Assembly (NCBI GenBank): GCA_946409635.1
Contig: CAMJXD010000006.1
Span: forward strand, 1 to 64,000
Length of the DNA stretch: 64,000 nucleotides
Reading direction: 5' to 3'
From: an uncultured Prevotellaceae bacterium
Lineage (GTDB): Bacteria; Bacteroidota; Bacteroidia; Bacteroidales; Muribaculaceae
Each line of letters starts with the position of its first letter. Positions within the stretch are counted from its first letter, which is position 1. Both the position numbers and the translations under genes were made by a program. Shown piece after piece: positions 1 to 64,000 of this stretch. Under the pieces are notes generated by a model. That model was not told the DNA's origin. It made no database searches and saw only the letters and a program-made list of their open reading frames with translations.

Positions 1-397
1 GGGGCTGACTGGCTTTGACAGCGTGTAGAAGTGGTAAGCAAGCATGCAGAGCGATAATGGCAAGGCTCTTAAATCTCAGTCATTGACACAATTAAATGGC
101 GAAAACAACTACGCTCTCGCTGCCTAACCGAAGAACAGTAAGTTCGGCTTTATCGCTGCCCAAGGGGCAGTGACGAGACATCACCCAACTGCCCTCGCGC
201 CGAGGCGGGTTGAACCGGTGGTGCAGGAATATCGGCGATAGGACAAGGCAAGCCTCGGGCCGCGTCCGAAATTTAGAGGATAAGCCACCGGTTGGTCGTC
301 TTGGGCCTGCCAGCGGTCGAAAACCAAGCCAAGACTAAGCATGTAGAAACCTTATTAGTTCCACGTTTGGACGAGGGTTCAAACCCCTCCAGCTCCA
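1..397 (+). ncRNA. ssrA: transfer-messenger RNA (tmRNA)
   Basis: tmRNA rescues stalled ribosomes and tags the unfinished protein for proteolysis. The 5' GGGGCTG (1-7) pairs with CAGCTCC (390-396) to form the acceptor stem, and a T-arm with loop TTCAAAC lies at about 374-389. The tag reading frame is at 98-127: resume codon GGC, then GENNYALAA and a TAA stop, the usual Bacteroidales tag. The encoded 3' end after discriminator A397 is CAA, so the CCA tail must be added after transcription. The window opens exactly at the mature 5' end, so the promoter is not visible. Confidence 0.97.
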
Positions 398-479
398 CAA
401 ATCACGAGTAACCATCTGATAATCAGATGATTACTCGTTGATTTTGTTGAAGCACTTGGCTCCAAATGATATTTACTGA
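386..479 (+). repeat. left copy of ssrA 3'-end repeat (attL-like)
   Basis: Positions 386-401, CCTCCAGCTCCACAAA, are identical to 5278-5293. Beyond them both copies hold a terminator hairpin and a recognisably related tail (TTGGCTC..AATGATATT). This pattern, a gene 3' end regenerated at one border and left as a fragment at the other, is expected when an element integrates site-specifically into tmRNA. The copy inside intact ssrA is this one. Confidence 0.75.
404..447 (+). terminator. terminator of ssrA (left copy)
   Basis: A long stem, CGAGTAAC-CATCTGA paired with TCAGATG-A-TTACTCG, closes on a TAA loop and is followed by a T-rich tract. It directly follows the tmRNA. A diverged counterpart lies at 5303-5335. 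Confidence 0.8.
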
Positions 480-539
480 TAATATATGATGCTTAATGAT
501 AAAGAATTACCTACCTTTCTCTCGCATTGTGTGATGGCT

Positions 540-595
540 TGGAGCATCTAACTCCACTCATCATATCTCGCCTTGTTTTGGAGCTCTTAGCTCCA
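540..595. repeat. paired short inverted repeats in the island leader
   Basis: Two small hairpins, TGGAG..CTCCA (540-556) and TGGAGCT-ctt-AGCTCCA (579-595), lie between ssrA and the first island gene. They resemble the TTGGCTCC motif of the att-like tail at about 457-464, so they may be decayed copies of it. No gene was found in 401-774 apart from these, the terminator and the promoter region. Confidence 0.4.
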
Positions 596-672
596 TATGC
601 TATAGCTAACATCAAAAAGTGCATATTTGAAATGACGATGTTGGGGGAGTATAAATGACACAAACCCCAACT

Positions 673-719
673 GAGTTTTGGCTAAAACGAAGATTTTTCA
701 CGAGTTTTAGCTAAAACTC
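673..719. promoter_or_regulatory. two operator-like palindromes upstream of the ATPase gene
   Basis: GAGTTTTAGCTAAAACTC (702-719) is a perfect 18-bp palindrome. An imperfect copy, GAGTTTTGGCTAAAACGA, lies at 673-690, with the starts 29 bp apart. The perfect copy ends one base before the -33 TTG, so a bound protein would cover the promoter. Binding by a regulator, or by the encoded ATPase itself, is inference. Confidence 0.5.
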
Positions 720-720
720 A

Positions 721-750
721 TTGTTAATTTAAATAATAATAATACCTTTG
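721..750 (+). promoter_or_regulatory. promoter of the island genes
   Basis: A -33 TTG (721-723) lies 19 bp from TACCTTTG (743-750), which fits TAnnTTTG. Transcription should start near 757, only about 18 nt before the ATG at 775, so the leader is very short. Confidence 0.75.
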
Positions 751-774
751 CATCAACCAAATTCATTTTTCGTT

Positions 775-2199
775 ATGGATAAGCTTATAGGCAGAGAAAA
801 AGAGATACGACTGTTGACGGAATACACATCTTCAGACCATCCTGAATTTGTTGCCATTTATGGTCGGCGCCGAGTGGGAAAAACATTCTTGGTAAATCAT
901 CTGTTCCATGGTAAAATGGCTTTTGCTATGACTGGGGTACTTGACGGAACTTCAGAGGAACAAATGGAGGCGTTTATTGATGCACTCCAAGAATATAGCA
1001 AGAAAACCGTCAAACGTCCTGAAAACTGGATGGAAGCATTTAGGTTATTGAAGGAGTATCTGAAACGAAAGGTCACATTGAAACGACGTTGCATCGTATT
1101 CCTGGATGAGCTCCCTTCAATGGATACACAACGCTCAGGTTTTATACGGGCATTAGGTTACTTTTGGAACTCATGGGCATCGATGCAAGACAACCTCACA
1201 TTAATTGTTTGCGGCAGTGCCACTTCTTGGATGATCAAAAATGTTGTAAATGATAAGGGCGGCCTCCATGACCGCATCACTCACGAAATACATCTGCATC
1301 CATTCACACTTCATGAAACCGAAACATATCTAAAAAGTCGCAATTTCAAGTGGGAGCGTCTTTCTGTTTTACAGGCATACATGGCTCTTGGCGGAGTGCC
1401 CTATTATTTGAGCCTTTTGCATCATAATGAGAGTTTTTCAACAAATATTGACCGGCTTTTCTTTGGAGAAGAGGAAGAATTGCGCAGGGAATACAAACGA
1501 TTGTATTCAACATTGTTCCAATCGCCTGAGTCTTACATGTCTATCGTCAACGCACTGTCAAAGGTGAAACATGGTATGACCCGCAAAGAGTTAAGTTCTG
1601 CTCTTGGAACTGCCCCAAATGGGACGCTCAGCCAGAAGTTAGAAGACTTGGTTAATTGTGATATAATCCGAAAGTACGTGGTGAGGGAGAAACGCATCAG
1701 TAATCGTTCCGCTATCTACCAACTCACGGATTTCTACTCGCAGTTTTATCTGACATTCGTTCCGCGTGCAGAGGCCGAAACCAACTATTGGACGAATCAT
1801 ATCGGTACACCTGAAATCAACACATGGTTGGGGCTATGTTTTGAGAGGATTTGCATGACCCATGTAACACAAATCAAGAAGGCCCTGGGCATCGATCGGA
1901 TTTCGACTAAATTCTATTCGTGGCAAAGTAAGCAATCGCAACCGAAAGCTCAAATAGACATGATTCTTGATCGCGCAGACGGAATCATCAACCTTTGCGA
2001 AATGAAATACAGCGAAGCTGAGTTTTCCATGAACAACACCGAAACGATCAAATTACGCAATCGAGCCGCAGCCTTTAAACAGGAAACAGGTGCGAAAGGA
2101 GCATTATGGCCCACGTTGATAACAACCTATGGTTTGAAGGACGGAATGCATTCATCCACATTCGTTGCTACGCTGACCATGGATGATTTGTTCAAGTAG
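775..2199 (+). CDS. AAA+ ATPase with C-terminal DUF234 nuclease-like domain
   Basis: This belongs to the archaeal-type ATPase family (ATPase_2 with DUF234), whose biological role is poorly known and which is often carried in variable regions. Residues 30-37 are the Walker A motif GRRRVGKT; a Walker B-like segment ending FLDELP lies near residue 110. A winged-helix-like middle section follows. The C-terminus holds QIDMILDR followed by LCEMKYS, the spaced acidic and E-x-K pattern of PD-(D/E)xK folds (about 392-412). The ATG at 775 is chosen because an in-frame upstream TTG overlaps the -7 box. The gene lies 13 bp before the TOTE-type gene and probably shares its transcript. It is richer in AT than the genes beyond 9 kb, which suggests acquisition. 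Confidence 0.85.
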   Translation: MDKLIGREKEIRLLTEYTSSDHPEFVAIYGRRRVGKTFLVNHLFHGKMAFAMTGVLDGTSEEQMEAFIDALQEYSKKTVKRPENWMEAFRLLKEYLKRKVTLKRRCIVFLDELPSMDTQRSGFIRALGYFWNSWASMQDNLTLIVCGSATSWMIKNVVNDKGGLHDRITHEIHLHPFTLHETETYLKSRNFKWERLSVLQAYMALGGVPYYLSLLHHNESFSTNIDRLFFGEEEELRREYKRLYSTLFQSPESYMSIVNALSKVKHGMTRKELSSALGTAPNGTLSQKLEDLVNCDIIRKYVVREKRISNRSAIYQLTDFYSQFYLTFVPRAEAETNYWTNHIGTPEINTWLGLCFERICMTHVTQIKKALGIDRISTKFYSWQSKQSQPKAQIDMILDRADGIINLCEMKYSEAEFSMNNTETIKLRNRAAAFKQETGAKGALWPTLITTYGLKDGMHSSTFVATLTMDDLFK

Positions 2200-2212
2200 T
2201 TGTCTCCAATGA

Positions 2213-5089
2213 ATGTCTTTCATGGATAATTCGGTATCATATCAGGAACTCAAGCGCGAACGGGATACTCTTCAGCTACGAATAAAGCAACTTGAAGATG
2301 AGATTTCGTCACTTCGTGAGCGATTGACGCAGTATGAGCCACAACGGTCAGACCTCGAAAACTCCCCTATTCCTCCAGCAATGACCCGATTGTCGCTGGA
2401 CGAAAAGGTTTCCCTGTTTCGTAGTTTGTTCCGTGGTCGGGAAGATGTATTTGCCCGGCGATGGCAGAACCGTTCAAATGGCAAAAGTGGATATCAACCA
2501 GTCTGTGAAAACGAGTGGAACCCGCAACTGTGCAACAAGCGACAATACAAATGCAGTGAATGCCCTAACCGGCAATTCTCTAGGCTCACTGACAATGACA
2601 TCTATCGTCACCTTGAAGGGAAAGCGCCTGATTGCCGTGATGTGATTGGGTTGTATGCCATCAATGAAGATAATACCTGCCATCTGCTTTGTGCCGACTT
2701 CGATGACAAGAACTGCGAGCATGGCTATAAAGGAGATGTTTTGACATTTGTCAATGTCTGCAAAAGTTGGAATATCCCCAGCTATGTAGAACGATCGCGG
2801 TCTGGAAATGGAGCACATGTCTGGATATTTTTTGATGCTCCGATTTCGGCTGCCAAAGCACGACGGTTAGGGTATGCTATTCTAACTGAAGCCACAAATC
2901 GTGACGGTTGTATTTCGTTCAGATCATATGACCGTTTCTTTCCAAACCAGGATTATCTGCCACAAGGAGGCCTAGGCAACCTCGTGGCTCTGCCGTTACA
3001 AGGGCAAGCAAGAAAACAAGGAAACAGCGTATTTGTGAACGAACATTTTGAGCCATATCCCGACCAGTGGGAATACTTGCTAAATATTAAGAGACTGACT
3101 GAGGCTGATGTTGACATCTTGCTTCACTCAAAGGCTAGTGCCCAGCCCCTCGGCGCACTTGCCACAACCAGCGAGAACAATCCTTGGGAAGCTCCCGAGG
3201 CACCAACGATTGATAAAAGAGATTTTGCAGCCATGCTGGCCATCGTAAAAGCGAACATGCTTTACTTACCTATTGGGGCATTATCGGCAAAGATTATCAA
3301 TCACTTCAAGCGCATCGCCTCATTCAGGAATCCAGAATTTTATAGCCGACAGGCTATGCGTCTAACGACCTATAACATTCCTCGCATCATCTCTTGCGCT
3401 GAGATCATTGATGACTACCTGGCATTACCTCGTGGTTGTGAAGATGCTGTCATCCAATTCCTTGAAGAGAATGAGATGAACTATGAAATCATCGACAAAA
3501 CCAATCATGGGAAACCCATTCATGTCACTTTCACTGAAGAGTTGCGCAGCGACCAAGCAAAAGCAGTTTCACTATTAAGCGAGAATACAAATGGCGTGTT
3601 GTCAGCGACGACGGCTTTTGGCAAGACTGTTGCTGCAATAGGACTCATTGCAAGACACGGTGTTAATACGCTAATTCTAACGCATACTAAAGCTCTCCTT
3701 GAACAATGGAAAAAAGAATTAGGCAAGTTTCTATCAATCGAATACATACCTGAAGAAACCAAACCCAAACGTGGCAAGCCAAAGAAATCTTCCCCTATTG
3801 GCACACTCAGTTCTACTGGCAACTCATTGCATGGCATCATTGATGTCGCCTTTATCCAGTCTTGCATAACCAATGGAGAGGTAAAACCGTTTGTCAAAGA
3901 CTATGGCATGGTGATTGTCGATGAGTGTCATCATGTGTCTGCGGTAAATTTCGAACACGTTTTGAAAGAAACAAATGCACATCGGGTCTATGGCCTGACC
4001 GCGACTCCAATAAGGAAAGACGGACATCAGCCCATCATATTCATGCAATGCGGCCCGATTAGATACACGGCTGACGCCAAGCATCAGATGCAAATGCAGT
4101 CTTTTAGCCGATTGCTTGTACCTCGTTTCACACATTACCACGATGTTATTGACAAGAATTTGCCCTACATGCAAATCATTCACCATCTTGCCGAGGATGA
4201 ATACCGTAACCGCCTCATTGTAGATGACGTTTGCTCAGCATTGAAAGAAGGTCGAAGCCCTTTAGTACTTTCTAGTCTAACTACACACGTTGTTTTACTA
4301 GCTAATCTTCTAGAGCCTCATTGCGCAAATGTCATCGTACTGATAGGTTCAAAGAGCGCCAAAGAGAAGAGGTTGAAAATGGAACGATTAAATCAACTCT
4401 CAGCCAATGACCCTCTCGTCATCATAGCAACAGGAAAGTACATCGGCGAGGGATTTGACTGTCCCAGGCTCGACACATTGTTTCTCGCTCTGCCAGTTTC
4501 ATGGAAAGGTATCATCGCGCAATATGCAGGTCGCCTTCATCGCGATCACGTCGGGAAACAAGAGGTGCGCATTTATGACTATATCGACTTTAATATTCCT
4601 GTATGTGAAGCTATGTATCGACGTAGGCTTAAAGGCTATGCATCCATCGGATACTCGCTCATGCCAGATGGCCTATTCGCCGATGTTCAAGAACCAGAAA
4701 ACCAGATTTTCAATGGCTCCAATTTCCTAACTCGTTACATTTCATCTCTTGGATCAGCCAAAAGTTCCATCATAATCATTTGTCCCAAAGTAAAGTTTAG
4801 CCACCGCTCATTAGTCGCGACACGACTTGCCGACCTCATTCCTAAAGGCATCAAGATTGCAGTAGCTACCAGAGAGAAAAACGAGCATACCGAATACCTG
4901 GAAATTCATGGCATTAAGGTTATCTTTCAAGATAATCTATCACTATCCTGCACCATTATCGATCGATCTCGCATGTGGTACGGCAACGTCAATCCCTTGG
5001 GTTATAACAAACCCGATAACCACATCATCACTTTCCATCATCCAGAATTAGCAACAAGCATCATTGACTCGTTAACAACAAATCATTAA
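2213..5089 (+). CDS. TOTE-type primase-helicase-PLD conflict-system protein
   Basis: This 958-residue multidomain protein carries an archaeo-eukaryotic primase (AEP) domain of the family associated with TOTE conflict systems, fused to a superfamily II helicase. In order: an N-terminal coiled coil (about 10-45); a cysteine cluster (CNKRQYKCSEC, about 107-117); the AEP core with ADFDD (metal-binding D162 and D164) and SGNGAHVWIFF (H202); a helicase with TTAFGKT (about 465-471), DECHH (about 569) and motif VI QYAGRLHRD (about 770); and a C-terminal PLD-like domain (about 845-955). In the PLD part, the position that normally reads HxK before IID is SLS, so the visible HKD motif is degenerate. Such proteins are thought to act in defence or replication conflict; the exact action here is inferred. 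A second ATG at 2222 is possible. Confidence 0.85.
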   Translation: MSFMDNSVSYQELKRERDTLQLRIKQLEDEISSLRERLTQYEPQRSDLENSPIPPAMTRLSLDEKVSLFRSLFRGREDVFARRWQNRSNGKSGYQPVCENEWNPQLCNKRQYKCSECPNRQFSRLTDNDIYRHLEGKAPDCRDVIGLYAINEDNTCHLLCADFDDKNCEHGYKGDVLTFVNVCKSWNIPSYVERSRSGNGAHVWIFFDAPISAAKARRLGYAILTEATNRDGCISFRSYDRFFPNQDYLPQGGLGNLVALPLQGQARKQGNSVFVNEHFEPYPDQWEYLLNIKRLTEADVDILLHSKASAQPLGALATTSENNPWEAPEAPTIDKRDFAAMLAIVKANMLYLPIGALSAKIINHFKRIASFRNPEFYSRQAMRLTTYNIPRIISCAEIIDDYLALPRGCEDAVIQFLEENEMNYEIIDKTNHGKPIHVTFTEELRSDQAKAVSLLSENTNGVLSATTAFGKTVAAIGLIARHGVNTLILTHTKALLEQWKKELGKFLSIEYIPEETKPKRGKPKKSSPIGTLSSTGNSLHGIIDVAFIQSCITNGEVKPFVKDYGMVIVDECHHVSAVNFEHVLKETNAHRVYGLTATPIRKDGHQPIIFMQCGPIRYTADAKHQMQMQSFSRLLVPRFTHYHDVIDKNLPYMQIIHHLAEDEYRNRLIVDDVCSALKEGRSPLVLSSLTTHVVLLANLLEPHCANVIVLIGSKSAKEKRLKMERLNQLSANDPLVIIATGKYIGEGFDCPRLDTLFLALPVSWKGIIAQYAGRLHRDHVGKQEVRIYDYIDFNIPVCEAMYRRRLKGYASIGYSLMPDGLFADVQEPENQIFNGSNFLTRYISSLGSAKSSIIIICPKVKFSHRSLVATRLADLIPKGIKIAVATREKNEHTEYLEIHGIKVIFQDNLSLSCTIIDRSRMWYGNVNPLGYNKPDNHIITFHHPELATSIIDSLTTNH

Positions 5090-5120
5090 CCTTTTTTGTG
5101 GCATTAAGGCTGATATTGAA

Positions 5121-5149
5121 GGGGGAATTGAGTCGTTTTTTATTCCCCC
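5121..5149 (+). terminator. terminator after the TOTE gene
   Basis: GGGGGAAT (5121-5128) pairs with ATTCCCCC (5142-5149) around a 13-nt T-rich loop, with GTTTTG after it. It lies 31 bp beyond the stop codon and would end the two-gene transcript. Confidence 0.6.
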
Positions 5150-5167
5150 GTTTTGCGATATAACAGA

Positions 5168-5256
5168 CTAATCGAGTGATGTGACAAATTAATCATCAGT
5201 CTGCAATTGATTGATAACCAAAAATTTTCGTTAGTTTATATCATCACATGATTAGT
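5168..5256. repeat. imperfect inverted arms next to the right att-like repeat
   Basis: ACTAATCGAGTGATGTGA (5168-5185) is roughly the inverse of TCATCACATGATTAGT (5241-5256). They sit just inside the island border. Such arms can be integrase or excisionase binding sites, but no recombinase gene is nearby, so this is only suggestive. Nothing that looks coding was found between 5090 and 5397. Confidence 0.3.
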
Positions 5257-5277
5257 GTGTAATATCATTCGATAAAA

Positions 5278-5374
5278 CCTCCAGCTCCACAAAATCAAAC
5301 GAGTAATCACCTAAACGCCAGGTAATTACTCTTTTACTTTATTGAGCATTTGGCTCTTAATGATATTCATTGAG
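5278..5374 (+). repeat. right copy of ssrA 3'-end repeat (attR-like) with terminator
   Basis: Positions 5278-5293 repeat the last bases of tmRNA exactly (CCTCCAGCTCCACAAA) without the rest of the gene. A terminator hairpin follows (GAGTAAT-c-ACCT paired with AGGT-a-ATTACTC, about 5303-5335), and then a tail like that after the left copy. It is best read as the displaced original 3' end of ssrA and marks the right border of the island. Confidence 0.75.
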
Positions 5375-5397
5375 AAAAAGCGCAAATGACGCAAAGT

Positions 5398-5520
5398 TTA
5401 ATCGGGGTCGATGATGCTGACGGCAACGGTCCCGTCACGCTTGCAGATTTCCAGTTCTACTCCCTGCTTGAGCGCATCTGCAATGCTGCAAGCCAGGTCA
5501 TACAATAATTGTGTTTTCAT
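5398..5520 (-). CDS. small hypothetical protein (40 aa)
   Basis: This short open frame encodes MKTQLLYDLACSIADALK followed by an acidic tail ending SIIDPD. An amphipathic helix followed by a short beta-like segment (KRDGTVAVSII) is plausible for a small folded protein, but I do not recognise a family. The start at 5520 is preferred; 5529 is also possible. A longer upstream extension reads like non-coding AT-rich sequence. It lies just outside the island border, downstream of no obvious promoter. It may be spurious. Confidence 0.35.
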   Translation of the reverse strand: MKTQLLYDLACSIADALKQGVELEICKRDGTVAVSIIDPD

Positions 5521-5688
5521 GGTAATCATGGTTTTTAAATGGTGAATTATGTTGGCTTTTCTCATTTTCTCATTTTCCTGTACGCACGAGAAAAATGAGA
5601 AAAAGAGAATTTTATAATTGTTTACTCGCCTATGGCGGTATAAGTAATTATGGAAATTATTGGTCAAAACTATAGAGATGACCAAATT

Positions 5689-5739
5689 GTCTTACCCTGA
5701 AAAACGTTGAATAAAAAACAACGTTTTTCAGGGTAAGAC
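5689..5739. terminator. long perfect hairpin terminator
   Basis: Two 21-nt arms (5689-5709 and 5719-5739) are perfect inverse copies around a 9-nt A-rich loop. It lies 14 bp past the stop of the minus-strand LRR gene and should end its transcript. Confidence 0.75.
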
Positions 5740-5753
5740 ACTTTGTTGGAGAT

Positions 5754-7094
5754 CTAATTCCCTGGGGCGCTCAGGATGATGTCGATTAGGGCATTGACGT
5801 CGGCGATGTTGATTTCGCCGTCATCGTTCACGTCGGCAGCAATAGTGCTACCATTTCCGCCCAGAATCATGTTGATGACGGCGTTCACATCAGCAATGTT
5901 AACCTCAAGGTCGCCATTCACGTCACCCATGAATATATCTTCCACTATCCGCTCAAAATACGGATACCAGTTCTTGTTACCACGGTAAGCATCAGCCGTC
6001 CCCCACAGCACATGCAGCGTACGGCCAGAGTAATCACCATTATCCAATTCGAATCGATTATTCCCTGTCGATACGCTCGAGAGGTCAGCAATGTAGCAAT
6101 ACACATCCGTCAACCCAGTGCACTCATAGAATGCAAAGTCATTAATCTCAGTTACCGAGTTGGGGATGTCAACGCTAGTCAGACCAGTGCAGCCCTGGAA
6201 CGCTAACTCGCCTATCTTTGTTATTGAGTTGGGGATGACGATGCTGGTCAGACCAGTGCAGTCCATGAACGCCCCGTAACCGATCTCAGTTACCGAGTTG
6301 GGGATCATCGTGTTTTTGCAGCCAGCAATTAGCGTATTAGAGGCGGTTTCTATAATTGCATTGCAGTTGTTGCGCGAATCATATCTTGGATTGCCACTTT
6401 CTACCACGAGGCTGGTCAGCCCGGGGCAATCCATGAACGCCAAGACACCGACCTCTGTTACCGAGTTGGGGATGACGATGCTGGTCAGTCCTGTGCACTC
6501 CATGAACGCGCAGATAGCAATGCCTAATGTTCCTTCTTTTAAAGTCATATTCGTTCCGCTTGGCATCGTGCCTTTATACTTATAAGCGACCATGCCGGCA
6601 TAGACCAATCCGTCAGGCTGGTTATCGTACCATGCTGTATTATAGAACGCATAGGAACTGATAGCCGTCACCGAGTTGGGGATGTCGATGCTGGTCAGCC
6701 CAGTGCAGTCCATGAACGCCTGGCGACCGATCTTAGTTACCGAGTTGGGGATGACGAGGCTGGTCAGACCAGTGCATTCCTCGAACGCATAGTCATCGAT
6801 CTCAGTTACCGAGTTGGGGATGTCGACGCTGGTCAGCCTTGTACAGCGCAAGAACGCCCCTTCACCGATTGAAGTTACCGAGTAGGTGGTTCCATCGTAG
6901 GTGACGGTGGCTGGGATAGTCACCGCGCCGTGGTATTGATACCTATGGTCAAAAATTTGCCCATAGGTTACTTCGACTTCATTGTCATTGATTCTATTGT
7001 AATAGATACTATCGACCTTGAAGTCGTGGGCCGTGGCGAGTGCGGGCAACAGGAGTGCCAGCAACAGGATGGAAAAACGGAATAGTTGTTTCAT
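5754..7094 (-). CDS. secreted leucine-rich repeat protein with dockerin-like tail
   Basis: A BspA-like surface protein of 446 aa. A signal peptide (KQLFRFSILLLALLLPALA) is followed by at least eight LRR_5-type repeats of about 23 residues with the core SVTEIGxxAFxxCTGLTSI, as in Treponema and Bacteroidales adhesins. The C-terminal 58 residues hold two dockerin-like calcium loops (GDVNGDLEVNIADVNAVIN and DVNDDGEINIADVNALID). BspA-like repeats mediate adhesion in known cases; the dockerin suggests calcium-stabilised attachment to a partner, and no cohesin is visible in the window. The ATG at 7094 is preferred over an upstream TTG. The repeat units are also similar at DNA level, so copy number may vary by slippage. 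Confidence 0.85.
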   Translation of the reverse strand: MKQLFRFSILLLALLLPALATAHDFKVDSIYYNRINDNEVEVTYGQIFDHRYQYHGAVTIPATVTYDGTTYSVTSIGEGAFLRCTRLTSVDIPNSVTEIDDYAFEECTGLTSLVIPNSVTKIGRQAFMDCTGLTSIDIPNSVTAISSYAFYNTAWYDNQPDGLVYAGMVAYKYKGTMPSGTNMTLKEGTLGIAICAFMECTGLTSIVIPNSVTEVGVLAFMDCPGLTSLVVESGNPRYDSRNNCNAIIETASNTLIAGCKNTMIPNSVTEIGYGAFMDCTGLTSIVIPNSITKIGELAFQGCTGLTSVDIPNSVTEINDFAFYECTGLTDVYCYIADLSSVSTGNNRFELDNGDYSGRTLHVLWGTADAYRGNKNWYPYFERIVEDIFMGDVNGDLEVNIADVNAVINMILGGNGSTIAADVNDDGEINIADVNALIDIILSAPGN

Positions 7095-7155
7095 AATCAA
7101 AATGTTTAGAAATTAATAATTAGATAATATAATCCTTGATTTAAAGTATCGCCCA

Positions 7156-7163
7156 CAAAGGTA
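7156..7163 (-). promoter_or_regulatory. -7 box of the LRR gene
   Basis: On the minus strand TACCTTTG (7163-7156) matches TAnnTTTG and lies about 62 nt before the start codon. I see no convincing -33 TTG at the expected spacing. Confidence 0.5.
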
Positions 7164-7239
7164 AAAAAGATTTTTCAATTTTCATCATCAGTTTGTCAAT
7201 TTCCCTTCTCCCGTAGTCGCCTTATAGATTCTTTCTGGT

Positions 7240-8292
7240 TTATTCGGCGGTGATCATTAAGTTACCAGGCTTTAGACCGTCGCTTGTGCAGGTCAGTTGA
7301 AGGGCAGCGGGAGTATGACCGCTCTGGATGAGAATTTGGGCCAAGCCGTTGAATGCCGGGATTTGGAATGTGTGGCAGTCCAGTTCATTGGGATGGTCGG
7401 GACCCAGGTAGGAGGGGTCTCCGTTGCCGACGCCCAAAATGCGGCCGTCTCCCTGAAGTGAGCAGGTCAGCATGGGGCAGGCATCAGGAACGATGCGACC
7501 CTTGTTGTCCTGAATCTCAACGGTCACGACGGCCACATCGCGCCCATCGGCGGTGATGAGCCCTCGGTCTGACGTCAGCACAATTTTTGCCGCAGGGTTG
7601 GTAGTCTCGACAGTTTGTTTCAGGATGCGCTTGCCGTTCTTGTATCCGGTGGCGACTATGCGGCCCGGTTGATAGACGGCTTTCCATTTCAGGTGACCGT
7701 TCTTGGGCATCGCCTGTCGACCCAGTTTCTTGCCGTTCACGGTCAGTTCCACTTCATCACAGTTGCTGTAGGCCCAAATCTCCACTTCTTCGCCCTCATG
7801 GCCTTGCAGGTTCCAGTGCGGGAAGATGTGCAGCACGGGCTCGTCCGTCCACCATGCTTTAAGATAGCTGGCCTCGTCTTTGGGAAATCCGCAATAGTCA
7901 AGAATGCCGAATTCCGAGTCATGGGCGGGATAAGACAGGGGATTGGGCTCGCCACGGTAGTCAAACCCCGTCCAATAGAAGAGACCTGCCGCCCAAGGGC
8001 GTTCGTCATAGAATTTCCATCCGCGCTCAATCACGTTCTCCACGCCAGGCTGTGTGCCACGGTTAATGCTGACCATGTGGCCGGGCTGGCCAGGTGAGTC
8101 AAAATAGACACCACGCGTACCGCAGCCGTAGTCCCGTGCCGGGTCGGCAGCGTTGCCCAGAGAGAATTTCCAGCCCTCGTCCAATCGCATGGCCTCACGC
8201 ACATTTTGCGCACACACAGACAGCACAGCACAAAGCATCCAGCCCACAATGGCGAGCTTCAGCCCCACATGGTTACCGTTGATATTGTTCAT
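7240..8292 (-). pseudogene. internally deleted GH2 beta-galactosidase remnant
   Basis: The frame is open for 350 aa but encodes only the two ends of a GH2 galactosidase that is normally about 800 aa or more. A signal peptide and the N-terminal LDEGWKFSLGNAADPARDYG are followed directly by TRGVYFDSPGQPG. In full-length relatives that segment lies just after the nucleophile glutamate. The late barrel segment (FYWTGFDYRGEPNPLSY) and the C-terminal Ig-like domains (WWTDEPVLHIFPHWN onwards) are intact. The sugar-binding domain and most of the TIM barrel, with both catalytic glutamates, are missing. It cannot be an active glycosidase; it may be a decayed gene or a secreted binding domain. A -7 box at 8326-8333 suggests it could still be transcribed. 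Confidence 0.8.
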
Positions 8293-8325
8293 ATTTCTTG
8301 AATTTGAAGATCATTCATTAGTGCA

Positions 8326-8333
8326 CAAAGGTA
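8326..8333 (-). promoter_or_regulatory. -7 box of the GH2 remnant
   Basis: TACCTTTG on the minus strand (8333-8326), 34 bp before the ATG. The -33 element is not clear. Confidence 0.45.
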
Positions 8334-8492
8334 ACCATTTTCTTTCCATTTTTTCCACGCGTGCGTGCAGAAACGAAACAAAAAAAATTGCAACGGTATA
8401 GCAGTTGACCCTGAAAAGTTTTTTTTTTAATGCTAATTTCGCTAAGAAAAACGTATTTCACGAAAAAGATTTAAAACTTATTCGTGTAATTG

Positions 8493-8511
8493 GCATTAGC
8501 TCCGCAGGGTT
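8493..8511 (-). repeat. copy 1 of a dispersed 19-nt repeat
   Basis: Read on the minus strand this is AACCCTGCGGAGCTAATGC. It matches 13195-13213 on the plus strand with one change (A for G). Both copies are intergenic. Confidence 0.6.
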
Positions 8512-8613
8512 AGGGCCAACTTCTATATCATTGCCAAAGTCTTTAAAATCAATGGCTTTGCGTGAAACCTAGCGAGGACTTTTCGCTGAACAATTACACC
8601 CGGAGGGTGACCG

Positions 8614-8833
8614 CTGAGTAACCGTGGGTAATGACGGCGACTGAGCTCGGCGAAGGAGACGGCATCACCCACGGAAGGTGTCATCAGTCAGCCGTCGCTG
8701 GAGGCGACCCCCTGTGTGTGCCGAAAGCCGAGATGGGGTCGCCTCCAGCGACAGCCTATTGCTCACCATCACCCCCAGTGAATCAGCCTCCCTCGTTAGC
8801 ACTCGGCAGCCTGATTTACTGGGGGTTACTCAG
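8614..8833. ncRNA. cloverleaf-like structured element upstream of bglX
   Basis: Four helices can be drawn without overlap beyond a base. The closing stem is CTGAGTAA (8614-8621) with TTACTCAG (8826-8833). Arm 1 is 8622-8633 with 8663-8674 (12 bp, one mismatch). Arm 2 is GTCGCTGGAGGCGACCCC (8694-8711) with its perfect 18-bp inverse at 8735-8752. Arm 3 is 8771-8786 with 8811-8826 (16 bp, one mismatch). Smaller hairpins flank it. No coding frame here looks real. It could be a structured RNA, a non-autonomous mobile element or a folded leader; there is no -7 box close to its left edge. The family is not recognised. Confidence 0.45.
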
Positions 8834-8891
8834 ATAGCCGCCCTTCGGGCGTCAAATTCTCATTTTGCCAGCTAATAAGCATAGGTTATAT

Positions 8892-9055
8892 CGTTCCCTA
8901 AGTAAAGCTAACGGGCTTGCTGTGGCGCCTGTTCATGAGCTGCGCCGAGGTGCAGCAGGGTCTCGAGAAGTTGGGCTTTGCGGTCTCAGAATAAATGCGT
9001 ACCTTTGCGATTAGTTAATAGTTAATAGTGATTAGTTATGAGTTATTAGGGAACG
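8892..9055. repeat. 10-bp inverted repeat around the bglX promoter
   Basis: CGTTCCCTAA (8892-8901) and TTAGGGAACG (9046-9055) are exact inverses on either side of the promoter. The left arm, preceded by TTATAT, resembles TATATCGTTTCCTAA at 13214-13228, next to the second copy of the 19-nt repeat. Between the GH2 remnant and bglX (8293-9168) there is no gene. Confidence 0.4.
8977..9007 (+). promoter_or_regulatory. promoter of bglX
   Basis: TTTG (8977-8980), 19 bp, then TACCTTTG (9000-9007): a full match to the Bacteroidota consensus. Transcription would begin near 9014, leaving a leader of about 155 nt that contains a small hairpin (CTCAATT 9075-9081 with AATTGAG 9088-9094). Confidence 0.8.
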
Positions 9056-9168
9056 ACTGAGATTTCCAGGTTGGCTCAATTAGTGACAATTGAGAGCGGA
9101 TGCCAATTAGTTGAATTCGCGTAATTCGTAGTTAAACAATCAATCCAAGCATAAAGTAAGAAAACGTT

Positions 9169-11439
9169 ATGACAAGAATGAGGAACTTTTTATTGGCCAT
9201 GGCACTGGTGAGCATCTCGATGGCAGCTCAGGCCGTGGATCAGGCCAAGATGGACCGTTTCATCGATGACCTGATGGGCAAGATGACCCTGCAGGAGAAA
9301 ATCGGACAGCTCAACCTGCCCGTCACCGGTGACATCATCACGGGCTCTACCGTGAGCGGCGATGTCGTGGGCAAAATCAGGGCTGGCCAGGTGGGTGGCC
9401 TGTTCAACATGAAGGGGGTAAAGAGCATCCGCCAGCTGCAGGAAGTGGCTGTGGAGCAGAGCCGCCTGGGCATCCCCTTGATCTTCGGAATGGATGTCAT
9501 CCACGGCTATGAGACGGTGTTCCCCATCCCCTTCGCCATGTCGATGAGTTGGGACATGGAGGCCATCAAGGGCTCGGCACGCATCGCATCGGTCGAAGCC
9601 ACGGCCGACGGCATCTGCTGGACCTTCAGCCCCATGGTGGACATCTGCCGCGAGCCCCGATGGGGACGCATGAGCGAGGGCAGCGGTGAGGACCCCTTCC
9701 TGGGAGCCGCCATCTGCCGCGCCATGATTGAGGGCTATCAGGGCGCTGACCTGGCCGACAAGAGGTCGATGATGGCCTGTGTGAAGCATTTTGCCCTCTA
9801 TGGCGCACCCGAGGCCGGCCGTGACTACAACACGGTCGACATGAGCCACGTGCGCATGTTCAACGAGTATTTCCCGCCCTACAAGGCAGGCGTCGATGCG
9901 GGAGCCGGCAGTTTCATGACCTCGTTCAACGTCATCGACTATATCCCTGCCACGGGCAACCGCTGGCTCATGACCGAGGTGCTGAGGGACCGATGGGGCT
10001 TTGACGGATTTGTCGTGACCGACTACACCGCCATCAGCGAGATGACCAACCACGGCATGGGCGACCTGCAGACCGTCTCGGCGATGGCCCTGAAGGCCGG
10101 CACCGACATGGACATGGTGGCCGACGGATTCCTGGGAACACTGGAAAAATCGCTTGCCGAGGGCAAGGTGAGCATCCAGGACATCGACAAGGCCTGCCGC
10201 CGCATTCTGGAAGCCAAGTACAAGCTGGGCCTGTTTGACGACCCCTACCGCTACCTGGACAGCAAGCGCGCCAGCAAGGAAATCTATACGGCCGAGCACC
10301 GTGCCGCCGCACGCCAGCTGGCCACCGAGACCTTTGTGCTGCTGCAGAACAAGGATAACGTCCTGCCGCTGCAACGCACGGCCAAGATTGCGCTGGTCGG
10401 CCCATTGGCCAACACCCGCGCCAACATGCCCGGCACCTGGAGCGTGGCCGCCGCCAGCGACCGCTACAGCACGCTGCTCGAGGCCATGCGCCGCGCCGTG
10501 GGCGACCGTGGCCAGGTGATGTATGCCAAGGGGTGCAACGTGTGCTACGATGCCGAGCTGGAGAAGAACTCAACGATGTTTGGCCGCGAGATGCGTGACA
10601 ACCGCCCAGTCGACGTCATGCGTGACGAGGCCGTGCGCATCGCCCGCGAGTGTGACGTGATTGTCGCCGCCATGGGCGAGCCCAGCGAGATGTCAGGCGA
10701 GAGCAGCTCGCGCAGCTCTCTCACCATCCTCGATGCCCAGAAGGACCTGCTCACTGCGCTGCTGGCCACCGGCAAGCCCATCGTGCTGCTCAACTTCTCG
10801 GGCCGCGCCACGGTCATGGATTGGGAGGTCGAGAACATCCCCACGATCATGAACGTGTGGTTTGGCGGCAGCGAGGCTGCCGACGCCATCTGCGACGTGG
10901 TCTTTGGCGACGTGGCCCCCAGTGGCAAGCTAACCGTGACCATGCCACGCAACGAGGGCCAGATTCCCATCTACTACAACCACCTGAACACCGGGCGCCC
11001 CAACCCCAAGTGGTTCACCAAGTACACCTCCAACTACCTGGACGTGCCCAACGATGCGCTGTTCCCCTTTGGCTACGGCTTGAGCTACACCACGTTTGAA
11101 TACAGCCCCATGACGCTGAGCAGCAACACCATGCCCGTCGACGGCAGCATCACCGCGACGGTCACCGTGACCAACACCGGCAGCCATGAGGGGGCCGAGG
11201 TTGTCCAGCTCTACATCCGCGACATGGTGGGCAGCATCGCACGTCCCGTCAAGGAGCTCAAGGGATTCCAGCGCATCAGCCTCAAGCCTGGCGAGAGCCG
11301 CACGGTCACCTTTACCATCGACCGCGAGATGCTCAAGTTCTACAACCAGGATCTGGAATACGTCTGTGAGCCGGGCGACTTCCAGGTCATGATAGGCCCC
11401 AACAGCCGCGACGTGCAGTCGCTGGACTTCAAGCTTTGA
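9169..11439 (+). CDS. bglX: beta-glucosidase BglX, GH3 family
   Basis: An exported GH3 exo-beta-glucosidase that removes terminal glucose from beta-glucosides. A signal peptide (MRNFLLAMALVSISMAAQA) leads into the GH3 barrel. The nucleophile aspartate is D285 in GFVVTDYTAISE, and KHFALYGAPEAGRDY is the conserved substrate-binding segment. The (alpha/beta)6 sandwich follows (LVGPLANTRANMPGTW), and a fibronectin-III-like domain ends the protein (about 660-750). At 756 aa it has the normal BglX length. The strong promoter suggests it is transcribed alone; the next gene has its own promoter. No SusC/D pair or other polysaccharide genes adjoin it, so the natural glycan cannot be named. Confidence 0.93.
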   Translation: MTRMRNFLLAMALVSISMAAQAVDQAKMDRFIDDLMGKMTLQEKIGQLNLPVTGDIITGSTVSGDVVGKIRAGQVGGLFNMKGVKSIRQLQEVAVEQSRLGIPLIFGMDVIHGYETVFPIPFAMSMSWDMEAIKGSARIASVEATADGICWTFSPMVDICREPRWGRMSEGSGEDPFLGAAICRAMIEGYQGADLADKRSMMACVKHFALYGAPEAGRDYNTVDMSHVRMFNEYFPPYKAGVDAGAGSFMTSFNVIDYIPATGNRWLMTEVLRDRWGFDGFVVTDYTAISEMTNHGMGDLQTVSAMALKAGTDMDMVADGFLGTLEKSLAEGKVSIQDIDKACRRILEAKYKLGLFDDPYRYLDSKRASKEIYTAEHRAAARQLATETFVLLQNKDNVLPLQRTAKIALVGPLANTRANMPGTWSVAAASDRYSTLLEAMRRAVGDRGQVMYAKGCNVCYDAELEKNSTMFGREMRDNRPVDVMRDEAVRIARECDVIVAAMGEPSEMSGESSSRSSLTILDAQKDLLTALLATGKPIVLLNFSGRATVMDWEVENIPTIMNVWFGGSEAADAICDVVFGDVAPSGKLTVTMPRNEGQIPIYYNHLNTGRPNPKWFTKYTSNYLDVPNDALFPFGYGLSYTTFEYSPMTLSSNTMPVDGSITATVTVTNTGSHEGAEVVQLYIRDMVGSIARPVKELKGFQRISLKPGESRTVTFTIDREMLKFYNQDLEYVCEPGDFQVMIGPNSRDVQSLDFKL

Positions 11440-11521
11440 CCGCTCCCAGTCAGCAGCCCGAGGCCGTGCCCTCCTGCCGCCAAGGTCAATCACTGGTCCA
11501 GCCGGCAGGCGACACCCCCGG

Positions 11522-11553
11522 TTTGCATAGTTGCAGAATAGGTTGTACCTTTG
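11522..11553 (+). promoter_or_regulatory. promoter of the metallo-hydrolase gene
   Basis: TTTG (11522-11525), 20 bp, TACCTTTG (11546-11553). The start codon is 80 bp downstream. Confidence 0.75.
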
Positions 11554-11632
11554 CTCTTGACAAGTTTACGGTTTAACCATCCGCCGGGCCAGTGCTTGGC
11601 ACTCGACGGGTAATAATACAATTACGACTATT

Positions 11633-12379
11633 ATGAAGATTATCGCTATCCGCATGTATGACAACGGGTTCATGAACCAGTCCTTCGCCTTTGGCGGCGA
11701 GGAGGGACGCGACGCGTTTGACGACCAGATCATCTACCGCAGCAGCCTGCAGAACTTTCTCATCGACACGGGCTCGGAGGTGATTCTTGTCGACACCGGC
11801 TTCAAGTCGGGTTATGCCGCACCGGCCAAGAAGCTGGGCGCACCCCTCTACATGGGTGAGCATGTCGCCGACTACATGGATGCTCTGGCCGCTGCCGGCT
11901 ACAAGCCCGAACAGGTCACCAAGATCCTGGTCACCCACAAGCACAACGACCACAGCGACTGCATCACCAACTTCCCCAACGCCATGGTCTACATCTCGCC
12001 CGAAGATGCCGATGCCCTCAAGCTCGACGGCCCGGGCATCGTGCGCGCCCAGTACGGTCAGCCCTACAAGAACTTCCCCAATGCCCAGCAGGTTGCCGAC
12101 GGCATCTGGTTCATCGAGGCCAAGGGACACACCCGCGGCAACAGCATCGTCATCGCCGAGGACGGCGACATCTACTACATGATGCACGGCGACGTCACCT
12201 ACTGTGACGCGGCGCTCAAGGCCAACAAGTTCAGCATCATCTTTGAGGACAAGGAGGCTGCCCGGCAGACGCTCGACCGCGTCCGCGAGTTTGTGAGCAA
12301 CAACCCCACCGTCTACCTCTCCACCCACTGTCCCGAGGGTTACGAGAACCTGGAGCTCAAGCGCATCATGAAGCTCTGA
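11633..12379 (+). CDS. MBL-fold metallo-hydrolase
   Basis: A 248-aa cytoplasmic protein with the metallo-beta-lactamase fold. THKHNDHSD (about 101-109) is the HxHxDH zinc motif; GHTRGNS supplies the next histidine and MMHGDVTY the bridging aspartate, with a further histidine in LSTHCPEG. This arrangement resembles the lactonase and AHL-lactonase-like branch, but the substrate cannot be told from sequence. There is no signal peptide. It is transcribed alone, between its own promoter and a strong bidirectional terminator. Confidence 0.85.
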   Translation: MKIIAIRMYDNGFMNQSFAFGGEEGRDAFDDQIIYRSSLQNFLIDTGSEVILVDTGFKSGYAAPAKKLGAPLYMGEHVADYMDALAAAGYKPEQVTKILVTHKHNDHSDCITNFPNAMVYISPEDADALKLDGPGIVRAQYGQPYKNFPNAQQVADGIWFIEAKGHTRGNSIVIAEDGDIYYMMHGDVTYCDAALKANKFSIIFEDKEAARQTLDRVREFVSNNPTVYLSTHCPEGYENLELKRIMKL

Positions 12380-12408
12380 CAGGCGCGGTTACAATAGTAC
12401 AAAAAAAG

Positions 12409-12477
12409 GACATAGTGCAAACCCGGCTGGTGAGTGAAGCGACCCCTTCGCTCCGTGTGCCCGGTTTGCACTATGTC
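12409..12477. terminator. bidirectional terminator between convergent genes
   Basis: GACATAGTGCAAACC (12409-12423) pairs with its inverse at 12463-12477. A runs precede it and T runs follow it, so it works on both strands. A smaller hairpin (GAAGCG..CGCT) lies in the loop. Confidence 0.85.
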
Positions 12478-12514
12478 TTTTTTTTACGCTCTAGCGGGGC
12501 GTTCTTTTGGCCGC

Positions 12515-13030
12515 TTACAGCTTGCTCACCAGGTCGATAATCTTCTGCTTGGTGGCATCGGTCTTCTGCTCGTCGTTCTTGGCCGTCACCACGCCCGTGT
12601 CCTCAACTTTCCAGTAGTTGCAGATGTCACGGTACTCGGCCAGCGCGCCGTCATAGACGCCCGGCGAATAGGACGAAGTGAGCAACGCCATCTTCTTCAC
12701 CTGGGCAGGGGCGTTGACGCAGTACATGCGCTGGATGGGTGCCTGGATCTGGGCACACAGCGTGAAGTAATAGATCGGGGCGGCCAGCACCAGCACCTCG
12801 GCCTCGGCCATGAGCGGATACAGCGCCTGCATGTCATCCTGCTGGATGCACGCTCCGTTGCCCTTTCCGTGGCAATACTCACAGGCCAGGCAGCCCGCAA
12901 TCTTCTTGTGGGCCACGTTTACCAGCGTGACCTCATGACCGGCAGCCTCGGCTGCGTTCTTGTACTCCTCGGCCATCCAGGCAGTGCTGCCCTTGGCACG
13001 CGGTGATGCTTGCAAAATAAGAATCTTCAT
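12515..13030 (-). CDS. flavodoxin-like NAD(P)H-dependent FMN reductase
   Basis: A 171-aa member of the flavodoxin-fold reductase family. The N-terminus ILQASPRAKGSTAWMA is the FMN phosphate-binding loop; APIYYFTLCAQIQAPIQR is the flavin-ring segment. A CLACEYCHGKGNGAC stretch (about 47-61) marks the iron-sulfur-flavoprotein-like branch, though a cluster is not proven. It probably reduces quinones, iron or nitro-compounds in the cytoplasm. It is monocistronic, with a full promoter upstream and the shared terminator downstream. Confidence 0.85.
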   Translation of the reverse strand: MKILILQASPRAKGSTAWMAEEYKNAAEAAGHEVTLVNVAHKKIAGCLACEYCHGKGNGACIQQDDMQALYPLMAEAEVLVLAAPIYYFTLCAQIQAPIQRMYCVNAPAQVKKMALLTSSYSPGVYDGALAEYRDICNYWKVEDTGVVTAKNDEQKTDATKQKIIDLVSKL

Positions 13031-13060
13031 AATTTTCCTTCAGTTATTAGTTGAAATATT

Positions 13061-13080
13061 CCTTGCATGCCTTGCATGCA
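13061..13080. repeat. tandem CCTTGCATG in the leader of the reductase gene
   Basis: CCTTGCATG occurs twice in direct succession (13061-13078). On the minus strand it lies 30-50 bp before the start codon, between the promoter and the gene, and could be a regulator site. Confidence 0.35.
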
Positions 13081-13091
13081 TTTTCCCGCAA

Positions 13092-13123
13092 CAAAATTAC
13101 AAAAAAACCTCGACTTCACCAAA
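13092..13123 (-). promoter_or_regulatory. promoter of the reductase gene
   Basis: Minus strand: TTTG (13123-13120), 20 bp, TAATTTTG (13099-13092). It gives a leader of about 55 nt. Confidence 0.7.
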
Positions 13124-13194
13124 TACCCTGCCCCCCACGCGGCAATGCACGCTAGCGCCTTGCATCAGAACCAAGAACATGGCCTGCAGGCCCG

Positions 13195-13228
13195 AACCCT
13201 ACGGAGCTAATGCTATATCGTTTCCTAA
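13195..13228 (+). repeat. copy 2 of the dispersed repeat
   Basis: AACCCTACGGAGCTAATGC (13195-13213) repeats 8511-8493. The next bases, TATATCGTTTCCTAA, match 8887-8901 with one change. The two halves, joined here, are therefore about 390 bp apart on either side of the cloverleaf-like element. Confidence 0.6.
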
Positions 13229-13245
13229 TTTTTTCTTACCGTTTA

Positions 13246-13277
13246 TTTGCACTTTTCCTCTTTCGGTAGTAAATTTG
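13246..13277 (+). promoter_or_regulatory. promoter of the M48 protease operon
   Basis: TTTG (13246-13249), 20 bp, TAAATTTG (13270-13277), 59 bp before the ATG at 13336. Confidence 0.75.
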
Positions 13278-13335
13278 CAAGCAATCTATCTTTTTTGACC
13301 TTATTATCAACCCATCAAGTTAACCTAGAGAATCG

Positions 13336-14214
13336 ATGAAACCATCAGACTTTATCCACCCCGAAGATGCCGCAGCCCTGCGGCAAATGGAGAGCATCCC
13401 GGGATTTGCCGCCCTGGTCAAGAAAATCCTTTCAATCGGCATCGAGACACTGCAGTATGGCGTGAACATGGCTTCCAGCATACGCCTGTCCGAGAAACAG
13501 TTGCCCGACATCTACAGGCACCTGCCTCCCATCTGTGAAAAGATGGGCATCGCCGAGCCCGAGTTCTACCTGCAGATGGATCCCGTGCCCAATGCCTGGA
13601 CCATGGGCGACACCCGCATCTACATCACCGTGACATCGGGCCTGGTCGAGATGATGAACGACGAGGAGCTCGAAGCCATCATCGCCCACGAGTGCGGCCA
13701 CATCATGTGCCGCCACGTCCTCTATCACACCGTAGCCCAGTGGATCAGCGCCGGCATTGCCTCGCTGGGCGTGCTCGGCAAGCTCGCAGCCCCCATGGAG
13801 TTTGCCCTGCTGTACTGGAGCCGCAAGAGTGAACTCTCGGCCGACCGCGCCGCCAGCATCATCACCTCGCCCCAGGTCGTCGCCAGCACCATGGCACGAC
13901 TGAGCGGTGGCCCCAAGAGCATCACCTCGCAGATCGACCTGCGCGAGTGGGCCACACAGGCCGACGAGTATGACAAGATTCAGAATTCCGGCCTGTGGAA
14001 CAAGACCTTGCAGCTCGCTGTCATCGCCGGGCTCAGCCACCCGTTCTCGGCCGTACGTGTGCGCGAGATCCTCAAGTGGGGCGACAGCGACCAGTATAAC
14101 ATCATCAAGAACGGCAACTTCCTCATCGAGCCCGCCGAGGGCACTTGCCCGCATTGCGGCAACCCCATCGACAGCGACTGGAAGTTCTGCCGCAACTGCG
14201 GGCATCAACTATAA
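13336..14214 (+). CDS. M48 family zinc metalloprotease with zinc ribbon
   Basis: A 292-aa protein with the M48 core: H118-E-C-G-H122 in AHECGHIMCRH, and the third ligand E166 in SELSADRA. M48 members cut membrane or misfolded proteins (HtpX, Ste24). The helical segment around 125-160 is hydrophobic and may associate with the membrane, but there is no clear signal peptide. The C-terminal 22 residues form a zinc ribbon with CPHC and CRNC pairs, resembling that of the third gene in this operon. The shared tail suggests that the proteins meet or bind a common partner. Confidence 0.88.
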   Translation: MKPSDFIHPEDAAALRQMESIPGFAALVKKILSIGIETLQYGVNMASSIRLSEKQLPDIYRHLPPICEKMGIAEPEFYLQMDPVPNAWTMGDTRIYITVTSGLVEMMNDEELEAIIAHECGHIMCRHVLYHTVAQWISAGIASLGVLGKLAAPMEFALLYWSRKSELSADRAASIITSPQVVASTMARLSGGPKSITSQIDLREWATQADEYDKIQNSGLWNKTLQLAVIAGLSHPFSAVRVREILKWGDSDQYNIIKNGNFLIEPAEGTCPHCGNPIDSDWKFCRNCGHQL

Positions 14215-14277
14215 CCCCCTGACCAATCAGCGTCTATTCACCTCATTCACCGTAAAAAAAACAAAACAGCTTCAACT

Positions 14278-14532
14278 ATGATTTTCAACCAACAAGGATT
14301 ACTGGACATCGATCGCATGCTTGCTGATGTGCCCTCATTCCAGCAGATTATGGCCGACAGGGTCGTCACCGACGACGAGCTGCACCGACAGAGCGACAAG
14401 GTCATCGGCCTGCTGCATCAAGTCGAGGACCGATTCAACGACGAGGACAAGAGCCTGATCATGCAACTGTTTGCCGAGGCCAATGTGCTCTCGGCCATCT
14501 ACCGTTATTACGAACTCCAAAATCTCAAATAA
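14278..14532 (+). CDS. hypothetical 84-aa protein
   Basis: A small acidic, mostly helical protein (IDRMLADVPSFQQIM, LLHQVEDRFNDEDKSLIMQ). It has no signal peptide, cysteines or membrane segment. I do not recognise the family. It sits 63 bp after the M48 gene and 2 bp before the zinc-ribbon gene, so co-expression is likely and its role is probably tied to theirs. Confidence 0.75.
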   Translation: MIFNQQGLLDIDRMLADVPSFQQIMADRVVTDDELHRQSDKVIGLLHQVEDRFNDEDKSLIMQLFAEANVLSAIYRYYELQNLK

Positions 14533-14534
14533 TC

Positions 14535-15047
14535 ATGGCTAAATACAATACCAAGAAATTACTGCAAGCCCATCCCTCACAGATCACAACGATTGCCGAG
14601 GCGATAAAAAACCACTTTGAGGGCGAGGGCTACGAAGTCCAGGTCGATGACCTGATGAGTGGCGGCAAGGACATCAGCATCACCAAGGGCGGAGTGTTCA
14701 TGGCTGTGCTCGGCATGAGGTCGGCCCTGAAGGTGACACTCACCCCGCAGGCCGAGGGCGTCCTCTTTGACGCCGGCGTGGGCATCTTCGGCCAGCAGGC
14801 CATTCCCACCATCATCACGTTGTTCTTCTTCTGGCCTGTACTGCTCACCCAGATCTGGGGACTCATCCAGCAGTCGTCGCTCGACGACAAGGCGCTCGAG
14901 ATTGCCGAGAGTTGCATCAGCGCCCCCACGGGACAAGCGTCTCCCCTACTCTCTACCGTCTCCACCGGCACCAAGTTCTGCACCGAATGCGGCAGCCAGG
15001 TCGACACGTCGGCCAAGTTCTGTCCCAACTGCGGCAAGCGGCTATAA
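14535..15047 (+). CDS. zinc-ribbon protein with one membrane segment
   Basis: A 170-aa protein of unknown function. The first 80 residues form an alpha/beta domain (HFEGEGYEVQVDDLMSGGKD). A hydrophobic stretch, IPTIITLFFFWPVLLTQIWG (about 93-112), is likely one membrane span. A C-terminal zinc ribbon (FCTEC..FCPNCGKRL) resembles the tail of the M48 protease two genes upstream. It is probably an accessory or anchor of that protease. Alternative: an independent membrane sensor. Confidence 0.75.
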   Translation: MAKYNTKKLLQAHPSQITTIAEAIKNHFEGEGYEVQVDDLMSGGKDISITKGGVFMAVLGMRSALKVTLTPQAEGVLFDAGVGIFGQQAIPTIITLFFFWPVLLTQIWGLIQQSSLDDKALEIAESCISAPTGQASPLLSTVSTGTKFCTECGSQVDTSAKFCPNCGKRL

Positions 15048-15075
15048 GGCGGGACAGCAGTTGGCACATAAACAT

Positions 15076-15104
15076 ACAACAGGCTTACCCGCGTAGCCTG
15101 TTGT
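15076..15104 (+). terminator. hairpin after the M48 operon
   Basis: ACAACAGGCT (15076-15085) pairs perfectly with AGCCTGTTGT (15095-15104). There is no long T run, so termination may be weak. Confidence 0.5.
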
Positions 15105-15181
15105 AGGACCTCGCCTTGGGGCGACCGTTGTCATGGCAAGACAATAGAAAAATGCTGTATATCAGCGAGCTACATACAACT

Positions 15182-15212
15182 CGGGCGACCTCGCGTTGAT
15201 TGAGGTCGCCCG
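15182..15212. terminator. hairpin between convergent transcripts
   Basis: CGGGCGACCTC (15182-15192) and GAGGTCGCCCG (15202-15212) form an 11-bp stem with a 9-nt loop, 52 bp past the stop of the minus-strand giant gene. It is a strong stem with no clear U run. Confidence 0.45.
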
Positions 15213-15263
15213 AATCGTTTCTCACGCCCCTGCGGCGGGGCTAGGTCGGTATGGCGCCGGTTG

Positions 15264-18200
15264 CTACTTCAGCACCTTGATGGTCGAGATGCTGCCGTCG
15301 GTGTAGCGCGTCACAACGATGTTGACGCCCTCAAACGGCTCGGCGCTCTCCACGCCCACCACGTTGTAGTAACGCACGCTTTCAATCTCCTTGCTGCCCA
15401 GCAGCTCGCTGACGGCGGTCAGGTTTCCACCGTTGGACATGTCCAGGGGATAGATGCCATAGTCGGCACTCAGCGGGCTGTCGCTGCTGGGGCTGGCACT
15501 GGCGCCTAAACGGCGGTTCAGCTTCACGACTGCGGCATGGAACTCGTAGGGTTCATCCTGCTGCAGTCCGCCGGGCTCGCCATACTGCTTCATGTCGCTG
15601 CCGTCAATCATCAGGCAGTTGTAGTCCCAGCTCAGCACCTTCACGGCACCGCGGATGTCCCAGGCGTTGACGCTCTGGTGGTCGGTGGTGTAGACGGTGA
15701 ACTCGTCACCGCCGCGCCATACGGCCCACAGGCGGGCAACCTCCTGGACCTTGGGATTCATGAAGTAGAGCGAATCGTTCTTGAAGCCGTCAACGGCATT
15801 CACGCCGGCATGGGCTCCGACAACCTTGCCGTCCTCGATGCGGTTCTGGTTCTCGGTCATGAAGTTGGCCGGCACATAGGTGTTGTAGGCCAGGCTATAC
15901 TTCGAGCCCTGATGGGTAGCACTTGACAGGTATCCGGGCTGATAGCCGGGATAGGCAACTGCGACAGCAGCATCCTCGGTCAGCTTGGGATTGGCACTCA
16001 GCTTGATGGTGTAATTCTTCACGTCATCCAGCTTGCCGATGATGCTCCTGGCATCGATCTTTGCGCCGACAAAGGTCTCGGGACTCATCGTCACATTCTC
16101 GTCGTTAAAGTCGAGGACAACCCAGTTGCTCTCGTCCCACTCACGGGTCTGGTACTTGAGCAGGCTGCTCACGTAGTCCTTCTGGACATCGGTCTTGCCG
16201 GGGCGCTTGTCAATCGACTCATAGGGGGGCTGATCCTTGGCCCACAGCTGATTGATGCCCTTCTCGGCATTCACGACGGCCCACACGCCTACCAGCTCAT
16301 CGGCCACGATATAGGTCTTGCCCTTCTCGCCGGTACTCTCGATGACGCTGAGCGGGGTCTCGACGGGAACCTCAAACTCGTAGGTCTCCTCGACAACGAC
16401 ACTCCACAGGGTGGTGCCGTCCACTTCCAGGCAGGTCACGGCCTTGACAGTCGTGTTCTCGCTCACGGTGAAGGTGCCGTTCTGGGCAGTCCACTCGATG
16501 CGCTCGGAGCTCGTGCGCGGGTCGCTGCCGTCCAGGGTGTAGTAGGTCACCGCATCGGCGGGGTTCTGGTCACTCGGTGTCACGGTAACTTCAACGGTGC
16601 TGCCGTAGCCGTACAGGCCGCCCTGAGGATTAATCGTGGGCTCCTTGACTCCGACAAAGGTGTAAGTCTCCCTGACGACCTCACTCCAGATCTTCACACC
16701 GCCATACACGATGTAGGATGCGGCGCGCACGGTCGTCGTCGTGTTGATGAACCGGGTGCCCTCGTTGCCGTCAATCACGATGGCATCGTCGCTGTAGCGC
16801 GGGTCGCTGCCGTCCACGGTGTAGACGGTCACGGCTCCGTTCTGGGCACTGACGGGATCGGTAGTGATCACGGCATCGATGTGCTCGCTGCCAGTGGTCA
16901 CCTGTACCAGCTGGCTTGCGGGCGTGATCGTGGGAGGATTGAGCTCGGCAAGCTGCATGCCATACAGGAAGATGTCCTGGTTGGTCGTCGCAGCGTCATA
17001 GGTAGTGAACGTGCGTCCGGCACTGTAGTAGCGCAGGTAGCGGCGCGTGCCGTCATAGCTCATCATCACGGTGGCGGGATAGCTCTCGTCAACACCGCTG
17101 GTGACGCCACTGTTGACGCTGACGGTAGCCTCGGCATAGCTGCCGCGAGCACCCGTCACCAGGTTGGGACCCTGGTTGGTGTTCACACACAAGTAGCCGT
17201 CGCCGTCCAGGCTGCGCAGGTAGTAGCGGCCGGCTGTGGCTGCCTCCAGCACGAAGGTGGCCAGATCGCTGTTACCATAGACGTACTCTTTAGTCTCAGG
17301 ATCCTGGAACATGACACCCGTTGCGGCACGGTTGGTCTGGTTCTGGGTAGTGCTCAGGCCCACCTTGTCGGCCTTGTTGACAATCACATAGATATTGCCA
17401 ATCACAGGCTCACCCTTGAGCAACTCATAGATGTTGTCGTCGTTCTCGATGAACTGGTAGCTCTCGCTCACGACGTTGCTCCAGATGGTGTTGCCACCCA
17501 GCTCAAGGCACGAAGCGGCATTGACGGTCGTGTTCTCGCTCACGGTGAACGTGCCGTTCTCGCTGGTCAGCTCGATGCGGGTCTCGCTGGTGCGCGGGTC
17601 GCTGCCGTCCAGGGTGTAGTAGGTCACGGTGCCCGTGCTGCTCTCAGGATTGGTCTGGACAGTCACCTCGACACTCGAGGTCACGTTCTTGTCATAGGTC
17701 TCACCCTCGGGCAGGATAATGGGATCCTTCACAGCGGGGAAGACATAGGTGGCGGTGTCGGTCAACGAGCGGATGTAGTCGTTGTAGTTGGTACCGTCAC
17801 GCTTCTCGGCCGGAACCTCGGCATAGGTCATCACCGTGGTTGTCGAGCTGATGGCAATCTGCTGGCCAGGGATATACTCTTCCCAGTCCTCCATGTCGTC
17901 GGTCTTGTAATAGATCGTGGGAGCGACATCGGTCCACTCGGGTTGAGTGATCGTGATGGTTGCGGCGAACGGTGCGTCACAGTCATCCTTAGAGGCAGGA
18001 ACCACCTTGGGCTGATAGATCCACAGGAAGTCGATCGGGCAGATCTCGAAGGGCTTTTCATAGGGCTTGTAGTAGTCCACGATGCCATAGACGTCGAAGG
18101 TGGCACCTGCTTCCTGCTTAGCCGTGAAGAAGGCCTGGTCATAGTCGCCCTTGTGCTGGATCACATCATTGTGTCCATTATAGGAACACGTGCCTGCACT

Positions 18201-21200
18201 CCACAGGTAGAACTTGTCATAATATGTGTCGCTACCGCTGGCATCGGTAATGGTACCGGTGTGCTTGGGATCATCGCTCTTATAGTCCTGCACGCCACTC
18301 AGTGTGGTGTTGCGCAGGTGCACATAGTGGCCCCAAGAGTTGCTGCCATTGGCGGTGCCGGCAACAATCGTGGCATTAGTAATCTCCTCGGGCAGAACCT
18401 CGCTCCAGCCCAGGGTGCTGGTGGGCCAGGAATAGATTTCGCGGTTGGAAGTACCCAACTGGATGTGGAAATTGTTTTCCCAGATGTTGGTCTTGCCGGA
18501 AATCTCGCTGCCGTCAATCCAGTCACCCATCTTGAAGATGCGGTAATTGCCGGTGTTGCGCTTACCGAAGTAGATGCAGGCGTAGTCGGTGTTGTCGCGC
18601 ACATAGCAGAACTCGGCATACTGGCCGTTGTTGGCATAGGTCGAGTGGTAAACCACCTGAACGGGGTTAGCCAGGGTAGCGGTAACATCAGTGGGACAGT
18701 TGTCGTTGAAGTCCTTCAGGTTCTGGTAAACGTGGGTTCCACCCTGGAAGGGCTTGATCACATACCAGCCCTCGCTGATGGTGCTATGGAAGTCGCCCAC
18801 ATAGGCAATCGCCTTCACATAGTAGCTGTGACCCTCGGTCATGTTGATCGTCTGGCCGTTGTAGTAGGTCGAGACGTTGGTCGGGTTGTTGACATAGGCT
18901 GCGCTGGGCGCCTCGGTGCCGTTCACCTCGACGATCTCGTAGTGGATGTCGGCGTTGGGCGTGGTGCAACCCATCTGCAGCGTCTGGTTGCCATAGTAGG
19001 TCTGGTTCTGCAGCGGCGAGAAGAACGGTGCATTCACATTGATGACCTTCTCGACGCGGGTATAGGTAGCCTGGGCAACAGTGCTGGTCTGTCCGTTATA
19101 GACGGCGATAGCCTTGACGGTTGCCTCGCTGCCAATCTCGGGCAACTGGACATCAAACGGGCCCTCATATTGCGTGCCATTGCTGGCGGTGGGCTCGCTG
19201 CCGTCGGTCGTGTAATAGATGACAGCACCAGCAGGAGTGCCGGTAATCGATACCGTCACGCTGGGCGTGCTCACGCTGCTGGTGGCAGGAGCAATCGACG
19301 CGCTGGGCAGACCCCAGGTATAGGTCACCGTGGCGGGCTCGCTCACGTTGTCCTCCTCGTCGATGGCAACGGCGATAATCGTCGTCTCGCTGCCAGCAGC
19401 GTAAGGAGCGGTGAACTGACCGTTGTAACGGATGCGGGTAGCGCTGGTAGCAGGATCACTGCCATCGGTGGTGTACCAGATGGTCACATCGTCGCTCTCG
19501 TCACTGATCGATACCGTCTGGTTCTCATAGTAGGTGCCGGTAGCGGGCGTGATTTCAGGAGCCTGGATGACGCCTCCCTGAACATACAGGAATACGACAT
19601 AGCCTGTCGAAGTGTCATACCAGCGGAAGGGATCGCCTGCCTGCCCGTTATATCGCATGATGTAGCCGGAGGCATCCTTCAGGTAATAGCCACTCTGGCC
19701 ATCGTTCGTGACTTGGAAAGTGGCTTCGGTGGAGCTGGGCTTTGTCTGCTTGCTCGAGCGGCTCAGGTAAGTCTGCTCGTTAGCATCCATCAGCCAGAAG
19801 GAAGCGGCACTGGCCGTACCGTTCATCGTGAATACCGAAGTGGTAGTTCCTGCAATATCGATTACATCGGTTCCATGCCAGCTCACGCCATCCTCGGCAT
19901 CACCCCAATTGCAAAGCGCAGCAGGGCCTTGCTCATAGACGAAGATGTACTTGTTACCGGCCTTGATCTGGCTTGCGTCAGTGACCTTGGTGAACAGGGT
20001 GTTGCTCTTGGACACTCGCTCATAGGTCGCGGTTGCAATCGCACTGGTCTCGCCGTTATAGGTGGCACGAGCCTCGACAGTGACGATCTGGCCTACGGTA
20101 GCCGCTGTGACGGCAAAGGCCTCGCTATAGGTCATCCACTGGCCGCCATCCACGCGATACTCGAGGGTGGCACCAGCCACGTTAGACTCAAGAGTGATGC
20201 CGCTCATCGTGCTGCCGCTGAAGGTGCCGTTAGCGGGATTGATGCTCACGGTGATGGGCAGACGATAACCGGTAACGGCGACTTCGGCACTTGCCTCACC
20301 GTTGGTCAGCGTCACGGTGGCCACGTCGGGGTTGGCCTGGGTGGCCGTGCCGTTATAGGTCACGGTCAACGTGCCATTGCTCAAGCTTGCTGTGAAGTTG
20401 CTGGCACCATCACCGGTGATGTTAACCGACGTTGTGCCGGTCGTGTTGGTCTCGGTAACGGCAGCGGTCTTCTCTTGTGAAGTGCCCCCGGCGGGAATCA
20501 CAAACTCAAGCGACGTGGGATTCACCTTGATGGTGGGCCTGGCCACGCCACGCTTGTAGATGTAAACGGGCTGCTGCCCCGAAGCATAACAGGAAACGAT
20601 TTCACTGTTAAAGCGCATCTGGTTACGCGTATTTGTCCCCTGGAACGTAATGGTGGGCACGCCATTGTTAAATTCAATGAGCGCCCTGGCATTAGCATTC
20701 GTTTTGTCGTCGGTAGTCCTCAAGTAGTTGCTACTGCTGCTGGCGGCATACAAGTAGGCATCTGCGTCGCTGCCCACGTTGAAGTACCAACCATAGGTCT
20801 TGTCGCCCTCGAGGACGGCAATCTGCATGTCAGTGTATTCGTCGGCAACGGTCAGGGCACTGGTGACAGCGACAGCGGTGGTGCCGCGGTTATTGCTGTT
20901 CTGGGTCGTGCTCATGGCCAGGGCAGAGGCATTCTCGGCATTCTTGTTGACGAAGATGATCTCGTTGCCCTCGCTCAGGTCGTCGATGCTGGTGACCAGG
21001 AAGAAGTCGCCCACACCAGGGATCTTGATGGTGATGTCCGAGGTGGCGGGAGCACTTGTCAGGCCGTTGCTCACGGCGATGGCCGTAACGGTCGTGGTCT
21101 CGTCAACGGTGAACGGACCCGTGTAAAGGGTGCTCGATGTCGTGGGGGTGGTGCCATCGGTAGTATAATAGATGGCTGCACCGGGAGTGGCGCAGGTGAT

Positions 21201-23147
21201 GGTCACCGACTGAGCCTCATGATAGGTGCCCGAGGCGGGAGTAATCACGGGAGCTGCCACGCTGGGCGTGATGGTGAACGTGTTGTTGGCAGGGTTGACA
21301 ACGATCTCATAGGAACCGGGGTTCATGTAGATCGTGTGCAGGTTGCCGTTCTCGTCCAGAGCGCAAGGCTGACCGTACAGGGACGGAGTGAGTCCCCAGT
21401 TGCCGTTGCTCACGGGGCCAAAGGCGTTGGCGACAACGGTCTGCTCATTGCCCACCTGCTTGGTGAAGTACATCCAGGCATAGCCCTCGCTACCGGCCTG
21501 TGCCGTCACATGGGCGCTGTAGGTGCCGTCCTGGTTGCGGGTCATCTGTACACCTTGGGTAAAGTCCCAACCCGAGTGGTTGAGGTCACCCACGATGTAG
21601 ATGTCGCCGTCGTAGGCGTAGGTCACGTTGACCGTCTGGCTGAGGCCGTCGGTCGTGTTGCCCACAGTCACTGTGCCTGTTGCACCCAGGGCCTGGCCGC
21701 TGTAGGTCACGTTGACCGCAGCAGGATAGGTCGCATTGGCAGCAAGCGTGGTCGGGGTCGCGATAAAGCCCGTCGAGGCGGTAACCGCCAGATCCTGGGT
21801 CAAGTTGGCTGCCGTCACACTAAATGAGTCGCCACTTGCACCGATGGTCATCGAGGAGGTCGATACCGTCATGGCGGGGAGCGGCGGCAGCTCCTTTTGA
21901 GCGGTCACGGTGACCGTCTCGCTCAGGTCGCCACAGGTCACGGTCACGGTGCCAATAACGGGAGTTGTGCTGTTGCCGCTGTAGGTCACAGTCACTTGCT
22001 CGCTCACCGAGCCGTCGGCAGGCGTGATGCTGGTGGGCGAAACGCTGAAGTCAGCACCGCTCACACTAACCGTCACATTGTTTTCCAGATTAGCACCCGT
22101 CACGTTAAACGTTGCATTCGCACTGCTCTGGTTATAAGGAACATTGATCGACAACGAGTTAGTACTAACGCTCAAGGTCGGGTCAGTATGCTCTTCACAT
22201 TCAAGATATAAAGTCACCGACTTAACGAAAGCTCGCTTTGAGGTGGTGGCGATAGTAAATGAAGTAATTTCACTACCATCAAAGTTAATCTCATAATCGG
22301 TAAATGAGCTATTGTTTAAAAGGCTAATCGTTGAACCTGCCGTGTTTGCACTAGTCGAAACCTTAAGTGAGCCTTCACTCGTAGAGTACCGCAGAGCATT
22401 CACAACTATCTTGGTCACTTTCCAACCATCGGCTTGGGTTGCTAAGTTGACAGTAAAAGAGCCAGTCTTGCTACCCGTTCCTAATTTCCAACCATTACCA
22501 CTCCGGGCCAAAAATACATTTGAAAAATCCGAGAACGATGAAATATAATTTGATCCAGATTCTACATTGTTTCCAATAGTGTTTGAGGTCATTTCAGCGC
22601 CAGAGTCGCTATTTCCTGTTCCACTCTTAAAAGCAATGGTAGCATCACATGTGCTTGGTGTGTCACCTCCGCCACCACTACCGCCATTGTCATCGTCAAT
22701 GGTCACGACAATACGATAAAAACGAGTGTGGCCACTACTAGCATCATAAGTAAACTGGACAGAAGAGCTAGACCCCGTCCATGTATCATTATCAGCACTA
22801 TAAGTACCAGATTGGTCAGAAACTAATGACAAGTCACTTGAAGTGTAATTTGAGTGATAAGTAAATACAATACTCTTAATCACTTTATCGGTTCCACAGC
22901 CAACTGTCAACGTATTGCCGGCATAGAATCTGATCACTCCAGTATAGTACAGTGGCCAAGATGAATTTGTGCCTTTATCAAAAGTCAACGTCACACCGCC
23001 TGTCGATACAGTCGTGTTGCTGCTATTGATGCCTGATAACAGGCCTTGACCGCTACTGTTTACTTCAAACGTAGCAGTCGTCGTTTCTGCCCAGCCGACG
23101 GCGAATGCCAGCAGGGCAGTCAAGAAAAAGGTTAGTAATTTCTTCAT
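15264..23147 (-). CDS. giant secreted repeat protein (2,627 aa)
   Basis: A signal peptide (KKLLTFFLTALLAFAVGWA) is followed by two jelly-roll-like domains (about 25-150 and 170-330) with a Gly/Ser linker. BACON/Ig-like repeats come next (about 340-560), then a SusE/F-like segment (DIYIVGDLNHSGWDF). Many chitobiase C-terminal-like Ig repeats follow, recognised by YYTTDGSEPT or YTLDGSDPRTS; I count at least six. Insert domains resembling OB folds lie between them. The end (VRYYNVVGVES..ISTIKVLK) resembles a secretion-sorting tail. It is probably a cell-surface adhesin or glycan-binding protein; no catalytic motif was seen. The first ATG of the open frame, 45 codons upstream, lacks a signal peptide, so 23147 is chosen. 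Confidence 0.85.
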   Translation of the reverse strand: MKKLLTFFLTALLAFAVGWAETTTATFEVNSSGQGLLSGINSSNTTVSTGGVTLTFDKGTNSSWPLYYTGVIRFYAGNTLTVGCGTDKVIKSIVFTYHSNYTSSDLSLVSDQSGTYSADNDTWTGSSSSVQFTYDASSGHTRFYRIVVTIDDDNGGSGGGGDTPSTCDATIAFKSGTGNSDSGAEMTSNTIGNNVESGSNYISSFSDFSNVFLARSGNGWKLGTGSKTGSFTVNLATQADGWKVTKIVVNALRYSTSEGSLKVSTSANTAGSTISLLNNSSFTDYEINFDGSEITSFTIATTSKRAFVKSVTLYLECEEHTDPTLSVSTNSLSINVPYNQSSANATFNVTGANLENNVTVSVSGADFSVSPTSITPADGSVSEQVTVTYSGNSTTPVIGTVTVTCGDLSETVTVTAQKELPPLPAMTVSTSSMTIGASGDSFSVTAANLTQDLAVTASTGFIATPTTLAANATYPAAVNVTYSGQALGATGTVTVGNTTDGLSQTVNVTYAYDGDIYIVGDLNHSGWDFTQGVQMTRNQDGTYSAHVTAQAGSEGYAWMYFTKQVGNEQTVVANAFGPVSNGNWGLTPSLYGQPCALDENGNLHTIYMNPGSYEIVVNPANNTFTITPSVAAPVITPASGTYHEAQSVTITCATPGAAIYYTTDGTTPTTSSTLYTGPFTVDETTTVTAIAVSNGLTSAPATSDITIKIPGVGDFFLVTSIDDLSEGNEIIFVNKNAENASALAMSTTQNSNNRGTTAVAVTSALTVADEYTDMQIAVLEGDKTYGWYFNVGSDADAYLYAASSSSNYLRTTDDKTNANARALIEFNNGVPTITFQGTNTRNQMRFNSEIVSCYASGQQPVYIYKRGVARPTIKVNPTSLEFVIPAGGTSQEKTAAVTETNTTGTTSVNITGDGASNFTASLSNGTLTVTYNGTATQANPDVATVTLTNGEASAEVAVTGYRLPITVSINPANGTFSGSTMSGITLESNVAGATLEYRVDGGQWMTYSEAFAVTAATVGQIVTVEARATYNGETSAIATATYERVSKSNTLFTKVTDASQIKAGNKYIFVYEQGPAALCNWGDAEDGVSWHGTDVIDIAGTTTSVFTMNGTASAASFWLMDANEQTYLSRSSKQTKPSSTEATFQVTNDGQSGYYLKDASGYIMRYNGQAGDPFRWYDTSTGYVVFLYVQGGVIQAPEITPATGTYYENQTVSISDESDDVTIWYTTDGSDPATSATRIRYNGQFTAPYAAGSETTIIAVAIDEEDNVSEPATVTYTWGLPSASIAPATSSVSTPSVTVSITGTPAGAVIYYTTDGSEPTASNGTQYEGPFDVQLPEIGSEATVKAIAVYNGQTSTVAQATYTRVEKVINVNAPFFSPLQNQTYYGNQTLQMGCTTPNADIHYEIVEVNGTEAPSAAYVNNPTNVSTYYNGQTINMTEGHSYYVKAIAYVGDFHSTISEGWYVIKPFQGGTHVYQNLKDFNDNCPTDVTATLANPVQVVYHSTYANNGQYAEFCYVRDNTDYACIYFGKRNTGNYRIFKMGDWIDGSEISGKTNIWENNFHIQLGTSNREIYSWPTSTLGWSEVLPEEITNATIVAGTANGSNSWGHYVHLRNTTLSGVQDYKSDDPKHTGTITDASGSDTYYDKFYLWSAGTCSYNGHNDVIQHKGDYDQAFFTAKQEAGATFDVYGIVDYYKPYEKPFEICPIDFLWIYQPKVVPASKDDCDAPFAATITITQPEWTDVAPTIYYKTDDMEDWEEYIPGQQIAISSTTTVMTYAEVPAEKRDGTNYNDYIRSLTDTATYVFPAVKDPIILPEGETYDKNVTSSVEVTVQTNPESSTGTVTYYTLDGSDPRTSETRIELTSENGTFTVSENTTVNAASCLELGGNTIWSNVVSESYQFIENDDNIYELLKGEPVIGNIYVIVNKADKVGLSTTQNQTNRAATGVMFQDPETKEYVYGNSDLATFVLEAATAGRYYLRSLDGDGYLCVNTNQGPNLVTGARGSYAEATVSVNSGVTSGVDESYPATVMMSYDGTRRYLRYYSAGRTFTTYDAATTNQDIFLYGMQLAELNPPTITPASQLVQVTTGSEHIDAVITTDPVSAQNGAVTVYTVDGSDPRYSDDAIVIDGNEGTRFINTTTTVRAASYIVYGGVKIWSEVVRETYTFVGVKEPTINPQGGLYGYGSTVEVTVTPSDQNPADAVTYYTLDGSDPRTSSERIEWTAQNGTFTVSENTTVKAVTCLEVDGTTLWSVVVEETYEFEVPVETPLSVIESTGEKGKTYIVADELVGVWAVVNAEKGINQLWAKDQPPYESIDKRPGKTDVQKDYVSSLLKYQTREWDESNWVVLDFNDENVTMSPETFVGAKIDARSIIGKLDDVKNYTIKLSANPKLTEDAAVAVAYPGYQPGYLSSATHQGSKYSLAYNTYVPANFMTENQNRIEDGKVVGAHAGVNAVDGFKNDSLYFMNPKVQEVARLWAVWRGGDEFTVYTTDHQSVNAWDIRGAVKVLSWDYNCLMIDGSDMKQYGEPGGLQQDEPYEFHAAVVKLNRRLGASASPSSDSPLSADYGIYPLDMSNGGNLTAVSELLGSKEIESVRYYNVVGVESAEPFEGVNIVVTRYTDGSISTIKVLK
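16380..17640 (-). repeat. DNA-level duplicated module inside the giant gene
   Basis: The segment coding for YTLDGSDPRTSSERIE..NGTFTVSENTTV (about 16380-16560) closely repeats that at about 17460-17640, with long identical DNA runs. A third, more diverged unit (YTVDGSDPRYSDD) lies between them. Recent duplication or gene conversion within the gene is likely. Confidence 0.6.
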
Positions 23148-23249
23148 AACTTCAAAAAACAGAAATATTAATTTAGTAATACATGTTGGTCTGTCAGACA
23201 GCGTTGCCAGGACGCCTAACGGCGGTAGCTGTTCAGGTAGGGATACAAC

Positions 23250-23281
23250 AAAAAAAATGGCGCTCAAAGTCCCTCTCGCCA
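23250..23281 (-). terminator. possible leader terminator (attenuator) of the giant gene
   Basis: On the minus strand TGGCG (23281-23277) pairs with CGCCA (23262-23258), directly followed by eight T (23257-23250). It lies inside the leader, about 100 nt before the start codon, so it could regulate read-through. The stem is short, so this may be chance. Confidence 0.35.
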
Positions 23282-23393
23282 CTCGGCTTTATCAGCCAAG
23301 CAGCTGGAGGACAATGAATTCCACCATTGAAATTTCTTGTTCATATCAAGCACCACAGCGGTCCCGTAAAGGACCCAGCTCATAATTTGCCCG

Positions 23394-23424
23394 CAAAATT
23401 ATAAAAATTCCCCCACTCCACCAA
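23394..23424 (-). promoter_or_regulatory. promoter of the giant gene
   Basis: Minus strand: TTG (23424-23422), 20 bp, TAATTTTG (23401-23394). Confidence 0.65.
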
Positions 23425-23606
23425 CACTCCGTCACATTTTTTGACAAAAAAAAATCCCGGGACAACAAATTCATATAAACCTTAAAGAGCCCGCACAGGC
23501 AAATTTCTCCAACAAAGCAGGTTCTTCAGGTCTAAAAAAATATCGCTGGCATCGGCTTTTGGATTATCTTTTTTGATCTTCATCTTGGAAAAACTTGCAG
23601 GGTGTT

Positions 23607-25931
23607 TCAGAAGGGGTAACCGACCGAGAAGTGGAACTCGCTGTCGCGGTTGAACTTGGGGTGAAGCAGTGGCCAGTGTTCCTGACCGCTCGCGGGATCG
23701 TGGGCCTTCATGCCCATGTCCACTCGCACCAGGAAGTACTTGAAGTCCAGACGGATGCCTGCGCCGTAAGCCAACGCAATCTGTTCGTAGAATTTATTGA
23801 ACTTGAACACTCCGCCGGGCTGGTCCTCATAGTCCTTGATGGTCCAGATGTTGCCGGCGTCCAGGAAGAGGCCCAACTCAACGACCCAGAAGAGCTTGGC
23901 GCGGTACTCCAGGTTAACGTCAAAGCGAATGTCACCGCACTGGAAGATGAAGTTGGAAAAGTCGTTGTTGCTGGCAAAGCTGCCGGGGCCCAGGGTGCGC
24001 ACGCCCCAGCCGCGGACGCTGTTGGCGCCTCCGCTGTAGAAGCGTTTCTCAAAGGGCAGCACCTCGCTGTTGCCGTAGGGGACGGCGATGCCGGCTCCCA
24101 CGTGGAAGGCGATGCTCTGACGACGGTCCAGATAGTGGGTGAAGGCATAGTCGGCGTCGGCCTTGACATATTGCGAGTACCTGATGCCCATCGCTTTGTA
24201 GCTGCCGTCGGCGCCGGCCTTTTGGCCCGTGATGTGTGACAGGGCATTGAGAACGTTGCCGGCTGTCTCGGCATTGGCGCGGATGGTGAACACGTCACGC
24301 TGGAACACGCCCATCTGTTGCACACTGGTTTCGGCCTTGTTGGTGCGGTAGAAGTTGTAGCCCATCCTCATGATCAGGTGGTCCTGGAAGCTGTAAAGCA
24401 GCAACTGATTGATGCGCTCCTTGTAGGCTTCGTTGAGTTTGGGCACGCTGATGATGCTCAGGTCGAGCAGCGTGAGCGTGTGTGCCATGCGGCGCATGCG
24501 CTCGGTCCACTGGTAGCGCCAGCCTCCTCCGGCGATGACGCGGGTGTACTCGGGACGCGCCTGGTAGTTAAAGTTGAGAGAGAATGTTGTCGAGGCCTGG
24601 ATCTTGCGCTTGAATGAGCGTTTGAGAAATGGGAACATGAACTTGGGGAATGTCAGTCCCAATTCGGTGAAGTACTCGCTGTAGTTATTGTTGATCAAGC
24701 CGCCAGATATACTCTCATAGGAGACCTTCGCCTTGGCATTAAACACCTCGGCGCCCTTGAACAGGTTGCGGTGCTGATAATCCAGCCCCACGCCGAAGCC
24801 CAGGTCGCCCTCACTATTAGAGCCCTCAAGCGAAGCCGACACGGTCTGGGTCTTGTCGGGCTGCAGCAGCACGAAGGCGTCGACCATGAGCACGCCGTCT
24901 ACCTTACCGACAGGGCGCACGTCGATGTTGACCTGCTTGAGCACACTCAGGCGGCCCAGCGCTCGGTAGGTGCGGGCCACATCCTCGGCATTATACAGCG
25001 CACCGGGCTCAATGTAGTTACACTCGTCCAGGATATCCAGCCTCAGGTACTGCTCTTCGCCCTGATAGACCTTGATTCCGCCCGCCATCATCACGGTATC
25101 CTGCCCGCTATAGCCGTCGTGCATTTCCACGGGGTCATAGTTGGTGACAAACACCACGTCGCGCACATAGAAAGGCTCGTGCTCGGTATAGTATGGCAGA
25201 CGGTCGTTGTGATAGGGGTCACGGGTCACCAGGGTCAGGTCGACGGCAAGCGACTCGGCAGCTGTGTCGGCCAGAAAGGTGATGTATTCCTTGTTGAAGG
25301 CGTAATAGCCCTTGTTGCGCAGGCGCTCGGTGATGTCCTGTCGCCACTTGTCCAGGCGGTTATAGTTCAGCAGGTCGCCACGGCGCACATCGTAGCGCGA
25401 GGTGTCGGCCAGGATGAGCTCGCTCAAGGCGGCATCCTGGATGTCGTAGGAGATAGACCGGATATAGTAGGGGTCACCCAGCGTGATGTCATAGTCCACG
25501 CGGGCTTTGCGCTTGGCCGAGTCGGCATCGACCCGATAGGTGACGGTGTTCTTCATGAAGCCGCGATTGCTCAGGGCCATGTGCAACTGGTCGGCACTGG
25601 CCACGGTGAGTGTGCTGTCATAGATCACCGGCGGGGTACCCACACGCTGAATCCAGCGGTTAAACCAGTTGTTGGGATTCTTGCCCGACAGGTTGTAGAA
25701 GGCCAGTTGCAGCTTGAGGCCGCCCAGCACGCGGTGGTTGGCATTCTGCCTCAGGTAGTTGGCCAGCTGCGAGGCTTCGACCTCGGGCTGCGGGTCGGCA
25801 ATGTTGATGTTCACCTTGTCAAGCAAGAGTTCCCCTTGAGGCACATGCTTGGTCGAGGCACAGGACGACAACATCGCCATGAGGGTGCTCCCCACGACGA
25901 TGACAGACCATATGCACTTGACCAGACGCAT
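23607..25931 (-). CDS. tamL: TamL, BamA-family outer-membrane lipoprotein
   Basis: A BamA/TamA-type outer-membrane assembly protein with a lipoprotein signal (lipobox LSSC, followed by ASTKHVPQGE), the feature that separates Bacteroidota TamL from TamA. POTRA-like domains fill about 30-380 (LDKVNIN, LSNRGFMKNTVTYRVD). The barrel follows, with SGGANSVRGWGVRTLGPG as the conserved loop-6 motif and an aromatic C-terminal residue (FHFSVGYPF) as the barrel signal. It probably inserts outer-membrane proteins together with TamB, which is not in the window. It is the last gene of the nine-gene operon, 33 bp after the TPR gene. Confidence 0.88.
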   Translation of the reverse strand: MRLVKCIWSVIVVGSTLMAMLSSCASTKHVPQGELLLDKVNINIADPQPEVEASQLANYLRQNANHRVLGGLKLQLAFYNLSGKNPNNWFNRWIQRVGTPPVIYDSTLTVASADQLHMALSNRGFMKNTVTYRVDADSAKRKARVDYDITLGDPYYIRSISYDIQDAALSELILADTSRYDVRRGDLLNYNRLDKWRQDITERLRNKGYYAFNKEYITFLADTAAESLAVDLTLVTRDPYHNDRLPYYTEHEPFYVRDVVFVTNYDPVEMHDGYSGQDTVMMAGGIKVYQGEEQYLRLDILDECNYIEPGALYNAEDVARTYRALGRLSVLKQVNIDVRPVGKVDGVLMVDAFVLLQPDKTQTVSASLEGSNSEGDLGFGVGLDYQHRNLFKGAEVFNAKAKVSYESISGGLINNNYSEYFTELGLTFPKFMFPFLKRSFKRKIQASTTFSLNFNYQARPEYTRVIAGGGWRYQWTERMRRMAHTLTLLDLSIISVPKLNEAYKERINQLLLYSFQDHLIMRMGYNFYRTNKAETSVQQMGVFQRDVFTIRANAETAGNVLNALSHITGQKAGADGSYKAMGIRYSQYVKADADYAFTHYLDRRQSIAFHVGAGIAVPYGNSEVLPFEKRFYSGGANSVRGWGVRTLGPGSFASNNDFSNFIFQCGDIRFDVNLEYRAKLFWVVELGLFLDAGNIWTIKDYEDQPGGVFKFNKFYEQIALAYGAGIRLDFKYFLVRVDMGMKAHDPASGQEHWPLLHPKFNRDSEFHFSVGYPF

Positions 25932-25964
25932 CTATCTCAATTATCGATTACCGCGATTGCAGGC

Positions 25965-27569
25965 TTAATCTTGCTCGACAAAGTTGCGCTGCGCCTTGTC
26001 GATGAGCAGGTCGAATCCCGGCTCATGGCGCAACGACTGCAGGCCGACGGGTGACATGACATCGGTGGCCAGACGGTGACGGCTGCTATAGCCCAGGTCG
26101 ATGGCCTTCTGCAGGTATTCCATCGCCTTGTAGTTATCACCCCGGCGGGCCATCAGCACGGCGGCATAGTAAAAATTCTCTCCGCCCGACGTGGCAGCCG
26201 ACATGATGCGGTCCAGCCATGCAAAGGCCTCGCTGTCGCGTCCCATCTCGTTCAGTGCAAAGCCCTTGAGGTCATACACATCGTCGCCCATGAGGCTCAT
26301 CATGTCCAGGTCGCGTGCGGCCAGCTCGTCCTTACCCAGTCGCTTGAGCGTCAAGGCTCGGGCCAACAGAGCTTCGGCATCATTGGGGTCAGTAGCCACG
26401 GCGGCATTCAGGTAACCCAGCGCCTCGTTGTCGTTGTTCTGCAGGGTGCACAGTGCTGCCTTGGTCAGGAGCATGGGCACATACTGCGGCGCGATGAGCG
26501 AACAACGGTCCAGTGCTTCCATGGCAGCTTGAGCGTGCCCGCCCTCGCCGGCATAATACTCGGCGATGGCTTTCTCAACAAAGAATTCCGGCTCGGTGGG
26601 ATCGGCGGCAATTGCCTCGTTCACCTTAACAAGCGCCTCGTCATAGCGGCCCAGCTCCACATAGCACTTGGCGATGTTGTAATCGACCATGGGCGAGTCG
26701 TAGAGATGGGTGCGGCGAATGTAGTTAAGGTCCTTCAAGGCCTGACCATAGCGCGAGTGGTCGATGGCCAGATTGGCCCTCAGGTAGCGATAGAGCCCGG
26801 CGTTAGCGCCGGCGCCATCTGAAATCTCGGCCAGCGAACTCATCACCATGTCATAGTTGGTGTCGCTCAAGTCAAACAGCGCCTGGGCAGCTGTTCCGCC
26901 ATTGCCCACGGCCATGCCGTCGAGCAAATCCACCACGGCAGCCTTGACGTTACCCTGACGGGTATAGATATCGGCACGATTCACATACACTTGAGGCTCC
27001 ACCTTGAACAGGTCCACAGCCTTGGACACATGGTCGACAGCGGCCTTGTTGTTACCGCGTGCCTGTTCCACCTGTGCCAAGCCGTACATCGCGTCATAAT
27101 TCATCGACTCGGCACGCAGGATGGCCTTGAAGGCTTTCTCGGCTGCGTCCAGATTGCCTGCCTTGAGGTTAGCCTTGGCAATCAGGTCGGTGCAGGCCAG
27201 CGACTTGGGCTCCAGTTCCTGGGCTAGCTTCAGGTCGGCCAGCTCGCCCTGGTAGTCACGGCGGGCATCACTGATGCGGGCGCGCAGGATGTACTCGTCG
27301 AAGCGCAGCTCACGGTCGGTCTTGGGCGTTAGCGTCAAAGCCTGGTTGACGTCGGCCAGCGCTGCGGTATAGTCTCCGTTATAGAAATTCTGGTGAGCTC
27401 GGGCAAACAGGATGTTATAGTCGTTGGGATTCTGTGCCAGATGGTCGTCATAGACCTTCATCACGGCGCTGGTCATCTTGTCCCTGACGACCGCATCGCT
27501 ACTCTGTCCCATGGCACTCATCGAGCAGGCAGCCACGACAAGCGCGAGTAAGAACTTACGGGTTTTCAT
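25965..27569 (-). CDS. exported tetratricopeptide-repeat protein
   Basis: 534 aa with a signal peptide (KTRKFLLALVVAACSMSAMG) and at least ten TPR units (for example YNILFARAHQNFYNGDYTAA and YNIAKCYVELGRYDEALVK). TPR arrays are protein-binding scaffolds; here it would act in the periplasm or on the inner leaflet of the outer membrane. It lies between kdsA and tamL with gaps of about 33 bp, so a link to envelope assembly is plausible. The ATG at 27569 is chosen because the upstream extension would hide the signal peptide. Confidence 0.85.
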   Translation of the reverse strand: MKTRKFLLALVVAACSMSAMGQSSDAVVRDKMTSAVMKVYDDHLAQNPNDYNILFARAHQNFYNGDYTAALADVNQALTLTPKTDRELRFDEYILRARISDARRDYQGELADLKLAQELEPKSLACTDLIAKANLKAGNLDAAEKAFKAILRAESMNYDAMYGLAQVEQARGNNKAAVDHVSKAVDLFKVEPQVYVNRADIYTRQGNVKAAVVDLLDGMAVGNGGTAAQALFDLSDTNYDMVMSSLAEISDGAGANAGLYRYLRANLAIDHSRYGQALKDLNYIRRTHLYDSPMVDYNIAKCYVELGRYDEALVKVNEAIAADPTEPEFFVEKAIAEYYAGEGGHAQAAMEALDRCSLIAPQYVPMLLTKAALCTLQNNDNEALGYLNAAVATDPNDAEALLARALTLKRLGKDELAARDLDMMSLMGDDVYDLKGFALNEMGRDSEAFAWLDRIMSAATSGGENFYYAAVLMARRGDNYKAMEYLQKAIDLGYSSRHRLATDVMSPVGLQSLRHEPGFDLLIDKAQRNFVEQD

Positions 27570-27601
27570 ATTCACGTTTAGGTTGTTATATCTTGTCCAT
27601 G

Positions 27602-28414
27602 TCACTTGTTGTCAATCTCATTGATGGCCTTGCGCAACCGCGACAAGCGCGTGAGCAGGCCCTCAAGCAGGTCGAGCTTGAGCATGTTGGCGCCATCGCT
27701 CTTGGCAACCGAGGGATCCTGGTGGGTCTCCAGGAACAGGCCGTCGGCTCCGGCGGCAATGGCGGCACGTGCCATCGTCTCGATCAGCTCGGGACGGCCA
27801 CCGGTCACGCCACCGCCCTGGTTGGGCTGCTGCAGGCTGTGCGTGATGTCAACAATCACCGGAGCAAAGGCCTGCATCACAGGCACACCTCGGAAATCCA
27901 CCACCAGGTCTTGATAGCCGAAGGTAGTGCCACGCTCGGTGATGGTCACCTGGTCGTTGCCGGCATCGATGACCTTCTGCACGGCAAAGCGCATCGACTC
28001 GGGAGCCAGGAACTGCCCTTTCTTGATGTTAACCAGTCGGCCGGTGTGAGCGGCTGCAACCAGCAGCTCGGTCTGGCGGCACAAGAAGGCCGGAATCTGC
28101 AACACGTCGACATACTCGGCCGCGATGTCGGCCTCCACGGGCTCGTGGATGTCGGTAACGACGGGAATGTGAAAAGTCTCGCCCACCTTGCGCAGGATGC
28201 GCAGCGCCTTCTCGTCGCCGATGCCCGTAAACGAGTCAATGCGCGACCGGTTGGCCTTGCGGTAACTGCCCTTGAACACATAGGGGATACCCAGCGACTG
28301 CGTGATTTTCAACGCCTTCTCGGCAATGTCCATCGCCATCTCCTCACCCTCGATCACACACGGACCGGCAAGCAGGAAGAAATTGGGCGACGACAACAAT
28401 TCGTTCAGTAACAT
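27602..28414 (-). CDS. kdsA: 3-deoxy-8-phosphooctulonate synthase
   Basis: Condenses phosphoenolpyruvate with arabinose 5-phosphate to Kdo 8-phosphate, the first committed step to the Kdo of lipid A-core. FFLLAGPCVIEGEEMAMDIA is the conserved N-terminal strand; FKGSYRKANRSR and HSLQQPNQGGGVTGGRP are typical KdsA active-site segments. At 270 aa it is normal length and cytoplasmic. Operon position between rsmE and the TPR gene fits an envelope-biogenesis cluster. Confidence 0.96.
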   Translation of the reverse strand: MLLNELLSSPNFFLLAGPCVIEGEEMAMDIAEKALKITQSLGIPYVFKGSYRKANRSRIDSFTGIGDEKALRILRKVGETFHIPVVTDIHEPVEADIAAEYVDVLQIPAFLCRQTELLVAAAHTGRLVNIKKGQFLAPESMRFAVQKVIDAGNDQVTITERGTTFGYQDLVVDFRGVPVMQAFAPVIVDITHSLQQPNQGGGVTGGRPELIETMARAAIAAGADGLFLETHQDPSVAKSDGANMLKLDLLEGLLTRLSRLRKAINEIDNK

Positions 28415-28449
28415 ATATTTTATTGGATTTAAGTTCTAACTCACTCGTC

Positions 28450-29181
28450 TTATTTCTCTTCACTCTCCATCTTTTGATCAAGAGCATGAATAAGTGCCAC
28501 GGCCATCATGCCGGCGGTCTCGGTGCGCAGGCGGCTCTCGCCCAACGTCACGGGGACAAATCCGGCCGCCGTCGCAGCTTCCACCTCTCCAGGGCTGAAG
28601 TCACCCTCGGGCCCGATGAGCACCAGCACATCGTTGCCAGGCCGATACGTCCCTGCCAGCGACCGCCGCTGGCTGCGGGGAAGCAGCGCGTCACAGTAGG
28701 CGATGCACCTTGTGCCCTGCATGGGCTCGGCAATCACCTGCTCGACGGGTGTCAGCTCGTCCAGCTGGGGCAGCGTTGCCTTGAGCGACTGTTTCATGGC
28801 CGAGACCATAATCTTCTTCAGTCGCTCGGTCTTGAGCACCGTGCGCTCGCTGTTGTGGCACCGCAGCGGGATGATGCGGTCCACACCCATCTCCACACAC
28901 TTCTCGACCAGCCACTCGATGCGGTCCAGATTCTTAGTGGGCGCGATGCCCAGCACAATCTGGTGCCCCCAGTGCGGGGGCTGAAGTTCTCGGTCCAGTA
29001 CCTCGACGGCGCATCGCTTGGGATGCGCCATCGTGATGCGGCAGGTGTACAGCGCTCCGTTCCCGTCCACCACCTCGATGGTGGAGCCCTCTCCCATTCG
29101 CAGCACCTTGACGCAGTGCTTGGAATCCTCCTCGCCCAGCGTCAACGTCTTGGCTATGTCGGGACAATAGAAACGGTGCAT
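28450..29181 (-). CDS. rsmE: 16S rRNA (uracil1498-N3)-methyltransferase
   Basis: Methylates N3 of U1498 in 16S rRNA. The N-terminal PUA-like domain (HRFYCPDI..HCVKVLRMGEG) precedes the SPOUT knot, with VLIGPEGDFSPGEVE and LGESRLRTETAGMMA forming the SAM-binding trefoil. It is 243 aa, a full-length member. It begins 6 bp after the permease stop and is followed by kdsA 35 bp later. Confidence 0.95.
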   Translation of the reverse strand: MHRFYCPDIAKTLTLGEEDSKHCVKVLRMGEGSTIEVVDGNGALYTCRITMAHPKRCAVEVLDRELQPPHWGHQIVLGIAPTKNLDRIEWLVEKCVEMGVDRIIPLRCHNSERTVLKTERLKKIMVSAMKQSLKATLPQLDELTPVEQVIAEPMQGTRCIAYCDALLPRSQRRSLAGTYRPGNDVLVLIGPEGDFSPGEVEAATAAGFVPVTLGESRLRTETAGMMAVALIHALDQKMESEEK

Positions 29182-29187
29182 GATTCT

Positions 29188-30525
29188 TTACTTCTGATCA
29201 GTCCTCACGTGCTTGTACTTGAACAAGAACATGAACGACACGGCAACAACCAGCGCGAAGGCGGCGAAGATGTACCACGCGGTGCTCCAACTGGTGGGAG
29301 TGTTACCCACGAGATAGCCGTCGGCATTCCAGGTACACAGGCTGTTAACGATGGCACCGGCGGCCAGCGTACCGATCGTGGCACCCAGACCGTTGGTCAT
29401 CAGCATGAAAAGACCCTGGGCCGAAGCCTTGACGTCGGGCTCGCATTCCTTGTCGACAAAGATACCGCCCGAGACATTGAAGAAGTCGAAGGCAACGCCG
29501 TAAACCAGGCAGGACAAGACGATGAGGATGACACCGGGGAACGCGGGGTTACCGGCACCGAAGAAGCCGAACCTCAATACCCAGGCGAACATGGCAATCA
29601 GCATCACCACCTTGATACCGTAACGCTTCAGGAAGAACGGAATCAAGAGGATGCACAGCGCCTCGGCAATCTGCGAGAGCGAGACAAGCATCGTGGCATT
29701 GTTGGCGCCGAAGGTGTCGGCCATCGCGGGATCACTCTTGAAGTGGGTCAGATAGGGGGTGGCAAAGCCGTTGGTCACCTGCAGCGACATACCCAACATT
29801 GCCGAGAAGATGAAAAACAAGGCCATCTTCTTGGTCTTGAACAACTTGAACGCTGTCAAGCCAAGTTTCTCGGCCAAGGACTGCTCCTCTTTCTTCACCA
29901 GTTTGCAGGCGGGCAAGGTCATACAGTACAAGAACAGGACGAAACTCAACAGGCCCGACACGATGAACTGCATGTAGGTGTACTGGAACTTGTTAGCGTT
30001 CTCGCCCAAGGTGAAGCCGAAACTGCCGTTGTCCAGCACTGCGCAGTTAACGAACCACATTGTGGCGATAAAGCCGATGGTGCCGAACACGCGGATGGGC
30101 GGGAAGTCCTTCTCGGTGTCCATGCCGTTGTCCTTGAGGATGGTGAAGGCCACCGTGTTGGACAATGCCAGCGTCGGCATGTAGAATGCCACACTCAGCG
30201 TGTAGACAGCAATGAACGCGGCCTTGTCGGGGTTAACGCCAGCCGAAGCGGCATTCATGCCCATGTAGGCCAGCGCGAGCATCGCTGCACCGGCGATGAA
30301 ATGGCAGATACCCAGCAGACGCTGCGGCTGGATGTACTTGTCGGCCACAATACCCATCAGGGTGGGCATGAAAATCGACACGATGCCCTGGATGGCATAG
30401 AACCAAGAAATCTCGGCTCCCATGCCGGCGGTTCCCAGGTAGTTGCCCATGCAGGTGAGATAGGCACCCCACACGGCAAACTCCAGGAAATTCATCACAA
30501 TGAGTCTCAACTTCAGATTTTTCAT
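29188..30525 (-). CDS. nucleoside permease, NupG/XapB-type MFS transporter
   Basis: A 445-aa inner-membrane protein with twelve predicted hydrophobic segments. It begins KLRLIVMNFLEFAVWGAYLT and holds GIVADKYIQPQRLLGICH, both typical of the nucleoside:proton symporter branch of the major facilitator superfamily. It probably imports nucleosides. A -7 box 41-48 bp before the start suggests it can be transcribed apart from the upstream operon genes. Confidence 0.85.
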   Translation of the reverse strand: MKNLKLRLIVMNFLEFAVWGAYLTCMGNYLGTAGMGAEISWFYAIQGIVSIFMPTLMGIVADKYIQPQRLLGICHFIAGAAMLALAYMGMNAASAGVNPDKAAFIAVYTLSVAFYMPTLALSNTVAFTILKDNGMDTEKDFPPIRVFGTIGFIATMWFVNCAVLDNGSFGFTLGENANKFQYTYMQFIVSGLLSFVLFLYCMTLPACKLVKKEEQSLAEKLGLTAFKLFKTKKMALFFIFSAMLGMSLQVTNGFATPYLTHFKSDPAMADTFGANNATMLVSLSQIAEALCILLIPFFLKRYGIKVVMLIAMFAWVLRFGFFGAGNPAFPGVILIVLSCLVYGVAFDFFNVSGGIFVDKECEPDVKASAQGLFMLMTNGLGATIGTLAAGAIVNSLCTWNADGYLVGNTPTSWSTAWYIFAAFALVVAVSFMFLFKYKHVRTDQK

Positions 30526-30565
30526 AAGTACTTATTTTTATGTTATGGACTTTATTTTCAACTGA

Positions 30566-30573
30566 CAAAGGTA
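30566..30573 (-). promoter_or_regulatory. possible internal promoter before the permease
   Basis: TACCTTTG on the minus strand (30573-30566) lies 41 bp before the ATG. No clear -33 TTG was seen, because the region upstream is coding. Confidence 0.4.
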
Positions 30574-30588
30574 GTAAAAAACCGCCAC

Positions 30589-31185
30589 TCACTCATCACC
30601 ATGGTCGGGATTAGTTTTCTGGGCGATGATTTTTTGCAGGCGAGCGGCCTTCTCATACTCCTCCTTGTCGACATAGTGCTGCATGCGGCGCTCCAGCTTC
30701 TCCAGGGGCAGGTCCTCCAGGCGCACGGGCTTCTGAGACTTGTAGTTCCCGTCACGGCGCCACTGGTAGCTCGTGAGTTTCATGACCTCGGCCGTCGTGT
30801 AGATGGGAGCCCCGGTGCGCAACGCGATGGCTATCGCGTCGCTCGTCCGTGCATCGATGTCGAGTTCCACATCGCCGTTGCTCACGTGCATCAGCGACGC
30901 AAACACGCCCTCCTTGAAGCTATAGATGGTCACGCGCTGCAACTCAATCTTGTAGGCATGAAACATGCTCACAAACAAGTCATGAGTGAGCGGACGCGAC
31001 GGCATCACCTGCTCCAGGTGTACGGCAATCGACTGGGCCTCGGCAGCACCCACCACGATGGGGATACGGCGGGCCTCGTCGGGGGTCCGGTCGGCATTCT
31101 CAAGCAGCAACGCGTAAGCTCCAGGCTGGACCTCGCTGCGGGTGATACCCAACACCTTCAACTCTATCAAATTATCTTCCTCCAT
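30589..31185 (-). CDS. bifunctional nuclease domain protein with UVR motif
   Basis: A 198-aa cytoplasmic protein. Residues 1-135 are the BFN (DUF151) domain (LGITRSEVQPGAYALLL, ARTSDAIAIALRTGAPIY), which in plants has RNase and DNase activity. The C-terminus carries a UvrB/UvrC-like motif (LERRMQHYVDKEEYEKAARL). Its job in bacteria is not well defined. It lies in the middle of the mnmA-tamL operon, 35 bp after mnmA. Confidence 0.88.
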   Translation of the reverse strand: MEEDNLIELKVLGITRSEVQPGAYALLLENADRTPDEARRIPIVVGAAEAQSIAVHLEQVMPSRPLTHDLFVSMFHAYKIELQRVTIYSFKEGVFASLMHVSNGDVELDIDARTSDAIAIALRTGAPIYTTAEVMKLTSYQWRRDGNYKSQKPVRLEDLPLEKLERRMQHYVDKEEYEKAARLQKIIAQKTNPDHGDE

Positions 31186-31220
31186 TGGATTTCTATATCA
31201 AAATCGATCTTATTCCTAAT

Positions 31221-32285
31221 TCACAACGTGATTACTCCGCTGCCATAGCACAGGTGCCCCCTGGCGTCATAGATGACGGCAAACTGTCCCGGAGCGATAC
31301 CCTGAACGTCCTCCTCACTCTCGATTACCCACTGCCGGCCTCCCTGATGGATAAACTTGCCGCGCATGATGTGGGGCGTGTGGCGGTTCTTGAACATCAC
31401 GTCTACAGGGCCTTCAACACCCTCCCACGGGTTGCCCGAGATGAAGTGCATCTCGTCGAGACGCAGCGTGCGTCCATATTGCTTAGCCGTGCCGTAACCG
31501 TTGCTCACATAGATCACGTTATCTTCCACATTCTTGCGCACCACATACCACGGTCCACCGCTCAGGCCCAGGCCCTTGCGCTGACCGATGGTGTGGAACC
31601 AGTATCCGCGGTGCTCGCCCAGCTTGCGCCCTGTCTCGAGCTCAATGATGGGACCGGGACGCTCGCCCAGATGACGGCGTATGAAATCATTATAGTCAAT
31701 CTGGCCCAGGAAGCAGATGCCCTGGCTGTCACGGCGATAGGCGTTAGGCAACTTGGCAGCCTCGGCGATGCGGCGCACTTCCTCCTTGGGAAGGTTGCCG
31801 ATGGGGAAGATGACATGCTGCAGCTGCTCGTAGGTAATCTGGGCCAGGAAATCGGTCTGGTCCTTCACGGGATCGACAGCGGTAGCCAGATACTTCACGC
31901 CGTCCACCACCTGGGTCGTGGCATAGTGGCCTGTAGCGGTCATGTCAAATTCATTTCCCCAGCGCTGCTCAAAGAAGCCAAACTTGATCATCCTGTTGCA
32001 CATCATGTCGGGATTGGGCGTCAAACCAGCCTTCACGGTGCGCAGCGCATACTCCATCACGTGGTCCCAATACTCCTCATGCAGCGACACCACATCCAGC
32101 GGCAAGCCATAGCGATGCGCTATCAGCGTACACATCTCGATGTCCTCCTCGGCACTGCAGTCGCCCTCGTCATTGTCCATGCCGATGCGTATGTAAAACA
32201 GATGCAGGTCCTCGCCCTGCTCCTTGAGCCGGTGGACCACCACGGCGCTGTCGACGCCACCCGATATGAGTACTGCAATGCTCAT
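31221..32285 (-). CDS. mnmA: tRNA-specific 2-thiouridylase MnmA
   Basis: Makes 2-thiouridine at the wobble position of tRNA-Lys, Glu and Gln. SGGVDS (8-13) is the ATP-binding PP-loop. The two catalytic cysteines are C96 in [12 protein letters not shown] and C191 in DSQGICFLG, so the enzyme should be active. The C-terminal beta-barrel is complete. Many Bacteroidales carry two MnmA-like proteins, so a paralogue elsewhere is possible. Confidence 0.93.
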
Positions 32286-32328
32286 CTATCTCTCTCGTTT
32301 GCTCTCATGGGTTACACTTGGTGGGCAT

Positions 32329-32814
32329 TCATGCATTGTCCAGGACATCCTCGTCGTGAGGCGTCTCAGTAAAGTGGGCCGCAATGATGTAGTCCAGCGA
32401 AATCTTGCCCGGACCTGCCAACAGCATGAACACAAAGATGCCGATAAACATCAGCGGATAACCCGGGGCAAAATTAAAGAACTGGTCGGTGGCAGTATCG
32501 GGCGGCGACATGATCAGATTCTCAGCCACCAGCATCAGCCCCATGGGAAACAGCACGGCCAGGCGCGTCAAGAAGCCCAGCATGATGCACACCGCACACA
32601 ACAGCTCGACAATCACCAGCACAATCATCGACGTCTCGGGCGACATGCCCATAAAGCCGTCAAACGATGGCACAATCGCGTCGAAGTTCAACAGCTGGCG
32701 AACACTCAGCTGGATGAACATGATGCCCGTGAACAAGCGCAGGAACAGCCGCGACATGTTGCTGTAGGTGTGCCCCGCGCTATACAGGAATAGGTTTTTG
32801 AAAAATCCGCTCAT
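32329..32814 (-). CDS. DoxX-family membrane protein
   Basis: 161 aa with four hydrophobic helices and the DoxX pattern (RLFLRLFTGIMFIQLSVRQL, LGFLTRLAVLFPMGL). DoxX proteins are small inner-membrane proteins; some are linked to redox or quinone metabolism, but the activity of this branch is unknown. The ATG at 32814 (MSGFFKNLF) is preferred; the longer frame adds an arginine-rich stretch that overlaps the upstream gene. It is the second gene of the operon. Confidence 0.8.
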   Translation of the reverse strand: MSGFFKNLFLYSAGHTYSNMSRLFLRLFTGIMFIQLSVRQLLNFDAIVPSFDGFMGMSPETSMIVLVIVELLCAVCIMLGFLTRLAVLFPMGLMLVAENLIMSPPDTATDQFFNFAPGYPLMFIGIFVFMLLAGPGKISLDYIIAAHFTETPHDEDVLDNA

Positions 32815-32846
32815 GGCTCTTAGGTGAGTATTTGAGTTAGTTTTGA

Positions 32847-33752
32847 TTAATAATTCGGATTCACTGCCGACATCAGGCCCTCGACCGACAGGCTCTTGTT
32901 CAGCACGACGCGCTCGCCGTTCAGGATGTAGCAGCACGGCAGGCGCCTCACGTCAAGCATCCTGGCCAGGTCCTTGCCGCAGCCCACAATCCAGTGCTCG
33001 GCATAGCCCGCTGCAGCGGTCGACCACTCGGGGCTATAGTCATTCAGGCAGATGCACACCAGCTTGGACTGTCCTGCCTCGAGCAGGGAATTCAGCGCCA
33101 CGTCGGTGCTCAGCCGCAGCCGCCCTATCATGCTGTCGGTGCTGTCGTCGACAAACAGCAGAATATAGCTCTCGGCCTCGGGCAGTTCGGCAAGACGGTG
33201 CTTCTGCCCGTCGGTGCCAATGTACTCAAAGTCCAGCACAGCGCCCAGCTGTACCGAGTTGATGCGGGCAAGCTGCTGCGCATAGTGGTCTCGCAACTGA
33301 CGCGACAACTGCTTTGAAGCGGCCAGGGGCTTGGCAAAGGCCACATACACCTCGTCGCTCCAGTACTCGGCATCGGGGCCATACAGCGTACGCTCGGCCA
33401 TCGCGCCCACCTTCTCAAGATTGGTGGTGCTCGACTGGGCCTTATTGACCAGCGACCGCACCGACGACATCACGATATTCCGGTGAGCATATCGGAAAAA
33501 GTCCACATAGTCGCGGAAGGTCGTCTCAAACGCTGCATCGTCCACAATCGGCTTGCTGATGTCGTAGTTATCCCAGAAGTGGGTGATGATATAGTTACAA
33601 CGGCTCTCCAGTGTCGAGCACGTGTCAGGAGCCAGAGGATAGGCAAACAGGGTGCCAGGCTGCTGTTCGGCAAGCTGCACCTGAGCGCTGGCCACAACAC
33701 TCGTCATAGCCAATGCAATGATTGATAGCAGGATATGTCTCTTCATCTTCAT
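32847..33752 (-). CDS. exported DUF5106 / thioredoxin-like protein
   Basis: About 301 aa. A signal peptide (KRHILLSIIALAMTSVVASA) is followed by the DUF5106 helical domain (RCNYIITHFWDNYDISKP). A thioredoxin-like C-terminal half follows (SYILLFVDDSTDS, LDVRRLPCCYILNGERVV). In thioredoxins a cis-proline follows a short loop near the C-terminus, which fits RRLPCCYIL. The CxxC active-site motif is not present in the expected place, so redox activity is doubtful. It is the first gene of the nine-gene operon. Confidence 0.8.
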   Translation of the reverse strand: MKMKRHILLSIIALAMTSVVASAQVQLAEQQPGTLFAYPLAPDTCSTLESRCNYIITHFWDNYDISKPIVDDAAFETTFRDYVDFFRYAHRNIVMSSVRSLVNKAQSSTTNLEKVGAMAERTLYGPDAEYWSDEVYVAFAKPLAASKQLSRQLRDHYAQQLARINSVQLGAVLDFEYIGTDGQKHRLAELPEAESYILLFVDDSTDSMIGRLRLSTDVALNSLLEAGQSKLVCICLNDYSPEWSTAAAGYAEHWIVGCGKDLARMLDVRRLPCCYILNGERVVLNKSLSVEGLMSAVNPNY

Positions 33753-34346
33753 CTCAATAGGCACTCTAGGCCTCTTTTAACCTGCTAAATTACTACAAAA
33801 GAGCCAAACCCGCGCTCCCCGTGCCACAAAAATCACAACCCGACAACATTTTTTCACAATCTCAGTCCGGGCCTTTCCCACGTCACCTCATGGCGGCAAT
33901 TCAAAGCCCGGGGCGGGGTCAATCGCCACGGGCTGCCATCATGTTAGCATCATTGCTCATCATTGTGTAATAATCTACAGTTCTCAAGTTTCAATTCTTA
34001 TGAGGGGCTCGTTGTGTGTCTTGGCACTGCAAAGTTATCACTCAATCAGGCTTTCTATTTAGGATTATTGCAGTTTTCATTTGGACAACTTGTGCTTTTT
34101 TGACCTTGTCTTTTATGTTTTTTTGACCTTGTTTTCAGGCAACCTGCTGTCAATCAGCAAGTTTGATTACCAAAAAGAAAAATACAATATCATTTTGACA
34201 ACAAAATCGCCATTTTTTAAAGAAAAAGGACAAGAAATTTTGCATAATCAAATATTTATTCTACTTTTGCCCCCGCTTTCAAAACAAAATGAAAACCAAA
34301 TTTTAGGGCTAATTAATCATTCATCAACATTAACAACCATCAACAA
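33753..34346. other. intergenic region between divergent genes
   Basis: No gene was seen. A minus-strand TAACTTTG (34037-34030) is a candidate -7 box for the DUF5106 operon, but it would give a leader of about 270 nt and lacks a -33. The stretch from about 34060 to 34346 is strikingly AT-rich and holds the plus-strand promoter. A short open frame at 34081-34350 overlaps that promoter and does not look coding. Confidence 0.5.
34239..34269 (+). promoter_or_regulatory. promoter of the dockerin-tailed secreted protein
   Basis: TTTG (34239-34242), 19 bp, TACTTTTG (34262-34269); the ATG follows 77 bp later. Confidence 0.75.
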
Positions 34347-35735
34347 ATGACTAAAAAAATTAGACTGGCAGCTGCTTGCCTTGTAGCATTGTGTGCTTTT
34401 TCGGCAGTAGCTCAGAATCTCTCTTTCCGCGGTGTTTACCAGACAAGTCGCGACGATAATTATCCTAATGGCTTCTACAGCGAGTATGTCGGCTGGAACT
34501 CTACCCTGGGTAAGGTTATCTTCATCGTCCAGCAGGGACTCTATAAGATGGAATGGGACGGAACCAACGTCTCGATGCCCGTCAAGGATCCCGAGGTCAA
34601 CAAGGATGACTTCTACTCTGGCGGCCGCTTTACCGACAACGACAAGGCGCTCTGGGCTTCCAACTTCAACATGATGTATGCCAACTCGGGAGCCGTCATC
34701 AAGGATGGCGTTCTCACCACCGTCATGTCGCGCACCGACATGCAGAACCCCGACGGCACCTGGGTCACCAACGACACCAACCGCTTTGCCGTGCGCAAGT
34801 GGGATGCGGTGACCGGTGACCTCCTCGGCGAGACCCAGATTCACCCGGCTTGGGACTGCCTTGAGTCGGCAGGCATGGCCGTCAACCCTAAGGACGGCAA
34901 GGTCTACGGCCTCTTCCACATCACCAACAAGTATTTACCTGATTCGATCCTCAACGACCCCGACTTCTTTGCCGACGAGAATGCCGATTCCACCGATTCC
35001 GGCTATGCCATCTGCACCATCGACCTCGACAACATGGTCATCCACCAGATCACGCCGGGCCTCTACTACAACAACTTCGTCACTTTTGCCATCAACAGCG
35101 AGGGCCGCGCCTTTGCTATGACCAGTGGCGGCGGCAACGCTGCTGTTCCCGCCGAGGACGGCAAGATTTATGACATGTACGGCGAGCTGAGCGGTTCTCA
35201 CGTCTTTGAGTTTGACCTCACGAGCGGACTCATGATCGATGACAACCGCGTCAACACCGGCTACAGCTCACAGGTAAGACGACAGGCGGCATGCTTCAGC
35301 AAGAACGACCCCAACAAGATGTACTGGATGGGATACTTCAACAGTGGCATGGGCTTTGACGACAGTGGCAACTGGAATCCCCTGCCCGACCAGACTTGGC
35401 TGACCAACGGCAAGTATGACACAGCCCTCTACGAGGTAGACATCACCACTGGCGAGGCCAACCGCCTGGGCATCATCCAGGACCGTTACCTGTTTGCCTA
35501 CATGTGGGTCGATGGCGAGGAAGACCAGCAACCCGCAGCACAGCCTGGCGACATCAACGGTGACGGCAACATCAACGTCAGTGACGTCATCATGCTCATC
35601 AACTACCTGACCACAGGCGACGCCACGGGCATCATCATGGCCAATGCCAACTGTGACCAGGACGCTGCTGGCAACGTCAACATCTCTGATGCCACAGCAC
35701 TCATCAACTTCGTGCTCGCCAGCCGCTGGCAATAA
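34347..35735 (+). CDS. secreted protein with dockerin-like C-terminus
   Basis: 462 aa. A signal peptide (KKIRLAAACLVALCAFSAVA) is followed by about 370 residues that read like a beta-propeller (repeated LYKMEWDG, AICTIDLDN, ALYEVDITTG), typical of secreted Bacteroidales proteins of unknown function. The last 65 residues hold two dockerin-type loops (GDINGDGNINVSDVIMLIN and NCDQDAAGNVNISDATALIN). It is the second dockerin-tailed protein in the window, after the LRR protein at 5.8 kb, and no cohesin is visible. It is monocistronic. Confidence 0.78.
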   Translation: MTKKIRLAAACLVALCAFSAVAQNLSFRGVYQTSRDDNYPNGFYSEYVGWNSTLGKVIFIVQQGLYKMEWDGTNVSMPVKDPEVNKDDFYSGGRFTDNDKALWASNFNMMYANSGAVIKDGVLTTVMSRTDMQNPDGTWVTNDTNRFAVRKWDAVTGDLLGETQIHPAWDCLESAGMAVNPKDGKVYGLFHITNKYLPDSILNDPDFFADENADSTDSGYAICTIDLDNMVIHQITPGLYYNNFVTFAINSEGRAFAMTSGGGNAAVPAEDGKIYDMYGELSGSHVFEFDLTSGLMIDDNRVNTGYSSQVRRQAACFSKNDPNKMYWMGYFNSGMGFDDSGNWNPLPDQTWLTNGKYDTALYEVDITTGEANRLGIIQDRYLFAYMWVDGEEDQQPAAQPGDINGDGNINVSDVIMLINYLTTGDATGIIMANANCDQDAAGNVNISDATALINFVLASRWQ

Positions 35736-35755
35736 TCACAAGACATCATTCCCCA

Positions 35756-35790
35756 CAATGGGGGCTGCGCCGCTGGCACAGCCCCCATTG
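35756..35790. terminator. terminator between convergent genes
   Basis: CAATGGGGGCTG (35756-35767) pairs perfectly with CAGCCCCCATTG (35779-35790); the loop is 11 nt. It is a strong stem with few T residues after it. Confidence 0.7.
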
Positions 35791-35876
35791 CTATAGAATC
35801 TCGAGTGCTACTGCACGCTAATCGGCCCTCTCTGGTTTAAGTGAAGGGATTAGGGCCTCAAGAATTGTATCAGCTA

Positions 35877-36530
35877 CTACCTGACGTATGGTTTGATGGC
35901 GTCTCGCCAGATCAGGTATCCCTTACCCATCAGGTGCAAGCCGTCGTTAGTCAGCTCGGCTCGCAGGCGTCCCTGCTCGTCGGCAAACAGCGGATACAGG
36001 TTGATCCACGTCACGCCCTGTCGCCGTGCCACCTGCTCGAGCAAGGCATTGGCCTCGACCACCACATGGTCACGCCCCACGAGCAGTTTCCACTCGCGCA
36101 CGTCGTTATTGAACGGCAACAGGCTCTGCAGGTAGATCTTGGTTCTGGGCGAACCCTGCTTGACCATGACAATCAGGCGCTCGGTCACGCGGGCAATGCT
36201 GTCGGCTGTCACCCCGTGAGAGATGTCGTTGACACCGCTCATGATGAACAACTTCTTGGGCTGCCCCTTGATAATCGGGTCGATGCGGTCGATCAGCCCC
36301 TGCACGATGTCGCCCACGATGCCGCGGTTCTTGATGTGCTTGTTGCCCAGCAACTCGTTGAACTCACAGCCGTCGGTCAGGCTATTGCCCAGCATGACAA
36401 TGTCCTTCTTGCCGATTGGCAGCTCGTCAAACAGCGTAGCGCGCCGTGCGTAATACGGGTCCTGATTGGCCTGAGCCACAGCTCCAAGTCCCACCAGAGC
36501 CATTACAGCCAGCAATAAAAACCTTCTCAT
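35877..36530 (-). CDS. exported SGNH/GDSL hydrolase
   Basis: 217 aa with a signal peptide (RRFLLLAVMALVGLGAVAQA). The nucleophile is S50 in MLGNSLTDG; the oxyanion residues are in the GDIVQG and SGVNDISHG blocks, and the acid-base pair in NDGLHLMGKGY. All four SGNH blocks are intact, so it should be an active esterase. As the last gene of the peptidoglycan recycling operon, a plausible substrate is O-acetylated sugar, but that is inference from context. The ATG at 36530 is preferred over a GTG at 36533. Confidence 0.87.
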   Translation of the reverse strand: MRRFLLLAVMALVGLGAVAQANQDPYYARRATLFDELPIGKKDIVMLGNSLTDGCEFNELLGNKHIKNRGIVGDIVQGLIDRIDPIIKGQPKKLFIMSGVNDISHGVTADSIARVTERLIVMVKQGSPRTKIYLQSLLPFNNDVREWKLLVGRDHVVVEANALLEQVARRQGVTWINLYPLFADEQGRLRAELTNDGLHLMGKGYLIWRDAIKPYVR

Positions 36531-36569
36531 CACTAATCGTTCTAGATAGAGTTAATAGTTCTAGAGTAA

Positions 36570-37385
36570 TTATGCTCCCCTGTAAGCGTCGATAGCCTTC
36601 TTCACCGAGCCGTGAAGCAGCAACAGGCGCTTGGCATCATCATAGGGCAGTTTCAGCTCATCTACCAGCCAGCGTGTGCCACGGTCAACAAGCTTCTGAT
36701 TGGTGAGTTGCATGTTCACCATCTTGTTACCCTTCACACGGCCCATCTGTATCATCACGCTGGTCGAAATCATGTTACAGATCAGTTTCTGCCCAGTGCC
36801 GCTCTTCATGCGGGAGCTACCGGTGACATACTCGGGGCCGACGACCATCTCGATGGCAATCTCGGCGACCTCGCTGACTGGGGCACCGGGATTGCTGGTG
36901 ATGGCAGCAGTCATGCAGCCGTGGGCACGCGCATCACGCAGGGCGCCGATGACGTAAGGGGTCGTCCCCGATGCCGCGATACCGATGACCGTGTCCAGTG
37001 GCGTGATATGATAGGCCTCCAGGTCCTTCCATCCCTGTTGGGTGTCGTCCTCGGCATTCTCGACGGCGTTGCGCAAGGCGGTATCGCCTCCTGCTATCAG
37101 ACCGATGATCCACCCCGGCGACATGCCGAAGGTGGGCGGTATCTCGCTCGCGTCAAGCACGCCCAGGCGACCACTCGTGCCTGCACCCATATAGAAGATG
37201 CGTCCGCCTTTCTTCATGCGCTCAACGATGGCAATCACCAGGCGCTCGATTTGCGGAATCGCCTGTTGAACAGCATCGGCCACCTTGTGGTCCTCCTGAT
37301 TAATCTCGGTGAGTATCTCATGCACCGACTTCTTTTCCAGGTTATCATATAGCGACTCTTGTTCGCTGATTTTCACAAAAGCCAT
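36570..37385 (-). CDS. murQ: N-acetylmuramic acid 6-phosphate etherase
   Basis: Cleaves the lactyl ether of MurNAc 6-phosphate to give GlcNAc 6-phosphate and D-lactate, the defining step of MurNAc recycling. The SIS domain is clear: IFYMGAGTSGRLGVLDASE (catalytic-type Glu81), IAASGTTPYVIGAL, and TGSSRMKSGTGQKLICNM. The length, 271 aa, is slightly short of the family because the C-terminal helix is brief. The ATG at 37385 is chosen over a TTG two codons upstream. The gene directly follows the kinase that would supply its substrate. Confidence 0.96.
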   Translation of the reverse strand: MAFVKISEQESLYDNLEKKSVHEILTEINQEDHKVADAVQQAIPQIERLVIAIVERMKKGGRIFYMGAGTSGRLGVLDASEIPPTFGMSPGWIIGLIAGGDTALRNAVENAEDDTQQGWKDLEAYHITPLDTVIGIAASGTTPYVIGALRDARAHGCMTAAITSNPGAPVSEVAEIAIEMVVGPEYVTGSSRMKSGTGQKLICNMISTSVMIQMGRVKGNKMVNMQLTNQKLVDRGTRWLVDELKLPYDDAKRLLLLHGSVKKAIDAYRGA

Positions 37386-37462
37386 AATCAATCAAATTTT
37401 TATTCTACTACAAATGAATTCTTGCCGGCTGCCTTACATCCGGTCGGCAATGTCTGGCGCCA

Positions 37463-38314
37463 TCAGGCCTCGGCCGAGTGGTACTTCACCAGGCCCTCCA
37501 TCGGTTCCTTCATGACAACTCCGATGGTGATGCCCAGAGCCTCGGCGGCCTCTTGAAGCACGGCCTTCTCATACAGTGCAATCGAACCCACAAAGTTGCA
37601 GGGCAATTCCTTGTAATGCGGATAGCTGGCCACGTTGCGCTTAAAGAAGTCGGTAAACGACCGCAGCACGATGTCGTGGATCGACGGTTCGTCGATGTTC
37701 CGCTCCAGGAACGGCGCAAACTGAGCCAGGAAACGGTTGGCGGCCGGCTTGCGATACACCGACGTGATGATGGTCGTGTAGTCAAGATTATATTCCTTCA
37801 TGAACTTGTCACACAGGTGTTGGGGCAGCTGCTTCTTGAGCACGTCGCCCACCAGCAGCTTGCCCAGCACGGCACCGCTGCCCTCATCGCCCAGAATGTA
37901 GCCCAGCGGCGACACATTCTCGACAACCTTCTCACCGTCGTAGTAGCACGAATTACTGCCCGTGCCCAGGATACAGGCGATACCAGGCTGGCGGCCGCAC
38001 ACGGCACGCGCGGCTGCAAGCAAGTCACTGGCGACCTCCACTTTTTCGGTACTCGTCAGGTTGGCACGCAGGGCATTCACCACCTGCTGCTTGATCTCGT
38101 CCGAGATGATGCCGGCACCATAGTAGTAGATCTCGTCTACACGGTAATTGGTCAAGTGAGGCATCAGCTCACGCTTGATCTGTTCCTTCATCTCTTCCTC
38201 GGTGAGCAACAGCGCATTCATGCCGGTTGTGAATATCTGCGCTACCTTTTCTTTTCCATTCAGCAGCGTCCAGTTGATCTTGGTGGAGCCGCAGTCTGCA
38301 ATAAGAATCATCAT
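37463..38314 (-). CDS. BadF/BadG-type sugar kinase, MurK-like
   Basis: 283 aa in the BadF/BadG/BcrA ATPase family (ASKHA fold). DCGSTKINW is the first phosphate loop, ILGTGSNSC the second, and GYILGDEGSGAVLG the family signature. The neighbours fit the kinase that phosphorylates MurNAc (MurK in Tannerella), just upstream of MurQ. Some relatives use GlcNAc instead. A paralogue lies at 52558-53418. Confidence 0.88.
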   Translation of the reverse strand: MMILIADCGSTKINWTLLNGKEKVAQIFTTGMNALLLTEEEMKEQIKRELMPHLTNYRVDEIYYYGAGIISDEIKQQVVNALRANLTSTEKVEVASDLLAAARAVCGRQPGIACILGTGSNSCYYDGEKVVENVSPLGYILGDEGSGAVLGKLLVGDVLKKQLPQHLCDKFMKEYNLDYTTIITSVYRKPAANRFLAQFAPFLERNIDEPSIHDIVLRSFTDFFKRNVASYPHYKELPCNFVGSIALYEKAVLQEAAEALGITIGVVMKEPMEGLVKYHSAEA

Positions 38315-38359
38315 AATATCTTAGTTTTTTTATTAGTTATTATTCCTTGATTGTCAACA

Positions 38360-39523
38360 CTATATCTTAATGTAAATCTTCTTCTTGTACAACACGTGGC
38401 CAATCACCCAGTTAAGCAGCACAAAGCACACAGCATACAGGGCCGAAGCCGTGTACTCGTTGAACCACGAGTTCAACATGCGATAAGCTTCACTATGGAT
38501 CGTCAAGTTGCCGCCATCGGCATCATGCCCGATGGGGATAGCACCGAACAAGATAGCCAGTACCGTACCTATCAGGTACAAGGCCAGCGGGTTCACGCCA
38601 AACGACTCAAAGAACCTGCCCCATGCCGGCTTGTGCCCCTTCACGTCGATGTAGTGGATGAGCATCGCCTGGATGCACATTGCCATGCCGCACGTGATCA
38701 GTACAAACGTCGACGACCACATCTTCTTGCCACACGGGATGCCATACTGCAGCAGCCAGCCGGCCAGCAGCATCACGGTTCCCCACAACAGCATTGTGCT
38801 CACGCGCTCGCCGTTGTTGTGCACGGCCAGAATCATCCGGCCCACCATGTAGCCGATGAGCACGTGGGCGATACACGGCAGGGTGCTCAAGATGCCCTCA
38901 GGATCCAGCGAGATACTCTCGCCATAGGCGCTCTCATGATACATGTGATTGCTACCCAGCACGCTGTTGTCGATACGGGCAATGATGTTGTCCAGCGAGA
39001 ACTCGTAGCCATGGCCCAGCCCCAGGATCAAGGCATAGGCCACCAGGATAATGCCGATCAGCCACGGTATCAACCGCTTGTTGAACAACACCACACACAT
39101 CGACCCGAAGAAGTACACCAGCGCCAACCGCTGGAATACGCCCAGATAACGCAGCGTGTCCAGGTTGTTCACGGCCTCGCTAAACGGGGCGCCGTTGCAC
39201 AGGCCACGCACCAGATGGCCAAACCACTGCACCACCCAGCCGATGAGAAACAGCACCACTGTGCGGCGCACGATTTTGGCCAGCAGCGGCCCCGACAGCT
39301 TGTAATTGAACTTCTTCAATGAAAAGGCCATCGACACACCCATGCAGAAGATGAAGAACGGGAACACCAGGTCGGTAGGCGTCAGCCCTATCCAATCGGC
39401 GTGCTCCAGCGGGCGGTACAGGTAGCTCCACGTACCGGGATTGTTTACCAGCAGCATCCCCGCAATCGTTATTCCTCGCAGGATATCCAGCGACAGCAAT
39501 CGTTTATTTTCTCTTTTTACCAT
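38360..39523 (-). CDS. DUF5009-type membrane protein, MurT-like
   Basis: 387 aa with about ten membrane helices. RLLSLDILRGITIAGMLLVN is the typical start of the DUF5009/COG4299 family, related to heparan-alpha-glucosaminide acetyltransferase. Members next to murK and murQ in Tannerella are reported MurNAc transporters (MurT), and the same order is kept here. Whether this one transports or acetylates an amino sugar cannot be told from sequence. The ATG at 39523 starts the family's normal N-terminus. Confidence 0.8.
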   Translation of the reverse strand: MVKRENKRLLSLDILRGITIAGMLLVNNPGTWSYLYRPLEHADWIGLTPTDLVFPFFIFCMGVSMAFSLKKFNYKLSGPLLAKIVRRTVVLFLIGWVVQWFGHLVRGLCNGAPFSEAVNNLDTLRYLGVFQRLALVYFFGSMCVVLFNKRLIPWLIGIILVAYALILGLGHGYEFSLDNIIARIDNSVLGSNHMYHESAYGESISLDPEGILSTLPCIAHVLIGYMVGRMILAVHNNGERVSTMLLWGTVMLLAGWLLQYGIPCGKKMWSSTFVLITCGMAMCIQAMLIHYIDVKGHKPAWGRFFESFGVNPLALYLIGTVLAILFGAIPIGHDADGGNLTIHSEAYRMLNSWFNEYTASALYAVCFVLLNWVIGHVLYKKKIYIKI

Positions 39524-39572
39524 AACTCTCTGTTTCTTTGGGTAAAATAGGGACGGTTCTTTTTTCACCCTT

Positions 39573-40826
39573 TTAGTGGTACAGGTAATACTTAGCCGAA
39601 CGTATCTTGAAGATTTCTACGTCCTTATTCCAGTAACCGGCAAAATCCTCAACACGATAGCGCTTGACAAAGCGCTCGCGAATCTCCTTGCTGCCGCACA
39701 CCTTGTCAAACATCGCATAACGCTTGGGATTCTGGCCGAACAGTTCGACCTGGGGGTACATCTCATGAATCACCTGCAGGAAGTAGAACTGCGTCAGGCA
39801 CAACTGGGCAGCATCCACGTCGGTGATGTAGGTCTGCACACCGTGCACCTCTTGCAACGACTTGTCAACGGCGACGCTCAAGGCAAAAAACGGCTTGTAG
39901 TTGATGGGCCTGAAGTGCAGGCCTGGCAGGTTCAGGGCATTCATGTTCATCGCCAGCGAGTCGGCGTTGATCCACGAGGCGGCAAACGTCTGGAACGGCA
40001 ACGTGTAGCCGATGCCGGTGTTGAAGATATACAGTTCACCCAGAATGCCCGACACGGGATAGAAAAATGCGCTCTCGGGCGTGGGAATCTGCGGCGAGGG
40101 GGCCACCCACGGCATGCCCGTGTCGCGGAACTTCATGTCACGCGTCCAGCCCTGCATAGGGATAACAGTCAATTTGCAGCCATGCCCGGTCTTGGACTCT
40201 TGGGCGATGATGCCCTCCTCGTTGAGGAATCTGGCCAGTTCGCCGGGGGTAAGGCCGTAGATGTAGGGGATGGCATACTTGCTCACAAACGAGAAATAAC
40301 CCGGCTCCACGAGGTTGCCCTCCACCTTGTTGCCTCCAAGCGGGTTGGGACGGTCCAGCACCATAAACTCAGTGCCATACTTGGCGCAAGCCTGCATGCA
40401 CACGCCCATTGTGGCATAGAACGTGTAGCTGCGGCATCCCACGTCCTGGATGTCATAGACCAGCACGTCGATGTCGCGCAGCATATCGGCGGTGGGCTCA
40501 TGCGTCTTACCGAACAGCGAGTACATCTTGATGCCCGTTATCGGGTCGACGGCGTCGCCCACGGCATCGCCGGCATGGGCATTGCCGCGCACGCCATGCT
40601 CCGGGCCGAACAGGGCCACCAGCCTGACGCCGGGAGCCTCGTTGAGGATGTCGACGGTGCTCTTGAGGTTGTTGTCGATGCCGCTGGGGTTAGTCACCAG
40701 CCCCACACGCTTGCCCTGCAACTGCTTGAAACCGCCGTCGCGCAGCACCTCGACACCCGGCTTGACAACCGCCCCGGCCGTCATCGCCACCACACTCACA
40801 ATGATTGCTAACAATATCTTCTTCAT
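39573..40826 (-). CDS. namZ: exo-beta-N-acetylmuramidase NamZ (GH171, DUF1343)
   Basis: 417 aa with a signal peptide (KKILLAIIVSVVAMTAGAVV). VGLVTNPSGIDNN, LFGPEHGVRG, and YDIQDVGCRSYTFYATM are hallmarks of the DUF1343/NamZ family, whose founding member releases MurNAc from the non-reducing end of peptidoglycan fragments. It would act outside the cytoplasmic membrane and feed the transporter, kinase and etherase that follow in the operon. The ATG at 40826 starts the signal peptide directly. Confidence 0.92.
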   Translation of the reverse strand: MKKILLAIIVSVVAMTAGAVVKPGVEVLRDGGFKQLQGKRVGLVTNPSGIDNNLKSTVDILNEAPGVRLVALFGPEHGVRGNAHAGDAVGDAVDPITGIKMYSLFGKTHEPTADMLRDIDVLVYDIQDVGCRSYTFYATMGVCMQACAKYGTEFMVLDRPNPLGGNKVEGNLVEPGYFSFVSKYAIPYIYGLTPGELARFLNEEGIIAQESKTGHGCKLTVIPMQGWTRDMKFRDTGMPWVAPSPQIPTPESAFFYPVSGILGELYIFNTGIGYTLPFQTFAASWINADSLAMNMNALNLPGLHFRPINYKPFFALSVAVDKSLQEVHGVQTYITDVDAAQLCLTQFYFLQVIHEMYPQVELFGQNPKRYAMFDKVCGSKEIRERFVKRYRVEDFAGYWNKDVEIFKIRSAKYYLYH

Positions 40827-40861
40827 AAACAACTGATATTAAATGTTTTCTTAACTACGAA

Positions 40862-41265
40862 TCAATCTGATTCTTCTGATTTTTTCTTCATGAAATTGAA
40901 CAAACGCTCCATCTTGAGCTTTTTCTCACCAAAATTGGCAAGGATTGCAAGATCAAATCCTGTAGCCTTCAGATAATTGAACACTTGGGCCAGATGAACC
41001 TCATTTAATCTCTCTACAGCCTTCAACTCCACAATTATCTTATCATAACAGATAAAATCAGCAATATAATCCTGTTAATTTCATGTCCTTTATAGGATAT
41101 CTTGAGGTGAGCCTCACGAATATAAGGAATCCCTTTTTCTTTGAATTCAATCTCCAAAGCTTCTTGATAGACTTTCTCAAGAAATCCTGAGCCCAATTCA
41201 TTAAAAACATTCATTAGGCAACCCCTTATCGCATAGGATTCTTTTTCATAAAGAAACTTTTCCAT
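40862..41265 (-). pseudogene. frameshifted GxxExxY protein gene
   Basis: The open part encodes KFLYEKESYAIRGCLMNVF..GFLEKVYQEALEI, which contains the GxxExxY signature. After EIN the frame must shift by one base to continue as [20 protein letters not shown], followed by [12 protein letters not shown], and to end at 40862. One missing base near 41068-41072 (AACAGGATT) explains it. GxxExxY proteins have a PD-(D/E)xK-like fold and unknown role. It interrupts the peptidoglycan operon, has lower GC than its neighbours, and is probably an inserted, decaying gene. A sequencing error is the main alternative. Confidence 0.85.
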
Positions 41266-41291
41266 ATTAAATCAGAAAAATCCGTAGTTTT

Positions 41292-42641
41292 TTAGTCGGT
41301 TTTCTTGCCGTAGTCGGGATCAATAGTGCGGTCCACAAAGTAGGTCACGATCAGCGTGGCGAAGCAGCAGGCCATCACCATCCAGAAGAAGTTCACATAG
41401 CCGATGGCCTCCTGGATGTAACCGGCGACAAAACCCGGCAGCATCATGCTCAGCGCCATGAAAGCGGTGCAGATGGCATAGTGCGACGTCTTGAACTCTC
41501 CCTCACTGAAGTACATCATATACAACATGTAAGCCGTGAAGCCGAAGCCGTATCCAAACTGCTCAATGCACAGGGCGATAGTGATAATCACGATGTTGGC
41601 GGGCTGGGCAATAGCCAGATAGACAAACGTCAGGCAAGGCAGCGTCATGCACGCGGCCATCACCCAGAGCGATTTTTTCAGACCCACACGCGACGAGTAG
41701 ATACCACCCAGGATACCTCCTAACAACAAGGCTATCACACCGAACACGCCATAGACGGTTCCCACCATCTCGGTGCTCAGGCCCAGGCCGCCCTGCTCGG
41801 TACTGTGCACGAGGAAGGGCTGGCACAGTTTGATGAGGAAGCCCTCGGGCAAGCGGTACAGCAGCATGAAGGCGATGGCCAGCAGCACACCGGGCTTCTT
41901 GACGAAGGTAACAAACGAGTTACCCAGTTCTGCCAGGTTGCTCTTGGCAGCACCGCCAGCATCGCCCGCCAACTCGTTGCGGGGCCTGTCATCGGCCGAG
42001 TGCGGCAAGGCAAAGGTGTGGTAGAGCGTGATCAGGAAGAACACGACGGCCGACACGCCCAGCGTGATCTGCCACGACAAGGGGATGTTGCCTGTATTCT
42101 TCTCAATGAGGCCGGCAATGAACACCAGTCCACCCTGACCAAAGACCGAAGCCACACGGTAGAACACGCTGCGGATACCAATGAAAGCGGCCTGGCTGCT
42201 CGGGCTATGCGCCAGCATATAGAAGCCGTCAGCAGCGATGTCATGCGTTGCCGACGCAAATGCCGCGATGATGAACAGCACCAGCGTGAACCAGAAAATG
42301 CTGATTGACGTGTTCCCGCCAGCGATGGTCGCAGCATCGGGATGCGGCAGGGTCACGGTGAGCAGGATGAGCATCGCGGTCATGATGACCTGCATGGCAA
42401 CGATCCACCAGCGCTTGGTCTTCACCACATCGACGATGGGGCTCCAGATGCCCTTGAGGAACCACGGGAAATACAACAGCGTCGTGAAGAATGACATGTC
42501 TCCGTTAGGAACGCCCATCTTGGTGAACATCATCACCGAGATGTTGTTGACCACAAAGTAAGGCACGCCCTCGGCAAAGTAGAGGGTAGGCACCCACCAC
42601 CAAGGGGTTTTCTGTTGAGGTTCGATTCGAGTCTCTTTCAT
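41292..42641 (-). CDS. AmpG-like MFS permease
   Basis: 449 aa with twelve hydrophobic segments. LYFAEGVPYFVVNNISVMMF and STEMVGTVYGVFGVIALLLGG resemble the AmpG (muropeptide permease) branch of the major facilitator superfamily. With NamZ and MurQ in the same operon, import of anhydro-muropeptides or amino sugars is likely. It and the DUF5009 protein give the operon two candidate inner-membrane importers. Confidence 0.82.
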   Translation of the reverse strand: MKETRIEPQQKTPWWWVPTLYFAEGVPYFVVNNISVMMFTKMGVPNGDMSFFTTLLYFPWFLKGIWSPIVDVVKTKRWWIVAMQVIMTAMLILLTVTLPHPDAATIAGGNTSISIFWFTLVLFIIAAFASATHDIAADGFYMLAHSPSSQAAFIGIRSVFYRVASVFGQGGLVFIAGLIEKNTGNIPLSWQITLGVSAVVFFLITLYHTFALPHSADDRPRNELAGDAGGAAKSNLAELGNSFVTFVKKPGVLLAIAFMLLYRLPEGFLIKLCQPFLVHSTEQGGLGLSTEMVGTVYGVFGVIALLLGGILGGIYSSRVGLKKSLWVMAACMTLPCLTFVYLAIAQPANIVIITIALCIEQFGYGFGFTAYMLYMMYFSEGEFKTSHYAICTAFMALSMMLPGFVAGYIQEAIGYVNFFWMVMACCFATLIVTYFVDRTIDPDYGKKTD

Positions 42642-42689
42642 ATCTTATATCGTTTAAAGTTTATTTCGTGATAATCAATAAGCCAGCAA

Positions 42690-44024
42690 CTAATACCTTT
42701 TCTCGATGGTGGCACCAGCGAAGTAGTGCAGCAGGATCTGCTTGTAGTCACAGCCCTGGGCGCCCATGACGGCGGCGCCAATTTGGCACAGGCCCACGCC
42801 ATGTCCCCATCCGGCCCCGCGCAGCACAAACTTGGCGGGATAGCCGTCCTGGCCCACGTCGTGTTTCTCGACGACAAAGGCCGAACTATAGAGGCACGAG
42901 GGTGACAAGGCATAACGGATGGTCAGTTCCTTGCCGATAATGCGTTCGCGTTTCTCACCCACGATGCGCAGGCGGTAAAGTCTTCCACTGGTGCCTCTTG
43001 CCACGGGCTGCAGGTCACGGATGCGGCCATAGTCGGTGCCCGTGCGCTCCTGAATCAGCGCGGCGAGCTCGTCCTGGGTATACTCCACCTTCCAGCGGTA
43101 GAAGTCCTTAGTCTCCTGGTCATAGTCGTTGAGCACCTGGGACAGGATCTCGGGGTCGGTGGTGTTGCAGTAGGCACTGGGGCTCGACAGGATCCACTCG
43201 GCAGCATTGTCCTCGCGGGTGAGGTCGGGAAAATCGTTCTCATCCTTGCCGTCTCGACGAGCCTCCAGGTAGTCGTGATGATGTGGTTCCCAGCAGTTCT
43301 CAAACTCCTCCATCACGCCGCCGCACGACTTACTGAAGCGTGCGTCACACAGCGCGCCGCCGTGCATCAGCACCTGGCCCCAGGTGGCGCGGATGGCCTG
43401 CTCCACCTTGTCGGTCGTGGCACGGGTGATGCCTTGATAGCGCTGGCAGTGGTCATCGGCACACACGTCAAAGTTGGCGTGGTCGTCACGGTCCCACCAC
43501 TTGACCAGTTCCTCATCGGTATCCATCATCTCACCTGTTGCATCGGGATGACGCTCAACGGGCTTGAGTGACTCCTCGCCATGGATCTGTGCCAGCAACC
43601 AGCTGCGCGAGATGACGGCATGGGCCTTCAATAGCTCCAGCGATGCATGGGCGCTCATCTCGCTGGAGATGACACTGAGCAAGTAGTCCTCGACACTCAG
43701 CACGTTGACGGGTGTCAACTTGCCGTCCTCGACAATGATGTGCAGCGCGCCCTTGAAGGTCTGATCCTCCTGGCGCTTCCAGTGGAAACTCACACCGATG
43801 GTCACACCCTTGAGGGTGAACGACGCAGTGTCAGCATCTAGGGGCTCAAACAGCAGCTCACCGTAGCGCTCACCGTTCCACTCGACCAGGCCCTCGACAC
43901 AGCTCACGCGATGCTCACCGCTACACGTGATGCCGTTCACGCGGTACTCGCCGTTGAGCACCAGGTCCACCGTGGGCTCATTCATGATGCCCACCCTCAC
44001 TTGAGGTATCTGTTTCTCGTCCAT
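42690..44024 (-). CDS. SpoIID/LytB domain protein
   Basis: 444 aa with the SpoIID domain: SVEDYLLSVISSEMSAHASL, ELLKAHAVISRSWLL, and the C-terminal GAGWGHGVGLCQIGAAVMGA. SpoIID is a lytic transglycosylase and its LytB relatives enhance amidases. The catalytic-type glutamate in ISSEMSA is present. No signal peptide is visible at the chosen start, which is odd for a wall enzyme; it may act on muropeptides already imported. It sits one gene upstream of the permease. Confidence 0.86.
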   Translation of the reverse strand: MDEKQIPQVRVGIMNEPTVDLVLNGEYRVNGITCSGEHRVSCVEGLVEWNGERYGELLFEPLDADTASFTLKGVTIGVSFHWKRQEDQTFKGALHIIVEDGKLTPVNVLSVEDYLLSVISSEMSAHASLELLKAHAVISRSWLLAQIHGEESLKPVERHPDATGEMMDTDEELVKWWDRDDHANFDVCADDHCQRYQGITRATTDKVEQAIRATWGQVLMHGGALCDARFSKSCGGVMEEFENCWEPHHHDYLEARRDGKDENDFPDLTREDNAAEWILSSPSAYCNTTDPEILSQVLNDYDQETKDFYRWKVEYTQDELAALIQERTGTDYGRIRDLQPVARGTSGRLYRLRIVGEKRERIIGKELTIRYALSPSCLYSSAFVVEKHDVGQDGYPAKFVLRGAGWGHGVGLCQIGAAVMGAQGCDYKQILLHYFAGATIEKRY

Positions 44025-44061
44025 ATCGTAATCTGTTTTTTGTTGTTGTCCTATAGTATGC

Positions 44062-45021
44062 CTAGATAGGCTCTACATATTCCCATCGTTGACTGTAACC
44101 TGTAATCACATGATTCAAGTCGTTGCGGCTCATGCACACCTCGTCATAGAGCGACCTCATCAGTTCGGGTGTCAGACGGTCATAGTCCTCCTTGACAGGC
44201 ACTGCCCACAGGCCGCCCATCTCTGTCGAGGCGGGGCTCAGCAGCAGCCGGCCTGGGCCTTCGCCATAGCAGGCGGGACGATGCTTGCACCGCGGGAAGA
44301 ACGCCATGTGCCACGACCGGTCGGTCTTGTTCCACCAGCACAGGACATTCACCATCGGTTCCGCACCATCGTCCTTGACTGGTAACAAGTCAAGCAGTCT
44401 CAAGGCATAGCGCTCGGCCGCTCTCATCGTGCTAGTCTCGATAGTGAACAGACCGCGTCCCAGCGTGTCGACATAGCCGATAAAGCCTTCGTCTCCGTCG
44501 GCCAGCAGATGGGTTGTGGCGTGGTCAATCTCTCCACACAATGGCATCTCACTTCTGGAGCCAGCCTGAAAGTGCATGTGCCCGGGAGCCGATGCACCAC
44601 ATCGCGGTCCGTTGTAGAACACCACAAACTCCGGCAACGACTGGGCCAGCTGAAGCATGTCCCCTATCCTACCAGCCAACTGTTGCGGCACATGGTGCAG
44701 GTCGGCTATCGTCAGGTGCCTACTAAAGATCGGATAAGGATTGACCTGAATCTTGTACCGGTTGCCCCACAACACTGCTTTCTGTCTCGGGGGCTGGTGC
44801 TCACTGCACAGGAAGCAGTCCTGTCGTGACTGCGGCCGAGTGCCGACCAAGGCTGCCGACGAGCGTCGGCGTTCGGGATTGAACTGCAAGGTTATGGTTG
44901 ACTCGCCCAACGACACCGTCCGCGTGACGGCACCTGCCAGCGCCGCATAGTTGGCGCCGGCCAGGTCCCAGTCACGCAGTTGCTTGGCTATCAGCTTATT
45001 TATCACCCTGGTATAGTCCAT
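44062..45021 (-). CDS. DUF4922 HIT-like nucleotidyltransferase
   Basis: 319 aa. CFLC (about 73-76) and the late motif GASAPGHMHFQAG match the HIT-superfamily transferases (DUF4922, GalT or Ap4A-phosphorylase-like), where H-x-H-x-Q binds the nucleotide phosphate. The substrate is unknown. In this operon it could act on a sugar-1-phosphate or nucleotide sugar. No membrane segment or signal was seen. Confidence 0.8.
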   Translation of the reverse strand: MDYTRVINKLIAKQLRDWDLAGANYAALAGAVTRTVSLGESTITLQFNPERRRSSAALVGTRPQSRQDCFLCSEHQPPRQKAVLWGNRYKIQVNPYPIFSRHLTIADLHHVPQQLAGRIGDMLQLAQSLPEFVVFYNGPRCGASAPGHMHFQAGSRSEMPLCGEIDHATTHLLADGDEGFIGYVDTLGRGLFTIETSTMRAAERYALRLLDLLPVKDDGAEPMVNVLCWWNKTDRSWHMAFFPRCKHRPACYGEGPGRLLLSPASTEMGGLWAVPVKEDYDRLTPELMRSLYDEVCMSRNDLNHVITGYSQRWEYVEPI

Positions 45022-45083
45022 CAGGCTAGCTATTCATCTGCCAGTTAACGCTGCACAGTTGATATCGCTGCAGTCCGTATCGC

Positions 45084-46568
45084 TCACTTCTTGTTCATCG
45101 CGATGCGGGCCTGAAGCTCCCAGGTGCGGATGCGATCCTTATACAGGTTATTGCGGTTCATCTTCTCGACATCGAGCGAAGCGTCGCTGTTATCGTCCCA
45201 CCGACGGCACAGATACACGGGATCATACACGCGGCCTATCTGGTAGTGACGCGAAATGTTCAGGCCCAGCGCATAGTCCTCACCATAGCTCGTGTTAGGA
45301 ATCTTCACGTCGCGCAGCACGGGCGTATAGAAGGCACGCGGAGCGCCCAGGCCGTTAATGCGCAGGGCGTTGTTGCGACCGTTCTCAGGCGTCCATTCCC
45401 TGTGGTCAATGATGCCGGGAGGAATGGGATTGAGGTTGATGTCGGTCATCTGATAGGTGCCCACGACCATCGCCACATTCTGCTCATAGAAGGCATCCAC
45501 CATCGTCTGCAGCGTGTGCTCGTCCTTGTACATGTCGTCACTGTCGAGCTGAACGATGAACTTTCCCACATTCTGGCGGTGAGCTGCCAGGTTCCAGTAT
45601 CCGCCGATGCCCATGTCATAGTAGTCGGCAATGATGTGAATCAGCCGCGGGTCGTCATACTCGGCGATAGCCTCGCGTGTGCCGTCGGTCGAGAAGTTGT
45701 CCACAACCATCAGGTTGAACTTGAAGTTGCACTCTTGCTTGAGCACCGAGTCGATGGCGTCGCGGATGGTGCGGATGCGGTTCCTGACGGGAATCATCAC
45801 CGTAGCCTCGACCTCAAACTCGCCCTGGTTGAACTCGATGTGACGGAAGTTGGGCACCTTCTCGCCGTTTTCCTCACGCGTGGGAGCCAAGTAGCCGCCT
45901 ATCTCCTTCAGGTGCTCGGTACAGGCCTTCTCCATCTCAATCTGGCGACCGCGGTTGCGCGGGTCAACGTAGTCAAAGATTTTCTCGCCGCTCTTGCGCG
46001 TGTCCAGTTCAACGTCGCTGTACAAGTACTCGTTGATGTGGGTAATCGCGGCAAACTGCGACAGCTTCAGCCTCAGGTCATACAGGCCGGCAAACTCATA
46101 GTTGGCCTTCATGGCCTCCACGGCCCTTTTGAAGCACGCGCCACAGAAGAACATCACCGACCCGAAGTCAAAGTCATCTCTCAAGCTACCCATCTGGTAG
46201 TCAATCACCGGGGCCTTGTCTGCCCCTCGGTCGGTCACATTATAGTGGTCGGCATACAGCATACCCGACTGGGTATCATCGCCCAGCTTGACAAAGCGCT
46301 CGACAGCAAACGGAGCCATCTTCAACGTGTCATACTTGGTGTAGAGCAGTACATAGTCGGCATCGGCGCGACTGGCAATCTCACGCATCGTGCTGCTCGA
46401 GAAGAGCACGTTGACGGGCACCAGCTCGCAACCCTCAACGGGTTGGGGGTTATCTACCGTGGCAAGCAAGTAAATCTTGTTCACCAGTTCCTGACCTTTG
46501 AGGTGCTCGATGGTCTGTGCAGCCTGTTCGGGACTCACAAACGGAATAAAGCAATTAATTCTTCCCAT
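45084..46568 (-). CDS. family 2 glycosyltransferase
   Basis: 494 aa with two GT-A-like halves. The C-terminal half is the better preserved: VEATVMIPVRNRIRTIRDAI, VVDNFSTDGTREAI, and QLDSDDMYKDEHTL, where the DSD triplet is the metal motif. The N-terminal half (CFIPFVSPEQAAQTIEHL..DADYVLLYTKYDTLK) looks like a degenerate copy with no DxD. It heads the recycling operon. It may build a surface glycan or modify a recycled sugar; the context does not decide. The protein has no membrane segment. Confidence 0.84.
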   Translation of the reverse strand: MGRINCFIPFVSPEQAAQTIEHLKGQELVNKIYLLATVDNPQPVEGCELVPVNVLFSSSTMREIASRADADYVLLYTKYDTLKMAPFAVERFVKLGDDTQSGMLYADHYNVTDRGADKAPVIDYQMGSLRDDFDFGSVMFFCGACFKRAVEAMKANYEFAGLYDLRLKLSQFAAITHINEYLYSDVELDTRKSGEKIFDYVDPRNRGRQIEMEKACTEHLKEIGGYLAPTREENGEKVPNFRHIEFNQGEFEVEATVMIPVRNRIRTIRDAIDSVLKQECNFKFNLMVVDNFSTDGTREAIAEYDDPRLIHIIADYYDMGIGGYWNLAAHRQNVGKFIVQLDSDDMYKDEHTLQTMVDAFYEQNVAMVVGTYQMTDINLNPIPPGIIDHREWTPENGRNNALRINGLGAPRAFYTPVLRDVKIPNTSYGEDYALGLNISRHYQIGRVYDPVYLCRRWDDNSDASLDVEKMNRNNLYKDRIRTWELQARIAMNKK

Positions 46569-46628
46569 AATAGTAGTAGTTGTTATAATTATTGTTGTTG
46601 ATATCGTCCAATCTCTCCTTTAAAGGTC

Positions 46629-46661
46629 GTTAAGGTCCTTAAAGACCTTAAAGTCCTTAAC
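46629..46661 (-). terminator. hairpin after the golvesin-type amidase gene
   Basis: GTTAAGG (46629-46635) pairs with CCTTAAC (46655-46661), with further CTTAAAG repeats inside. It lies just past the stop of the minus-strand gene at 46665. Confidence 0.5.
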
Positions 46662-46664
46662 GGG

Positions 46665-49600
46665 TCACTTGAGGTACTCCAGGACACGCTGCATCAGGTT
46701 GGTGCGCTCGCAGGAATAGGTCATGGCCTCGATCGGGAAACCCATCACCACGGTGCGATAGCCGCCACGGTCGCTGGCAATGGCAGCTGGCAGGCCGTTC
46801 TCGCCGTAGCGCAGCCACGTGAACCCGCGGCTGTCGCTGGCGCGGATGGCATCGGGCGACTCAACGGCATACTGGCCATCGTTCAACCTGTTGACAAATT
46901 CCCAGCACTGGCCGTCGTTGGCCAAGCGGCTATCGGGGCTGTCAACAGTCATGACGGTGCCGTCGAGCGAAGCACGGCCGTTCAAGGCCTCAAAGCCGAG
47001 CACTTCCTTGGCAAAGGCCTGGCCCTGCTGGTCGTTGTTGCCGGCGGCGTTGTCCCACAGGTCACTGCCGACAAACGAGCCCGACATCAGCACGCTCCCG
47101 CCACGGCCGGTAAAGGTTCGCAGGGCGTTCATCAGGCCTGCGGTGTAGATCTTGAAGCGCGTGGGCTTCAGGCCGCTGCCGGTCGTGATTTCCTTCTGCT
47201 TGCCCAGAATCAGGTCCATCAGGCGATAGTCACTGCTGTTATAGCCATTCTCCAGGGCCTGCTGGCTGCATGACACAAAGGAGTAGCCGGCCAGCATCAG
47301 AGCCTCGCCGTGGACAGCAGGATAGTCAAAGGTATTGCCTGCCACATTCATGGTTTCATAATCGCTGCGGCTGGCACCGAAGCCAGGTGCGTCGTCGTCC
47401 TTCCAGGGCAGATGGCGCCGGAATTCATACTGCGACCCCAGGTAGTTGATCTGCTGCACATAGGGCACACCGTGGTCCTTGTTGTCGTCAAAGCCGGCGC
47501 GCACGCTGTCCTCAAACCAGTCGGGACCGCTCACGCGCGTGAAGCCGTTCACCACCAGCACGTCGCCCTTACTCGATGCGGCCTCGCCCAGGCTCAACGT
47601 CTCGCTGGGGAAACTGCGGCCGCCGTCGTTCATGGCGATGATGCGATAGCTGTGCAGCTTGTTGTCGCTGATGCGTACAGCATAGTGCGGATTCTTGACT
47701 GTAGCGATTTCCTTGAAACCGCCGTCTAGTCCCACGCGCTCACACACGATGTAGGACGTGGCATCAGCGCCCTCGCTCTGCTCGTCACGGGTGGGTTCCC
47801 AGGTGAGCAGGTAGTTGCCCTTGTTGAGCATGTTGATGGCAAAACTGTTGACGGGCAGCGGCTGGATGACATAGCTGCGGTGGTCGCGCTGTGCGATGAA
47901 CTTGAGCATGCCCTTGTAGATGGCGCGGCTCACGTCGAAGCGGAACATCGGGTCCAGACCATATTTCATGTCGGCAAAGTTCTGGTGCGACAGCAATTCC
48001 ATCAGCACGGCGGGTACTTCGGGCACACGAGCCTCATAGTAGCTCTTGTCCCACATGCCGCGACGTGTCCAGTTGGGCTCCCACTTGGCGCGCACGTCCT
48101 TGACAATCTCGCTCGAGAGCAGGTTGGCCAGGCGCCGCGAGAGTTCGCGCGGCGTGCCGTTGGCATATTTGCCGAACTGCTTGCCGTTGGCTCTGGTGCA
48201 GTAGATCAGCAACGTGCCCACGATCTCGTCGTCGGGGGTCGTGCCGGCATCGGTGTGCAGGCAGAAGGATAGATCTACCGGTACGTTCAGGCCACCGCGT
48301 TCAGGCAGCACGTCGCTGCCGCCGGCCAGATAGTTCACCCACTCGCCTCGACTCCGGTAATCGTCCACATAGTCGTTGATGCCCCGCGAAGTCGAGTACA
48401 CGCTGTCGGGGAAACCCGCCCATTGCAGGTAATAGCGCGACCCCAAGTGATACCACGGGTGGTTGCCGCTGCCTATGTAGCTGTATTCAACGCCGGGCTT
48501 GCCCAGGCAGGACTCGTTGTTCTCGCCTTGGGCCTTCTGCTCGGCCACAATGGCCAGGTTTTCATCGGTAGGCAACGCCACGCGGCGCGCAATGTTACCA
48601 TATCCGCCGCCCACATGAATGGCGTCGGCCGTGATCACGGCGTCCTTGTCCTCGCTCAGGTTGGACACCTCGACCACGTCTTTGTTCACGCCACGCGCCA
48701 GCGGGAAGGTTCCCAGGTAGACCCACACGCCTCCGGCCATCGTCTGGTCGACGCGGAACTGGCGTTTCCCTGCCAGGCTGTTGACCGTATAGGTCACGTC
48801 GCGCGCACTGTTGGGCAGCGTCTTATAGGAAATATAGATGGCATAGTCGCCGCCGTAGGGCATCTCAACGTCCCACGTGGCGGTCGACAGCTTCTTCTTG
48901 TCCTTCTCGGCCTTGACCATGCGGTAAGTACCCTCGGCAAAGGGGTTCTCAAAGTCCTTATACTGGTCGCGCAGGAAGGCAAAGCCGGCTCCCTCGCCCG
49001 CCTGCCACTTCTGCTTGCCGTTGTGCTCGCGGTATCCGTCCTGCACCAGCCCGCTCGCATCGTTGTCCACCACGGCACCATAGTTGTGGGTGTCGCGCTC
49101 ACGTGCGTTCCACACATAGGCACCCGCATTCTCCAGCATCGGAATCAGGAACGGCAGCACATAGCTGTGGGTATACATGTCCTCCACGGTCTGCATCAGC
49201 CGCGCGCGCTGCCACTCCCAGCGATTCAGCTTGGGCTCGAAATACCAGCCGTGGCTTGGCCACATCGCGATGATGTTGCCGTCCAGGCCATGCTTGTAGT
49301 GGCGGTTGGCATCGAGCTCGCTGATGAAGGGCTTGTGCGAACGCTTGTAGGCAGGCTCATAGTCGGCAAAGTACTTGTTGATGTCATTGCCCACGATGGT
49401 GACCAGCACGGCATTGTCACGATACTCGTCGCCGAGGGCTTCACGTATCTCGTCACGCATCTGCTCGACACTCTCTTGGGTAAAAGGCACGTCACCAAAG
49501 TTCTCGCTCACGTCCACCTTCACGGTGTCGTTCTCTACGACCAGTGAGCGCACCTTCAGCGTGCCCACGCCCATGTGCTCGGGCAACTTGCTCTCAACGA

Positions 49601-49709
49601 TGCGCTGAACGGCTTCCTGCTGCTCCTGGCTGAACGCCTGAGCCTGCAGGGGCAGACCCAGGGATACACAAGCGGCTACGCTCAGCAACATTTCAACTGA
49701 TTTTTTCAT
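46665..49709 (-). CDS. secreted amidase-like protein with golvesin-type domain
   Basis: 1,014 aa with a signal peptide (KKSVEMLLSVAACVSLGLPL). A golvesin/xanthan-lyase-type beta domain (YAIYISYKTLPNSARDVTYT..GGVWVYLGTFPLA) is embedded in an amidase_3-like fold. LSFCLHTDAGT holds the zinc-binding histidine and VPAVLMELLSHQN the catalytic-type glutamate. A C-terminal fibronectin-like and a glutamine-amidotransferase-like domain (GGSVLMSGSFVGSD) follow. Relatives are often labelled xanthan lyase, but the features favour N-acetylmuramoyl-L-alanine amidase. It has its own promoter, and is not clearly part of the recycling operon downstream of it. Confidence 0.8.
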   Translation of the reverse strand: MKKSVEMLLSVAACVSLGLPLQAQAFSQEQQEAVQRIVESKLPEHMGVGTLKVRSLVVENDTVKVDVSENFGDVPFTQESVEQMRDEIREALGDEYRDNAVLVTIVGNDINKYFADYEPAYKRSHKPFISELDANRHYKHGLDGNIIAMWPSHGWYFEPKLNRWEWQRARLMQTVEDMYTHSYVLPFLIPMLENAGAYVWNARERDTHNYGAVVDNDASGLVQDGYREHNGKQKWQAGEGAGFAFLRDQYKDFENPFAEGTYRMVKAEKDKKKLSTATWDVEMPYGGDYAIYISYKTLPNSARDVTYTVNSLAGKRQFRVDQTMAGGVWVYLGTFPLARGVNKDVVEVSNLSEDKDAVITADAIHVGGGYGNIARRVALPTDENLAIVAEQKAQGENNESCLGKPGVEYSYIGSGNHPWYHLGSRYYLQWAGFPDSVYSTSRGINDYVDDYRSRGEWVNYLAGGSDVLPERGGLNVPVDLSFCLHTDAGTTPDDEIVGTLLIYCTRANGKQFGKYANGTPRELSRRLANLLSSEIVKDVRAKWEPNWTRRGMWDKSYYEARVPEVPAVLMELLSHQNFADMKYGLDPMFRFDVSRAIYKGMLKFIAQRDHRSYVIQPLPVNSFAINMLNKGNYLLTWEPTRDEQSEGADATSYIVCERVGLDGGFKEIATVKNPHYAVRISDNKLHSYRIIAMNDGGRSFPSETLSLGEAASSKGDVLVVNGFTRVSGPDWFEDSVRAGFDDNKDHGVPYVQQINYLGSQYEFRRHLPWKDDDAPGFGASRSDYETMNVAGNTFDYPAVHGEALMLAGYSFVSCSQQALENGYNSSDYRLMDLILGKQKEITTGSGLKPTRFKIYTAGLMNALRTFTGRGGSVLMSGSFVGSDLWDNAAGNNDQQGQAFAKEVLGFEALNGRASLDGTVMTVDSPDSRLANDGQCWEFVNRLNDGQYAVESPDAIRASDSRGFTWLRYGENGLPAAIASDRGGYRTVVMGFPIEAMTYSCERTNLMQRVLEYLK

Positions 49710-49746
49710 ATCGTCTGGTTTAAGTTTTTGGCGTTTACTAATGCAA

Positions 49747-49777
49747 CAAAAGTAGTCAAACCAAACGAAAAGCCAAA
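49747..49777 (-). promoter_or_regulatory. promoter of the golvesin-type amidase gene
   Basis: Minus strand: TTTG (49777-49774), 19 bp, TACTTTTG (49754-49747). Confidence 0.75.
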
Positions 49778-49898
49778 ACAAAACAGCCCAAAAAGCCCAG
49801 TCTACAACATTTTTTATAAATTAACTACACTTTTTAAGAAAAAGCACACCGCGCCGTCCTTCATTCCCCAGGAGCCACATTGCAGCCGGCCGCTCTCT

Positions 49899-52535
49899 CT
49901 AGCGCTTGACCATACGCTGCGTACCGCGTATCAGGTGGCCGTCCTCGGTAACGCCTTCAACCAGAATGGTGTAGGAGGTATTAGGGACGTCGTTGCTGTA
50001 GAAGTCAAAGTGGACTCGGCCATCCTCGCCGGCTTTTACACTGGGGTTCCAGTATAGCACTCGGCGCAGGTCGTCACCGGGCGCAATGCCGCAATCGCCC
50101 TGGTCGTACCGCGGCGAGTAGAATTCCACAGGTTCCTGCGCTCCCATCGGGTGGGCTATCTTGACATATCTGCTGGGCTCTTTCCATTCAGCGCTGGAGC
50201 CAGGTTTCCTGCTGAAGTTGACCTTGACCCTGCCGCCACGACTTCGGATGATATCGATATAGTCCACGTTAGTCATGCTCACAAAGCCATCGGCTATCGT
50301 GACATCACTCAAGTCATAGTCGGTCCATGTGTTGAACAGGGAAAAATTGATGCGTTTGAGCCTGTCGTTTTTCTTGTCTGCGGAAATGAGTGTCAACGCC
50401 TCCCTAAAGGATTCGCTGTCGGTGAAATAGATGTCCTTGAGCTCTTCTCCGTCGATGGTGATTGTGACCTTACTGTAATCCGACACGCCTATCGCCTGCA
50501 ATGCGCCATCGACCGATGTGATGCCCAACCGTGCAATGTCATCGGCAGTCAGGTACTGGTTGGTTTCTACCCGGGGCTTGTGCAGGCGCCTGACGGCTGC
50601 CACCACCAGCTCGTTGAGCATGATGTGCCGCCAGTCGTTCTCCTTGACCAGGCGCCACGACTGCTCGTCTTGGACATCGGCGGTCTGCCCGTCGGTTGTT
50701 TCAGAATCTAGCATGTAGTATGTCTCGGGGTATTGCTCACGAGCCAGCTCAAGGTTGGTCTGCTTCTTTCCCTTATCATTCATCGCTATCACGACGCAGT
50801 CCACATCATCGGCCACCAGCGGTACAGGAATCGAGAAGCGGCCCAGCGAGTCACTCGTGGCCACGTTGGCAAACTCCAGTTTAGGGATGATCAGGCTCAC
50901 CTCGGCATTGGCAACGGGCTTCTTGCGCCATTCGCTCAGCACGCGGCCCGCAACCACTTGCGACACCTCGATGGGGTACTGGGGCGAGGCGACAAGGCCC
51001 CTGAGCACTCGGGGGATGTCATAGCGGCGCCAGCCCTGCGTGAGCATGAGCAGGTCGAGATGGCGGCCTCGCTCTAGGGCGTCAACGCTGTCACCCTGTT
51101 CAAAGTAATAGCCCGGCTCGTGGATGCTGCCGCGCAAGTCGCTCTGGAGCAGGAGGTTTGACCAGATATCGGTCTCACTGACTTTGGCAGCCTTGTCGTC
51201 AACGACGACCACTGCACAGTCTTGGCCGCTGGCTAGCTTGGAGAGCTCACCCAGGTCAACGTTCACCCCGACTGCCTCGCGGTCGCCACAGTCGCTGCGT
51301 GATGTCTCCACCGTGGCAGCCGTCACCGATTCTCGCCCGGCAAAAAACAGGCGTTCACTCAGGCAACGTCCGCTGGCGTCCAGCAGCAGAGCCTGAACCA
51401 CGCCCGGGTCAAGCTCGTTGTCGTTCAAGGTAATGGTATCTTGCGATGCTGCTACCAGACGCCCACGTTGCTGCACCATCAGCACACTGCCCGCGGCATG
51501 GGCTCCGGCAGGCCGAATCGTCACCAGGCCGCCAGCATGATGACGCACCTGTGCCACCGTAGCATCGGGGCGCACCTGGGGCAGGTCAAAGGTCATGAAT
51601 TCATCAAAATTGTCACGCCACCGGGCGCAGTAATGCCCATCGGCACGTGGCGTGAACCTCACCACGCCCATGCCGTCATGCTCCACGCGCAGCGGGGCAA
51701 TGACCTCGCCCCGATCGTCAGTCAGTTCGCCCGTCGCCTTGACGGCCAGGCCACCAGGATCATGCAACTTGAATGCTACAGCATTCTCCACTCCAGGCAC
51801 CAGATAGCCGCCCTCGGGATAGAAATCGGCATGCACTTCACGGCTCGGCGGCAGCGGGATATACTTGGTATAACCGTCAATCTCAACGAGCACAACTGGA
51901 GCTTGGGCCTCCTTGCCCTTGAGTGTGAAACGCGCCTCACCGTTGCCCCCGCCCTGAGTCTTCATATAACCATACCGGCACATGTAATAGAGGTTTTCAA
52001 ACGGGCAGGGCTCCCCCGACAAGTCGGTGTAGCTCAGCCTCACCTCCACTTCGCTGTCAAAACGCACACACTGCGCAGTGATGCGACGTTGCAATGACAT
52101 CAGGGCTGCTATTTCTATCGGCTGACGGTAGAAGTAATCGACACCCGCACTCTGCATGAACAGGGTGTAGGCCGTCAGCTGGTAACGCCCCTCGGCCAAG
52201 TCATCGGGAATCGTCAGGTAGCCCTCAAACACGCCGTCATCACCCTGAGGAATCTTCACACGCCCACACAGCGAGTCGGTAGGCGACAACAATTCAACGT
52301 ACACAAACTTGCTTGCACCAACCGGGCAATGGGTAGCGGCATCCACCACCCAGGCACGCAGCCTCACGGTGTCACCGGCAAGGTAAGTGCCGCGGTCGGT
52401 CATCACATGTATCTTCTCCTGCGGGAATTCATAGCGCTGGAGGTCTAGACGCTCGGCAATAGCCTCCACGTCCTGGGCTGTCATGACGGCACTTGTCAGG
52501 AACAGCGCACTCAGTATGGCAAGCATTCGTCTCAT
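49899..52535 (-). CDS. MG2-like surface protein with plug-like C-terminus
   Basis: 878 aa with a signal peptide (RRMLAILSALFLTSAVMTA). The N-terminus reads like an alpha-2-macroglobulin MG2 domain (EKIHVMTDRGTYLAGDTVRL), followed by several Ig-like beta domains. A carboxypeptidase-regulatory-like unit (AGRVLSEWRKKPVANAEVSL) and a TonB-receptor plug-like segment (LGITSVDGALQAI..IIRSRGGRVKVNF) are near the end. There is no receptor barrel. Such proteins are common in Bacteroidales and their role is unknown; a part in surface protein capture or signalling is possible. It lies 22 bp after the second BadF kinase. Confidence 0.8.
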   Translation of the reverse strand: MRRMLAILSALFLTSAVMTAQDVEAIAERLDLQRYEFPQEKIHVMTDRGTYLAGDTVRLRAWVVDAATHCPVGASKFVYVELLSPTDSLCGRVKIPQGDDGVFEGYLTIPDDLAEGRYQLTAYTLFMQSAGVDYFYRQPIEIAALMSLQRRITAQCVRFDSEVEVRLSYTDLSGEPCPFENLYYMCRYGYMKTQGGGNGEARFTLKGKEAQAPVVLVEIDGYTKYIPLPPSREVHADFYPEGGYLVPGVENAVAFKLHDPGGLAVKATGELTDDRGEVIAPLRVEHDGMGVVRFTPRADGHYCARWRDNFDEFMTFDLPQVRPDATVAQVRHHAGGLVTIRPAGAHAAGSVLMVQQRGRLVAASQDTITLNDNELDPGVVQALLLDASGRCLSERLFFAGRESVTAATVETSRSDCGDREAVGVNVDLGELSKLASGQDCAVVVVDDKAAKVSETDIWSNLLLQSDLRGSIHEPGYYFEQGDSVDALERGRHLDLLMLTQGWRRYDIPRVLRGLVASPQYPIEVSQVVAGRVLSEWRKKPVANAEVSLIIPKLEFANVATSDSLGRFSIPVPLVADDVDCVVIAMNDKGKKQTNLELAREQYPETYYMLDSETTDGQTADVQDEQSWRLVKENDWRHIMLNELVVAAVRRLHKPRVETNQYLTADDIARLGITSVDGALQAIGVSDYSKVTITIDGEELKDIYFTDSESFREALTLISADKKNDRLKRINFSLFNTWTDYDLSDVTIADGFVSMTNVDYIDIIRSRGGRVKVNFSRKPGSSAEWKEPSRYVKIAHPMGAQEPVEFYSPRYDQGDCGIAPGDDLRRVLYWNPSVKAGEDGRVHFDFYSNDVPNTSYTILVEGVTEDGHLIRGTQRMVKR

Positions 52536-52557
52536 CTCTTGGGTGGGTTTTGATAGG

Positions 52558-53418
52558 TTAGTCTTCGCTGTGATAGGCCACCAGGCCGGGCATGCTGCTC
52601 AGCAGGATCTTGCGAACCGTTGCACCGAACTCGCTGGCTACCTCCAGCAGGATTTCACTATAGGTCGTCGCTACGGGCCCTACAAAGTTCACAGGGTAAC
52701 TCATGTAGTCATATTGCGACACGTTGCGCTCAAAGAATCGCTTGAATTCTCTGGCTATCAAATCGTGGACATAGCTGTTGTCCAAATGATCTTTCAGAAA
52801 GAAGGAATAGGTGCGCAGGTTGCGCGTGGCAGCGGGGTTGTTGAGCACAGCGTCCAGCACCTCGGCACGAGTCACTTTGTATTTGTCAAAGAAGGCTTCG
52901 GTCAACTCGACTGGAGCCAGCCCCTTGAGGGCATCGCCCAGAAACACGCGACCCAGTGCCGCGCCGCTGCCCTCGTCACCCAAAATGAATCCCAGAGCAG
53001 GCACATTCTTGACGATGGATTCGCCATCATAGAAACACGAGTTGCTGCCAGTGCCCAAGATACAGGCCAGGCCGGGCTCGCGCACCAGCAGGCCGCGCGC
53101 TGCTCCCAGCAGGTCGCTGTTCACCGTCACGGGTGTCTTGAACTGTGCCACCAGCGACCCCTCGATGATCTTGTTCTTCTCAGGGCCCGAACAGCCGGCC
53201 CCGTAGAAGTAGACATGCCCCCACCTGCGCTTGAAGAATTCGGGCGGCAGCTCCAGCCTGATGCTGTGGCTAATCTCGCGGCGAGTCATGAAGAATGGGT
53301 TCAATCCCGAGGTATAGGCATGCTCCAGCACCTGGCCTCGCTCAACCAGCGACCACTCGGTGCGTGTCGTACTGCTCTCAACTATCAGGGTTATATGTTG
53401 TCCTTTTATCGTTGCCAT
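52558..53418 (-). CDS. BadF/BadG-type sugar kinase, second copy
   Basis: 286 aa, a paralogue of the MurK-like kinase at 37463-38314. The adenosine-side motif ILGTGSNSCFYDGESI and GFILGDEGSGAALG are intact. The first phosphate loop reads VESSTTRTEW, where the first kinase has ADCGSTKINW; Glu replaces the usual Asp and Ser a glycine. It may still be active, as Glu occurs there in other Bacteroidales members, or be a sensor. GlcNAc kinase is a reasonable guess. The ATG at 53418 is preferred to a GTG at 53421. Confidence 0.85.
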   Translation of the reverse strand: MATIKGQHITLIVESSTTRTEWSLVERGQVLEHAYTSGLNPFFMTRREISHSIRLELPPEFFKRRWGHVYFYGAGCSGPEKNKIIEGSLVAQFKTPVTVNSDLLGAARGLLVREPGLACILGTGSNSCFYDGESIVKNVPALGFILGDEGSGAALGRVFLGDALKGLAPVELTEAFFDKYKVTRAEVLDAVLNNPAATRNLRTYSFFLKDHLDNSYVHDLIAREFKRFFERNVSQYDYMSYPVNFVGPVATTYSEILLEVASEFGATVRKILLSSMPGLVAYHSED

Positions 53419-53718
53419 CACGGTTAACGAATGTACTTTTATGTTAATATATAGTTAATTATTGCACGCATTTGTATTTCGCGGCTACAAAGGTATGCAT
53501 TATTTACTTCAATTTCGAGAAATCATCGAATATATTTCTGAATAAATCAGAAAAATTAACACATTTCTACATCCGTTAACCGTTCCAAATCCAAGCGTCC
53601 CTAGACCGGTCTGCATCACCACTTGCAAGCCTCCAATCAAAAAAAGCGCCCGCTTTCACGCGGGCGCCCTTCACCTAAAATCGTAATCCAAATTTTATGA
53701 AAAGAAATCTCTTTCTCG
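53419..53718. other. gap between the kinase and hsp20 genes
   Basis: It holds a -7 box for the kinase (TACCTTTG, 53495-53488, minus strand) without a clear -33. The hsp20 terminator (53646-53667) is the only other structure. No gene was seen. Confidence 0.5.
53646..53667 (-). terminator. terminator of hsp20
   Basis: On the minus strand GCGCCCGC (53667-53660) pairs with GCGGGCGC (53653-53646) and is followed by seven T. It is a classic rho-independent terminator. Confidence 0.9.
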
Positions 53719-54171
53719 TTATCCAATCTCAATCACGCGGTCCATCTTCTTCTCGGGCTCCGTGGCAAGCTTGGGCAACTCGATGCTCAGGATGCCGTCC
53801 TCGACCTTAGCGCTGATGTGTTCCTTGTCCACCTCGTCGGGCAGGATGTAGGTCTGCTCATAGTTGGTGTAGGTAAACTCGCGGCGCACGTAGTGGCACT
53901 TCTCGCCCTCGTCCTTGGCCTGCTTGTCCTCATGCTCGGCCTTGTGCTCAATCTTGACGACCAGATTGCCGTCCTCATTGATGTTGACCTTGCAATACTC
54001 TTTCTTCAGGCCGGGAGCTGCGACCTCCATCGTGAAGGCCTTGTCGCTCTCCTTAACGTTGACAGCCGGTGCGGTCGTTGCCGTGCGGGGCATCCAGTCG
54101 GTGTCAAAGAAGTCATTAAATGCTGTGTCTAACCAATTGCGATTGTTGTTGCGAATTACCGGAAATAACAT
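53719..54171 (-). CDS. Hsp20/alpha-crystallin small heat-shock protein
   Basis: 150 aa, cytoplasmic, a holdase chaperone. The alpha-crystallin domain runs from about 37 to 140 (DKAFTMEVAAPGLKKEYCKV, ISAKVEDGILSIELPK), with the IxI-type tail RVIEIG. NNRNWLDTAFNDFFDT is the typical N-terminal arm. An AGGAGG sits 8 nt before the ATG at 54171, which supports that start. A possible sigma-54 promoter lies upstream; no TAnnTTTG box was found in the region. Confidence 0.93.
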   Translation of the reverse strand: MLFPVIRNNNRNWLDTAFNDFFDTDWMPRTATTAPAVNVKESDKAFTMEVAAPGLKKEYCKVNINEDGNLVVKIEHKAEHEDKQAKDEGEKCHYVRREFTYTNYEQTYILPDEVDKEHISAKVEDGILSIELPKLATEPEKKMDRVIEIG

Positions 54172-54179
54172 AATCAATA

Positions 54180-54185
54180 CCTCCT
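54180..54185 (-). promoter_or_regulatory. strong Shine-Dalgarno site of hsp20
   Basis: AGGAGG (minus strand, 54185-54180) ends 8 nt before the ATG at 54171. Most genes in this window lack such a site, as is usual in Bacteroidota, so hsp20 is probably translated at a high rate. Confidence 0.7.
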
Positions 54186-54273
54186 AATTCTATTTTTATT
54201 TATGAGTCTTTAAATGTTTGTTTTTTCTCGTTCTTGCCCCGAGCCTTGCGGCCCGCTGGCACCCTCAGATATA

Positions 54274-54288
54274 GCAAAACCGGTGCCA
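54274..54288 (-). promoter_or_regulatory. possible sigma-54 promoter of hsp20
   Basis: Minus strand TGGCAC-CGGTT-TTGC (54288-54274) has the -24/-12 elements and 5-bp spacer of sigma-54 promoters. It would start transcription about 92 nt before the ATG. However, TGGCAC belongs to an inverted repeat (GGCC-cg-CTGGCACC near 54251-54262 with GGTGCCAG-t-GGCC at 54282-54294), so it might instead be a hairpin or operator arm. Confidence 0.45.
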
Positions 54289-54357
54289 GTGGCCCAAAGT
54301 TTAAGCACCGTTAAAAATCGCGGCCACCGTGTCATGTTTTTAAACTATTTTAAACTT

Positions 54358-54382
54358 AAAAACTGACAAAATGTCAGTTTTT
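54358..54382. repeat. palindrome upstream of hsp20
   Basis: AAAAACTGACA (54358-54368) and TGTCAGTTTTT (54372-54382) are exact inverses around AAA. It lies about 80 bp upstream of the possible sigma-54 element, where an activator would bind, or it may terminate the gene upstream. Confidence 0.45.
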
Positions 54383-54455
54383 AACAAAAAAACAATAGGG
54401 CTCCAACCAGAACCCTATCGCTTGAATGATTGAATTATTTCTCTTCAAGGGCTAT

Positions 54456-56855
54456 CTAAAGCCTGATCTTTTGACTTGAAGTGCTGCCGTTGATGTGGAC
54501 GCGCACGACGTAGATTCCGCGCTCAACATCGGCGACATTGAGGCAGTTGCCACTCGTAGCCTTGATGGTGCGGCCCTGGATGTCGATCAGTTCCACACCC
54601 TGCACCCAGGTGTCGGCGCTGACGACTATGTAGTCGCCGGCCACGCGCACCTGCATGCCCGCCACTTGCAACTCGTCGATGCCGCTAGAGGCCTTCTTGA
54701 GCAGGTTGTCAAAACGGATAATGCCCGTGTTGCCCATCAGCTGGTTGTTGCGATGCAACATGAAACCAGCAAACTTGTAATTACCCTCCTCCAGATCGTC
54801 AAGCGGGATCTCCAGGTATCGCCAACCATGGAAATCGATGGTGTCTATGGGCAGTCTTGCACCCGACACGTTGTCTTTGTCCAACATCACTTCGAGCCTG
54901 TGGAAACCCATGTCGCCCCACACGTGGAGACCCAATGTGTCACCCTTACTGAACGAAACGTCGTGTCGGTTTTCATAGCTGATGAGCACCGAACTCTTGT
55001 CGTTAAAGTCATAGGTGAGCTGCAACGATGTGTCGCCAAACAGCCGCTCGGTCGAGGTGGCCACGGGAAGGTAGTGGGTATCAATGCTGTAGACGTAAAT
55101 CCAGGCCTTGTAGCCGTCGGCGCTCTCAAAGGGCTCAACAACCGTCATGCCGGGCTTGTCGGCGCCAGCATCAACGCCAGTGAAGTTGATCACGCGCTGG
55201 GCGGGCAGATGGATGGCGGCCGTGTCGGCAATGTCCATGTCGAGCACAAGCCGATAGTCCTTACCTGGCTCGAGGTTCTTGACGAGCGGGATGCGCACAT
55301 AGCCGTAGGCGTCACCCTTCTTGTTGTACTTAATGCTGCGCTTGTTCCAGGCCAGCTCGTTGCCATCGGTGTCGAGCACACGCAGCCGCTGGAACAGGTT
55401 ATAAGTATCCAGCAGCGAGTCGACGCGCAGCTCCACGGTGGGGGTCTTGAAGTGCACCGGTGCGCCCTCATAGGGGAAGACGGCGAGCTCCTCGAGGTGG
55501 TTGCGTGGCTGGGTGTAGAACTGCATCACGAAGTCCTCGTCCATTGCCGTGCCACCGCCATGCTCGGCACTGCGGTCGAGCGTGAGGGTGTACAGCGTGT
55601 TCACGTCAAACGCGTCGGTAGGCGTGAACACCAGTCGATAGTAAGAGTCTTCCCACTTGAAGGTGCCGCCAACGGGCGGTTCGAGCCTGAAGGCGCTGCA
55701 TGTCGTCACGCTGTCCATGTCCCAGTTAAACGTCAGCGTGATGGGATGGCTGCATTTCACGGCAGCATCGCCCTCATGCCACACGGGGCTGTAGTCCACC
55801 ACCACGGGTGGCGTGTCGCGCACGCGCTTGAGGTAGAAGTTCTGGTAGGTCGAGCCGTTGGCCTCGACGGTGACAGTCGCCGTCTGGGTGAAGTGCGACG
55901 GCTCGCTCACCTCGACGGTATAGGTGCCCGGATTGACATACTTGAAGGTGTAGATGCCGTTCCTCAAGGTATCGGTCATGGTGCGCTGCACCTCATTGCC
56001 TTCCTGGTCAAGCAGGCGCACAGTGGCACCATGGATGGGCATCAGCTGGTCGTCGCCATACACGATGAACGGCTGCGGATTCTCCTGCAGGCGCTTGATG
56101 CGGTCGTCGCGCACGTTGCCCGTCACGGCTCCCTGGCCAAACTGGTTCAGGCGGCCGAAGTATTTGTCGGCACCCAGCGAAATGTTCCAGCCTTCCATCC
56201 AGCAGTATTGCAGGCCCAGTAGGCGATAAGCCTCGGGGATGTAGTCATGGAAGGAGCCTTCGCTCAGGTTGGCCACGGCCCGGTTGCCGCGCAGCACGCC
56301 ATAGCCCTGCGTACCCCACTCGGGACGGAACGACCAGTCGCCCCATATCTGGTAGTTATGGGTCCACACGGTAGCCTGGTTGGCATACAAGTAGGGCTCA
56401 AGGTCGGCGGCCAGCACATCGGCGTTGACGACCTGTGGGCTCCCGGTATAGCCGCGGTAGAACACCATCGGGAAGTTGTTCACGGCACTGGTGCCCGTAG
56501 CGTTGCTGTGAATCGAGTAAAAGACGTCGGCGCCGCTCTGGTTACACAGGGCAACTATGGTCGACAGGGCCAGGTCGTCGGCAGTCGTGTTGGTCACACG
56601 CGAGATACTGGTCTTGTAGCCCTTCTTCTCAAGGATCTCTTTCAGCGCCAGGCCCTTGCGCAGGTTGGATTTCGATTCCCAAGAGCCGGCGCTGTCGCCC
56701 TGGGCAAACGGATAGATGACCATGTTGCGGTCGTCGCTGTCATAGCCGCCGTGGCCTGGGTTGATATAGACGTGGGGTTGCTGGCCACTGGCGGTGCTCA
56801 CGGCCGCCAACGCCAGCAAAGCCGTCATCATCGATTGGATTATCATCTTTTTCAT
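54456..56855 (-). CDS. secreted N-acetylmuramoyl-L-alanine amidase
   Basis: 799 aa with a signal peptide (KKMIIQSMMTALLALAAVST). The amidase_3 domain fills residues 25-230: H35 in INPGHGGYDSDDR, a glutamate in SWESKSNLRKGLAL, SIHSNAT with the second histidine, and LSEGSFHD with the catalytic glutamate. A carboxypeptidase-regulatory-like domain (GATVRLLDQEGNEV), Big_5-like repeats and a C-terminal sorting-like domain (VQGVELIDIQGRTIK) follow. It should cut the amide bond between MurNAc and the stem peptide. It begins 15 bp after the propeller gene. Confidence 0.88.
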   Translation of the reverse strand: MKKMIIQSMMTALLALAAVSTASGQQPHVYINPGHGGYDSDDRNMVIYPFAQGDSAGSWESKSNLRKGLALKEILEKKGYKTSISRVTNTTADDLALSTIVALCNQSGADVFYSIHSNATGTSAVNNFPMVFYRGYTGSPQVVNADVLAADLEPYLYANQATVWTHNYQIWGDWSFRPEWGTQGYGVLRGNRAVANLSEGSFHDYIPEAYRLLGLQYCWMEGWNISLGADKYFGRLNQFGQGAVTGNVRDDRIKRLQENPQPFIVYGDDQLMPIHGATVRLLDQEGNEVQRTMTDTLRNGIYTFKYVNPGTYTVEVSEPSHFTQTATVTVEANGSTYQNFYLKRVRDTPPVVVDYSPVWHEGDAAVKCSHPITLTFNWDMDSVTTCSAFRLEPPVGGTFKWEDSYYRLVFTPTDAFDVNTLYTLTLDRSAEHGGGTAMDEDFVMQFYTQPRNHLEELAVFPYEGAPVHFKTPTVELRVDSLLDTYNLFQRLRVLDTDGNELAWNKRSIKYNKKGDAYGYVRIPLVKNLEPGKDYRLVLDMDIADTAAIHLPAQRVINFTGVDAGADKPGMTVVEPFESADGYKAWIYVYSIDTHYLPVATSTERLFGDTSLQLTYDFNDKSSVLISYENRHDVSFSKGDTLGLHVWGDMGFHRLEVMLDKDNVSGARLPIDTIDFHGWRYLEIPLDDLEEGNYKFAGFMLHRNNQLMGNTGIIRFDNLLKKASSGIDELQVAGMQVRVAGDYIVVSADTWVQGVELIDIQGRTIKATSGNCLNVADVERGIYVVRVHINGSTSSQKIRL

Positions 56856-56870
56856 GAGGCTCGGTTGGTT

Positions 56871-57764
56871 TTATTCGTGAATCTGGATGTGCATCTCACT
56901 GAGCAAGCCATCGATGGTCGTGTAGACGATGCGACCGCCGCCACACGTGGGGTGCATCGCCATCGAGGTGGGACTCGTCAACTCGGCCTGCCACGTGCCG
57001 TCGGCCTTGAGCAGCATGAGTTGCGACGAGGTGAACTGGTGGCCGTCGTCCTTGGTGTTCTGGGCTACCAGATAGTCGTTATTGTACCAGCAGGGCATCT
57101 CGTAGTTGCCCAGCAGGGCCAGCATCTGTCCACGCAGGTCGATGACCACGATGCCCTTGCCGGCGGCAAAAAAGGCCACTCGCTTGCCGTCGGGCGAGAG
57201 CGAGGCCCACAAGTAACCAGCCCACGAGTCCACAGGGCTGAACACGCGCTCCTCGCCGCCCACGGTGATGTGGACGCGGTTCTCCTCGGTCCAGGCGGCG
57301 CTGCCGATGTCGGTCGCCGAGGCATAGCCCCGACCAGGGGCTTTCAACGCGCCACCGCGGGTGCCTGGCACAGCGCGCATTGCTCCGTGCTGCGGCTCGG
57401 TGACCTGCACGGTCTTGCCGGTACTGGCATCATAGCACTGGCCGGTGCGGTACACCAGGTGGTCTTCTCCCACCTGTTGCGTGACATAGTACACGTTGCC
57501 GTCTCCGCCCCAGCAGGCGTCATGGCCGGCGACATAGTCGCGGGTGACCACGCTGGTCACGCCGTCGGTCAGGTCATGCACCTTGAGGGCGCCGCCGTCG
57601 GTCAAGAACAGCAGGTGCTCTCCGGTGCTGTCGAGCATGGGATAGTAGGCAGGGCCCTCAACGCCCTCGAGCAGCCGCTGGCGCGAGGTAACCTCCACCT
57701 CCTGGGCTGTTGCCGTGACCAGCATCGATGCCATCAGCAACAAGATTGTCAGTTTACTCTTCAT
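56871..57764 (-). CDS. secreted beta-propeller protein (PD40/TolB-like)
   Basis: 297 aa with a signal peptide (KSKLTILLLMASMLVTATA). Repeats such as PMLDSTGEHLLFLTDGGALK and ASLSPDGKRVAFFAAGKGIV have the PD40/WD40-like pattern of a TolB-type propeller. The whole protein is related to the first 300 residues of the next gene upstream (57806-59746), but without an amidase. It is flanked by amidase genes on both sides. The ATG at 57764 is preferred over a GTG one codon upstream. Confidence 0.82.
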   Translation of the reverse strand: MKSKLTILLLMASMLVTATAQEVEVTSRQRLLEGVEGPAYYPMLDSTGEHLLFLTDGGALKVHDLTDGVTSVVTRDYVAGHDACWGGDGNVYYVTQQVGEDHLVYRTGQCYDASTGKTVQVTEPQHGAMRAVPGTRGGALKAPGRGYASATDIGSAAWTEENRVHITVGGEERVFSPVDSWAGYLWASLSPDGKRVAFFAAGKGIVVIDLRGQMLALLGNYEMPCWYNNDYLVAQNTKDDGHQFTSSQLMLLKADGTWQAELTSPTSMAMHPTCGGGRIVYTTIDGLLSEMHIQIHE

Positions 57765-57805
57765 CACTATATCATTTTTGGGTTATTTCTATATGCTGAT
57801 TATAA

Positions 57806-59746
57806 TTATTTCTTTTTCTTGGGCTTCTGGTCGGTCTTGAGCTTGAGGTTGCGATACACGGTGTTGTTCTTGCCCGATTTCACCTTCACGGTCTCATACA
57901 GATCCTCGTTGCCGTAGTACAGTTCCAGCTTGTACTTGTCCTTGGGCAGATTGGTGAACACAAACACGCCGTTGTCATAGATGTCCAGCGTGTAGATGCG
58001 CGACAGCACGCCGCGACCGTTATACAGGCGCAGCAGCGCACCGTTCAAGGGCTTGAGCTCGTCCTCGCCAAACAGGCGCCTGTCGTCGTCCTGGCGATAG
58101 CGGTCGCTCCAGCGTATGGTGCCGGCAATCACACCGTTCTTGAACTTGCCCTTGCGGCCGAAGTACTCATCCATGCCCACCGACTGGTTCCAGGCCTCGA
58201 GCCAGCAATAGTTGTCGTTGAGCAGGCGCTCGCGCTCGGGCAGGTAGTCATGGAAGGAGCCTTCACTCAGCATGCCTGGCAACTTGTTGAACCGCAGCAC
58301 GCCCAGGCCCACCTGGTAACCCCAGTTGGTATAGAACGACCAGTCGCCACGGCTACGGCGGTCGTGGGTCCACACGGTGAGCTGGTTGGTAGCGGCCTGC
58401 TTCATGACGGCCTCGCTGAGCTGCAGGCTGCCCTCGACGGCGGGCTTGCCGTCCCAGCCGCGATACAGGCCCAGCGGGAAGTTGATGCGTTTTTCGATGC
58501 CCGTGGCATTGCTGTGGATCGAGAAGAAGATGTCGGCGCCGCTGTTGGCGGCCAGGGCCACAATCTCAAACAGGTCCAGGTCGTCCTCGGTTTTGTTGGT
58601 GCGGCGCGAGATGGCGGTCTCGTAACCCTTGTTCTGCAGGATTTCCTCCAGGGCAAGTCCCTTAGTGAGGTTGGAGTTGCTCTCGTAGTAGTGCAGCGTG
58701 TCGCGGGCTCCGATGACCCACGTGGGCACGTGGCGGTCGTCGCTGTCATGGCCGCCGTGGCCGGGATTGATAAACACGCGGGGCACATCCTTCTTGCTCA
58801 CGGGGTCTTTCACCTTCATCACCTTGCCCTTGCCGGTAGCAGCCGGGACAAAGTCGGCTGGACGGATGTCGAGTTCCAACTGCCTGACCTCGCCACTGTA
58901 CAGCAGGCTGTACACGACCTTGCCGGCGGCAGTCATGGGCTGCACGGCACGCTCTTCCTTGGCAGATATGGGCTTGATGGTCTCGCCGTCGACCGACATC
59001 AGCCAGATGCGCGAGCCGGCCAACCGGGGATTACCGGCATTGCTCATCGCTATGATGTAGTGGTCATTATACCAGCTGGGCATCAAGAACTCGCCCAACT
59101 CCGAGATGACGCTGCCGTTCAGGTCACACACGACCACGCCGTGTGAGGCGGCTTCAAACATCACCTTAGTCCCGTCGGGCGACAACGACGACCACAGGTA
59201 GCCGTTGCTGTCCTTCACGGGTTGCAGGGCACGGGTCACACCCGTCGCGTCCACCAGGTAGAGCATAGATCCGCGGGTGTAGGTCCAAGCGCCCACATTG
59301 GGGGCGCTGCGATAAATCTGCCGTTCGCCGTTGATGACGACTCCGGCAGCGGCACGCAAAGCCTGTACCCTGCCATGCTGAGGCTTGAGCACCACCTGGT
59401 CACGTCCGGTCGACGGGTCATAGCAGTGGCCGGTGCGGTACACCAGGCCGTTCTTTTTGCGCTGCTGTGTCACGTAGTACACCTTGCCGTCGGGGCCGAA
59501 TATCGCGTCAAATCCTGGATAGCCCACTTTGCTCACAGTCGTCACAGCGCCGCTCGACAGGTTCTTCAACATCAGGCTGGTGGCATCGGTGGGTGAATAG
59601 AGCACCCACTGCCCGTCGGGGCTCAACTGGGGGAAAAAGCCACAGCTGTCGACTAGTGTCGTTTCGCTGCCACTCTTCACTCCAGCAGCCACGGCACATG
59701 CCACGCCCAGCAACGACAAGAACAGAGTCAAGTAAATTCTTCTCAT
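57806..59746 (-). CDS. propeller-amidase fusion protein
   Basis: 646 aa. A signal peptide (RRIYLTLFLSLLGVACAVAA) is followed by an N-terminal PD40-like propeller (about 25-300), and then an amidase_3 domain with FINPGHGGHDSDDRHV, FFSIHSNATG and LSEGSFHDYLPE. The C-terminus is a regulatory-like domain and a lysine-rich tail (TDQKPKKKK). It combines in one chain the two functions held by the next two genes downstream. The amidase residues are complete, so it should be active. It is first in its operon. Confidence 0.86.
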   Translation of the reverse strand: MRRIYLTLFLSLLGVACAVAAGVKSGSETTLVDSCGFFPQLSPDGQWVLYSPTDATSLMLKNLSSGAVTTVSKVGYPGFDAIFGPDGKVYYVTQQRKKNGLVYRTGHCYDPSTGRDQVVLKPQHGRVQALRAAAGVVINGERQIYRSAPNVGAWTYTRGSMLYLVDATGVTRALQPVKDSNGYLWSSLSPDGTKVMFEAASHGVVVCDLNGSVISELGEFLMPSWYNDHYIIAMSNAGNPRLAGSRIWLMSVDGETIKPISAKEERAVQPMTAAGKVVYSLLYSGEVRQLELDIRPADFVPAATGKGKVMKVKDPVSKKDVPRVFINPGHGGHDSDDRHVPTWVIGARDTLHYYESNSNLTKGLALEEILQNKGYETAISRRTNKTEDDLDLFEIVALAANSGADIFFSIHSNATGIEKRINFPLGLYRGWDGKPAVEGSLQLSEAVMKQAATNQLTVWTHDRRSRGDWSFYTNWGYQVGLGVLRFNKLPGMLSEGSFHDYLPERERLLNDNYCWLEAWNQSVGMDEYFGRKGKFKNGVIAGTIRWSDRYRQDDDRRLFGEDELKPLNGALLRLYNGRGVLSRIYTLDIYDNGVFVFTNLPKDKYKLELYYGNEDLYETVKVKSGKNNTVYRNLKLKTDQKPKKKK

Positions 59747-59754
59747 ATCAATAA

Positions 59755-59780
59755 GTCTTTTAAGTTACATTTTAAAAGAC
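59755..59780. repeat. inverted repeat overlapping the start of the amidase operon
   Basis: GTCTTTTAA (59755-59763) and TTAAAAGAC (59772-59780) are perfect inverses. They cover the expected transcription start, so the repeat may be an operator or a 5' hairpin. Confidence 0.4.
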
Positions 59781-59809
59781 AAAAGTACTGAAATCTTCAC
59801 AAAAACCAA
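59780..59809 (-). promoter_or_regulatory. promoter of the propeller-amidase operon
   Basis: Minus strand: TTG (59809-59807), 19 bp, TACTTTTG (59787-59780), with a leader of about 30 nt. Confidence 0.7.
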
Positions 59810-59922
59810 CATTTGCGACCCAATTATTTTTTATATCCAGGTCAATCTCAATGCTCATGAGGTTGCCACGGCCCAAGCGACAGGCCTCCACCACAAGACT
59901 AGCACCATACAGTACACAACAG

Positions 59923-59957
59923 CAACTGCCCGTAATGTATTACACGACAGGCAGTTG
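59923..59957. terminator. two-part hairpin upstream of ffs
   Basis: CAACTGCC (59923-59930) pairs with GGCAGTTG (59950-59957); GTAAT-gt-ATTAC forms a second stem inside. No gene ends close by, so its purpose is unclear. Confidence 0.35.
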
Positions 59958-59990
59958 ACTTGATTCAATAAATATTTTTCAACAAAAACG

Positions 59991-60020
59991 TTGCCAGTTT
60001 AGGAAAAAGCAGTACCTTTG
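59991..60020 (+). promoter_or_regulatory. promoter of the SRP RNA
   Basis: TTG (59991-59993), 19 bp, TACCTTTG (60013-60020). The predicted start, about 60026, matches the first base of the terminal stem of the RNA. Confidence 0.8.
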
Positions 60021-60025
60021 CAGCC

Positions 60026-60129
60026 GGGTAAGTCCTACACGGCCAGCTCCCTCCCAATCCCCCAGGTCTTGACCGAAGCAAGGGTAACGAGGTTGTAGCG
60101 GCGCGCTGTAGCTCACTTGCCCTTTTTTT
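60026..60129 (+). ncRNA. ffs: signal recognition particle RNA (small type)
   Basis: The 5' GGGTAAGT pairs with the 3' ACTTGCCC, followed by a T7 terminator. The apical part reads CCAGG, ten bases, AGCAAGGGTAACG, which lines up with the conserved SRP helix 8 (CCAGG..AGCAACGGTA) in sequence and spacing. The loop itself (TCTTGACCGA) lacks the usual GGAA tetraloop. An alternative name is the Bacteroidales-1 RNA; I rate SRP as more likely. Confidence 0.75.
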
Positions 60130-60165
60130 GTACCCCTACCTAAAGCTTGCTTTGCTCACTGCATC

Positions 60166-60227
60166 ATGTCTAAAGGATAATGTTTAAAGAAGCATCTGCA
60201 TTCCATTAAACATTATCCTTTAGACAT
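60166..60227. terminator. long perfect hairpin after the phosphodiesterase gene
   Basis: Two 22-nt perfect inverse arms (60166-60187 and 60206-60227) around an 18-nt loop. It lies 24 bp past the stop of the minus-strand gene and could also stop read-through from ffs. Confidence 0.75.
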
Positions 60228-60251
60228 TCAGCACGCACGATAGGGCGTTAG

Positions 60252-61460
60252 TCACCGCAGCATGTCGCGCACCTCGTCGAGCGAGCCGTCGTTGGCCGAC
60301 GGCGTGACACCCAGCAGGTAGCACAGCAGCGGATAGATGCACACGTTGCGGAATCGGTCAGCCTTGGCATAACCGGTCTTGAAGTCGGGCCCGATGGCAC
60401 GGAATCCCACCTGCATGTCGGCTGCAGTGTGGTCAAAGCCATGGCTGCCAAGCTGCTTCATGGAGGGCTTGTCGGCAAAGAGCCAACCCACGTCGGGCAG
60501 CACGACCACATCGCCCATGTTCTTGTTGGTGCCATAGCCCAGATAGGCAGGCACATCGGCCTTCTTCCAGGCACGGATGTGGTCAACACCCTGCAAGGCA
60601 TCACAGATCGAGTCGACGTATTGGGGAGCGCTGGCATAGATCAGCGTGGGATAATCGTTGCAGAAACGGCTGTACCAGTGCTTGGGCAGCACGTCATCAA
60701 TGTCCACAAAGCGCTTGGGATCCACGCTGGTCATGCCATGGTCGCCTGTAATGATCAGGTTCACCTGGCTGCCGATGGGCAGCATCTGGATGCGTGTCCA
60801 CATCAAGCTCAACAGGCGGTCCAAGTCTTCCATGGCGCGGCGCGTCAGGCGGTGCAGCGGCCCATAGGCATGCCCGCTGCGGTCAGGCTCCTCAAAGTAG
60901 GCCATGACAAGATGGGGACGGTCTTGCTCGGGCAGTTGCAGCAGTCGCAGGACCTCATCAACACGACCCTGGAAGTCGATTTTCTCGCTCTCGGTCTGGT
61001 AGTCGCGCCAGTAGGTAGGATGCTCTCCATTGATGGCCACATCGCTGCCCACCCAGAAGACGGTCGCCGTCTTCACACCCTGGTGCTTGGCTGTGAGCCA
61101 CACGGGGTCACCGCCGTAATACTTGCCGTCGGCCCGGGTGACCTTGTTCTTCAACGAGTACTCCACGCCGCCGTCACGGTCCCAGAAGCTGTTGGCAATG
61201 ATGCCATGATGGTCGGGCGTGAGTCCTGTTGCCAGCGTGTAGTGGTTAGGGAAGGTCTTGCTGGGGAACGACGGTTGCATCACGGCCTTGACGCCCTCGC
61301 GGGCCAGCTGCTGCATGAAGGGCACGTCATAGGTGTCCAGATAGTCCCAGCGCAGCCCGTCCAGCGAGATGATTACCGTGTAGGTGTCTCGCCCGGCAGC
61401 CCACGACGTGGCAGCCATCAAGGGCAGCAAGAATAACAGTATGAACAATCTTTTCATCAT
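60252..61460 (-). CDS. NPP-type nucleotide pyrophosphatase/phosphodiesterase
   Basis: 402 aa with a signal peptide (KRLFILLFLLPLMAATSWA). The alkaline-phosphatase fold is clear: ISLDGLRWDYL (first metal aspartate), SFPSKTFPNHY (nucleophile threonine), EPDRSGHAYGP, ITGDHGM and GSHGFDH (remaining zinc ligands). This pattern matches ectonucleotide pyrophosphatase/phosphodiesterases. It would act in the periplasm on nucleotides or phosphodiesters. All metal ligands are present, so activity is expected. Confidence 0.9.
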   Translation of the reverse strand: MMKRLFILLFLLPLMAATSWAAGRDTYTVIISLDGLRWDYLDTYDVPFMQQLAREGVKAVMQPSFPSKTFPNHYTLATGLTPDHHGIIANSFWDRDGGVEYSLKNKVTRADGKYYGGDPVWLTAKHQGVKTATVFWVGSDVAINGEHPTYWRDYQTESEKIDFQGRVDEVLRLLQLPEQDRPHLVMAYFEEPDRSGHAYGPLHRLTRRAMEDLDRLLSLMWTRIQMLPIGSQVNLIITGDHGMTSVDPKRFVDIDDVLPKHWYSRFCNDYPTLIYASAPQYVDSICDALQGVDHIRAWKKADVPAYLGYGTNKNMGDVVVLPDVGWLFADKPSMKQLGSHGFDHTAADMQVGFRAIGPDFKTGYAKADRFRNVCIYPLLCYLLGVTPSANDGSLDEVRDMLR

Positions 61461-61487
61461 CTATTAGCTTTAAAGTGAATGATGTCA

Positions 61488-61518
61488 CAAAGGTAACAAA
61501 TATAATACACATGGGCAA
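61488..61518 (-). promoter_or_regulatory. promoter of the phosphodiesterase gene
   Basis: Minus strand: TTG (61518-61516), 20 bp, TACCTTTG (61495-61488). Confidence 0.7.
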
Positions 61519-61580
61519 GAGTTCTAGCCCACATCGTCACGTGAAACTGCCCGTTCAGACCCGTCACTCGAGAGACAAAA

Positions 61581-61608
61581 CAGGGAGCGACCTTGACATC
61601 GCTCCCTG
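61581..61608 (-). terminator. terminator of the lipoprotein gene
   Basis: CAGGGAGCGA (61581-61590) and TCGCTCCCTG (61599-61608) form a 10-bp stem with an 8-nt loop; on the minus strand a TTTTG tract follows. Confidence 0.75.
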
Positions 61609-61673
61609 GAACAAATTCATGTGTTGAAATGTAATCGCTTAGTAACGGGACTTAGAAAAACAGTCTCATGGTG

Positions 61674-63191
61674 TTACTCAGCCTTCTCGTGTGAGAAGTA
61701 GATACCGTTAGCCAGCTGGGGCGTGCCATTGTAGGTCGACTTCACGCCAATCACGCTCAGCTTGTCGCCCACGGTGATGTTGGCAGTCTCCAGCCAGTTC
61801 TTGCGGTTGTCACCGGTAGCACCCCAACCGGGATAGCAGCCGTAGACATATACCGTGTTGGTATTATCGTCGAGGTACAGGTTGCCATAGGTGGTGTTGG
61901 CAATCTCGGTGATGTTACCGGTCAACATGTAGTATACATTGGGATTATCCTCCTTGTCGAGGAACTCGTCGATGGAGAGGGCGGTCACGTGCTTGACGTC
62001 CTCGAGAACGGCACCGCTCATCTGGGCGTTGCCCTTGTACTCGGCACGCTTGCCCACCAGGGTAACGACGTCACCGACCTTCAGGCCTGCAGCCTCAAAG
62101 TCACCCTTGGCACCGATGCCGTAGACGTAGGTCTCGCCCGACCAGTCACGGATGTAGACGTTGCCATAGGCAGGGTTGGCCACGCTGTTGATCACACCGG
62201 TGATGCGATACTGGGTATCGCCCACGGGAGCTGCCAGGAAGTCGGCTACCGAGCACTCAATGATCGAGCCGGTCTGGTAGATCGTAGCCTCGGCGGTGTA
62301 GACCTTGCCCTTGTCGTCGGTGGTCTTGAAGACTACCACGGCACTGCGGTCGCCACCGGCGTTAGCGCCGGCGCGGAAGGTAACCACGGGCTCAGCGCCA
62401 CCGGCTACCGACACGATGCCCAGCCAGTCCTTGGCCTCCTCGGGAATCTCGACCGAGACGCCGTTGTTGGTCTTGCAGCTCAGGTTGACGGCTACCGTAC
62501 CACCCTCAACGGGGATGGTAGCGTCTTCGGGGTCATAGCCCTCGACCTTGACCAGCGACTTCTGGATATTGATGACGGTCACGTTAACGAGCTCAACGGT
62601 TCCGTTGTACACGCTCTTGGGACCCTCGACGGTGACGATGTCACCCACCTCGATGCCCAGGCTCAGGAAGTTCTTCTCGTTGCCCTTGGCATCAAGCGTA
62701 CCATAGATGTAGACCTCACCAGTCTCATCGGCGATATACCAGTTACCGTAGGTCGTGTTGACGATGTTCTTGACGGTACCGGTCACGCGGTAGGTCTTGC
62801 TCTCGGGGCCAGCATTGACCTCGGCGCAGGTAGCCTCGCTGACAACAGCCAGGCCCTGGATCACGTTGATGGTCTGCTTCTTGTCGGCACAGGCCACGTG
62901 GAGCACGGTCGTGCGGCCGTCGAGCGTTGCGGGAGCGGTGAAAGTCACGGTGGTCTCACCAGCGCCACCGTTCATGGGGCTGACGGTCAGCCAAGCGGGC
63001 AGCTCTTCGGCATCAAACGACCAGGCTTCCTTGGATTTCAGGGTGATTGTGTTGGAACCGCCGGCCACGTCAATGCTGACGTAGGAAGACGAAACCTGAA
63101 TCTCATCGAGCAATGTCATTGCATCGTCATCAGAGCAGCTTGCCAGCAAGCCGATCAATGCAATAAACGAAAGAAAATATTTCAGTTTCAT
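61674..63191 (-). CDS. lipoprotein with BACON and OB-fold repeats
   Basis: 505 aa with a lipobox (LIGLLASCSDDD). A BACON domain (about 30-110: VDVAGG-like core, KEAWSFDAEELPAWLTVSP) is followed by an OB-fold-type repeat, a second BACON (GGTVAVNLSCKTNNGVSVE) and two more OB-like repeats. Those share the pattern YRVTGTVKNIVNTTYGNWYI..VGDIVTVEG. BACON domains are found in Bacteroidales surface proteins and probably bind mucin or glycans. It lies 29 bp after a TonB-dependent receptor gene, so it is likely its surface-exposed partner. Confidence 0.84.
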   Translation of the reverse strand: MKLKYFLSFIALIGLLASCSDDDAMTLLDEIQVSSSYVSIDVAGGSNTITLKSKEAWSFDAEELPAWLTVSPMNGGAGETTVTFTAPATLDGRTTVLHVACADKKQTINVIQGLAVVSEATCAEVNAGPESKTYRVTGTVKNIVNTTYGNWYIADETGEVYIYGTLDAKGNEKNFLSLGIEVGDIVTVEGPKSVYNGTVELVNVTVINIQKSLVKVEGYDPEDATIPVEGGTVAVNLSCKTNNGVSVEIPEEAKDWLGIVSVAGGAEPVVTFRAGANAGGDRSAVVVFKTTDDKGKVYTAEATIYQTGSIIECSVADFLAAPVGDTQYRITGVINSVANPAYGNVYIRDWSGETYVYGIGAKGDFEAAGLKVGDVVTLVGKRAEYKGNAQMSGAVLEDVKHVTALSIDEFLDKEDNPNVYYMLTGNITEIANTTYGNLYLDDNTNTVYVYGCYPGWGATGDNRKNWLETANITVGDKLSVIGVKSTYNGTPQLANGIYFSHEKAE

Positions 63192-63220
63192 AATTAATGT
63201 GTATTCTGTGACTTGAGTGA

Positions 63221-64000
63221 TTAGTTGAAGATGTACTTGATACCGATCGAAGCGTTCCAGCACTGGCCGATGGCCTTGTTGGGAACGAAGGTCTTGGTTG
63301 CGCCGTCGATCGAGCTCGGAGTCGAGAAGGTGGCATAGCCCTGAGCATCAACGCCCTCATACTTGAGGATGCGGGGATCGCTGCCGATCTCGGGGTTGAG
63401 ATACTTGCTCACGCCCCAGCTCGAGTTGAAGAAGTTGAGCACGTTCTTCACGTCGAGGAGCAGCTGCAGGGTGTGCTTGGCACCGCACACGTTCAGCGAG
63501 AAGTCATGCTTGTAGCTCAGGTCGATGCGGTGAACCCAGGGGCTGTACAGGCTGTAGGCCTCGGCATACTTGCCCTGATTGTTCTTGAGGTAGTTGTTGG
63601 CGTGAACATAGTCCATGAAGCGGGTCTTGTCGCCCTCGCTCACGAAGCGGAACTCGCCGTTGGCCACCTGCTCGTCGGTGGGAATGTACAGGGCGTCGTA
63701 GTTGTAACCGTCGCCGTTCATGTCGTTGGCCATCATGTAGGAGTAGTTGTAACCGCCGCGCCAGGTCTCATAGATCAGGCCATAGTGGTTACCGCTGCGG
63801 TCGTGGCCGGTTGCCGACAGGACAAAACGGTCAGGAGTTACATACTGCGAGTTGTGCAGCCTGATGTTGTTGGGACCCTCGACGGTGGGAACATAGGTGA
63901 AGGCGCTCTCAGCAGCGCTACCGGGCATACCGGTCACTTCCTTCTGTACGGTGTGGGTGTAAGCGGCCATCAGGCTCAGCCAGTCGGTGGGCTCAGCATT
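63221..64000 (-). CDS. TonB-dependent receptor (C-terminal part)
   Basis: The frame is open to the right edge, so the start is missing and at least 259 residues are visible. Alternating aromatic strands (LSYKHDFSLNVCGAKHTLQL, LLDVKNVLNFFNSSWGVSKY) and the terminal NASIGIKYIFN are typical of the last barrel strands of SusC/CirA-type TonB-dependent receptors. Nearby loops have the MNGDGYNYDALYIP signature common in carboxypeptidase-regulatory receptors. It would import a ligand together with the lipoprotein downstream. The substrate is not visible here. Confidence 0.85.
   Translation of the reverse strand, partial: NAEPTDWLSLMAAYTHTVQKEVTGMPGSAAESAFTYVPTVEGPNNIRLHNSQYVTPDRFVLSATGHDRSGNHYGLIYETWRGGYNYSYMMANDMNGDGYNYDALYIPTDEQVANGEFRFVSEGDKTRFMDYVHANNYLKNNQGKYAEAYSLYSPWVHRIDLSYKHDFSLNVCGAKHTLQLLLDVKNVLNFFNSSWGVSKYLNPEIGSDPRILKYEGVDAQGYATFSTPSSIDGATKTFVPNKAIGQCWNASIGIKYIFN

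Follow-up and report, generated by a model that had tools for sequence, protein, structure and literature searches.

Genomic islands at the tmRNA gene, ssrA, have been described in Dehalococcoides and in Pseudomonas. The tandem ssrA islands of Dehalococcoides comprise 16 with and 15 without an integration module, a six-gene unit described together with the serine recombinase DsiB and a crossover in the T-loop, and the available part of that report has its authors considering cis-mobilizable elements and accretion for them (PMC3146451). The Pseudomonas tmRNA islands I23, I44 and I55 lie directly downstream of tmRNA with short direct repeats and carry putative phage-defence cargo and, in the excerpted account, no transfer genes; each has its own tyrosine integrase and AlpA, their excision and transduction have been demonstrated, and the transducing agent is a jumbo phage (PMC12595487). 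CIMEs are described, in the sections of the source consulted, as keeping att sites in the absence of integration and transfer genes and as accreting with other islands (PMC5704250). A published island-finding method looks for a target regenerated at one end and a fragment of it at the other, and its available description requires an integrase gene, with tandems accepted only if each island has its own. As such finders ask for one integrase per island, integrase-less islands would be passed over. The open-access literature searched yielded no report of ssrA islands in Bacteroidales that are tandem or integrase-less.

The window, that is the whole 64,000-nucleotide stretch analysed here from an uncultured Prevotellaceae bacterium (genome G000, contig C6), begins with such an integrase-less island. 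It is bordered by an intact ssrA on the left and by a fragment of the gene's 3′ end on the right, as a site-specific tmRNA island is, and lacks the integrase of its own that such an island carries. With the Pseudomonas islands it shares the location, the short direct repeats, the candidate defence cargo and the lack of transfer genes, and with CIMEs the flanking att-like sites without integration genes, the accretion and, by Pfam, the absence of transfer genes; unlike CIMEs as portrayed in PMC5704250, the window family bears no sign of decay from an integrase-bearing ancestor. The closest precedent is the tandem ssrA islands of Dehalococcoides, and the window family is a variant of that kind. 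It differs in its tyrosine integrases, in a right end with four phased motifs and in integrase-less islands being the clear majority of those delimited. A serine recombinase of the DsiB type on the array contigs was considered and rejected: in the 16 genomes searched, PF00239 matches nothing on these contigs, and in 6 of them it matches elsewhere.

The island and its boundaries

The features of the island are as follows (window coordinates, strand, description).
1-398, +, ssrA (tmRNA), the target gene, regenerated at the island's left end (ARAGORN; Rfam RF00023)
386-401, +, left core copy, the ssrA 3′ end (exact repeat of 5278-5293)
399-519, +, left end, version B (left-end profile, 116 bits, this copy being a seed)
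775-2199, +, AAA+ ATPase with DUF234-like end, PDC-S27 profile (Pfam; PADLOC PDLC04984, 638 bits; motifs)
2213-5089, +, primase (AEP-TOTE domain)-helicase with degenerate PLD-like end (Pfam AEP-TOTE, 330.9 bits, ResIII, DEAD; motifs)
5121-5154, +, terminator-like hairpin GGGGGAAT..ATTCCCCC and T run, a conserved part of the right end (sequence; right-end alignment)
5157-5173, +, putative arm motif 1 (motif scan)
5178-5194, +, putative arm motif 2, 21 bp from motif 1 (motif scan)
5229-5245, -, putative arm motif 3, inverted (motif scan)
5250-5266, -, putative arm motif 4, inverted and spaced 21 bp from motif 3 (motif scan)
5278-5293, +, right core copy; CATTCGATAAAA stands before it, as also in the sister islands
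5294-5408, +, left end of a second island, truncated (left-end profile, 75 bits over 5278-5408, this copy itself being one of the 16 seeds)

Rfam (RF00023) places the tmRNA at 1-400 and ARAGORN at 1-398. Its end coincides with a core, CCTCCAGCTCCACAAA, that occurs in the whole assembly of 2,572,824 bases only at 386 and 5278, allowing one mismatch. The initial annotation described this core as the last 16 bases of tmRNA; the exact repeat stands, with the 16-mer redefined as the last 13-15 tmRNA bases plus 1-3 beyond. It had also reported a diverged repeat of some 80 further bases, called terminator and tail. Local alignment of 371-500 with 5261-5400 extends over about 105 columns with a score of 52, whereas none of 2000 first-order Markov resamplings exceeds 21, so that a chance repeat was rejected; the best place outside 5201-5460, on both strands of the window from 601, scores 22. 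The recurrence is thus real, while the recurring sequence is an element-type left end and not a chromosomal tail. A left end of this type after 5293 suggests that a second, truncated island follows; no further right end was found on the window contig with the right-end model.

Within the left end, a hairpin at 405-437 is followed by T-rich sequence. Since a hairpin stands directly after the core in left ends, insertion would give ssrA a new terminator, and the hairpin at 405-437 is the presumed replacement. Left ends come in two versions, A and B, forming mosaics in which either is combined with either cargo: version B is at ssrA in the window, version A is found in most ssrA-proximal left ends and internally in G006, and one left end of G049 has B and then A. 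Core recombination alone does not explain these mosaics. Another hairpin, ACCCCAAAAGTT..AACTTTTGGGG, follows version-B left ends at a constant distance in G007, twice in G025, in G049 and in a remnant of G019, and could be an insertion-sequence end. In G039 (L103) and G048 (L127) the core recurs about 104 bp behind ssrA with no gene between, as a very short duplication or a scar. The Bacteroidales small SRP RNA lies elsewhere in the window, at 60019-60126 (RF04183, 100.8 bits).

The window genome is an 84% complete assembly whose window contig starts at the first base of ssrA, and the genomes compared, with the exception of the single-contig G060, are drafts in which contigs frequently end near ssrA. 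In several relatives, such as G028 and G032, ssrA lies at or a few hundred bases from a contig end. Upstream flanks are hidden as a result.

A two-gene cargo and its possible function

As initially annotated, two genes alone fill the interval between the core copies, with open reading frames at 748-2199 and 2213-5089. The first probably starts at the ATG at 775, because the PADLOC PDC-S27 profile (PDLC04984, 638.2 bits) covers residues 10-482 of the frame. Its earlier naming as an AAA+/DUF234 ATPase is borne out by Pfam matches to ATPase_2 and AAA_14, with DUF234 below threshold, and the protein has Walker A, Walker B and D...ExK motifs. The primase-helicase gene begins 13 bases past the ATPase gene. 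Both are, as had been observed, more AT-rich than their flanks, with GC contents of 0.432 for the ATPase gene and 0.448 for the primase-helicase gene versus 0.501, 0.567, 0.618 and 0.597 in the next genes downstream and 0.551 in the window.

The primase-helicase also matches the PADLOC profile of the CRISPR-associated PrimPol (285.5 bits). Its motifs DFDD, TAFGKT and DEC, taken like the H.K motif of PLD in their usual meanings, are kept in all 35 nearly full-length relatives. The PLD-like end has no Pfam match, and H.K is missing from it in the 18 of the 35 relatives for which variants are listed, so that an active PLD nuclease was rejected. A TOTE conflict system consists of TPR, OB and TBP proteins with an effector (name expansion from PMC12458937), and this identity was likewise discarded: neither island gene has a TPR, OB or TBP match in Pfam, though the AEP-TOTE domain is present. 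From the former designation as a TOTE-type primase-helicase-PLD gene, the AEP-TOTE primase domain is therefore retained, the conflict system is dropped and the PLD end is degenerate and without H.K. Neither gene matches a relaxase or transfer protein in Pfam.

The gene directly upstream of relatives of the second protein is PDC-S27-like at 13 of 65 loci and PDC-S01-like at 7 (>100 bits), and is unrelated at many of the others. PDC-S27 is described as a family proposed on computational grounds to act in defence and common in archaea; most candidates of this sort are reported to await validation (PMC12988326). The ATPase, with its nuclease-like motif, and the primase-helicase, both in one operon, most likely form a defence or genome-conflict module, a defence role being plausible from the PADLOC candidate profile. 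Of the 101 genomes of the genus, 77 contain relatives of the ATPase, with scoring limited to 15 in each genome; most of these relatives are 40-55% identical and, as far as seen, do not lie at ssrA. In Bacteroides acidifaciens and Prevotella sp. 885 (L264 5927-9362, L251 5900-9371), a primase-helicase relative ends about 210 bp upstream of ssrA, on the opposite side from the island.

The same pair in related genomes

Full-length matches to the second protein in the 101 genomes are 87-92% identical in six others (G009, G058, G082, G025, G037 and G068), 66-67% in G006, G091 and G062, and 56% in G077. In G006 the gene is at ssrA behind a different ATPase (AAA_14/DUF4143, PDC-S01). The close pair stands directly behind ssrA in G025, G037, G082 and G068, and in G058 it is the second island, behind one of 13 kb; the G009 contig begins inside the pair. 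The proposed search for the pair beside tmRNA thus found it there, and all five close copies (86-94% DNA identity) with ssrA on their contig follow either ssrA itself or another island at ssrA; the pair was not seen in a different, conserved context lacking the ssrA repeat. The right end is present in all six close copies with that part assembled. As only these six closest of the 65 loci have it, the wider family of the second protein says little about mobility.

DNA identity to the window was compared for the two genes and one core marker, a 774-aa protein that is presumably BamA-like.
G025: pair 91.4%, marker 78.0%
G037: pair 92.7%, marker 77.1%
G058: pair 94.2%, marker 76.2%
G082: pair 92.8%, marker 77.2%
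G068: pair 86.3%, marker 79.2%
At 86.3-94.2% for the pair versus 76.2-79.2% for this single marker, the identities indicate that the pair has spread between species, and the order of the two is reversed at both extremes (G058 and G068). The noncoding left ends of the window genome and G058 are 95% identical, and upstream of ssrA four other carriers are 76-83% identical over 197-545 nt.

Conserved right ends behind differing cargo

The roughly 190 bp before the right core, with the terminator, four phased 17-bp motifs and the ssrA core, are shared with other species, where they follow unrelated cargo. Across 14 islands with differing cargo, the right ends can be aligned along some 200 positions and have the terminator-like hairpin, the repeated motifs and the core in common. 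Each of the 11 type-1 right ends has all four motifs, a direct pair and an inverted pair, whereas resampled sequences average 0.05-0.2 and never exceed 3; the presence of the motifs is partly built in, because the motif matrix was seeded from type-1 right ends, while their spacing and order are not. Spacing within each pair is 21 or 32 bp, approximately two or three helical turns, even where 11 bp are inserted. The three type-2 right ends have three weaker motifs.

A right-end model built from sequence alone matches 37 of the 101 genomes at E<=0.01, many weakly, and the strong ones in any one genome tend to lie on a single contig and point the same way, with two contigs in G006 and G072. In G014 and G019 the matching contigs are not those with ssrA, and these matches, which have no recognisable core, are read as remnants. 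In a family sample of 297 genomes from 30 genera, the right end is found in 12 at E<=1e-6, all of the window's genus. Shortly before several right ends with differing cargo (L088, L126, L134, L171, L092, L177) there is an ORF of about 121 aa overlapped by an antisense ORF of about 171 aa; the two copies scanned have no Pfam match, and these ORFs are possibly part of the mobile backbone.

Island arrays and the variety of cargo

Counting islands with a core copy (<=2 mismatches) or end-profile match on both sides, 22 are delimited: four in G058, three in G006, two each in G025 and G018, and one each in G000, G037, G082, G007, G026, G068, G052, G049, G059, G088 and G089. Of these, 18 are on an ssrA-bearing contig. 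Those off the ssrA contig are two of G006 and those of G049 and G059, the last with a weak second boundary, and that of G089 is placed by T-arm context. Excluded were G032, whose second boundary has no recognisable core; stretches open on one side (the first of G049, G002, G081, the third of G025, the second of G037 and of G052, G009, G035, G054, G072 and G057, together with left-end-only loci in G017, G020, G041 and G044); remnants in G014, G019 and G086; and the core duplications of about 104 bp in G039 and G048. Islands are stacked in arrays, with four behind ssrA within 61 kb in G058 and several also in G025, G006, G018 and G049. Such rows of similar blocks with differing cargo suggest that an externally supplied enzyme can move them.

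The cargo of G058 includes a locus for polysaccharide utilisation, comprising GH97 and DUF6377 genes and others that are SusC-, SusD- and SusE/F-like, and G007 and G026 have genes of nearly the same sizes, a comparison of size alone. G025 carries GH9 and an epimerase-like protein; G052, imelysin, a di-haem oxidoreductase and cytochrome assembly genes; and G018, a protein of 3262 aa with laminin-G domains as well as BspA repeats, beside a PDC-S27-like ATPase. G037 encodes McrBC in its second stretch, as does G049 close to its integrases. Among islands with an integrase, G088 holds caspase-TPR and DUF6088 genes, and G002 SusC/SusD, thioredoxin-like and oxidoreductase genes. PADLOC gave no match for ten cargo proteins from the islands of G058, G025, G052 and G018, and matches for three of ten other cargo proteins. 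With cargo ranging over sugar-use, cytochrome, surface and restriction genes, defence is one cargo among several, and the idea of a defence-only hot spot was set aside, as several islands hold metabolic or surface genes.

Empty sites in relatives

An ssrA followed directly by the type of terminator that ends arrays is present in 6 of the 101 genomes, one of which (G052) is itself an island carrier. In G091, the sequence to the right of the first island of G018 is joined four to five bases past the core (82% identity, 1798 nt). This G018 island is integrase-less and its ATPase is 90% like that of the window. The proposed check for empty sites thus succeeded for a sister island, while a full empty site for the pair itself was not found, its nearest case being G097, which matches the right flank of G009 for 90 nt (94% identity) and that of G002 for 103 nt (91%), diverging from each beyond that. 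Right flanks are common to some islands, such as the pair island of G082 and the integrase island of G088, whose flanks are 79% identical from 137 and 265 bases on.

Integrases of sister islands

The absence of an integrase from the island, as originally described, extends to the whole window contig, as all four PF00589 matches of the window genome are on other contigs. Across the 31 genomes in which PF00589 was sought, one of the 22 delimited islands has a match (G088). Matches also occur in stretches delimited on the right only, in G049 (two genes), G002 and G081. None of these three stretches has ssrA on its contig, so they are assigned to ssrA by their core and right end. The integrases nearest the right end in these four islands form one clade of 453-484 aa and are 65-73% identical; SAM-like and arm-binding domains are matched by integrases of sister islands. 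That of G049 adjoins a right end of the window's type (184 bits), and the right ends of G088, G002 and G081 are weakly similar to the window's (24, 20 and 14 bits). A second tyrosine recombinase beside the G049 clade integrase (L174 11849-13222) is distantly similar to it.

Further clade members are found on contig C8 of the window genome (68% identical to that of G049), C17 of G018 and C30 of G025, the first two beside a right end of like layout with another core. The C8 integrase lies at L192 1205-2563 next to the core CGCTCCATAAAGCGCTATGCTCCACAA, and was rejected as a resident of the ssrA core because of that difference. G037 (88% complete) has two PF00589 matches in total, by rank presumably XerC and XerD.

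Possible modes of mobilization

Two boundary cores, a conserved right end, tandem stacking, an empty site in a sister and no integrase or detectable remnant inside characterize the island. The initial reading, that a small cargo island occupies the tmRNA site and was either mobilized in trans or deprived of its integrase, is supported by the relatives, through conserved ends with swapped cargo, stacking, the sister's empty site and an integrase clade on other islands. The island is probably a non-autonomous integrative element at the ssrA 3′ end, recombined by an integrase in trans or from a neighbouring island; the unique double core, the 14 aligned right ends, the phased motifs, the arrays, the sister's empty site, the integrase clade, the lack of remnants and the high identity of the pair and of the left end between species all argue for this. 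A tyrosine integrase of the 453-484-aa clade would bind the four motifs as arm sites and recombine the ssrA core with the island core, leading to excision and insertion, so that the island could move in trans or jointly with a neighbouring island, its left end supplying a hairpin terminator behind ssrA on insertion. Against this reading, the clade integrase of the window genome adjoins another core, its 84% complete assembly contains no integrase with the window's right-end type, and G088 alone among the four integrase islands shares its contig with ssrA, its right end being weakly similar to the window's (24 bits); the pair itself yielded no full empty site, and core recombination does not by itself account for the mosaic left ends. 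A broader version is tentative and somewhat doubtful: a trans-acting cassette system at ssrA in which an integrase clade on a few islands serves a larger population of integrase-less cassettes. Each cassette would retain only a new terminator for ssrA at its left end and an attP half-site with four arms at its right end, and its cargo could be anything between a defence pair and an entire sugar-utilisation locus.

The island could instead be a decayed cis-mobilizable element that lost its own integrase and is now fixed or leaves only with an adjacent integrase-bearing island. This is the standing explanation for such islands in the available text of PMC3146451 and PMC5704250, and it agrees with the existence of tandem arrays and with the integrase stretch of G049 adjoining an integrase-less island. 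We consider it unlikely, as tblastn with 25 integrases (E<=0.01) detected no remnant in the integrase-less array sequences, and the pair is the first and sole island behind ssrA in G082 and G068 and the second in G058, on contigs free of integrases.

Homologous recombination could also exchange islands between strains, with ssrA and the shared ends as homology and no present site-specific recombinase. The right ends offer about 190 bp of homology, and left-end versions A and B combined with either cargo would be expected from such exchange. It is nonetheless improbable, given boundaries at the core, insertion into an occupied array leaving one core per island, an empty site joined within four to five bases of the core, and arm-like motifs that keep helical phase. 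Integron-like cassettes, whose folded right end would be recombined as single-stranded DNA by an integron-type integrase, recall the nested inverted repeats, a fold better than 200 shuffles (z -3.7) and the single right end per island in one orientation, but are very improbable, as no integrase lies beside ssrA in the window (no PF00589 on C6), sister-island integrases match SAM-like and arm-binding domains, helical phasing speaks for double-stranded protein sites and the terminator makes up part of the fold.

If mobilization in trans is correct, a shared enzyme would move much of the variation behind ssrA in the genus, both the polysaccharide loci and the modules with a candidate role in defence, and such cassettes could be found simply by using their conserved right end as a tag. 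The islands would then offer a testable case of passenger genes spreading without their own recombinase among gut Bacteroidales.
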